This document shows, in pieces, positions 1 to 32,379 of a stretch of 32,379 nucleotides of DNA. The first letter of the stretch is position 1. Each line of letters begins with the position of its first letter. Under the pieces are notes generated by a model. That model was not told the origin of the DNA and made no database searches. It saw only the letters and a list, made by a program, of their open reading frames with translations. This DNA comes from Planctomycetota bacterium (GTDB lineage Bacteria; Planctomycetota; Phycisphaerae; Sedimentisphaerales; Anaerobacaceae), in NCBI GenBank assembly GCA_023135865.1, contig JAGLSG010000057.1, forward strand, positions 1 through 32,379, read 5' to 3'. The position numbers and the translations under genes are program-made.

Positions 1-574
1 CCTTCGTACTTGGAATGTCAGTTCCAACAATACTAACAGCTTTAGCAAGCGACTGGCCAAGTGCCTTGAAAATCGCTTCAGCTATGTGGTGGCTGTTGGT
101 TCCGTAAGGAACGTTTATATGCAGATTAAATTTGCCGGTATTTGAAAAACTCCTCAGCATTTCTTCGAGGCATTCAACGTCGAAATCACCGATTTTATCC
201 GTTCGATATTTAACATTATAAACGCAGCTTGGCCTGCCGGATAAATCCACAGCAACATTAGCCATCGACTCTTCCATAGGAACCGAACTATTGCCGTATC
301 TCGCAATTCCCTTTTTATCGCCGACAGCTTTTATAAGACATTCGCCAAGACAAATCGCAATATCTTCAACCGTATGATGCGCATCGACCTCCAAATCGCC
401 TTTGGCCTTAACAACCAAATCAATTTTACCGTGTTTGCTTAAATGCGTTAGCATATGATCCAAAAAGCCAACACCAGTATCAATTTCGTATTTGCCAATG
501 CCATCCAGATTCAACTCAACGGTAACTTCGGTTTCGTTTGTTTTCCTGTGAATTTTAGCTGTCCTGTTTTTCAT
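1..574 (-). CDS. hisB: Imidazoleglycerol-phosphate dehydratase (3' end cut by window)
   Basis: This enzyme dehydrates imidazole glycerol phosphate to imidazole acetol phosphate, a cytosolic Mn-dependent step of histidine synthesis. From the ATG at 572-574 the frame stays open for 191 codons to the window edge. It shows the family's metal-binding blocks: FLDHMLTHLSKHG near residue 37, DAHHTVEDIA near 64 and SHHIAEAIFKALG near 160. The visible end, GTDIPSTK, is the usual IGPD C-terminus, so only a few residues are missing. This is the monofunctional form of about 195 aa, without a HisN-type phosphatase domain. The start is supported by an AGGGTG ribosome site a few bases upstream. It lies 45 bp downstream of hisC and is probably co-transcribed with it. 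Confidence 0.95.
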   Translation of the reverse strand, partial: MKNRTAKIHRKTNETEVTVELNLDGIGKYEIDTGVGFLDHMLTHLSKHGKIDLVVKAKGDLEVDAHHTVEDIAICLGECLIKAVGDKKGIARYGNSSVPMEESMANVAVDLSGRPSCVYNVKYRTDKIGDFDVECLEEMLRSFSNTGKFNLHINVPYGTNSHHIAEAIFKALGQSLAKAVSIVGTDIPSTK

Positions 575-593
575 AAAAACACCCTTTATGTTT

Positions 594-621
594 TGTCATT
601 GCGAATACAGCGAAGCAATCT
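594..621. repeat. Half copy of the GTCATTGCGA dispersed repeat
   Basis: The short hisC-hisB gap carries TGTCATTGCGA, then CGAAGCAATC. This matches the left half of the complete inverted-repeat element at 4591-4669, including the spacing between the GTCATTGCGA and GAAGCAATC blocks. The right half is absent. It extends into the last codon of hisC (stop TAG at 620-622). Confidence 0.6.
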
Positions 622-1666
622 AATTCGATAAAATTTCTTTCAAAGCACAAATCAATTTGTCGTTTTGCTCAGGCGTACCTACCGTAATTCTTAATTTATC
701 CTGTAATCCTGGCAAATCAAAATATCTGACAAAGATATTTCTCTGAGCCAATTTATCATAAATCTCATTTGCTTTGCAGCTTTTAATATCAGCAAGAACA
801 AAATTAGCAAAACTATCAGGAACAACAAATCCCAATTTATGTAATTGCTCGGTTAATATTTTTCGCTGAGTTTTTACTTTTTCAACGTTTTGCTGAAAAT
901 AGTCATAGTCTTCTATTGCAGCCGTTGCAGCAGCAGTAGCAACAGTATCAACATTATAAGAATCCTTAACCTTCATTAGCCCATTTATCAATTCCGGCTG
1001 AGCAATCGCATAACCAAAACGCATTCCCGCAAGCGAATAGCCCTTGCTCATTGAGCGAAGTATAATCACATTATCAAAATCTTTTACCAGCCCTGCACAA
1101 TTTTCATCTGCAAAATCCACATATGCCTCATCAATCAGCAATACACCGCTTAATTCATCGGCCAGTGAAGCAAGTTCGCCAGCGTTTATAAAACTGGCAC
1201 TCGGTGCGTTTGGATTGCAGACAATAGTTAAAGCGGCATCGGTGCTTGCAAGTTTAGCTGGTAAATTAAATTCACCGTCAAACGGAATTTCAATCGCTTT
1301 GCAGTTCTGCAATTCGGCCAATACCGGATAAAGCGAATAAGTCGGAACGGGATAAGCTACTGTGTGATTTTCATCGCAGAAAGCTCGAATTGCGATAGTG
1401 AGCAAATCATCTCCGCCATTGCAGCACATAACATAATCAGCTGATACGTTGTTTAATTTAGCCGCTGCCTGGCGAAAGATATTCCCAACAGGGTCAGGGT
1501 ATCTGCGAAGCTGCTCAGCTGTTATTTCAGCAATCGCTTTTAGAACTTTCGGCGACGGCGGATATGGATTTTCATTTGTATTTAATTTTACAACGTCTTT
1601 TTTAGCGGGTTGAAAACCCGGCGTGTAACCATTTGCTTTTTCGATATTTTTACGAAAATATCCCAT
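620..1666 (-). CDS. hisC: Histidinol-phosphate aminotransferase
   Basis: This is a fold-type I PLP aminotransferase that converts imidazole acetol phosphate plus glutamate to histidinol phosphate. The protein is 348 aa from the chosen start. It has the N-terminal KLNTNENPYPPSP substrate motif (about residues 27-39), the LIDEAYVDF segment with the cofactor-binding Asp/Tyr (about 177-185), and the Schiff-base lysine K208 in RSMSKGYSLAG. The open frame begins at a TTG at 1684. The ATG at 1666 is preferred because GGAG lies six bases upstream and MGYFRKNIEK matches the usual HisC N-terminus. It lies 35 bp after accD and upstream of hisB. No other his genes are visible, so the pathway is split elsewhere. 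Confidence 0.95.
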   Translation of the reverse strand: MGYFRKNIEKANGYTPGFQPAKKDVVKLNTNENPYPPSPKVLKAIAEITAEQLRRYPDPVGNIFRQAAAKLNNVSADYVMCCNGGDDLLTIAIRAFCDENHTVAYPVPTYSLYPVLAELQNCKAIEIPFDGEFNLPAKLASTDAALTIVCNPNAPSASFINAGELASLADELSGVLLIDEAYVDFADENCAGLVKDFDNVIILRSMSKGYSLAGMRFGYAIAQPELINGLMKVKDSYNVDTVATAAATAAIEDYDYFQQNVEKVKTQRKILTEQLHKLGFVVPDSFANFVLADIKSCKANEIYDKLAQRNIFVRYFDLPGLQDKLRITVGTPEQNDKLICALKEILSN

Positions 1667-1701
1667 CGGCTGCTCCAGATACAAGGTAGCAAAAATACAA
1701 A

Positions 1702-2547
1702 TTATTTTTTGCAGTAATCTATAAGACGAGCGATTTCGCTTCGCATATTTTTTCTATCTACAATCATATCTATAAAGCCATGTTCGAGCAGAAATTCAGC
1801 CGTCTGAAAGCCCTCTGGCAATTCGACTTTTATAGTTTGAGCTATCGTTCGCGGCCCGGCAAAAGCAATTAATGCCCCCGGCTCAGCTATTATGCAATCA
1901 CCGAGCATTGCAAAGCTGGCTGTAACACCGCCGGTTGTTGGGTCAGCGAGAATCGAAATAAAAAGACCGCCATTTTCGTCATACTTTGCAAGTGCCGCAC
2001 TGGTTTTGGCCATCTGGCCAAGTGAAATCACGCCTTCGTGCATTCTGGCTCCGCCCGAACAGCTGACCGCTATAAACGGCAGTTTTTCTTCCATCGCCTT
2101 ATCAACGGCAATACAGAATTTTTCACCAACTACGGCTCCCATAGAACCCATCAAAAAATTCGGGTCCATCACAGCGAGAACAACGGCTCTACCCTTGATA
2201 AACGCTTTGCCGATTTTTATTGCCTCAGTTGAACCTCTTTTTTTCTCATCAACCCTTGCACGCTCTTTATAACTTGTGCCTCTGAATTTGAAATCAAGCG
2301 GGTCGGAAGTTGTTAAATCATCAAAAATTTCCTGAAAGGAACCTTCATCAGCGAGATATTTAATTCGTTTATTAGCATCAATGCGAAAATGCTGATTGCA
2401 TTCAGGACAAACATCGAGATTCTTTTCTACTGCACTTCTATACAACATATGCTCACAATTAGAGCACTTCATCCACAAACCGTCCGGCATTTCCTTGCGC
2501 GGCTTGAGTGAAAAACCATTCCATTTACTTTTAGCTTCTCTAACCAT
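1702..2547 (-). CDS. accD: Acetyl-CoA carboxylase carboxyltransferase subunit beta
   Basis: This is the beta subunit of the acetyl-CoA carboxylase carboxyltransferase, which together with AccA transfers the carboxyl group from biotin to acetyl-CoA to make malonyl-CoA. The 281-aa protein has the N-terminal four-cysteine zinc ribbon (C28, C31, C47, C50) typical of bacterial AccD. The crotonase-like carboxyltransferase core follows, with CSGGARMHEG and a Gly-rich DPTTGGVTASFAMLGD segment. Length is normal. accA is not in this window, and folC, its frequent neighbour, is absent. It sits between rpe and hisC on the same strand with gaps of 70 and 35 bp, compatible with one long transcript starting at gap. 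Confidence 0.95.
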   Translation of the reverse strand: MVREAKSKWNGFSLKPRKEMPDGLWMKCSNCEHMLYRSAVEKNLDVCPECNQHFRIDANKRIKYLADEGSFQEIFDDLTTSDPLDFKFRGTSYKERARVDEKKRGSTEAIKIGKAFIKGRAVVLAVMDPNFLMGSMGAVVGEKFCIAVDKAMEEKLPFIAVSCSGGARMHEGVISLGQMAKTSAALAKYDENGGLFISILADPTTGGVTASFAMLGDCIIAEPGALIAFAGPRTIAQTIKVELPEGFQTAEFLLEHGFIDMIVDRKNMRSEIARLIDYCKK

Positions 2548-2617
2548 AATTATTCATTCTCATTGATAAAAAGACGTGCAAAATTCTACCAGAAATTCAG
2601 CGACTTTGCCATAAAAA

Positions 2618-3283
2618 TTACTTACAGGCATTTCTAATAGCATTTATCGCTGCAATTCGGTCAGATTTGGAAAATATAGCGTTGCCGGCTACAAGCGTAT
2701 CAGCCCCATATGAAACTACCTGCGGCGTGGTTTGCGGGTCTATCCCACCATCAACCTCTATCCTGATATTTGGGCCTACCAATTTTCTTATAGCAATAAT
2801 TTTTTCAGCTGCTTCGGATATAAATTTTTGTCCGCCAAAACCGGGATGAACCGTCATTACCAAAACCATATCGCAGAGCGGAGCAACTTTTTTTATCGCA
2901 CTTACCGGCGTTTCGGGATTAAGACATATTCCAGCTGTAACGCCGAGATTATGCAATTTATCGATGAGTTTTTCCGGCTGAGTTGTGGTTTCAATATGAA
3001 AAGTTATATGGTCAACTCCGGCCTCGACAAACGGCTCGGCATATTTATCCGGCTCGGCTATCATAAGGTGGGCATCGAAAACCATTTTGCTGTGTTTACG
3101 GAGTTTTGCAATTACCGGCGGGCCAAACGTAATGTTCGGCACGAAATGACCATCCATAACATCCAAGTGCACAACATTTATGCCAGCCGATTCAATTTCA
3201 GCCAACTCATCAGCCAGCCGAGCAAAATCAGCGCTTAGAATTGACGGCGCAATCTCGATTGTCCCTGCTTTTGGTAATCGCAT
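2618..3283 (-). CDS. rpe: Ribulose-phosphate 3-epimerase
   Basis: This enzyme interconverts ribulose 5-phosphate and xylulose 5-phosphate in the pentose phosphate pathway. The 221-aa TIM barrel shows every family signature: IAPSILSADFARL at the N-terminus, HLDVMDGHFVPNITFGP with the metal-binding His/Asp, the MTVHPGFGGQKF phosphate-loop region, and EVDGGI near the C-terminus. The start is the ATG at 3281-3283. It lies 37 bp after pgk and 70 bp before accD on the same strand, so triose-phosphate and pentose-phosphate enzymes are encoded together. Confidence 0.96.
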   Translation of the reverse strand: MRLPKAGTIEIAPSILSADFARLADELAEIESAGINVVHLDVMDGHFVPNITFGPPVIAKLRKHSKMVFDAHLMIAEPDKYAEPFVEAGVDHITFHIETTTQPEKLIDKLHNLGVTAGICLNPETPVSAIKKVAPLCDMVLVMTVHPGFGGQKFISEAAEKIIAIRKLVGPNIRIEVDGGIDPQTTPQVVSYGADTLVAGNAIFSKSDRIAAINAIRNACK

Positions 3284-3320
3284 TTTTATTAACTATTTGC
3301 CGCTAATTATTTTTCTGGTT

Positions 3321-4559
3321 TTAGCTTTCATCGAGAATTTCGAGGCATTTGAACTTTTTGCCTTCGAGAAATTCCAGCGAAGCTCCGCCGCCAGTTGAAA
3401 TATGGCTAACCTTATTTTCCAGGCCGAGATTTTTTATAGCGCTTGCACTGTCGCCGCCGCCAATTATGCTTCGGGCACCCCTGCTCGTTGCATCTGCAAC
3501 AGCCAAAGCAACTGCTTTTGTTCCAGCATCAAAAGGCGGCAGTTCAAAAACTCCCATCGGCCCATTCCAGACAATCGTTTTAACACCGGAAAGTTTCTCA
3601 GTAAAAAGTTTCTGACTCTGCGGGCCAATATCCAGGCCTTCCCAGTCGGCTTCGATATTACCAATAACAACTTTATTTTCAGCACCGGCTTTGAATTCTT
3701 TTGCAACTACCGTATCAACCGGTAAAACGATTTCGCAGCCAAGCTGCTGCGCCCGGCCAAGCAATTCTATCGCCTTATCAAGAAAATCATCTTCGCATAA
3801 ACTCCTGCCAATAGTTTTGCCCTGCGCTTTGAAAAATGTATAAGCCATCGCCCCACCGATGAGTATGCAATCGACTTTTTCGAGCAGATTTTCAATAACG
3901 CCGAGCTTGTCAGAAACTTTAGCTCCGCCGAGTATCGCCGCAAACGGCTTTTCAGGGTTAGTGATTGTTTCGCCGAGAAATTTCAATTCTTTCTCAATCA
4001 GAAAGCCAATCACTCGCGATTTGCCATTTAGCATTTGGGCTACGGTGTACATTGAAGCATTATCTCTGTGAGCGGTGCCGAAAGCATCGTTCACATAAAC
4101 ATCAGCTAAACCGGCAAGCTGCTTTGCAAAATCATCTTTGGCCTGACGAAGCTGAGCATCTTCTTTTGCAGCTTTATCTTTTATTGTTTCTTCTTTATGG
4201 AAACGCAAATTTTCGAGCAGCAAAATATCGCCATCGCCAAGTGCATCAGCTTTCTCTTTTACATCATCACCAATGCAATCATCCGCAAAAATAACATTTT
4301 TATCAAGCAGTTCAGACAGCCGTTTTGCAACCGGTGCAAGAGACATTTTTTCCTCTCTCTTGCCCTTTGGCCGGCCGAGATGACTCATCAAAACCAACCG
4401 GCCGCCACGATCAACAACACTTTTTATCGTCGGCAACGCCTTAACGATTCTATCATCACTGGTGATATTGCAATTTTCATCGAGCGGCACATTAAAATCA
4501 CACCGCATCAAAACACGCTTACCTCTTACATCAACATCAGCAACAGTTTTCTTTGCCAT
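3321..4559 (-). CDS. pgk: Phosphoglycerate kinase
   Basis: This enzyme transfers phosphate from 1,3-bisphosphoglycerate to ADP in glycolysis, and works in reverse in gluconeogenesis. The 412-aa protein has the N-lobe RVLMRCDFNVPLD motif, LMSHLGRPKG, VYVNDAFGTAHR, and the C-lobe nucleotide site with WNGPMGVFELPPF and GGGDSASAIK. Length is slightly above the usual 390-400 aa. The extra residues include the C-terminal tail after the normal GGGASLEFLEG ending. The start ATG is preceded by AGG nine bases upstream. It lies downstream of gap, separated by 131 bp that contain a complete inverted-repeat element. Confidence 0.97.
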   Translation of the reverse strand: MAKKTVADVDVRGKRVLMRCDFNVPLDENCNITSDDRIVKALPTIKSVVDRGGRLVLMSHLGRPKGKREEKMSLAPVAKRLSELLDKNVIFADDCIGDDVKEKADALGDGDILLLENLRFHKEETIKDKAAKEDAQLRQAKDDFAKQLAGLADVYVNDAFGTAHRDNASMYTVAQMLNGKSRVIGFLIEKELKFLGETITNPEKPFAAILGGAKVSDKLGVIENLLEKVDCILIGGAMAYTFFKAQGKTIGRSLCEDDFLDKAIELLGRAQQLGCEIVLPVDTVVAKEFKAGAENKVVIGNIEADWEGLDIGPQSQKLFTEKLSGVKTIVWNGPMGVFELPPFDAGTKAVALAVADATSRGARSIIGGGDSASAIKNLGLENKVSHISTGGGASLEFLEGKKFKCLEILDES

Positions 4560-4590
4560 TTTTTCGCCTAATATATTTGATCATCTCTCG

Positions 4591-4669
4591 GTCATTGCGA
4601 GTGAAACGAAGCAATCCAAATTGTAACGGCTGAGATTGCCACGCTCGGCTACGCCTCGCTCGCAATGAC
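4591..4669. repeat. 79-bp nested inverted-repeat element (MITE/REP-like)
   Basis: The ends are perfect 11-bp inverted repeats: GTCATTGCGAG at 4591-4601 and CTCGCAATGAC at 4659-4669. A second pair is nested inside: GCAATC at 4611-4616 and GATTGC at 4634-4639. The element has no coding capacity and fills much of the gap-pgk intergenic gap. A half copy lies at 594-621. The sequence resembles the widely dispersed GTCATTGCGAGCGAAGCGAAGCAATC type of bacterial repeat. Confidence 0.85.
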
Positions 4670-4690
4670 AGTACTGCCCATTACTCTTTA

Positions 4691-5704
4691 TTACATTGCT
4701 GCCATTTTTTCCATAATATCAACAGTACGATTTGAATAGCCCCATTCGTTGTCATACCAGCTGACTATCTTGACAGCTTTTCCCATAGCTATCGTGCAGA
4801 GCGAATCAAAAATACTCGAAGCAGGGTCATTAACAATATCACTGCTGACAATCGGCTCATCACAATATGACAGAATGCCTTTCATCGGGCCATCTGCCGC
4901 AGCTTTCATTGCTGCATTAACTGCATCAACTGTAACATCTTTCTTAACATTGACAACCAAATCCACAAGACTGCCTACCGGAATCGGTACGCGAACAGCA
5001 AAGCCATCCAGTTTGCCAACCAGTTCAGGAATGACCTGACCAATTGCCTTTGCAGCGCCGGTAGTAGTTGGAATCATATTTGCCGCAGCTGCTCTTGCTC
5101 TGCGCATATCGCTGTGAATCATATCAGCAACATTCTGGTCGTTAGTGTAAGCGTGAATAGTAGTCATAAGTCCGTTTTCAATTCCAAAGGTATCGTTTAG
5201 AACCTTTGCAACCGGTGCAAGACAATTTGTTGTGCAGCTTGCATTCGATACGCAGGCAGCATCCTTTGTCAAATCCTCATCATTAACACCAAGAACTATT
5301 GTAGCGTCAATTTTGTCTTTTGCGGGAACACTGAGAATAACTTTTTCAGCTCCGGCTTTGATATGGTCGCCGTAGCCGCCCTTAGCTGATTCTCTTAAGC
5401 GGAAAATTCCTGTCGATTCCAATACAACTTTTACTCCCATTTCTTTCCACGGCAGTTCAGCTGGATTTCTGACAGCAAGAACCTTAACGGTTTTGCCGTT
5501 AATAATCAAAGCATCATCTTTGGCCTCAACTGTTCCGTTGAATCTGCCCATTACCGTATCATATTTGAACAAATGCGCAAGACTTTTGGCATCTGAAAGG
5601 TCGTTAATTGCGACCAGTTCCAAATCACCTGCTCTTTGCATAATAATTCTTGCTACGGCTCTTCCAATTCGGCCGAATCCGTTAATTGCAACCTTTGTCG
5701 CCAT
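4691..5704 (-). CDS. gap: Glyceraldehyde-3-phosphate dehydrogenase, type I
   Basis: This enzyme oxidatively phosphorylates glyceraldehyde 3-phosphate to 1,3-bisphosphoglycerate. The protein is 337 aa from the chosen ATG. It has the Rossmann start [11 protein letters not shown], Asp35 in VAINDL (the acidic residue at this place favours NAD over NADP), the catalytic Cys157 in [12 protein letters not shown], and the [11 protein letters not shown] and [18 protein letters not shown] segments. The open frame extends 17 codons further upstream. The ATG at 5704 is chosen because AAGGAG lies eight bases before it and [11 protein letters not shown] is the normal family start. It heads the gap-pgk-rpe-accD-hisC-hisB run. 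Confidence 0.97.
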
Positions 5705-5762
5705 TTGTAAATCTCCTTTTTCTGTACTAAATGCTCTAAATGCGGTTTTTACCATTTAATTC

Positions 5763-5786
5763 TGCGCCGAACTCAAATGCGGCGCA
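5763..5786 (-). promoter_or_regulatory. Stem-loop in the gap leader
   Basis: TGCGCCG at 5763-5769 and CGGCGCA at 5780-5786 form a perfect 7-bp GC-rich stem with a 10-base loop. It lies between the predicted gap promoter and the gap ribosome site. No T-run follows on either strand, so a leader structure or protein-binding site is more likely than a terminator. Confidence 0.45.
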
Positions 5787-5798
5787 AACGAGCTACGT

Positions 5799-5827
5799 AC
5801 TTTATTTAGAAGCCGATTAATTGTCAA
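5799..5827 (-). promoter_or_regulatory. Sigma-70-type promoter for gap
   Basis: On the minus strand there is a consensus TTGACA at 5827-5822, a 17-base spacer and TAAAGT at 5804-5799 (4/6 of the -10 consensus). Transcription would start near 5792, giving a leader of about 88 nt that includes the 5763-5786 stem-loop. It lies in the short gap after murA, so gap may be transcribed separately from murA. Confidence 0.6.
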
Positions 5828-5863
5828 GTGCTTAATTGGTAGAATTGTGTTTTGAGGCCGGAT

Positions 5864-7132
5864 TTAGCCGTTTTTTCTGATTATTTTAGCGCCAACAGCA
5901 TTTAGCCGCTTTTCAATTTTTTCGTAGCCGCGGTCAATGTGATAAACCCTCTGAATAACAGTTGTTCCCTCAGCTGCAAGACCAGCAAGAACCAAAGCCG
6001 CAGAAGCCCGCAAATCAGAAGCCATTACAGGAGCCGCTATCAGTTTTTTAACGCCAGCTATGATTACAACCGGCCCCTCTTTTCGCAGATTGGCCGCCAT
6101 TCGATTAAGTTCCGCTACGTGCATAAACCTGTCAGGAAAAACTTTTTCCGTAACAACGCTGTTACCTTCGGCAAGCGATAATAAAACCATAAATTGTGCC
6201 TGCAAATCCGTCGGAAATCCTGGATACGGCTGCGTGGTAAAATCACTCGGCTTAACCGGGCAGCTTCGAGTTACAACGCATCCGCCGTTTGCAGCTTCAA
6301 CTACTGCGCCAATACTTCTTAACTTGTCAACCACCGCCATCATTTCTTCGAGCCGGCAATTTTCGAGTTTTAGTTCACCGCTGGTTACAGCTGCTGCTGC
6401 CATAAATGTTCCAGCTTCGATTCTATCGGGACTAACTTCAAATTCAACCGGATGTAATTGCTTAACACCTTCGATAATTAAACGCGGCGAACCAATACCG
6501 CTGATTTTAGCTCCCATTTTATTAAGGCAGTTTGCCAAATCAGATATTTCCGGCTCGCACGCAGCCGATTCAATGGTCGTTTTTCCTTTGGCCAGCGTTG
6601 CAGCCATTAAAACATTTGCCGTACCAAGAACAGTTGAACCAAACGGGCCGCCAAGAAAAATATCATCACCTTTTAATCCGTGCGGTGCTTCGGCAACTAT
6701 GTAGCCGTTTTCAAGATGAATTTTTGCGCCGAGCTGCCGCAGACCTCTTATGTGAATATCTACTGGCCTGTCGCCAATTGCACAGCCGCCCGGCATTGAA
6801 ACACTCACTTTGCCGCAACGAGCGAGCAGCGGCCCAAGTATGCAAATACCGGCTCGCATTCTGCTGACAATTTCGTATTCGCCGATTGTATTTTCAATTA
6901 CGCTAGAATCAATGCTTAAATCACCGCTGTCGTTTCTTTCGATTTTGCAGCCAAGACTACTGAGTAATTCGCCAAAAACAGAAATATCTGAAAGATTCGG
7001 GACTGATTTCAAAGTGGATTTGCCAGCCGCAAGAATCGCAGCAGCCATTATTGGTAAAGATGCGTTCTTCGAGCCGTTTATGCGAACCGAGCCATTAAGC
7101 TGAACCGGCCCTTCAATGTGAAATACGTCCAT
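5864..7132 (-). CDS. murA: UDP-N-acetylglucosamine 1-carboxyvinyltransferase
   Basis: This is the first committed step of peptidoglycan synthesis: enolpyruvyl transfer from PEP to UDP-GlcNAc in the cytoplasm. The 422-aa protein has K22-N23 in INGSKNA and the active-site Cys117 in PGGCAIGDRPVDIH, the residue alkylated by fosfomycin in sensitive enzymes. It also has the YPGFPTDLQAQ segment with the catalytic Asp and a late RGYEKIEKRL. Length and order are standard. The start ATG is at 7130-7132. Its presence shows that the organism makes a peptidoglycan precursor. Its 5' end faces the CPBP protease gene, with the AT-rich heptad array in between. Confidence 0.97.
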   Translation of the reverse strand: MDVFHIEGPVQLNGSVRINGSKNASLPIMAAAILAAGKSTLKSVPNLSDISVFGELLSSLGCKIERNDSGDLSIDSSVIENTIGEYEIVSRMRAGICILGPLLARCGKVSVSMPGGCAIGDRPVDIHIRGLRQLGAKIHLENGYIVAEAPHGLKGDDIFLGGPFGSTVLGTANVLMAATLAKGKTTIESAACEPEISDLANCLNKMGAKISGIGSPRLIIEGVKQLHPVEFEVSPDRIEAGTFMAAAAVTSGELKLENCRLEEMMAVVDKLRSIGAVVEAANGGCVVTRSCPVKPSDFTTQPYPGFPTDLQAQFMVLLSLAEGNSVVTEKVFPDRFMHVAELNRMAANLRKEGPVVIIAGVKKLIAAPVMASDLRASAALVLAGLAAEGTTVIQRVYHIDRGYEKIEKRLNAVGAKIIRKNG

Positions 7133-7180
7133 AATATGTTTTCCGTTGACTATTTACCGCTGATTACTTACGATTTTCCC

Positions 7181-7222
7181 AATTGTCAACTTTTGATATT
7201 CAATTGTCAACATTCAATGCTA
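7181..7222 (+). repeat. AT-rich 7-nt-period array at the 5' end of the CPBP gene
   Basis: Six consecutive heptads run from 7181 to 7222. Units 1 and 4 are identical (AATTGTC), and units 3 and 5 end in ATTC. The last unit, AATGCTA, contains the ATG at 7217 chosen as the start of the CPBP protease. The array is open in the CPBP frame, so the computed open frame continues upstream through it to 7118. Confidence 0.6.
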
Positions 7223-8047
7223 AAACAATTTATAAACTCTGTTACTGCCGCAGACCTTGTCTACCTGGCCGGATTGGTGCCATTTACCATCTGGCTGATT
7301 AGGACATCCTTTGGGAAAAAAGCCCTGTCTAATTCGCCGCTGCGCAGAAACAATATGCCTGCCTATCTGCCTTTTGCCATACTTATTTTCTGGATTTTGC
7401 TGGTTTCAGTATTAATTTCAATGTCGGAAAATTTACTACCTGATTTATCCGATTGGCAGCGTGCATTTGCCGACAATTTCATTTTCTGTGTTAGCGCTCT
7501 GATACTGATATTATCTACGCTGTTTTCAGTTAATTTTTATTTTGTCGGAAACTTAAAAGGATTCGGCTTAAATCCCAAAACAATAATCAAAGATTTTTTC
7601 GCAGCGATGCTCAATTTTATTTCCATCTGGCCAATCACACTTGTTGTTGTAATTTTGACAATGCTAATAGGCCAAATTATCCTCGGCGACAATTTTCAAA
7701 TACAACAGCACGAAGAACTAAAAACGATAGCAGCATATCAGCAATTATCTCTGAAGATTTTGATTATCGTTACGACAATTTTTGTAGTGCCTGTTTTTGA
7801 GGAAATAATATTTCGCGGCTTATTCCAAACGATTATTCGTTCATATTTATCAAAACCATGGCGTTCAATAGCAATAAGCTCAGTTATTTTTGCCATGTTC
7901 CACGAAAACCCGGCTCATTGGCCAGCTTTATTTGTGCTTTCAATGTGTATGGGCTATTCGTATGAAAAAAGCGGCTCACTGTTTAGACCGATTTTCATTC
8001 ATTGCATCTTCAACGCAACCAGCGTAATAGCAACGTTATATCAATAA
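7217..8047 (+). CDS. CPBP family intramembrane glutamic protease (CAAX protease-like)
   Basis: This is a polytopic inner-membrane protein of the CPBP/Abi family, relatives of Rce1-type prenyl-protein endopeptidases. In bacteria these act in protein maturation, bacteriocin self-immunity or unknown processing. The 276-aa form has hydrophobic segments at about 12-30, 50-70, 86-110, 128-157, 180-194 and 215-270. The three catalytic motifs are intact: E195-E196 with R200 in EEIIFRGL, H229 in FAMFHE, and H262...N266 in HCIFNAT. The open frame extends to 7118, but that upstream part overlaps murA and is largely a heptad array, so the ATG at 7217 is preferred. No clear ribosome site precedes it and the start is uncertain. 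It converges on dapB. Its substrate is unknown. Confidence 0.85.
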   Translation: MLKQFINSVTAADLVYLAGLVPFTIWLIRTSFGKKALSNSPLRRNNMPAYLPFAILIFWILLVSVLISMSENLLPDLSDWQRAFADNFIFCVSALILILSTLFSVNFYFVGNLKGFGLNPKTIIKDFFAAMLNFISIWPITLVVVILTMLIGQIILGDNFQIQQHEELKTIAAYQQLSLKILIIVTTIFVVPVFEEIIFRGLFQTIIRSYLSKPWRSIAISSVIFAMFHENPAHWPALFVLSMCMGYSYEKSGSLFRPIFIHCIFNATSVIATLYQ

Positions 8048-8056
8048 TTCTAAATT

Positions 8057-8854
8057 TTACGAAAGACCAAGACAATCGGCCATTGAATATAATCCCGGTC
8101 TTTTTCCAATTAGCCATTCGGCTGCTCGCAAAGCACCTTGTGCAAAAGTATCTCTGCTGCTGGCAGTATGATTTAATGTCAGCGTTTCGCCGAGCGTACC
8201 AAACATCACCGAATGAACACCGGTTATATCGCCAGCTCGTACAGCGTGCATTCCAATCTCACCTTTTTTACGCAGGACTTCTTTGCCGTTTCTGCCGTGT
8301 ACAAGGCAATCAGGAAATTTTTTGCCGGTTGCATCGCAAATATTTTCAGCCAGCGTTAAAGCTGTTCCGCTTGGCGAATCTTTTTTGAAGCGATGGTGCT
8401 GCTCAACTATTTCAATATCGTAATCGGTGCCGAGCATAGAGGCAACTTTGCCAGCCAAAGCAAACATAACATTCATCCCAACGCTCATATTTGTAGCATA
8501 CAAAATCGGGATTTTTTCGCCGGCATTTTTTAACTGCATTTGCTGCTCATCGGATAAGCCGGTAGTACCCAAAACCAGAGCTGCTGAATTTGTCAGGCAG
8601 TAATTGAGTGTATCTTCCATTGCCTGCGGCTGCGAAAAATCTATTACAACATCAGCATCAGCTGGATAAACACTGTCGAGTTTGACATCTATTGGTGATG
8701 CGCCTGCCAGTAAACCAGCATCTTTACCAATATCACTGTGTCCTTTTCCCTCGATTGCTGCAATAATATCGAATTTTCCAGCGTCTATAGATAGTGAAAG
8801 GATACGTCTGCCCATTCGGCCGGCGGCACCGGAAACTATTAATTTGGGTCTCAT
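8057..8854 (-). CDS. dapB: 4-hydroxy-tetrahydrodipicolinate reductase
   Basis: This enzyme reduces 4-hydroxy-tetrahydrodipicolinate to tetrahydrodipicolinate with NAD(P)H in the lysine/diaminopimelate pathway, which also feeds peptidoglycan. The 265-aa protein has the N-terminal nucleotide motif VSGAAGRMGRRI, ATNMSVGMNV in the middle, and the signature EQHHRFKKDSPSGTAL containing the catalytic His and Lys. AAGGAG lies about seven bases before the ATG at 8854. It appears to be a single-gene unit, and no other dap gene is present in the window. Confidence 0.96.
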   Translation of the reverse strand: MRPKLIVSGAAGRMGRRILSLSIDAGKFDIIAAIEGKGHSDIGKDAGLLAGASPIDVKLDSVYPADADVVIDFSQPQAMEDTLNYCLTNSAALVLGTTGLSDEQQMQLKNAGEKIPILYATNMSVGMNVMFALAGKVASMLGTDYDIEIVEQHHRFKKDSPSGTALTLAENICDATGKKFPDCLVHGRNGKEVLRKKGEIGMHAVRAGDITGVHSVMFGTLGETLTLNHTASSRDTFAQGALRAAEWLIGKRPGLYSMADCLGLS

Positions 8855-8893
8855 TTTGGCTCCTTTTAAGTTTTTATGCTATAACAACCGACA

Positions 8894-8921
8894 AATATAA
8901 TCGACTTGATATATTTTACAA
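8894..8921 (-). promoter_or_regulatory. Candidate dapB promoter
   Basis: On the minus strand TTGTAA (8921-8916) is followed after 16 bases by TATATT (8899-8894). This would give a leader of about 35 nt before the dapB ribosome site. The -10 box is good and the -35 box is partial. Confidence 0.4.
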
Positions 8922-8939
8922 GTCCAAAGAATTATTCAC

Positions 8940-8969
8940 TTGATTATGTTGTAAAACTAATGGTAAAAT
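8940..8969 (+). promoter_or_regulatory. Candidate promoter for the glycine-zipper lipoprotein
   Basis: TTGATT at 8940-8945 and TAAAAT at 8964-8969 are separated by 18 bases and lie about 65 bases before the start codon. A second TATAAA at 8975-8980 is an alternative -10. Divergent from the dapB promoter candidate. Confidence 0.4.
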
Positions 8970-9036
8970 GGTGGTATAAAAGGGGTTGAATAATGAAGCA
9001 GAGAACACATTTTCTTGAATCTGATGGAGGTATAAA

Positions 9037-9450
9037 ATGAGTAGAATTATGCTTACAATTTTAATGGTAGCTGGGGTATGTTTTGGTTTGATGTTTTTTG
9101 TCGGCTGTGAAAGCGATGCCCAGTCCGGCGCTGCTATAGGCGCATTAGCCGGTGCCGGAGTAGGCCAGCTCGCCGGTCGCAGTCCTGAATCAACGCTAAT
9201 CGGAGCAGCTGTTGGCGGTGGAGCCGGTTATATGATAGGCAATGAACAGGACAAGAAAAAAGCCGCCGCTGAAAGGCAGCAAATCTATCAGGAAATGAAT
9301 ACTATCACAATCAATGTAACCAACAGCAACGGCTCAATTACGCCGGTCAAGTTGGCAAAGCAAGGCGTTGTTTACATTGGCCCTCGCGGCGAAACTTATA
9401 CCAACATACCAACTCAGGAACAGTTAAAACAAGCCGGATATGGCTTCTAA
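9037..9450 (+). CDS. Glycine-zipper lipoprotein
   Basis: This is a 137-aa predicted lipoprotein. A hydrophobic signal segment (about residues 3-22) ends in the lipobox FVGC with Cys24 as the lipidation site. Residues about 31-75 are rich in Gly and Ala with GxxxG spacing (GAAIGALAGAGVGQLAG and a second block GAAVGGGAGYMIG), the glycine-zipper 2TM type seen in outer-membrane SlyB/OmpA-linked proteins. A charged segment (NEQDKKKAAAERQQ) and a C-terminal part without known motifs follow. GGAGG six bases before the ATG and a strong terminator after the stop indicate a single, well-expressed gene. It probably sits in the envelope; exact function is unknown. Confidence 0.85.
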   Translation: MSRIMLTILMVAGVCFGLMFFVGCESDAQSGAAIGALAGAGVGQLAGRSPESTLIGAAVGGGAGYMIGNEQDKKKAAAERQQIYQEMNTITINVTNSNGSITPVKLAKQGVVYIGPRGETYTNIPTQEQLKQAGYGF

Positions 9451-9509
9451 AAAATAAGCTGCTGTAAGAAAAAATTGTCAGCTGGGTGGATTGTATATTG
9501 AAAATTGAG

Positions 9510-9549
9510 GCGGCTGGAAAACCACATGGTTTTTCCAGCCGCTTTTTTT
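9510..9549 (+). terminator. Rho-independent terminator after the glycine-zipper lipoprotein
   Basis: GCGGCTGGAAAACCA (9510-9524) pairs with TGGTTTTTCCAGCCGC (9527-9542), with one bulged T and a very short loop. A run of seven T follows at 9543-9549. It ends the plus-strand lipoprotein transcript about 60 bases after its stop codon. Confidence 0.9.
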
Positions 9550-9577
9550 CCAACGATAAAACTAACTAATTACAAAA

Positions 9578-9874
9578 CTATTGCTCTTTCTTAAACTGAG
9601 CCAGTGCTTGCGGCTCGGCAACTTTGCGATAGCCCATCGCCTTTATAATTTCGAGTACTTCTGTCCAGGTTGGAAACGGTTTTGCGTTTTTCTTTTTGTA
9701 TTCATTGATAGTCATTAAAAACGTAAATTGCTCATCGTTCATCCGGCCTTCTTCAGCGGCCTTTCGCTCATCGCTTCTGCGTCTTCCGCGGCCACGGCCA
9801 CGATCCAGCCCCAGCCGTCTATCAACAACGCTTTCACTGCATTCCAAAACCTGTTGTTTTTCCAGTTCACCCAT
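9578..9874 (-). CDS. Small basic protein of unknown function
   Basis: I cannot assign a function. The 98-aa reading starts at the ATG at 9874, with only a weak GAG upstream. Residues about 19-37 form a strongly basic Arg/Gly stretch (DRGRGRGRRRSDERK). Residues 45-98 look like a compact helical domain beginning MNDEQFTFLMTINEYKKKN, then PFPTWTEVLEIIKAMGYRKV. That second part resembles short conserved proteins I associate with planctomycetes, from memory only. An internal start at Met45 (9742) would leave just this domain. It follows the DUF2007-like gene by 99 bp on the same strand. Confidence 0.6.
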   Translation of the reverse strand: MGELEKQQVLECSESVVDRRLGLDRGRGRGRRRSDERKAAEEGRMNDEQFTFLMTINEYKKKNAKPFPTWTEVLEIIKAMGYRKVAEPQALAQFKKEQ

Positions 9875-9973
9875 TTGTATTGCTCAGTAAATATTATTTT
9901 TTCCGCACAAAATGCAGCCAATGCCCTGAAGCTCCAATCGACAATCAATTCAAATAAAATGACGAAACTTTAA

Positions 9974-10294
9974 TTACTCAAATTCGTCATCAAAAAATTC
10001 ATCGTCGAAATTATCGTCCTCTTGCTCTGCCACAAAATCATAGAAGTCGTCGTAAACATTCTGTGATTCAATAATGACATTTGCCTCATCAAGAAATTCT
10101 TCCGGCACCATTACTGCAATTCCGCTTGCACTTTCCGTCTGTTCATTCTGTTCCCTGAGGACACACGCAACATCATTGACTTTGAGCAAAGATTCATACT
10201 CCCTGGCTTGCTCCATATCCTCTGCAAGAATAAGAGTAACAAATTCACGCAATTTGGCTGCGGACTTTTGAGTTTTTTTCGGACGCTTTTCCAT
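9974..10294 (-). CDS. DUF2007-like small acidic-tailed protein
   Basis: This is a 106-aa protein. The core, residues about 18-78, reads FVTLILAEDMEQAREYESLLKVNDV and ends GIAVMVPEEFLDEANVIIE. That is the pattern of DUF2007-type (putative signal-transducing, ferredoxin-like) domains, where a residue-poor loop separates two beta-alpha units. The N-terminus is lysine-rich (about 2-15). The last 25 residues are almost all Asp, Glu and Phe (DDNFDDEFFDDEFE). GGAAAG lies about eight bases before the ATG. It is likely co-transcribed with the small basic protein downstream. The family role is not established. Confidence 0.65.
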   Translation of the reverse strand: MEKRPKKTQKSAAKLREFVTLILAEDMEQAREYESLLKVNDVACVLREQNEQTESASGIAVMVPEEFLDEANVIIESQNVYDDFYDFVAEQEDDNFDDEFFDDEFE

Positions 10295-10623
10295 TTCATC
10301 TTTCCAAATAAAAACTTATACTTCTCAGCTCCATACAAACAGTTTTCAAAATCCCTTACCAAGGCATTCTCGTCAAAATAAAGCAGCCAAATTATTAAAA
10401 TTTATAACATAGCAACAAAAAATATATCGCAGCAGGCAAAGCTACACAAATATCTGATTTATCTCGTCTGGTTCTATAATTACAAAAATTTAACAATTAA
10501 GTACATTTTTATGTTGCAAATCTCACAATTGGATGTAATAACAGCACATCAATGGTATTCTGACATCTACGGATACGGTGTTGGACGATAAAGTTAAACC
10601 CTTTTGCATGGAGGATTTTTGTA
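10295..10623. other. Non-coding gap upstream of the histone gene
   Basis: This 329-bp gap is very AT-rich between about 10380 and 10500. I see no convincing gene, tRNA or repeat. It should hold promoters for both flanking genes. The best plus-strand guess for the histone is TTGCAA (10514-10519) with TAATAA (10536-10541), a weak match. The histone ribosome site GGAGG lies at about 10611-10615. Confidence 0.5.
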
Positions 10624-10812
10624 ATGGCAAAAAAGCAGAGAGAATCTTTAATTGTAGCAAGCAAAGTCAAGGCCTACATCAAGAGCAAAAAGATGATGAC
10701 CGCGTCAGATTCGCTTGAGGCACTCAGTGATGCTGTCTATGGCATACTTGATGCAGCGGTTACCCGTACAAAGGCAAATCGCCGTAGTACAGTTAAGCCG
10801 CAAGACTTATAA
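10624..10812 (+). CDS. Bacterial single-domain histone-fold protein
   Basis: This is a 62-aa basic protein. Its pattern fits a minimal histone fold: a short first helix (about 9-20, IVASKVKAYIKS), a loop, a long central helix (about 27-51, ending DAAVTRTKANR), then RSTVKPQDL. The last part corresponds to the loop-2 R-x-T-x-x-x-D motif of archaeal histones (GRKTIKAEDI). The protein stops directly after that motif, so the third helix is truncated. The same layout is known for the Bdellovibrio histone Bd0055. I infer a DNA-binding chromatin protein acting as a dimer. GGAGG about eight bases upstream and a long terminator downstream indicate a monocistronic, well-translated gene. Family assignment is from remembered motifs. 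Confidence 0.75.
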   Translation: MAKKQRESLIVASKVKAYIKSKKMMTASDSLEALSDAVYGILDAAVTRTKANRRSTVKPQDL

Positions 10813-10903
10813 AGCAAATTTTAGTGGGTTTTGGGTGGGGGCAATAGGCACATTATAGCCGTTATCTATCCTCAAGGCCTACAGTGGTATTTTGCTAAGC
10901 TTT

Positions 10904-10962
10904 AAGCCGTCTGGAACAAATTGAGCTCAATCAGCTACAATTGGTTCTGGGCGGCTTTTTTT
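10904..10962 (+). terminator. Long Rho-independent terminator after the histone gene
   Basis: The arm 10904-10923 pairs with 10938-10957 over 20 bp with three G-U wobbles and one mismatch. An inner AGCT/AGCT pair extends the stem into the loop. Seven T follow at 10956-10962. The hairpin begins 91 bases after the histone stop codon, leaving a sizeable 3' untranslated region. Confidence 0.9.
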
Positions 10963-11213
10963 CAACTAAATAATAACTATTTTCGGCGTTGCCCTATAAA
11001 ATCAGAATTTATATGGCTAAAATATGTGTGTTTTGGAAAATTTATTGGACTTACTGTAGCAAAAAGCCCGATTTATAGAGTAAGAATCGCTGTAAACGCT
11101 GCTTTTTCGTTGGAATAAGTTTGGATTTCCGTAAACTCTTTCCACCGCAGCTGTTACGTTTCTACAATATAGTTTTTGTAGAGCGAAATCGTTCTAAGGG
11201 AGTTTGGCTATTC
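10963..11213. other. Non-coding gap upstream of the glycogen cluster
   Basis: Open frames here (10921-11118 and the upstream part of 11121-11315) have no family features and overlap the terminator, so I read no gene. A perfect inverted repeat TCTACAA (11161-11167)/TTGTAGA (11176-11182) with an 8-base centre could be an operator or RNA hairpin. A possible promoter is TTGGAA (about 11111) with TAAACT 16 bases later. Confidence 0.4.
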
Positions 11214-11315
11214 GTGAAACTTCCTTTTTACAAAGGTATTTGTCTGGTAACTATAGTTTTATGTCTAAATGGATGTGGGCGTTACATGGTAAATAATGAG
11301 GCGGAGACAATATGA
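11214..11315 (+). CDS. Tiny predicted lipoprotein coupled to the glycosyltransferase
   Basis: A GTG at 11214 opens a 33-aa reading with a classic lipoprotein signal: MKLPFYKG, a hydrophobic run, and the lipobox CLNGC with Cys21 as the lipidation site. The mature peptide would be only 13 residues (CGRYMVNNEAETI). An AAGGGAG ribosome site lies about 11 bases upstream, a little far. The stop TGA overlaps the ATG of the next gene (ATGA at 11312-11315), which implies translational coupling. The frame is open further upstream, but no better start exists. Alternatives are a leader peptide for the downstream gene or a chance frame. No function can be assigned. Confidence 0.45.
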   Translation: MKLPFYKGICLVTIVLCLNGCGRYMVNNEAETI

Positions 11316-12652
11316 AAGTATTGATGTTAGGATGGGAGTTTCCGCCATTCATCTCTGGAGGATTGGGCACTGCCTGCTATGGACTCACCAAGGCGATGGA
11401 TAGTCTTGGAATAAAAGTAACATTTGTTCTGCCGAAAATGGTCGATGCCAATTATGGCGACCACGTCAAGTTACTAAGTCCCGAACCCAATCAATCATCA
11501 GAAGAGTTCTTCAAATTAGATGCGTTAAAAAATGTAACTTTCCGTACAATCAGCTCATCACTTCAACCATATCTGACACCAAAACTTTACCACGAAAAAA
11601 TTGAAGAGCTGCATCTGAAAAAACAAAAAATGAATAGAGTTTTTTCCTGGGAAAACAAAAAACTCTGCGAAAACGATTATGTCTATGAAAACACACCCAA
11701 ACCAATTTCTACAAACTCAGGCCAGAATTACGATGGTGATATGTACACTGAGGTCAATAATTACGCAGCCATGGCCGTTAAACTGGCTCAAAACGAACAG
11801 TTTGATGTAATACACGCTCATGACTGGATGACATATCCGGCTGCTGTAGCAGTAGCATCCGCCACCAACAAACCGCTGGTTGTACACGTACACTCGACAG
11901 AATTCGACCGCAGCGGCGAACATGTCAATCAAACGATATACGATATTGAACGAGCTGGCATGCATGCGGCAAATAAAATTATTGCTGTAAGCCATCTAAC
12001 CAGAAATATAATAATCACCCGATACGGCATCAGCGGCGAAAAAGTCGAGGTTGTACACAATGCAGTAGAACGCAACGGCAATTGGGCCCTAAACAAAAAT
12101 TTCATTAAAAAAGACGAAAAGATTGTTTTATTTCTCGGCCGAATCACAATGCAGAAAGGACCCGAATATTTTCTGCAGGCAGCTAAAAAAGTATTGGAAG
12201 TAATGGACGATGTAAAATTCGTCATGGCCGGCTCAGGAGATATGATGCACAGGACTATCGAAATGGCCGCTGAACTTGGAATTGGCCAAAAAGTCCTGTT
12301 CACAGGTTTCCTGCAGGGTGAAGATGTGCAAAAGATATACAAAATGGCTGATATTTATGTTATGCCCTCAGTATCAGAGCCGTTCGGGATAGCTCCGCTG
12401 GAAGCACTGGAAAATGATGTACCAGTTATAATAAGCAAACAAAGCGGTGTTTCAGAAGTGCTCACTCATGCACTTAAAGTTGATTTCTGGGACGTAGAAG
12501 AAATGGCAAATAAAATTATCGCTGTTCTCAAATATCCGCCACTGCAAATAACATTACGCGATTACGGAAATTTTGAAGTGAGAAAATTACGCTGGAAAGA
12601 ATCCGCTACCAAATGTGCCAAAATATACCAAGAGGCGTTGGTTTCGGTTTAA
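11312..12652 (+). CDS. Glycogen-synthase-like glycosyltransferase (GT-B, GT4/GT5 type)
   Basis: This is a 446-aa retaining GT-B glycosyltransferase, likely to elongate alpha-glucan from a nucleotide sugar in the cytoplasm. The N-terminal domain starts KVLMLGWEFPPFISGGLGTACYGL, the GGLG loop of glycogen/starch synthases, and has FDVIHAHDW (about 164-172). The C-terminal domain has LFLGRITMQKGPEYF (about 273-287), VKFVMAGSGD, and the E-x7-E motif E356PFGIAPLE364 that binds the donor. No typical GT5 KTGGL motif is present, so donor (ADP- or UDP-glucose) is uncertain. The start overlaps the stop of the tiny lipoprotein. It is followed by GH57 and debranching genes, which supports a role in glycogen metabolism. 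Confidence 0.85.
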   Translation: MKVLMLGWEFPPFISGGLGTACYGLTKAMDSLGIKVTFVLPKMVDANYGDHVKLLSPEPNQSSEEFFKLDALKNVTFRTISSSLQPYLTPKLYHEKIEELHLKKQKMNRVFSWENKKLCENDYVYENTPKPISTNSGQNYDGDMYTEVNNYAAMAVKLAQNEQFDVIHAHDWMTYPAAVAVASATNKPLVVHVHSTEFDRSGEHVNQTIYDIERAGMHAANKIIAVSHLTRNIIITRYGISGEKVEVVHNAVERNGNWALNKNFIKKDEKIVLFLGRITMQKGPEYFLQAAKKVLEVMDDVKFVMAGSGDMMHRTIEMAAELGIGQKVLFTGFLQGEDVQKIYKMADIYVMPSVSEPFGIAPLEALENDVPVIISKQSGVSEVLTHALKVDFWDVEEMANKIIAVLKYPPLQITLRDYGNFEVRKLRWKESATKCAKIYQEALVSV

Positions 12653-12740
12653 CTATACTGTTCACGATTGAATTTTCCCGTTTGTACGCGGGTAAGCAGC
12701 TTAAAAATAAGCAGTTATGATTTTGTTTGCGGACATTTAC

Positions 12741-12754
12741 TACCCTGAAGGGTA
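12741..12754 (+). other. Short hairpin before the GH57 gene
   Basis: TACCC and GGGTA enclose a TGAA loop, followed by an AT-rich stretch. The 138-bp gap also holds CCCG/CGGG near 12680. The stem is short and no clean T-run follows. It could be an RNA-processing or weak attenuation signal between the glycosyltransferase and GH57 genes. Confidence 0.25.
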
Positions 12755-12790
12755 TAAATAAATTTTAAATTTTCAGGTGGGATAAAAATA

Positions 12791-13993
12791 ATGGCTTCGA
12801 TATGTTTCTATTTTCAGGTGCATCAACCTACAAGATTAAAACATTACACAGTTTTCGATAAAAAGGAACACTATTTTGACGACCATAAAAATGGCACCAT
12901 TTGTAAAAAGGTTGCGGAAAAATGCTACCTTCCTGCAAATCGTCTGCTCCTTGATGTAATAAATAAATTTCAGGGCAAATTCAAAATATCCTATAGCATA
13001 ACCGGCGTTCTTTTAGAACAGCTTTTCTCATTTTCACCTAAGGTCATAGATACTTTTTGCCAGCTCGCTGAAACCGGATGCGTCGAATTTCTCGCTGAAA
13101 CATATTACCATAGTTTAAGTTTTTTATATTCACATGATGAATTTATAGAGCAGGTAAACAAACATACAAAAGCCATAGAAACACTTTTCGGACAAAAGCC
13201 GAAGGTATTTAGAAATACAGAACTGATATACAATAATGATTTAGCCCAGCTTATTGAATCAATGGGCTGCTTTGATGCAATAATCACCGAAGGCGCAGAC
13301 CATATCCTCGGCTATCGAAGCCCAAATTTTGTCTATACTCCAAGCGGATGCAGCAAATTGAAACTTTTACTGAAAAACTATTCGCTCAGTGATGATGTTG
13401 CGTTCAGATTTTCAAATCGCAACTGGGCACAATGGCCGCTGACAGCAGATAAATTTGCACGCTGGATAAACAAAGTCAATGGAAATGGTAATGTTGTCAA
13501 TCTGTTTATGGATTATGAAACATTCGGTGAACATCAATGGGAAAACACAGGCATATTTGAGTTTATGAAACATTTACCAGAAGAGATTTTAAGACATCCC
13601 GACAATAATTTCAAAACGCCAAGCGAAGTGGCCGAGTCCTACCCGTCAATGGATACGGTTGACGTACCGCATCTGATTAGCTGGGCGGATACAGAAAGAG
13701 ACCTTTCTGCGTGGCTTGGAAACGCAATGCAATCCAACGCAATCCATGAGCTATATCGATTGGAAAAAAAGGTGAAAAATTTCAGCGACGATAAGCTGCT
13801 CTCAGATTGGCGGAAGCTGCAAACATCTGACCACTTCTATTATATGTGTACGAAATATTTTGCTGATGGCGATGTGCATAAATACTTCAATCCTTATGAC
13901 TCGCCCTACGATTCTTACATTAACTTTATGAATGTGCTGGGCAACCTTCAGAAGCGTTGTTCCAAAAAAGAAGATACAGTTTGCCCTGTCTAA
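12791..13993 (+). CDS. GH57 alpha-amylase/glucanotransferase-type glycoside hydrolase
   Basis: This is a 400-aa glycoside hydrolase of family 57, a cytoplasmic enzyme acting on alpha-1,4-glucan. The (beta/alpha)7 barrel motifs are visible in order: FYFQVHQP with His11 (region 1), FLAETYYHS (about 100-108, region 2), FRNTELIYNND with the likely nucleophile E144 (region 3), and LFMDYETFGEHQ with the likely acid/base D241 (region 4). AGGTGGG about nine bases before the ATG is the ribosome site. There is no signal peptide. It lies between the synthase-like and debranching genes, so a role in glycogen turnover or branching is inferred. Whether it hydrolyses, transfers or branches cannot be told from these motifs. 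Confidence 0.88.
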   Translation: MASICFYFQVHQPTRLKHYTVFDKKEHYFDDHKNGTICKKVAEKCYLPANRLLLDVINKFQGKFKISYSITGVLLEQLFSFSPKVIDTFCQLAETGCVEFLAETYYHSLSFLYSHDEFIEQVNKHTKAIETLFGQKPKVFRNTELIYNNDLAQLIESMGCFDAIITEGADHILGYRSPNFVYTPSGCSKLKLLLKNYSLSDDVAFRFSNRNWAQWPLTADKFARWINKVNGNGNVVNLFMDYETFGEHQWENTGIFEFMKHLPEEILRHPDNNFKTPSEVAESYPSMDTVDVPHLISWADTERDLSAWLGNAMQSNAIHELYRLEKKVKNFSDDKLLSDWRKLQTSDHFYYMCTKYFADGDVHKYFNPYDSPYDSYINFMNVLGNLQKRCSKKEDTVCPV

Positions 13994-13997
13994 TCGT

Positions 13998-16016
13998 ATG
14001 CTATCTTACATTAGCCACTTTTTTAAGAGTAAAACTTTGCCTGCAATTCAAACTGACAATAACATCAATACTTCTTTAGAAATCATCAACAATTCCGCTG
14101 GAGATTTGCTGAATAAAGAGTGGCTTCTCACAAATAATCGTGGTGGATACGCATCATCCACAGTCGTCGGTTGCAATACAAGAAGATACCACGGCTTATT
14201 AATCGGCTCTCCAAATCCTCCAGCTAACCGGATAATGGCACTGGGCAACTTGCTTGAAACAATCCAAACCGGCAGCGAAACATTTAATCTTAGCACCTTT
14301 GAATTTGATAATGGATTTTATCCCGAAGGATTTGTCTGCATAAAACAATTCCGCAAAGATATTGGCGTGCATTTCGACTATGAGTTCGGAAAATTCCAAC
14401 TCACCAAATCCATATACCTTTTGCACAACAGTGATACAGTTGCCATAACTTATGATTTTAAGAACATTGATGAAGAGCTTAAATTTTCACTGCGGCCTCT
14501 AATTGGTTTGCGGGATTTTCACCAGCTCCAAAAATCTTATGTCAAATTATCCGCAACCGATTTCAATAACGATTTAGTGATTCGCTGCAATGAGGATGAA
14601 AGCTGCAAATTATTCTTGAATTGCCCCGATGCAAATTTCCAAAAGGATGAGCAATGGTGGTTTAATTTTGTATATCGCAGCGACAGGCAAAGGGGTCAGG
14701 ATTTCAAAGAAGACCTCTGGTCGCCGGGAATTTTTAACTACAATATAAATTCGCCAGCAAAAATCGTTTTCATTGCTTCATTAAATCCAATCGAAAATTT
14801 CAAGCTTCAAAATGCCATTGAAGATTTATGTAAGCACGAAGAAAATATAAAACAAAATATAAAATGCAATGTGCAAGATGCAAAATATGAAACGCTTTGT
14901 CTGGCCGCTGACCAGTTTATCGTAAATCGAGTTACGAACGACGAGTTACGAGCGACGGTTTTGGCCGGCTTTCCATGGTTTATGGATTGGGGAAGAGATG
15001 CCTTTATAGCTCTTCCGGGACTGCTTTTGGAAACAGGCAGATTCGATGAGGCAAAATCTGTGCTTACAACATTTGCCGCACATGCGGAAGATGGAATGAT
15101 TCCAAATCGTTTTGATGATAGAACAAGTGAATTACATTTCAACAGCGTTGATGCTTCTCTATGGTTTATCAATGCAGCCTTTCAATATGTGGCGGCTACA
15201 AGCGATGGCGAAACTTTTTATAAAAAACTTTTGCCGGTAATTATTGAAATTGTAAATGCTTATTACGAGGGAACAAAATTCGGAATTTGCGGCGATTGCG
15301 ATGGCCTAATAACTGCGGGCAATAAAGAAACTCAGTTAACCTGGATGGATGCAAAATATAATGGTATAGCTTTTACGCCTCGATACGGAAAATCAGTTGA
15401 AATCAACGCCCTTTGGTACAATGCACTTTGCCGCCTATCATCTATCAGTTGCAAAACGCCGGTAGGTTTAAATCAACTCGCCGAAAATTTCCGCAAATTA
15501 TTCTGGAATGAAACAACCGGCTATTTAAACGATTGCATTTTGCCGGACGGCTCTGTCGATTCATCACTTCGGCCAAACCAGATTTTCGCTGTCTCGCTCC
15601 CATTTTCGCCTTTAACAATTGAGCAGCAAAAGGCGGTTGTTGATACAGTTGAAAAAACCCTTTTAACGCCCTACGGCCTTAGAACTCTAACCGCTACTGA
15701 CCCAAGATACAAAGGTACCTGCATAGGCAATCAGCTCCAGCGAGATAGTGCTTATCATCAGGGGACTGTCTGGCCATATTTAATGGGAGCATTTGTTCAG
15801 GCGTATCTGAAGGCAAATAAATTCAGCAAAAAAAGTAAAACAAAAGCCGCTGCTTTTATCGAGCCGTTAATGCAGCATTTAACAAACGATGGCTGTATTG
15901 GCAGCGTATCGGAAATATTCGATGGCGATTTTCCTCACAAGCCAAGGGGCTGTTTCGCCCAGGCGTGGAGCGTCGCTGAACTTATAAGGGCTTATCGCAT
16001 AATAACAAAAGATTAA
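13998..16016 (+). CDS. Glycogen debranching enzyme (amylo-alpha-1,6-glucosidase, GH133-like)
   Basis: This is a 672-aa enzyme that removes alpha-1,6 branch points. The N-terminal domain carries the family opening EWLLTNNRGGYASSTVVGCNTRRYHGLL. The C-terminal (alpha/alpha)6 barrel has FPWFMDWGRDAFIALPGLL (about 325-343), the SVDASLWFINA segment, TWMDAK and HQGTVWPYLMGAF. The open frame reaches back to 13932 inside the GH57 gene. The ATG at 13998, four bases after the GH57 stop, is chosen; no strong ribosome site exists, so translation may be coupled. The linker between the domains contains two 7-nt-period insertions, coding residues about 282-298 and 311-320. It converges with trpA, with two bases between the stops. 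Confidence 0.9.
   Translation: MLSYISHFFKSKTLPAIQTDNNINTSLEIINNSAGDLLNKEWLLTNNRGGYASSTVVGCNTRRYHGLLIGSPNPPANRIMALGNLLETIQTGSETFNLSTFEFDNGFYPEGFVCIKQFRKDIGVHFDYEFGKFQLTKSIYLLHNSDTVAITYDFKNIDEELKFSLRPLIGLRDFHQLQKSYVKLSATDFNNDLVIRCNEDESCKLFLNCPDANFQKDEQWWFNFVYRSDRQRGQDFKEDLWSPGIFNYNINSPAKIVFIASLNPIENFKLQNAIEDLCKHEENIKQNIKCNVQDAKYETLCLAADQFIVNRVTNDELRATVLAGFPWFMDWGRDAFIALPGLLLETGRFDEAKSVLTTFAAHAEDGMIPNRFDDRTSELHFNSVDASLWFINAAFQYVAATSDGETFYKKLLPVIIEIVNAYYEGTKFGICGDCDGLITAGNKETQLTWMDAKYNGIAFTPRYGKSVEINALWYNALCRLSSISCKTPVGLNQLAENFRKLFWNETTGYLNDCILPDGSVDSSLRPNQIFAVSLPFSPLTIEQQKAVVDTVEKTLLTPYGLRTLTATDPRYKGTCIGNQLQRDSAYHQGTVWPYLMGAFVQAYLKANKFSKKSKTKAAAFIEPLMQHLTNDGCIGSVSEIFDGDFPHKPRGCFAQAWSVAELIRAYRIITKD
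14841..14889 (+). repeat. AT-rich heptad array inside the debranching enzyme gene
   Basis: Seven 7-base units run in phase. The central ones are variants of AAATGCA (AAATGCA, ATGTGCA, AGATGCA at 14862-14882). The stretch codes the linker reading ENIKQNIKCNVQDAKYE, just before the conserved LCLAADQFIV segment. It resembles the AAAATGC-type units of the trpD-trpF gap. Confidence 0.5.
14928..14957 (+). repeat. GC-rich heptad insertion in the debranching enzyme gene (RVTNDELRAT)
   Basis: Four 7-base units of consensus GNNACGR begin at 14931 with GTTACGA. They encode the last nine residues of RVTNDELRAT, residues 311-320, between ADQFIVN and VLAGFPWFMDWGRD, where homologues have a short variable turn. 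The same unit, in the same phase, recurs in trpE (21649-21681) and kdsB (22853-22888). Confidence 0.8.
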
Positions 16017-16018
16017 TA

Positions 16019-16819
16019 TTATGCGTTATTATCAAGAGCGGTTTTAACTTCGCCCACAAACGCTGAAACATCAGCGAGCATTTTTTCTTTATTTTCAATA
16101 TTGGCCTCAATAAATCCCACTATTTTCGATCCGATTATAACGCCATCGGCTCCGGCTGATGCAATAGTCGCAGCGTGCTGAGCAGTGCTAATACCAAAGC
16201 CAACACAAATCGGAACGTCTGTTAATCCTTTTAATCGGCCAATCAATTCTCCTATATGGCCGGACAGTTGTTTTCTGCTGCCAGTAACACCCAAAAGAGA
16301 AACCGTATAAATAAAACCGGTGGTTTTCGAGGCAATCAATTTCATTCTCTCTTCGCTGGTGTTAGGCGTTACCATAAAAACAGTATCAAGACCAGCTGAC
16401 TTTGCAAATCCATCAATTTCGTTAGCATCATCAACACTCAAATCAGCAATTAGAACACTATTTACGCCTGCCTGATGGAAATCGTTGAAGAATTTTTCAG
16501 TTCCATACTGATAAATAAGGTTGTAATACATCAACAAACCAATGGGAATATCTTTGTAATCTTTGACCTTCTTTATAAATTCGAGTGCCTTTTTTACAGT
16601 CATACCATTACATAGGGAGCGAATGTCCGCCTTTTGAATTGTCGGACCGTCAGCAATGGGGTCGGAAAAAGGAATACCCAATTCCAGAATATCAGCTCCC
16701 GCATCGATAGCTGCTTTGACAACTTCAAAACTCGTATCAAAAGCAGGGTCTCCGATAACAAAAAACGGAATCAATGCTGCTCTTTTTAATTCGGAAAAAA
16801 CCTGTTTATATGTCTTCAT
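16019..16819 (-). CDS. trpA: Tryptophan synthase alpha chain
   Basis: The alpha subunit cleaves indole-3-glycerol phosphate to indole and glyceraldehyde 3-phosphate, and passes indole through a tunnel to TrpB. The 266-aa TIM barrel has the catalytic pair E46 in LELGIPFSDP and D57 in IADGPTIQKA, the active-site loop FIYTVSLLGVTGSR, and the phosphate site GFGIS. AAGGA eight bases upstream marks the ATG at 16819. It is the last gene of the trp operon, 10 bp after trpB. No terminator is visible before the convergent debranching gene, whose stop is two bases away. Confidence 0.97.
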   Translation of the reverse strand: MKTYKQVFSELKRAALIPFFVIGDPAFDTSFEVVKAAIDAGADILELGIPFSDPIADGPTIQKADIRSLCNGMTVKKALEFIKKVKDYKDIPIGLLMYYNLIYQYGTEKFFNDFHQAGVNSVLIADLSVDDANEIDGFAKSAGLDTVFMVTPNTSEERMKLIASKTTGFIYTVSLLGVTGSRKQLSGHIGELIGRLKGLTDVPICVGFGISTAQHAATIASAGADGVIIGSKIVGFIEANIENKEKMLADVSAFVGEVKTALDNNA

Positions 16820-16829
16820 TTATCGTTCC

Positions 16830-18005
16830 TTACTTCAATGGCCGGCATTTTTCAACAATTGAAACATCCTTATCGCCTCTGCCGGAAAGATTTACTACCA
16901 CAACCGTATCAGAAGGTAATTTACCCGACTGGCTAATTACATAAGCCAAAGCGTGCGAACTCTCGAGAGCCGGAATTATTCCCTCTTTTTTTGTCAGCAA
17001 CGCAAAGGCATCGAGCACTTCGGCATCTTCCGCAGCTACATATTTCGCTCTGCCGCTGTCTTTTAGCATACAGTGTTCCGGGCCAACAGCCGCATAATCC
17101 AAACCGGCACTTACTGATTCAGTTTCATAAACTTGTCCTTCTTTATCCTGCAGGAGATACGCCTTTGCTCCGTGCAAAATGCCAACCTTTCCAACTACAA
17201 GCGTAGCAGCATGTTTTCCACTGGCCACACTTTTTCCGCCAGCTTCGACACCAACCAGCTTTACTTTTTCATCATCCATAAAGCCGGAAAAAATACCTAT
17301 CGCATTACTTCCGCCGCCGACACAGGCAACCACCACATCCGGCAATCGGCCGATTTGGTCGAGACACTGGCTTCTGGCTTCTGTGCCAATGCAGGTTTGA
17401 AAATGTTTTACTATTGTCGGATACGGATGCGGGCCACAGGCCGAGCCAAAAAGATAAAACGTATCGGACACATGAGCCGTCCAGTATCGCAGGGCATCAT
17501 TGATAGCATCTTTTAGCGTACCTGTTCCACCTTCAACAGCAATTACTTCGGCTCCGCAAAGTTTCATTTTATGGACGTTGACGCTTTGACGTTCAATATC
17601 GGTTACGCCCATAAAGATTTTCGTTTCCATTCCGAATAATGCGCCAATCATCGCCGTGGCCAGGCCGTGTTGGCCGGCACCGGTTTCAGCAATCAATTTG
17701 GTTTTGCCCATATATTTGGCTAACAGACCCTGACCAAGCGTATTGTTTACTTTGTGCGCTCCGCCATGAAGCAGGTCTTCACGTTTTATGTAAACCTTGA
17801 ATCCGACATATTCACTGAATCTTTTTGCATAGTAAAGCGGAGTTGGCCTGCCTGCATAATTTTTTGAAAGCTCGGCAAGTTCAGCAACGAAACCATCATC
17901 CTTATAGAAACGATAAAATTCTCGCTCCAATTCTTCGAGAACCGGAATCAAAACTTCCGGCACATAAAATCCGCCGTAATCGCCAAATCTGCCTTTATAT
18001 TTCAT
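16830..18005 (-). CDS. trpB: Tryptophan synthase beta chain
   Basis: This is a PLP enzyme that condenses indole with serine to tryptophan, as an alpha2-beta2 complex with TrpA. The 391-aa protein is of the TrpB1 type. It shows the N-terminal [13 protein letters not shown], the PLP lysine K85 in [13 protein letters not shown], the E-T-G-A-G-Q-H loop with the catalytic Glu, and the Gly-rich phosphate-binding [14 protein letters not shown] about ten bases upstream supports the ATG at 18005. It lies 52 bp after trpF and 10 bp before trpA. Confidence 0.97.
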
Positions 18006-18057
18006 AATTCATTCCTCATTCAACGCTTGGCATAAATCCGAATATAAAATTTCGAAT

Positions 18058-18681
18058 TCATCCTCTCAAATGTCGTATATTTTCAAATAATTCCTTCATT
18101 TTTTTGTGGTCTTTTTTTCCCGGCTCAGATTCAATACCGCTGCAAACATCAATTCCATAAACTCCGAGTTTGACAGCTTCTGCCGCATTATCAGCATTGA
18201 TTCCGCCAGCCAGAAAAATCCGCTTGGTAATATCGCCTATAATATTCCAGTCGAATTTTATTCCTGTTCCGCCGTATTTTTCCGGATGAAATGCGTCGAG
18301 CAAAATGGCATCGGTGAAATAGTTGTCTGCTTTTTCAATATCAGCTTCATCTTTTACTCGCAGTGCCTTCATAGTCTTGACATTAACCGAAAGAAATGAA
18401 CGGCAAAATTCGGGGCTTTCATCGCCATGCAGTTGTATCCAATTTAATTTGCACTGGTGTCTGATTTTACAAATTTCTTCAAACTCCGCATTTACAAACA
18501 CTCCGGCAATATCAACAAAAGCCGGCAATTTTGCTATTAATTCTGTAGCTTTTTGCGGTGTAATGTATCTTGAACTTTTCGAATAAAAATTGAATCCCAG
18601 CAAATCGGCACCCATATCCAGCGCCGCAGCTGCATCTTCATAATTTGTAAGTCCGCAAATTTTAACTTTTACTATCAACAT
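18058..18681 (-). CDS. trpF: Phosphoribosylanthranilate isomerase
   Basis: This enzyme performs the Amadori rearrangement of N-(5-phosphoribosyl)anthranilate to CdRP. The 207-aa TIM barrel has the catalytic Cys9 in VKICGLTNYEDA, the catalytic Asp in ILLDAFHPEKYGGTG, and the phosphate-binding LAGGINADN. No clear ribosome site precedes the ATG at 18681. The upstream sequence is entirely the AT-rich heptad array, which may have replaced the normal intergenic signals. Its product CdRP needs TrpC, which is not encoded next to it as it commonly is. Confidence 0.96.
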   Translation of the reverse strand: MLIVKVKICGLTNYEDAAAALDMGADLLGFNFYSKSSRYITPQKATELIAKLPAFVDIAGVFVNAEFEEICKIRHQCKLNWIQLHGDESPEFCRSFLSVNVKTMKALRVKDEADIEKADNYFTDAILLDAFHPEKYGGTGIKFDWNIIGDITKRIFLAGGINADNAAEAVKLGVYGIDVCSGIESEPGKKDHKKMKELFENIRHLRG

Positions 18682-18687
18682 AAGAAA

Positions 18688-18781
18688 TTAAAAACTTAAA
18701 GCTAAAAACTGAAAACTATAACTAAAAATTTAAAAGTTTTGAATTTTAAACTATGGTTTTGCATTTTGAGTTTTACACTTT
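18688..18781. repeat. Two-armed AT-rich heptad array between trpD and trpF
   Basis: On the plus strand, heptads of the AAAAACT type run from about 18688 to 18725. TTTTGAA/TTTTGAG-type heptads run from about 18736 to 18781. AAAATTTAAAA and TTTTGAATTTT at the junction can pair with one wobble, so the region could form an AT-rich hairpin. The far end overlaps the trpD stop (TAA at 18773-18775), so the array supplies the last codons of trpD. Confidence 0.6.
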
Positions 18782-19792
18782 ATTCGAGATTTCTATTAAT
18801 TTTTCCAGACAGGCATATGCTGCCCCGCTTTTTATTGAATCATCTGCGATTTTAATGCCTTTTTCAAAATCTTCCGCAAGGCCTCCCGCAATTATCGCAG
18901 CCGCTGCATTCAAAATAACAATATCTCTGCAATGGCCACTGTCTTTACCTGTTAGAATAGCCCTTGCAAGCTCAGCACTGCTTCTAACATCAGTTACTTT
19001 TAGTTTTTCAGCGGCAACCATCTCAATACCAAAATCTTTGGGATTTAGTTCGCTGGTTGTGATTTTATCTTCTTTGAGCTGCACAATTTTAGTAACGCCA
19101 GCGGTGCTTATTTCATCAAGACCATTGCTATGCACGACCATCGCATAACGAGTTCCCAGCACTTTGAGAGCTTCGGCCATCATTTGCATTAGTCCTTCCT
19201 CTGCCACCCCCAACACCAAAGCTGCTGCACCAGCTGGATTAGTCAAAGGCCCTAAAATATTAAATACCGTCCTAAAGCCAAGCCCTTTTCGTATCGGCTG
19301 AACATGCTTCATTGCCGGATGGAACATAGGCGCAAACATAAATCCGACATGTGCTTTTTCTATGCACTCGGCTACAACTTCAGGCCCCGGAGCGATATTA
19401 ACACCAAGCTCAGCGAGAACATCCGCCGAACCGCATTTACTGGTAATCGCACGATTGCCATGCTTAGCAATATAAACCCCTGCCCCAGCTGCAACAAAAG
19501 CAGAAACAGTCGAAACATTAAAAGTTTTAACCGCTGCACCGCCCGTCCCAACAATATCCACTAAATTTTCAATGCCGGTTTCAACTTTAAGACAATGATT
19601 TCGCATAGATTTAGCAAAGCCAGCCAATTCCGCAGCAGTTACACCTTTGCTTCGCATCGCTGTGAGAAAAGCTGCAATTTGAATCTCGCTTACTTCGCCT
19701 CCGAAAACAATATCCAATAGCTGTTCGGCCTTTTCAAAACTCAAATTTTTGCCGGAAAATAACGTTTCAATATATTCGGTTATTAGAATCAT
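18773..19792 (-). CDS. trpD: Anthranilate phosphoribosyltransferase
   Basis: This enzyme transfers the phosphoribosyl group from PRPP to anthranilate. The 339-aa protein has the glycine-rich PRPP loop VDIVGTGGAAVKTFNVST, then KHGNRAITSKCGSADVLAELG, FMFAPMFHPAMKHV, and RTVFNILGPLTNPAG. These are all diagnostic for TrpD rather than for thymidine phosphorylase relatives. An upstream TTG at 19804 is possible. The ATG at 19792 with GGGA six bases ahead is preferred. It lies 15 bp after trpG. The final residues KV and the stop codon fall within the heptad array. Confidence 0.96.
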   Translation of the reverse strand: MILITEYIETLFSGKNLSFEKAEQLLDIVFGGEVSEIQIAAFLTAMRSKGVTAAELAGFAKSMRNHCLKVETGIENLVDIVGTGGAAVKTFNVSTVSAFVAAGAGVYIAKHGNRAITSKCGSADVLAELGVNIAPGPEVVAECIEKAHVGFMFAPMFHPAMKHVQPIRKGLGFRTVFNILGPLTNPAGAAALVLGVAEEGLMQMMAEALKVLGTRYAMVVHSNGLDEISTAGVTKIVQLKEDKITTSELNPKDFGIEMVAAEKLKVTDVRSSAELARAILTGKDSGHCRDIVILNAAAAIIAGGLAEDFEKGIKIADDSIKSGAAYACLEKLIEISNKV

Positions 19793-19807
19793 TTTTAATC
19801 CCAACTT

Positions 19808-20407
19808 TTATTTTTTATATTGTTCTGCAATCGATAAAACATTTTCAATTAATTTGCCGCCAGCCGGAGTCAAAATACTTTCCGGATGAAATTGCACACC
19901 AAATATTGGCAGCTCTTTATGGCGAACAGCCATAACAACCCCATCAAATTCAGCTGTTTTTTCAAGACAATCCGGCAATTCGAGGGCACACAAACTATGG
20001 TATCTTCCAGCTTGTAGCGGGTTTTCAACGCCGGCAAATATATCTTTCTGGTTGTGCGTGATTCGCGATGGTTTGCCGTGCATTGGCTTTGGTGCGTGGC
20101 CGACTTTTCCGCCGAAATACTGCACAATTATCTGATGGCCGAGACAAACACCAAATATCGGCAGTTTATCCTTGAAATAATCCACAGCCAAAAGCGAAAC
20201 ACCGGCACCATCCGGCGAACCAGGCCCAGGTGAAATCAAAAGTAAATCCGGCTTAAATTCATCAGCTACAATCTTCAATTCTTCAAGCTCAGTATCAGCT
20301 CGATAAACTTTTGCCTTACAATTACGCTTACAAAAATCATCGACAAGATTGTATGTGAACGAATCGAAATTATCGATGAACAGAATTTTTCTTGTTTTTG
20401 TTTCCAT
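19808..20407 (-). CDS. trpG: Anthranilate synthase component II (glutamine amidotransferase)
   Basis: This subunit hydrolyses glutamine and passes ammonia to TrpE. It is a 199-aa class I amidotransferase with the opening FIDNFDSFTYNLV, the oxyanion region ISPGPGSPDGAG, the nucleophile Cys88 in GVCLGHQ, and H174/E176 in QFHPESIL. The triad is therefore complete, in contrast to the CTP synthase in this window. It is a separate gene, not fused to trpD or trpE. It lies 14 bp after trpE. It could also serve folate (PabA) synthesis, as in many bacteria with one copy. Confidence 0.95.
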   Translation of the reverse strand: METKTRKILFIDNFDSFTYNLVDDFCKRNCKAKVYRADTELEELKIVADEFKPDLLLISPGPGSPDGAGVSLLAVDYFKDKLPIFGVCLGHQIIVQYFGGKVGHAPKPMHGKPSRITHNQKDIFAGVENPLQAGRYHSLCALELPDCLEKTAEFDGVVMAVRHKELPIFGVQFHPESILTPAGGKLIENVLSIAEQYKK

Positions 20408-20421
20408 AAAATTTCGCCCTG

Positions 20422-22032
20422 TTATTGTCCTCTAACCGCACGCAGGCAGGAATTCGCTTTATGCTCGGTTTCTTCAAATTCGGTTTTCGGCACACTGTCA
20501 TGAACAATGCCGGCTCCGACCCGAATATAAGCCATATGGTCTTTGACCTGCAAACTCCTGATTGTAATACAGCTGTCAAACTGGCCGTCAACTGTCAAAT
20601 AGCAAACAGCTCCGCCGTAATAGCCGCGTTTGGTTTTTTCAAAAGTACGTATCAGTTTCATCGCTTCAATTTTTGGAGCTCCGGTTAACGTTCCCATATT
20701 CATCGTAGCGAGATAAGCACTTAACGCATCGAGTTCATCGGCAAGTGTACCTTTGACATTACTGACAAGGTGCTGAACCGAAGCATATTTTTCAACCGTC
20801 AGCAATTCAGTAACTATTCTGCTTCCGGGCTTTGCCACACGAGCAATATCATTTCTCGCCAAATCAACCAGCATCATATGCTCAGCGAGTTCCTTTCGGT
20901 CAAGTTTTAGTTCGGCTTCGTATCTGAAATCCGTATCTTCATCGATTTTATCTCCGATTTTCCCTCTCGGCTTTGTGCCGGCGATTGGCCGAATTTCCAC
21001 ATTACGATTTTCAGTTCCGCTGACCCGCAGATTTAATTCAGGACTGGAACCAAGAAGAATTGTATTTTCGGTATTCAGATAGAACATATACGGCGACGGA
21101 TTCAAAGCCCTTAGCCGTTTATAAACATCAAGCGGCTCATCGGCAAATGGCTCCATTTTCGTTCGGCTCAAAACCACCTGGAAAATATCACCGTCAATAA
21201 TGTGCTGCTTGGCTGAATTGACAATTTTTTCATATTCGCCCTGCTCAGTATCAGTTGAAGCAGCCGGAAGTTTACCGGAAAATTTAGCTGGTTTTGGTAT
21301 TTCAGATTTTGAGATATTGAAATAATAATCAAAACATTCTTCGGCTTCGTCTATTGCCTTCTGACAATTCTCATCTGTGATAATGCAATTTACAACAGCA
21401 TAGCCATCTCCGCTTTCGTGGTCATAAAGAAATATATTATCCGCAAAATAAAGTTCGTAGTCGGGATTGCCGAGCAAATCGTCATTATTTTGCGGCAGCT
21501 TTTCAAACTGGTCTATAAAATCGTAGCTGATAGCTCCCAATAATCCGCAGGTTACTCTAAACGGCTTGCTCGCCAAGCTAAAAGCAAATGCCACTGCTCG
21601 AAGAACATCCATCTGATTAGTCGCTTTAAGGCGTGCCTGTTCATCGAGCTTCGTCGCTCGTTGCTCGTTGCCCGTTACTCGTATTTTTCCGGTTATGGCT
21701 TCTTCGCCAAATGAAATCGTTTCACAGAATGCGAATCTATCTTTAAGTGTAGATAAATATCTCAACATCCGCTTTCCGGTAACGCTTAGTGCTTTGATAG
21801 TAAAGTCGGCTCCGGTTCCGGTAAGATAAAGAGCCGGACTGGCTGTACCAAAGGTCAACGCACTGCTTCCAGACAAATACTCCCTTGATTCAAACAGGCA
21901 GCAGTTTTTCGCCCTGCCGTAATCGCTGAGCCGTGCAAAAAAATCAACTGGCTCACCCATTTCGATTTTTTTGACAATCGGCACAATCTGGCCTGCTTTG
22001 GCCTCTGATATTATTTTTTTATAATCATCCAT
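20422..22032 (-). CDS. trpE: Anthranilate synthase component I
   Basis: This is the first enzyme of tryptophan synthesis, converting chorismate plus ammonia to anthranilate. The 536-aa protein has the N-terminal regulatory region with CLFESREYLSGSS (about 45-57), the LES-type position linked to tryptophan feedback. The chorismate-binding core has PIAGTKPRG, LVDLARNDIARV, GTLTGAPKIEAMKLI and RVGAGIVHDSVP. Residues 118-128 (RVTGNEQRATK) come from a GC-rich heptad insertion in a variable loop. No ribosome site is visible before the ATG at 22032. It is controlled by the leader at 22292-22111 (promoter, Trp-rich peptide, attenuator). Confidence 0.96.
   Translation of the reverse strand: MDDYKKIISEAKAGQIVPIVKKIEMGEPVDFFARLSDYGRAKNCCLFESREYLSGSSALTFGTASPALYLTGTGADFTIKALSVTGKRMLRYLSTLKDRFAFCETISFGEEAITGKIRVTGNEQRATKLDEQARLKATNQMDVLRAVAFAFSLASKPFRVTCGLLGAISYDFIDQFEKLPQNNDDLLGNPDYELYFADNIFLYDHESGDGYAVVNCIITDENCQKAIDEAEECFDYYFNISKSEIPKPAKFSGKLPAASTDTEQGEYEKIVNSAKQHIIDGDIFQVVLSRTKMEPFADEPLDVYKRLRALNPSPYMFYLNTENTILLGSSPELNLRVSGTENRNVEIRPIAGTKPRGKIGDKIDEDTDFRYEAELKLDRKELAEHMMLVDLARNDIARVAKPGSRIVTELLTVEKYASVQHLVSNVKGTLADELDALSAYLATMNMGTLTGAPKIEAMKLIRTFEKTKRGYYGGAVCYLTVDGQFDSCITIRSLQVKDHMAYIRVGAGIVHDSVPKTEFEETEHKANSCLRAVRGQ
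21649..21681 (-). repeat. GC-rich heptad insertion in trpE (RVTGNEQRATK)
   Basis: On the minus strand four GNNACGR heptads (two identical, GCAACGA) lie between a CGA and a terminal AG. They encode residues 118-128 of TrpE, reading RVTGNEQRATK. Phase and strand relative to the gene are the same as in the debranching enzyme and kdsB copies. Confidence 0.8.
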
Positions 22033-22110
22033 ATTTATTACTATCTATCTATTAAGAGTTAATAAGTTACAAACCCTAATTATTATTCGCAAATGGCTCC
22101 AAATACAAAT

Positions 22111-22148
22111 AAAAAAAAAGAGCAACCTATCTTTCCGACAGGACGCTC
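22111..22148 (-). terminator. trp attenuator terminator hairpin
   Basis: On the minus strand the arm GAGCGTCCTGTC (22148-22137) pairs with GATAGGTTGCTC (22131-22120). This is 12 positions with two wobbles and one mismatch, closed by a GGAAA loop and followed by nine T (22119-22111). It lies about 80 bases before trpE. Its left arm overlaps the antiterminator partner at 22142-22135, so both cannot form together. Confidence 0.9.
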
Positions 22149-22198
22149 GCTCTACAAATTCAATATTTTTTCTAAGCAAACTAATGCACACCCGTCGG
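22135..22198 (-). promoter_or_regulatory. trp antiterminator (regions 2 and 3)
   Basis: On the minus strand CCGACGGG (22198-22191) can pair with CCTGTCGG (22142-22135), 8 bp with one wobble. That sequesters the terminator's left arm. Region 2 can instead pair with region 1: CCCG (22212-22209) with CGGG, and ACTAATTGC (22230-22222) with GCATTAGT (22187-22180). Region 1 holds the Trp codons. This is the classic alternative-structure set of ribosome-mediated attenuation. Confidence 0.85.
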
Positions 22199-22200
22199 TT

Positions 22201-22254
22201 TTATCCTTCGGGCCACCACCAGCAATTAGTATTTATGCGATTAATTTGCCTCAT
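22201..22254 (-). CDS. trpL: trp leader peptide
   Basis: This is a 17-aa open frame, MRQINRINTNCWWWPEG, starting at the ATG at 22254 and ending at TAA (22203-22201). The three consecutive TGG codons at 22221-22213 sit inside the first arm of the leader RNA structure. A ribosome starved of Trp-tRNA would stall there and free region 2 for antitermination, allowing trpE-G-D-F-B-A transcription. With plentiful tryptophan the ribosome reaches the stop and the terminator forms. No ribosome site is visible. The predicted transcription start is only about 3 bases upstream, so the peptide may be translated from a near-leaderless end. Confidence in the leader role is high because codons and structures fit together. 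Confidence 0.9.
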   Translation of the reverse strand: MRQINRINTNCWWWPEG

Positions 22255-22263
22255 AACAACTGT

Positions 22264-22292
22264 ATTAGAGCAAAATAATCCCTTTTTGTCAA
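22264..22292 (-). promoter_or_regulatory. trp operon promoter
   Basis: On the minus strand TTGACA (22292-22287) is followed by a 17-base spacer and TCTAAT (22269-22264, 5/6 of consensus). The start would fall near 22257, just before the trpL ATG. An alternative -10, TATACT, lies a little further upstream at about 22298-22293 without a good -35. Confidence 0.8.
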
Positions 22293-22320
22293 GTATAATC
22301 CAACAAACAGTTGACAAAAA
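22283..22320. promoter_or_regulatory. Perfect inverted repeat between the divergent trp and kdsB promoters
   Basis: TTTTTGTCAA (22283-22292) and TTGACAAAAA (22311-22320) are a perfect 10-bp inverted repeat around 18 bases. Each arm contains the -35 box of one divergent promoter. It may be a shared operator, or simply two similar back-to-back promoters. Confidence 0.6.
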
Positions 22321-22339
22321 ACCGATTTACACATACGAT
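22311..22339 (+). promoter_or_regulatory. kdsB promoter
   Basis: TTGACA at 22311-22316, a 17-base spacer and TACGAT at 22334-22339 (4/6). The predicted start, near 22346, leaves about 75 nt to the GTG start or 45 nt to the upstream ATG of kdsB. Confidence 0.6.
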
Positions 22340-22420
22340 GAAGCCCCAGTTGGATTTCGCATTCGCTATCAGAAAAACTTACTTTGTTAGATGCCAATTG
22401 GCCAAAGGTTTTATAAAAAA

Positions 22421-23197
22421 GTGAAAGTCTTAGTTTGTATTCCCGCTCGTTACGGCTCGACACGATTCGCTGGGAAAGTTCTCGCGAGAGAAACCGGCAA
22501 GTTCCTCATTCAACACACTTGGGAAAAGGCCTGCGGTGCAAAACTCGCTGATAGAGTAATCATTGCAGCTGACGATGAAAAAGTTATTACTGCTGCAAAA
22601 TCATTTGGCGCAAAGTGCATTTTAACATCAACTGAACATCAAAGCGGCACCGACCGCATCGCCGAAGCTGTAAAAAATATCGATTGTGATATTGTGGTAA
22701 ATCTTCAAGCCGATGAGCCGGAAATCGAGCCGGAAAACATTGATAAAGTGGCAAAACTTTTGCTCGAAAATCCAAATGAACAAATGGCTACGCTCGCTGC
22801 TGAATTTGAAACAGCAGAACAAATCGCCAATCCGAATATTGTAAAGGTGGTTGTTACGAATCACGGGTTACGAGCCACGAGTCACGGCCTCATAAAAGCG
22901 ATTTACTTTTCACGTTCTGTCATACCTTATAATAGAGACAAAGCCGGCATAGGCGATATTAGCCAATATCTGCGACACGTTGGAATTTACGCTTACCGCA
23001 AGGATTTCCTTTTGAAATTTACAGCTCTTGAGCAGACACCGCTGGAAAAAATCGAAAAACTTGAACAGTTGCGAGCAGTTGAAAATGGATTTGGCATATT
23101 GGTCGGCAAAATCAAGCACACCTGCGATGGAATTGACACGCCGCAGCAATACGCAGAATTCGTAAAAAAGTATAAAAAAGGACAAAAACAAAAATAA
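22421..23197 (+). CDS. kdsB: 3-deoxy-manno-octulosonate cytidylyltransferase (CMP-KDO synthetase)
   Basis: This enzyme activates KDO with CTP for lipopolysaccharide inner-core assembly, which marks the organism as Gram-negative with KDO-containing LPS. From the GTG the protein is 258 aa. Motifs are the nucleotide loop IPARYGSTRFAGK (7-19), HQSGTDRIAEA (73-83), LQADEPEI (95-102) and AIYFSRSVIPYNRD. An ATG at 22391 would add ten residues without a ribosome site. The GTG at 22421 matches the usual family start and has AAAGG 12 bases upstream, so I prefer it with moderate certainty. Residues 145-156 (VTNHGLRATSHG) come from a heptad insertion right before the conserved YFSR strand. It lies upstream of pyrG, which supplies its CTP. 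Confidence 0.93.
   Translation: MKVLVCIPARYGSTRFAGKVLARETGKFLIQHTWEKACGAKLADRVIIAADDEKVITAAKSFGAKCILTSTEHQSGTDRIAEAVKNIDCDIVVNLQADEPEIEPENIDKVAKLLLENPNEQMATLAAEFETAEQIANPNIVKVVVTNHGLRATSHGLIKAIYFSRSVIPYNRDKAGIGDISQYLRHVGIYAYRKDFLLKFTALEQTPLEKIEKLEQLRAVENGFGILVGKIKHTCDGIDTPQQYAEFVKKYKKGQKQK
22853..22888 (+). repeat. GC-rich heptad insertion in kdsB (VTNHGLRATSHG)
   Basis: Five 7-base units (GTTACGA twice, plus GCCACGA, ATCACGG and GTCACGG) start at 22853 and encode VTNHGLRATSHG. In E. coli KdsB (recalled) the same place, between NxVKVV and the YFSR strand, is a short turn, so about nine residues are extra. Phase and strand match the trpE and debranching-enzyme copies. Confidence 0.8.
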
Positions 23198-23202
23198 CCA
23201 TC

Positions 23203-23229
23203 TGTCATTCCTGCGGAAGCAGGAATCCA
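23203..23229 (+). repeat. Dispersed TGTCATTCC-type palindromic repeat, copy 1
   Basis: TGTC precedes a perfect hairpin ATTCCTGC/GCAGGAAT with a GGAA loop (23207-23226), then CCAG. It lies five bases after the kdsB stop. A second copy in the same orientation is at 25746-25773. A CACAGAG direct pair (23249-23264) follows before the next gene. Confidence 0.8.
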
Positions 23230-23275
23230 GAAAGTTTTTATTTTAGCCACAGAGAACACAGAGAAAAGTAAAATA

Positions 23276-23905
23276 ATGACAGACGAGGAAATAAAACTAG
23301 CTTTGGAAGTGATAAATACTGCTTTAGTGCTGGCTAGCACTCTTGCAATTGTAACCACCTCGATTATTGCTATATGTGGCATCAATGTTTGGCGAAAGGA
23401 ATTTCAGGGTAAGCGAAAAATCGAACTTGCAGAAGAAGTTTTAGTCCTTTTTTACGAAGCGAGAGATGCAATTTCAGAAATACTAAGCTTCTCAAAATAC
23501 CAAGATGAAGGTTCTATAAGAAAACCTCAAGAAGATGAAACATCAAGTCAAAAACAAGTTCGAGATCGTGCTTACATAGTAAATGAACGACTTAATAAGA
23601 GGAAAGAAGTTTTTAATAAACTTCGTTCCAAACATTATCAATTTATAGCAAGATTTGGGAATAAGAACGCAAAGCCCTTTGAAGATATTAAGCATATAGT
23701 TACTGACATACAAATCTCTGCAAGAATTCGTAGTAGCAGAAGTACAAAGGAAGCTACTCAAGGGGAAAAAAGATGGCGACACGTAATCTGGGGCAGAGGT
23801 GAAAACAATCCCACTCTGTCTCAATTAGAGAGTGTAATTTCGGACATAGAAGCAATTTATCAACGTATTATCAAGGAAAAAAACAGGAAAATTTATGTCA
23901 AATGA
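23276..23905 (+). CDS. Membrane-anchored protein of unknown function
   Basis: I cannot name this protein. It is 209 aa with one N-terminal membrane segment (about residues 12-35, VINTALVLASTLAIVTTSII and on), then INVWRKEFQGKRKIELAEEVLVLFYEA. The rest looks charged and mainly helical, with a long basic stretch around 140-165. The pattern of one membrane helix, WRKE, GKRK and ELAEEVL resembles a family of unassigned proteins seen sporadically in many bacteria, from memory only. It interrupts the kdsB-pyrG pair, is preceded by dispersed repeats, has only a weak ribosome site, and overlaps the pyrG start by 11 bp. I infer a later insertion. Confidence 0.65.
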   Translation: MTDEEIKLALEVINTALVLASTLAIVTTSIIAICGINVWRKEFQGKRKIELAEEVLVLFYEARDAISEILSFSKYQDEGSIRKPQEDETSSQKQVRDRAYIVNERLNKRKEVFNKLRSKHYQFIARFGNKNAKPFEDIKHIVTDIQISARIRSSRSTKEATQGEKRWRHVIWGRGENNPTLSQLESVISDIEAIYQRIIKEKNRKIYVK

Positions 23906-25670
23906 AAATGAGCTATTAGCTTCGGTGAGCGATGTTTCAACGGAAAGTGAATTCTTTTCGCCAATACCAGCCGGCTACAAAAAAGGCAAAACCCGCTATT
24001 GCTTCGTCTTGGGAACGGTAATGAGCGGACTGGGAAAAGGGATACTCTCATCGTGTCTCGCTCTGCTTATGCAGAACAAGGGCTTGAAAATTGCGCCGAT
24101 TAAACTCGAGGGCTATCTTAATATAGATTCCGGCACGCTAAACCCCTTCCGTCATGGCGAAGTATTTGTGCTCGACGATGGTATGGAATGCGATATGGAT
24201 TTGGGCACCTATGAAAGAATGCTAAACCAGAATCTAAGCGGAGCAAATTTCGCCACAAGCGGCCAAATATTCAGGGCTGTACTCGACAAAGAACGCCACG
24301 GCGATTATCTCGGCAGAGATGTCCAGATGATTCCGCACGTAACCGGAGAAGTAAAACTAAAACTTAGAAAACTGGCAATGCAAACCGATGCCGATATTGT
24401 GTTCGTGGAAATCGGCGGAACAGTCGGCGATCTGGAAAACGCATATTACATTGAGGCAATGCGGGAACTGGCCTACGAAGAAGGGCCAAAAAGCTGCTGT
24501 TTTATAGCTCTAACGTACATACTCGAACCAAAAGTGCTCGGCGAACAAAAATCAAAAGCCGCTCAGCTCGGCATAAAACAGATTATGCGATGCGGTGTTC
24601 AGCCCGACATAATCGCCTGCCGAGCAAGCAATCCGGTAAACATAAAAGCGAGACAAAAAATCAGCATCTACAGCAACGTACCCGTAGAAAGAGTTATATC
24701 TATGCCGGATTCATCGAGCATTTATATGATACCTGCAATGCTCAAAGACTGCGGACTGGATTTCGAGGTCGCTCGCCTGCTCAATATAGAAGACAGAATC
24801 AGTCTTAGAAATGAACGCAAACAATGGCTCAAGTGGTGTGATTTCACAGATAAAATCGGCCAGGAAAAACACGAAATAACAATTGGCATTACCGGCAAAT
24901 ACACATCCGTTCGCGATAGTTACGCTTCAATAATAAATGCCCTGGAGCATTCGGGAATTGTGCTCGGCTGCAAAGTAAAAATCAAATGGATTGAAACAAC
25001 CAACATTACCGACAAAACAGCCGCTGAACATCTCTCTGATGTTGACGGAATTATCGTGCCCGGCGGATTCGGCACACGCGGCGCAGAAGGAAAAATCGCC
25101 TGCGTAAAATACGTCAGAGAAAATAATATTCCCTATCTTGGAATATGTTTCGGATTCCAGATGGCTGTTATAGAATTTGCACGCAATGTCTGCGGATTGA
25201 AAAACGCCAACAGTACTGAAATCGAGCCAGATTGCACCCAGCCGGTTATTAACATATTGCCTGAACAAAAAAAGATTGAAGGGCTCGGCGGAAATATGCG
25301 GCTCGGCGGTCGCGACATTGAAATAAAGCCGCAAACATTTACACATAAACTCTTCAATAAATCAGAGATGGTCAGAATGCGATTCCGTCATCGTTACGAA
25401 GTTGACCCGAAATACATTGAGCAACTCGAAGAAGCAGGAATGCTCTTTTCCGGCAAAGCTCCCGAACATCCGATTATGCAGATTCTGGAAATTCCTAAGC
25501 ATCCGTTCTTTATTGGAACCCAGGCACATCCGTGCTTGACTTCTCGGCCATTGAAAACGCAGCCAATGTTCGTTGGCCTTGTGGCAGCTGCAATGCGGAA
25601 ACATTATCCAAATGAAAACATGCCTGATTGCATAGAAGCTGTACGGAAAGTGTGTAATCGTAATGATTGA
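23895..25670 (+). CDS. pyrG: Divergent CTP synthase (PyrG family) with altered glutaminase triad
   Basis: This protein aligns over its whole length with CTP synthase, which aminates UTP to CTP using ATP and glutamine. It is 591 aa against about 545 in E. coli, with an N-terminal extension of about 33 residues. The synthase domain keeps the P-loop GTVMSGLGKG (40-49), metal ligands D102 and E172 (VEIGGTVGDLE) and HGEVFVLDDG. The usual KLDPYIN is KLEGYLN (70-76), and the UTP lid KTKPTQHS is KSKAAQLG. The glutaminase domain keeps Cys418 in GICFGFQ and H545, but the usual HPE is HPC, so C547 replaces the catalytic Glu. AGGA six bases upstream supports the ATG at 23895. It could be the only CTP synthase, or an ammonia-dependent or regulatory paralogue. 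Confidence 0.85.
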   Translation: MSNENELLASVSDVSTESEFFSPIPAGYKKGKTRYCFVLGTVMSGLGKGILSSCLALLMQNKGLKIAPIKLEGYLNIDSGTLNPFRHGEVFVLDDGMECDMDLGTYERMLNQNLSGANFATSGQIFRAVLDKERHGDYLGRDVQMIPHVTGEVKLKLRKLAMQTDADIVFVEIGGTVGDLENAYYIEAMRELAYEEGPKSCCFIALTYILEPKVLGEQKSKAAQLGIKQIMRCGVQPDIIACRASNPVNIKARQKISIYSNVPVERVISMPDSSSIYMIPAMLKDCGLDFEVARLLNIEDRISLRNERKQWLKWCDFTDKIGQEKHEITIGITGKYTSVRDSYASIINALEHSGIVLGCKVKIKWIETTNITDKTAAEHLSDVDGIIVPGGFGTRGAEGKIACVKYVRENNIPYLGICFGFQMAVIEFARNVCGLKNANSTEIEPDCTQPVINILPEQKKIEGLGGNMRLGGRDIEIKPQTFTHKLFNKSEMVRMRFRHRYEVDPKYIEQLEEAGMLFSGKAPEHPIMQILEIPKHPFFIGTQAHPCLTSRPLKTQPMFVGLVAAAMRKHYPNENMPDCIEAVRKVCNRND

Positions 25671-25745
25671 CATTAAACTACAAAAGTTCGTTACGTGGTG
25701 TTGTTTTCGATAGATAATTTCTACTTTTCAAAAACACGTGCCCTC

Positions 25746-25773
25746 TGTCATTCCCGCGAAAGTGGGAATCCAA
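25746..25773 (+). repeat. Dispersed TGTCATTCC-type palindromic repeat, copy 2
   Basis: TGTC precedes ATTCCCGC/GTGGGAAT (one wobble) with a GAAA loop, then CCAAG. It has the same layout and orientation as 23203-23229. It lies 75 bp after the CTP synthase stop, so the two copies bracket the unknown gene plus pyrG. Confidence 0.75.
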
Positions 25774-25848
25774 GAACGCACAAAATCTGAATTCCGAATT
25801 AAGTCTGGAATAATGGAACCGAAATGCTAAGACATGATTATATGGATT

Positions 25849-26487
25849 CTAATCCGTAATCGACCATTCCAGAAACGGCTTTGAGATTTCAGTTATTACA
25901 TCATCGGACATTTCATCTCGGCCATCACCTACAGCCCTGAAATAAACATCTACTTTGATGTATGGGCATCCCTTATAAACATACCTTCTCGATGTTCTAC
26001 CGGACAGGCCTCCTTCGATCGTGAATACCTTAAGAAGCTCACCACGTGTCATTCCTGATTGAATAGTTTGACTACGTTTTATGCATTCACTTATCCAGTC
26101 CGTGTAATTCAGAGAGCTTTGTTGTTTAGTATTTACCTCTTTTAATCCTTCCAAATTTTTCTTAAGTTCATCGATTTGGAGTTTTAGTTCTTCATTTTCA
26201 TGTTGGAGTCGCACCGTTTCTTCAAAAAGAAATTTAGTTAAACTATCATCTGAATCTGGCTTTGATTGCAAAGCTTCTTTTTCGTTGAGACATTTTTCCA
26301 GCTGCTGCTGACTTTTGAGGATTGTTTTATCTTTTTTTACTAAATCTTTTTTCAGCTGAATATTTTGAGCAGCTACAAGTCGGCTCTGTTTGGGATTAGA
26401 AATGTTCTGCTCCTGACAACCGGCTATTACCAAAAACAAAGCAACGCTAATTCCAAGAACGATAGTTTTTTTAGCAAACTTTTTCAT
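25849..26487 (-). CDS. Coiled-coil lipoprotein with SmpA/OmlA-like C-terminal domain
   Basis: This is a 212-aa predicted lipoprotein. A basic N-terminus and hydrophobic segment end in the lipobox VIAGC with Cys24. Residues about 40-125 are rich in Lys, Glu, Leu and Gln and should form a coiled coil. The C-terminal part (about 142-208) contains IQSGMTRGELLKVFTIEGGL, then YVYKGCPYIKVDVYF. This pattern is like the BamE/SmpA-related lipoprotein domains, where GMTRxELLKVF opens the fold. AGGG seven bases before the ATG supports the start. It stands alone on the minus strand. A periplasmic or outer-membrane tether is inferred; its partner is unknown. Confidence 0.75.
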   Translation of the reverse strand: MKKFAKKTIVLGISVALFLVIAGCQEQNISNPKQSRLVAAQNIQLKKDLVKKDKTILKSQQQLEKCLNEKEALQSKPDSDDSLTKFLFEETVRLQHENEELKLQIDELKKNLEGLKEVNTKQQSSLNYTDWISECIKRSQTIQSGMTRGELLKVFTIEGGLSGRTSRRYVYKGCPYIKVDVYFRAVGDGRDEMSDDVITEISKPFLEWSITD

Positions 26488-26579
26488 TTTTTATCCCTTC
26501 AGAATTTTCAATGGTTAAACCATTTGTAATTATCCCATATTTCCCAGAACAATCAAGGCAGCCATTAAAAATATATCCC

Positions 26580-26607
26580 TTGATTTGCAGCTGAAACCAA
26601 ATATAGT
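26580..26607 (+). promoter_or_regulatory. Promoter for mtnN-queG
   Basis: TTGATT (26580-26585) and TATAGT (26602-26607, 5/6) are 16 bases apart. Transcription would start near 26614, about 36 nt before the mtnN ATG. Confidence 0.55.
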
Positions 26608-26649
26608 AAAAAACAGAAATCATATCTTTTTACAGGCAGGAAACAGATT

Positions 26650-27402
26650 ATGCGTATAGGAATAATGGGTGCGATGGACGAGGAAGTCGCTTTAATTTTA
26701 AGCGATATGGAAAATATCCGTTCGGAGAAAATTGGAATCAGAACCTACCACAGCGGCTCGCTTTACGATAAAGATGTTGTTCTGGCGGTTTCCGGCTGGG
26801 GCAAAGTGGCTTCAGCTTCGACAGCAACGGCAATGCTCATTGGCTACAGCGTAGAAACCATTATCTTTTCCGGAGTTGCAGGAGCCGCTTGCGATGAGCT
26901 TAATATTGGTGATATTGTTATAGCTTCCCAGCTGGTTCAGCACGACCTCGATGCCAGCCCGATATTTCCAAAATACCAGGTTCCGCTGCTTGGGATTTCA
27001 CATTTCAAAACAGATGCAAAATTAAAAAAAGCTGCAATTTCAGCTGCCGAAAATTTTGCATCAAATGAAATTTCCAGCCACATAGACAGTAATACCCTCT
27101 CTGAATTCGCAATCACGAAACCAAAAGTATATGAAGGACTCATCGCAAGCGGAGATAAATTTATTTCAAGCTGCGAAGCACTTGCTGAAATAAAAAAAGA
27201 TTTTCCCGATTTGAAATGCGTTGAAATGGAAGGAGCAGCTGTGGCACAGATTTGCTATGAACACAATGTACCATTGACAGTTGTGAGGGTAATTTCCGAC
27301 AAGGCCGACAGCAATGCGGAAATAAATTTTCCGCTGTTCATTTCAAAAGTGGCAAGCCAGTATTCACGCGGAATTATTTGTAATCTGCTCGACAGAATCT
27401 AA
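26650..27402 (+). CDS. mtnN: 5'-methylthioadenosine/S-adenosylhomocysteine nucleosidase
   Basis: This enzyme hydrolyses the glycosidic bond of MTA and SAH to release adenine, recycling inhibitory by-products of SAM-dependent reactions. The 250-aa protein has the opening IGIMGAMDEEV with the Glu that activates water, FSGVAGAACDELNIGDIVIAS, the ASGDKFIS substrate segment, CVEMEGAAVAQ (ribose-binding Glu) and the catalytic Asp in RVISDKAD. AGGAAA lies about six bases before the ATG. Length is slightly above the usual 230 aa because of an extra helix around 110-150. Its stop is eight bases before queG, so the two form an operon. Confidence 0.92.
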   Translation: MRIGIMGAMDEEVALILSDMENIRSEKIGIRTYHSGSLYDKDVVLAVSGWGKVASASTATAMLIGYSVETIIFSGVAGAACDELNIGDIVIASQLVQHDLDASPIFPKYQVPLLGISHFKTDAKLKKAAISAAENFASNEISSHIDSNTLSEFAITKPKVYEGLIASGDKFISSCEALAEIKKDFPDLKCVEMEGAAVAQICYEHNVPLTVVRVISDKADSNAEINFPLFISKVASQYSRGIICNLLDRI

Positions 27403-27410
27403 AAAACTTT

Positions 27411-28361
27411 ATGAGCATAACCGAAAAAATAAAACAAAAAGCTCTTCGGTTGGGCTTTGATTTGGTTGGGATTACTGATGCTGCTGCGGTAAACACTGAG
27501 CAAACCGAATTGCTGGCCGACTGGCTGAACTGCGGATACGCCGGTGAAATGGATTATATGCACAGAAATTTCCAAAAACGAATCAATCCATCTGAACTTA
27601 TGAAAAATGCCCACTCGATAATATGCGTCGGGCTGAATTACACACCTAAAAAAATAAAAACGAATTCACAAAATTCCCCTGCAACCGGCAAGGTGGCAAA
27701 TTATGCGCAGTATGAAGATTATCATCCTTTTATAAAAAAGCAGCTTTTTAAATTAGCTGACTTCATAAAATCACTAACCAAAGAAAATTTGAAATTTAAA
27801 ATTTGCGTTGATTCCGCCCCGCTCGCGGAAAGAGCAATTGCTGCGAGAGCCGGCCTCGGTTTTATCGGAAAAAATCATACACTAATAAATCCTGAATTTG
27901 GCTGCCAGATATTACTCGGCGAAATAATCACCACATTAGAATTGGAAATCGACGAACCAATTGCAAACAGCTGCTGCGATTGCGATAAATGTATCACCTC
28001 CTGTCCAACAGGGGCACTATCAGCCGATGGCAAATTCGATGCAACCAAATGTATCAGCTATTTAACAATCGAATACAAAGGTGAAATCCATCCGAATTTG
28101 GCTGCGAAAATCGGCGACCATATTTTCGGTTGCGACGAATGTATTATGGCTTGTCCCTATCAAAAAAATGCGACAGTTTGTAAAAACAAAGAATTCAAAT
28201 TTCATAGCGACAGGGCAAAATTAGATTTACAGGAAATTCTAGATTTGAGCGAAGAAGAATTCAAAATCAGATTTGCCAATTCGGCCTTCGAGCGTTCAGG
28301 CCTTACCCGACTAAAAAGAAATGCAAAAATCTGCCTTGAGAATTTTCAGAAAAAGAAATAA
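27411..28361 (+). CDS. queG: Epoxyqueuosine reductase
   Basis: This is a cobalamin-dependent iron-sulphur enzyme for the last step of queuosine synthesis on tRNA, reducing epoxyqueuosine to queuosine. The 316-aa protein has the catalytic Asp134 in VDSAPLAERAIAARAGLGFIGKN, and two [4Fe-4S] sets: C188/C191/C194...C198P and C214 with C241/C244/C248P. It is shorter than E. coli QueG (about 379 aa, recalled) and lacks the C-terminal HEAT-like region. No ribosome site precedes the ATG, so translation may couple to mtnN. Its TAA abuts the stop codon of the convergent anti-sigma gene with no base between. Confidence 0.93.
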   Translation: MSITEKIKQKALRLGFDLVGITDAAAVNTEQTELLADWLNCGYAGEMDYMHRNFQKRINPSELMKNAHSIICVGLNYTPKKIKTNSQNSPATGKVANYAQYEDYHPFIKKQLFKLADFIKSLTKENLKFKICVDSAPLAERAIAARAGLGFIGKNHTLINPEFGCQILLGEIITTLELEIDEPIANSCCDCDKCITSCPTGALSADGKFDATKCISYLTIEYKGEIHPNLAAKIGDHIFGCDECIMACPYQKNATVCKNKEFKFHSDRAKLDLQEILDLSEEEFKIRFANSAFERSGLTRLKRNAKICLENFQKKK

Positions 28362-29399
28362 TTACGGGGCGAGGAAAACATCCGATTCACACGTTGGCAC
28401 TTCGACACCTCTATAAGTATTTGTGTCTCGCAGTGTGAATATGTCATCTTCGGAAAGGCCGACTCTGCGGACTTTGATAAATTTAACACTTCCATCGCCA
28501 AATAAAACATTTTGTCCGCGACGTTCGTGATTGATACTGTTGGAAGTGGATAATTTTTTGTTCAGCTTAAGATTTAATGATTCGGTGTAAAGAGGAAGAG
28601 TTTCAAAAAGAGGATTCAAATCGGCCATTAAAACCTTTCGGGAGGATGAATCTGCGTCTTTGGAGTCGTTACATCTTATTCTAAAACTGTAGGCCACATT
28701 TTTTCGAGATGGAAAATCATTGTAGTATTTCAATTGTGAATCGCTAAGTTTGGCTAATCTGGCGTGGCCGCTGCCGGGACAAACAAAATCATTTCTATCT
28801 GCGTAATCGCCTTTTACCAGCAGCCACAAATGACGTGTATTGGATTGATTTTCCTTACCATTGTATCCGACTTTCCACCACGGCTGGCCAGCGGTTGTTG
28901 CTACTGCGGGCATCCGGCCGTCATTATCAGAACTGTATTGGCCAAAACCATCGAAAATACTCGAAAGCTGCATTTGGCATTGCTGCTGATTTGATTTTTG
29001 ACGGGCATAATTAGTCGTAACATTGAATGCGGTAAACAAAATAGTTCCAGCAACCATAAAAACCGCAGCAGTTGCAAATCTCCGCCCCATATTAAGCCAA
29101 AAACCGCCGGCGGAAATTTTCTTTTTCTGCTCAGTTGCAAGTAACTGCTCAAGCTCAAGCTGACTGGAACGGGCGGCATTATTCAATCGCCAAATCGTGC
29201 CTTCAACCAATTCGTCAGGACAGGACTCAATCGAGGAACTATCCAGCGGGGCCAAAGCCGCCTTAAATTTGGAGTAAACACCAGCGGCCTCTTCGTTGGA
29301 AGATATTAAATCCCTGGCTCGGGAAGACTCTTCTGGAGAAGTCAAACCGATACAATAATCAAACAATAATTCGTTTTGTGCATTACTCAACGGGCTCAT
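28362..29399 (-). CDS. Anti-sigma factor fused to a prepilin-like H-x(n)-DG domain
   Basis: This is a 345-aa membrane protein encoded directly after the ECF sigma gene, with an ATGA overlap. The cytoplasmic N-terminus (1-100, LLFDYCIGLTSPEESSRARD...) looks like an anti-sigma domain without the zinc-binding HxxxCxxC motif. A single membrane helix spans about 109-126. The exterior part resembles planctomycete prepilin-type proteins: MQLSSIFDGFGQYSSDNDGRMP near 145, DFVCPGSG, and HERRGQNVLFGDGSVKF near the end. That last motif is one residue longer than the usual H-x9-DG. I infer that it holds the sigma factor at the membrane, with the pilin-like part as sensor. The fusion is unusual. Confidence 0.7.
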   Translation of the reverse strand: MSPLSNAQNELLFDYCIGLTSPEESSRARDLISSNEEAAGVYSKFKAALAPLDSSSIESCPDELVEGTIWRLNNAARSSQLELEQLLATEQKKKISAGGFWLNMGRRFATAAVFMVAGTILFTAFNVTTNYARQKSNQQQCQMQLSSIFDGFGQYSSDNDGRMPAVATTAGQPWWKVGYNGKENQSNTRHLWLLVKGDYADRNDFVCPGSGHARLAKLSDSQLKYYNDFPSRKNVAYSFRIRCNDSKDADSSSRKVLMADLNPLFETLPLYTESLNLKLNKKLSTSNSINHERRGQNVLFGDGSVKFIKVRRVGLSEDDIFTLRDTNTYRGVEVPTCESDVFLAP

Positions 29400-30013
29400 C
29401 TGTCTTTTTTACTCCCAACTGAAGCTGTCCACTCTTTGGCAAAATAGCCAACGGCGGTGTGCAGCCGACTCTTAACCGTTCCCATAGGTATACTCAAAAT
29501 GTCCGTCATTTGTTTGTAAGAAAGTTTGTTAAAATAAGCCAAAATCAGGATTTCTCGCAAATTTTCCGGCATATTCGCTATAATCTGCCTGACATACGAG
29601 GCAGTTTCGCTTCTTTGCAGCTCATTGAGAGGCGTTTGCGAATCATTATCAGTTAAGCCGCTCAAAACCTCATCCATCGACATTTCCTGATTTTCAGCTA
29701 TGCTGCCCACCGAAATAGCAGCTGTTCTCTGCTGCTTGCGAAGTGCATCTTTCGCTTTATTGGCGGCTATTGTGAACAGCCACGGCCGAAGCGGACGACT
29801 ATTGTCAAAACTGCTGCGGCTGTTAAAAAGCTGCAAAAATGTTTCCTGAAAAACATCTTCGAGCAGGTCGCGGTTATTCAAAAAACGCCTTAAAAACATA
29901 TAAAGGCCGTCTTTATAACGGCTTACAATCTCACGAAAAGCCGCCTCATCGCCGTCTCCATAGCGAATGAGAAGTTCGGCATCAGTTTGTTTATCATTAA
30001 CAGGTTTCATCAT
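29396..30013 (-). CDS. ECF-family RNA polymerase sigma factor
   Basis: This is a 205-aa sigma-70-family extracytoplasmic-function factor. Region 2 lies at about 20-95: AFREIVSRYKDGLYMFLRRFLNNRDLLEDVFQ, then TFLQLF and RPWLFTIAANKAKDALRK. Region 4 lies at about 140-195: MPENLREILILAYFNKLSYKQMTDIL, then PMGTVKSRLHTAV. Spacing and length are standard. AGGG seven bases upstream supports the ATG at 30013; a second ATG follows directly. The last codon overlaps the start of the anti-sigma gene, so the pair is translationally coupled. A near-consensus promoter and a 12-bp inverted repeat lie just upstream. Confidence 0.93.
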   Translation of the reverse strand: MMKPVNDKQTDAELLIRYGDGDEAAFREIVSRYKDGLYMFLRRFLNNRDLLEDVFQETFLQLFNSRSSFDNSRPLRPWLFTIAANKAKDALRKQQRTAAISVGSIAENQEMSMDEVLSGLTDNDSQTPLNELQRSETASYVRQIIANMPENLREILILAYFNKLSYKQMTDILSIPMGTVKSRLHTAVGYFAKEWTASVGSKKDR

Positions 30014-30046
30014 TAAACCCTATCTGCAGCGATATTAATCGCAAAC

Positions 30047-30075
30047 ATTATAAGTTATTAGTAATCGCGTTGAAA
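30047..30075 (-). promoter_or_regulatory. Candidate promoter for the sigma/anti-sigma operon
   Basis: On the minus strand a perfect TATAAT (30052-30047) is preceded after 17 bases by TTTCAA (30075-30070, 3/6). The start would be near 30040, giving a 27-nt leader. The upstream inverted repeat ends two bases from the -35 box. Confidence 0.55.
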
Positions 30076-30076
30076 C

Positions 30077-30118
30077 CCTTATTAGCAGAAATTGTCGGTT
30101 CCCGCACTGCTAATAAGG
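30077..30118. repeat. Perfect 12-bp inverted repeat upstream of the sigma operon
   Basis: CCTTATTAGCAG (30077-30088) and CTGCTAATAAGG (30107-30118) are perfect inverted copies around 18 bases. The element lies between the 3' end of tRNA-Ala and the sigma promoter. No T-run follows on either strand, so a regulator site is more likely than a terminator, though it could also form the end of the tRNA precursor. Confidence 0.75.
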
Positions 30119-30132
30119 CCGGAGAAATTATA

Positions 30133-30203
30133 TGGAGACGAAGGGAATCGAACCCTCATTCCCGCGATGCGACCGCGGTGTGCTCCCGTTACACCACGTC
30201 CCC
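30133..30203 (-). tRNA. tRNA-Ala (anticodon CGC)
   Basis: The minus strand folds into a full cloverleaf. The acceptor GGGGACG/CGTCTCC includes the G3-U70 pair that specifies alanine, with discriminator A. The D arm is GTGT/GCAC with GG in the loop. The anticodon stem is CCGCG/CGCGG with loop GTCGCAT (anticodon CGC). The variable loop has four bases and the T arm has the TTCGATT loop. Total 71 nt. CCA is not encoded. Confidence 0.95.
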
Positions 30204-30345
30204 ATTTGGGAGTGTGCGGATTTGGACATGAAACTTCTAATTATAAGTTTTTTTGTTTTCATAACTACCAACCCCGGCTCAAAGCCCAGGGATTCACTGG
30301 ATAATTTCATCCACAGATTGAAATCTGTACAATTGCAACAAAATA

Positions 30346-30858
30346 TTAAAAATGCCACTTTTCATAGCAAAGTATATTTTCCAATGGCTGACAATCATGC
30401 TGCTTTGGTTCGTCAGCCGAATAGCCGATAGCCATTAGCTCTATTATAGCAATGTTTTTGGGAATACCCAGTATTATTCTGACTTTTTCTGTATCAAACG
30501 AGCCGAGCCAGCAGCTGCCAAGCCCAAGCTCTGTTGCCTGCAAACAAATATGCTCAAGGGCTATTGCAACATCAATAGCTGCGATTGGCTGGCCGCATTT
30601 CATCACATAATCACTGTTACTGCAAGCCGTTATAATTAAACCGGCCTTTTCAAAAACTTCCGGCTTATTGGTCGTAGCGGCAAGTTGAGCTTTTATTTTT
30701 TTATCCGTAACAGCCACAAATCGCCAATCCTGCATATTTTTTGCAGACGGCGCCAGCCGGGCAGCTTCAAAAATTTTATCGAGCTTAGTCGGCTCAACCG
30801 CCCTGTCCTGATACGCTCTGCACGAATATCTCTTGCGAATAATTTCAAGCAATTCCAT
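30346..30858 (-). CDS. Nitroreductase-family FMN protein
   Basis: This is a 170-aa flavin oxidoreductase of the nitroreductase family, which uses NAD(P)H and FMN on nitro compounds, quinones or unknown natural substrates. It has the opening LLEIIRKRYSCRAYQDRAVEP with the FMN-phosphate Arg residues. APSAKNMQDWRFVAVTD follows (about 37-53), then LGSCWLGSFDTEKVR and the late IELMAIGYSADEP. The frame reaches back to 30933. The ATG at 30858 with GAGGTG upstream is preferred. It is a short member of the family, probably a homodimer. Its promoter overlaps that of tRNA-Val on the opposite strand. Confidence 0.9.
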   Translation of the reverse strand: MELLEIIRKRYSCRAYQDRAVEPTKLDKIFEAARLAPSAKNMQDWRFVAVTDKKIKAQLAATTNKPEVFEKAGLIITACSNSDYVMKCGQPIAAIDVAIALEHICLQATELGLGSCWLGSFDTEKVRIILGIPKNIAIIELMAIGYSADEPKQHDCQPLENILCYEKWHF

Positions 30859-30900
30859 AAAAACACCTCTAATTTTTAATAGCTTAATCTTGAGCGGCTG

Positions 30901-30929
30901 ATTATAAAATATCAAAAGTGTTGACGCAA
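30901..30929 (-). promoter_or_regulatory. Nitroreductase promoter
   Basis: On the minus strand TTGCGT (30929-30924) is followed after 17 bases by a perfect TATAAT (30906-30901). Its -35 box overlaps the -35 box of the tRNA-Val promoter by three bases. Confidence 0.6.
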
Positions 30930-30949
30930 GCACGAAAACCGTGTATCTT
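30921..30949 (+). promoter_or_regulatory. tRNA-Val promoter
   Basis: TTGACG (30921-30926, 5/6), a 17-base spacer and TATCTT (30944-30949, 4/6). The start would be near 30956, six bases before the mature tRNA 5' end. Confidence 0.7.
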
Positions 30950-30961
30950 ACTCGGTCTTTA

Positions 30962-31035
30962 GGGCGATTAGCTCAGTTGGCTAGAGCGCCTGCTTTACAC
31001 GCAGGAAGTCACAGGTTCGAGTCCTGTATCGCCCA
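30962..31035 (+). tRNA. tRNA-Val (anticodon TAC)
   Basis: This is a full 74-nt cloverleaf. The acceptor is GGGCGAT/ATCGCCC with discriminator A. The D arm is GCTC/GAGC with AGTTGGCTA loop. The anticodon stem is CCTGC/GCAGG with loop TTTACAC (anticodon TAC). The variable loop is AAGTC and the T arm ACAGG/CCTGT with TTCGAGT. CCA is not encoded. A small CCTTG/CAAGG hairpin follows at 31044-31058. Confidence 0.97.
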
Positions 31036-31195
31036 TTTAGTAAGGCCTTGCTGCACAAGGTGAGTTGATGCCAGACTTTCAAACAATTGGGCTAACATTG
31101 AAAATTTCGGCAAAAAAATCGCGTGAAAATACAAAAATCAAAAGGGGATTGATAAACCATACAAATTTTAGTGTGAGATTTTTAAGGAAAAGCAT

Positions 31196-31993
31196 ATGGC
31201 CAGGACAGTTATTGACAAAGATGTGAGGCGAAAAATTATGGATGCTCGCAGGATGGTTGAGCGAGTTTTCAAGGAGAATGGAAACGAAGCAGAAACAAGG
31301 AGGAGAATAGAACGCATATTTGAAAGCCTTTTAGGATATGATGTCTTTGACCACCTTAGCAGGGAAAGAGCAATCAGGGGAGCCGGAGAAACAGAACATG
31401 TTGATTTTGCTATCCAACTTGAACCCGGCCAAGATTCAGAACCTGTTATTATGGTCGAATTGAAAAGGGCAAGTGTAAATCTTACATTAAAACATCTTAA
31501 GCAGGTAACATCATATGCTATCGATTGTGGCTGTGAGTGGGTTTTGCTTACAAACAGCAGGGAATGGAAGCTATACCATGTCGAATTTGGCCAGCCGCCT
31601 ATAACAAAACTTATTGAACAATGGGATTTGCTTGAAGACAATGTCGCTGATTTAGCTGCAAAATTTCAGCATATTTCATACAGAACCGTTAAAAAGGGAG
31701 GGTTAGAGAGGTTGTGGGAAAAAGCATCTGTCCTTTCCGTGGACAGCTTATTGATGGCCATTACAAACGCAGATAGTTTAAAAATGCTATGTCGCATATT
31801 GAAAAAAAATGGTGGAGTAATCATCACTCCACCGGAAGTTGTCAAGGGGTTGCAAAAATTGTTCAACGAGGCAACTGCAATTGAATTATCGAAGATAAAA
31901 ATTGAGTTACCTGCCCGAAGAAAAAAACGCCCGAAGGAAAACGTGGCCGCATCGGAAACAGATCAGGAGGTCAAAAGCTTATCCGAATCTTGA
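31196..31993 (+). CDS. Standalone restriction-endonuclease-like protein (PD-(D/E)XK, HSDR_N type)
   Basis: This is a 265-aa protein. Residues about 15-150 resemble the N-terminal nuclease domain of type I restriction R subunits and predicted type IV enzymes. It opens with a helical segment ending RRRIERIFESLLGYDVFD, then D70 in EHVDFAIQL and E88-x-K90 in VIMVELKRA, which form the PD-(D/E)XK core. KQVTSYAIDCGCEWVLLTNSREWKLYHV follows. The C-terminal part (about 165-265) is helical and ends in a basic RRKKRPKE tail. No helicase domain and no methyltransferase or specificity gene is nearby. AAGGA about seven bases upstream marks the ATG. It lies 160 bp after tRNA-Val. Target unknown. Confidence 0.75.
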   Translation: MARTVIDKDVRRKIMDARRMVERVFKENGNEAETRRRIERIFESLLGYDVFDHLSRERAIRGAGETEHVDFAIQLEPGQDSEPVIMVELKRASVNLTLKHLKQVTSYAIDCGCEWVLLTNSREWKLYHVEFGQPPITKLIEQWDLLEDNVADLAAKFQHISYRTVKKGGLERLWEKASVLSVDSLLMAITNADSLKMLCRILKKNGGVIITPPEVVKGLQKLFNEATAIELSKIKIELPARRKKRPKENVAASETDQEVKSLSES

Positions 31994-32221
31994 GGGCATT
32001 GATTTTTACGACTGGCATTACAACTTTTGGTTAAAATTGTGATATATATGCTAATATTCTTCAAAAATGTCAAAATTTAGAGCTTATAAACACTTATACT
32101 GAATAAACTATTCACATTTCTATAATTTTCCTGCTAAAACACAACACTTTTTCATTGTGCATTACAATTCGGCAACTGGTACAATATGGCAGCAATTAAT
32201 TAAATCAAAACGGTAAAATTT

Positions 32222-32379
32222 ATGGATGACAAACAAGCAGAAAAAACGCCAAAAGTAGCAGCAAAATCGTTTATGGCGGTCGGGCCAACACTGCACTACA
32301 GTCATGAAAATGTGCAAAGATGCTGGCTGCTCGCAATTACAGCTTTTTGCGCAAGCTGCCTTTTGTGGTCGCAGCTGAC
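32222..32379 (+). CDS. N-terminus of a membrane protein (cut by window)
   Basis: The first 52 codons of an open frame run off the right edge. The start is polar (MDDKQAEKTPKVAAKSF), then MAVGPTLHYSHENVQRCW and a hydrophobic segment (about residues 35-50) that looks like a first membrane helix. I do not recognise the family with certainty. There is no strong ribosome site before the ATG. A good -10 box TACAAT lies at 32180-32185 with only a poor -35. Confidence 0.6.
   Translation, partial: MDDKQAEKTPKVAAKSFMAVGPTLHYSHENVQRCWLLAITAFCASCLLWSQL

Follow-up and report, generated by a model that had tools for sequence, protein, structure and literature searches.

Heptad arrays in the window and across the genome

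Three tandem arrays of a 7-nt unit with the consensus GNNACGR were found in the window, that is, the whole 32,379-nt stretch of planctomycetotal DNA analysed here, and each lies on the coding strand of its host gene. An array of four units (positions 14931–14958, forward strand) is located in the ORF of a glycogen debranching enzyme (13932–16016, forward) and encodes VTNDELRAT. The other two comprise five units each and occur in trpE (21651–21685 in a gene at 20422–22032, both on the reverse strand; peptide KIRVTGNEQRAT) and in kdsB (22853–22887 in a gene at 22391–23197, both forward; peptide VTNHGLRATSHG). A preliminary description of this DNA had reported the three arrays and the near identity of their peptides, and all three indeed encode R-x-T-x-x-[E/G]-x. 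When up to two mismatches were allowed, (GNNACGR)3 matched the window nine times, compared with 0.08 matches expected from dinucleotide shuffles; the arrays are not a product of chance. The window also contains an AT-rich heptad hairpin with AAAACTN-type arms (18681–18782) between two ORFs (18058–18681 and 18773–19804, both reverse), and a short repeat at 23203–23233 has further copies in the genome of a congener (G001).

The genome-wide search for (GNNACGR)3 proposed in that description returned 40 exact matches in the 1.69-Mb genome, compared with two for the reversed pattern. The motif was present in 34 of 61 relatives, nearly all from one family of Sedimentisphaerales (Planctomycetota); hardly any GNNACGR arrays were found in the other families of this order. 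In a sample of loci fetched for kdsB, and not for repeats, period-7 arrays reached 64 per Mb, whereas other periods gave 0–8 per Mb, the harmonics of 14 and 21 nt excepted. Among 564 GNNACGR units, positions 4, 5, 6 and 7 (the last as R) were 96%–99% conserved and position 1 was 85% conserved, figures that are partly set by the search itself, which allowed one mismatch; all 16 dinucleotides were seen at positions 2–3. Where opposite GNNACGR arrays lay at most 120 nt apart, the order was (YCGTNNC)n–loop–(GNNACGR)n in 16 of 17 pairs. The inventory derives from pattern searches and fetched stretches of mostly metagenome-assembled genomes, and arrays were detected mainly with one unit pattern, so that other units are undercounted.

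Reading phase, strand and host genes

At least 50 GNNACGR arrays from five genomes lie deep in long open frames, i.e., at least 25 codons inside open frames of at least 200 codons. This coding set is defined by open frames and was backed by Pfam matches in a sample; in the present genome, the Pfam-matched hosts were two UvrD helicases, ValS, PolA, a radical SAM protein, AlaS, DsbD, MurE, ArgJ and GpsA. The argument that one reading phase must be kept, either by selection or by the insertion mechanism, did not survive this wider comparison. Phases 0, 1 and 2 were used by 10, 18 and 11 forward arrays, respectively (n = 39, p = 0.23), and selection on phase was rejected because phase use does not depart significantly from even. 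As 7 has no common factor with 3, shifting the frame within a heptad array merely rotates the encoded heptapeptide, and a rotated R-x-T-x-x-[E/G]-x is obtained in any phase. Of the shared strand and phase attributed to the three window arrays, the coding strand is common to all, and phase does not act as a constraint. Across the coding set, 39 arrays were forward and 11 reverse, whereas stop codons alone would predict a ratio of approximately 31:19 (p = 0.02). The strand bias is real but modest, and the forward excess is mostly predicted by stop codons on the reverse strand.

In MurE, a GNNACGR array occurs at the same site, before FIDYAHTDD, in this genome (L118) and in a close relative (L233, in G005), making this another shared insertion site. 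Heptad arrays were also observed at two loci (L025 and L246) in the segment just ahead of FSLTE-type pilin motifs.

Insertion sites in KdsB, TrpE and the debranching enzyme

The three arrays had been placed at sites where family members are shorter, which proved correct for kdsB and trpE but not for the debranching enzyme. KdsB is 9–10 residues longer at the array site than relatives without an insert, and at the same site kdsB of relatives either has no insert or carries heptads of other units (ACGCAGA, AAAACTC, GCGGACA, TGCGTNN or GGGACGA). Structure mapping, which had also been proposed, indicated that the KdsB insert would form a loop between predicted strands 152–155 and 169–174, with pLDDT below 50 for residues 160–164 in the predicted structure. 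The insert in TrpE comprises five residues and, among 30 aligned sequences, is common only to G022, where trpE has the same extra length in the same place but in (GATACGA)n units. In the debranching enzyme, the loop carrying the array is as long as that of most relatives, and at the level of sequence comparison the array is not a net insertion; some relatives have longer inserts at this site, one of them heptad.

Relatives with the same residues but no nucleotide periodicity would point to ordinary conserved loops. For kdsB and trpE, relatives either lacked the residues or had a different heptad unit, which rules out a conserved functional peptide in these two genes. The debranching enzyme agrees in part with a conserved loop, as conservation of the flanking R and RTT/RAT is not accompanied by periodicity. 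At two further loci (L038 and L043), the kdsB insert also contained a REP-like palindrome, GGATTC[CT]TGCTTTCGCAGGAATGAC, adjoining TGCGTNN heptads.

S23P genes and their heptad arms

S23P genes (PF05635, encoding the protein of 23S rRNA intervening sequences, IVS) are present in two copies in this genome and were found in 52 of 61 relatives. A period-7 array lay within 200 nt of 40 of the 61 S23P genes of relatives, compared with 44 of 462 other ORFs (Fisher p = 1.7e-21), and arrays on both sides were found for 20 of 61 and 2 of 462, respectively (Fisher p = 1.8e-18). With the exception of the 14-nt harmonic, other periods gave counts of only 0–5 in the S23P flanks. Most of the S23P loci examined were those with the highest match scores, and approximately one-third of the S23P genes had no detectable heptads.

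The arms of one element are reverse complementary, with a score of 17.9 for cognate arms compared with 5.6 for non-cognate arms (permutation p < 5e-5, 37 elements). The heptad unit differs between S23P elements, whereas the two arms of one element share it. A universal unit motif with an ACK core was considered and dropped, because both polarity and unit vary among element families. The arms abut the S23P ORF, at a median of 14 nt before the start and 6 nt after the stop, and neighbouring genes are co-directional with the element in 83 of 95 cases (605 of 930 in the comparison set).

GNNACGR arrays adjoin several further S23P genes (L330, L356, L365 and L376), and at L031, an unbiased locus, an S23P gene lies between the two longest arrays. 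Array density correlated with S23P density across 37 genomes of the family (rho 0.51, p = 0.001); however, array density was also weakly correlated with that of Y1_Tnp genes (rho 0.37, p = 0.02), so that the genome-level correlation alone is weak evidence. Some genomes, such as G009 and G028, have S23P and few or no GNNACGR arrays, which is expected if units differ but is not proof of it.

The association extends to other Planctomycetota families, in which 12 of 25 S23P genes had a period-7 array on either side and 8 had arrays on both, and to S23P genes on plasmids (13 of 14 cyanobacterial), for which the corresponding numbers were 9 and 5 of 14. A search of phages gave no S23P match. Of two S23P genes on plasmids of Anabaena sp. 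90 and Picosynechococcus (L491 and L494), one lies between cas6 and cas4 and the other between cas10 and cmr3. Most cases of S23P inside larger ORFs appear to be read-through frames in GC-rich genomes, and only L367 and L433 look like possible fusions; at L367, a pilin-like FTLVEL segment follows the S23P ORF in the same frame.

ORF-less hairpins and filled and empty sites

Most heptad hairpins carry no S23P gene. The AT-rich hairpin of the window (18681–18782) matches both arms of an S23P copy in its own genome (L384, on contig C103) with 80% identity in each case, over 56 and 49 nt, and many more copies of it occur in this genome and in G001. Similarly, the insert in kdsB of G008 matches the two arms of an S23P element in the same genome, L339 (90% over 30 nt and 88% over 26 nt). 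Both are MITE-like in that they have the inverted repeats of a gene-bearing partner and no gene.

The congener G001 is approximately 91% identical to this genome, and because its contigs end before all three window arrays, the comparison concerns other sites. One of the genome's own S23P genes (L113, on contig C117) has GNNACGR arms: two inverted arrays surround the S23P ORF, which contains an in-frame stop, in a block of approximately 440 nt. The whole block, arms and ORF, is missing from G001, which has 24 nt in its place. One spacer was a heptad hairpin in only one of the two genomes and had no sequence in common with its counterpart. A single 7-nt unit was gained or lost at two sites, and the array in polA differed in its units, with its length unchanged. 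Pairwise alignments of such sites showed replaced spacers and no clear target-site duplication.

Origin of the arrays

Taken together, the GNNACGR arrays are probably the arms of short palindromic elements, or what is left of such arms, and the complete element would be a single S23P gene with an inverted heptad array on either side. Within the same genome, we observed a gene between two inverted heptad arms as well as related copies that lack the gene; movement of the elements is what we infer, as is the descent of the solo arms in the three window genes from S23P-type elements, since these arrays have no ORF and match an S23P element by unit consensus only. A full element would consist of one S23P gene between two inverted arrays of a 7-nt unit, and each element would keep its own unit while retaining period 7 and arm complementarity. 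ORF-less copies, i.e., arm–loop–arm hairpins and solo arms, would be dispersed through the genome like MITEs, and those in coding sequences would survive at tolerant sites, such as surface loops, provided that they leave the frame open and that their net length is divisible by 3. Such a survival filter, combined with the same cyclic peptide in every frame, could account for the three look-alike peptides of the window. The hairpins may be moved by S23P or a partner, probably through RNA, a route guessed from the resemblance of PF05635 to Avd of diversity-generating retroelements (PMC10053308) and from the sense orientation, which is like that of IVS in rRNA transcripts.

The main rival is that S23P genes entered older heptad hairpins, the hairpins being independent STRR-like elements and the genes passengers inserted into their loops. 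Most hairpins indeed lack S23P, and IVS elements replace the tips of rRNA helices, with the IVS ORF in the loop of an extended helix (PMC4990558). Nevertheless, we consider this order of events unlikely, because the congener site of L113 lacks the arms as well as the ORF and is a 24-nt empty site, the arms lie within a few nucleotides of the ORF on both sides, and the two arms of each element share a unit unlike that of other elements. Replication slippage in 7-nt steps, by which local sequence would give rise to the arrays on the spot and no mobile element would be needed, would fit the gains and losses of single units between this genome and G001, but is highly improbable given that each genome has the one unit consensus at dozens of unlinked sites, that positions 2–3 vary within arrays while the other five are 85%–99% conserved, that inverted pairs have a fixed order, and that period 7 exceeds other periods among arrays whose sequences are unrelated. 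REP-like palindromes moved by RAYT/IS200-type Y1 transposases, suggested by the hairpin architecture, the presence of Y1_Tnp genes in most relatives and their weak density correlation with arrays (given above), are less credible still and, as far as Y1_Tnp transposases are concerned, largely excluded, since no arrays occur beside these genes (period-7 flanks in 0 of 22 Y1_Tnp genes; no GNNACGR arrays in 62 kb around 20 further ones) and array count does not track Y1_Tnp count (rho 0.21, p = 0.2).

Relationship to known elements

The proposed S23P elements resemble the IVS of 23S rRNA genes in Coxiella and Leptospira in having an S23P ORF between complementary ends, a length of approximately 430–480 nt and a mostly sense orientation relative to the surrounding genes. 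In the Coxiella 23S IVS, GACAGAT heptamers lie just upstream of S23p in strain-variable number (PMC4990558). Unlike these IVS, the elements examined here sit within and between protein genes and not in rRNA genes, have two heptad arms built of a unit specific to each element, and also occur as ORF-less copies scattered over the genome. They can therefore be called IVS-like, but are not strictly IVS.

The preliminary description was right to see a dispersed repeat inside conserved enzymes, and its comparison with the Rickettsia palindromic elements (RPE), short palindromic elements found in frame in unrelated proteins, is apt by analogy, the likeness being one of description; we know of no account of RPE as heptad arrays with an S23P partner. 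Its comparison with cyanobacterial heptanucleotide repeats pointed in the right direction, as cyanobacterial S23P genes have the same kind of heptad arms. Judged on architecture and not on homology of unit sequence, the arrays correspond to cyanobacterial STRR, being dispersed heptanucleotide tandem arrays. STRR and the GGGNATC repeats of Xanthomonas and Nostoc are likewise dispersed 7-nt tandem arrays of few units, often present as inverted pairs in Xanthomonas; they were reported mostly outside genes and with no link to S23P (PMC4692102), whereas many arrays here lie in core enzymes and an association with S23P was found. The TAACTGA repeats of Beggiatoaceae are likewise dispersed heptamer direct repeats, also found in cyanobacteria, but have one fixed unit, almost no inverted pairs, a position mostly just upstream of start codons and no reported S23P link (PMC4679880). 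A literature search that covered few subscription papers found no general link between heptad repeats and S23P.

To our knowledge, bacterial heptanucleotide repeats have been familiar for decades without a source, and S23P has no known role beyond odd rRNA insertions. The heptad arms of S23P elements may explain the long-known 7-nt repeats of cyanobacteria. More tentatively, and with somewhat less than even confidence, the heptad repeats of Planctomycetota, Cyanobacteria and some Proteobacteria could be regarded as arms of S23P elements, forming one IVS-like mobile class that resides both in rRNA and within or between genes for proteins; the hairpins would be copied via RNA by S23P (Avd-like) or a partner enzyme, and the 7-nt step would be set by the machinery and not by the sequence. 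On the proposed origin, DNA polymerase I, alanyl-tRNA synthetase and other core enzymes would contain in-frame pieces of the elements, and linking heptanucleotide repeats with S23P offers a testable explanation for both.
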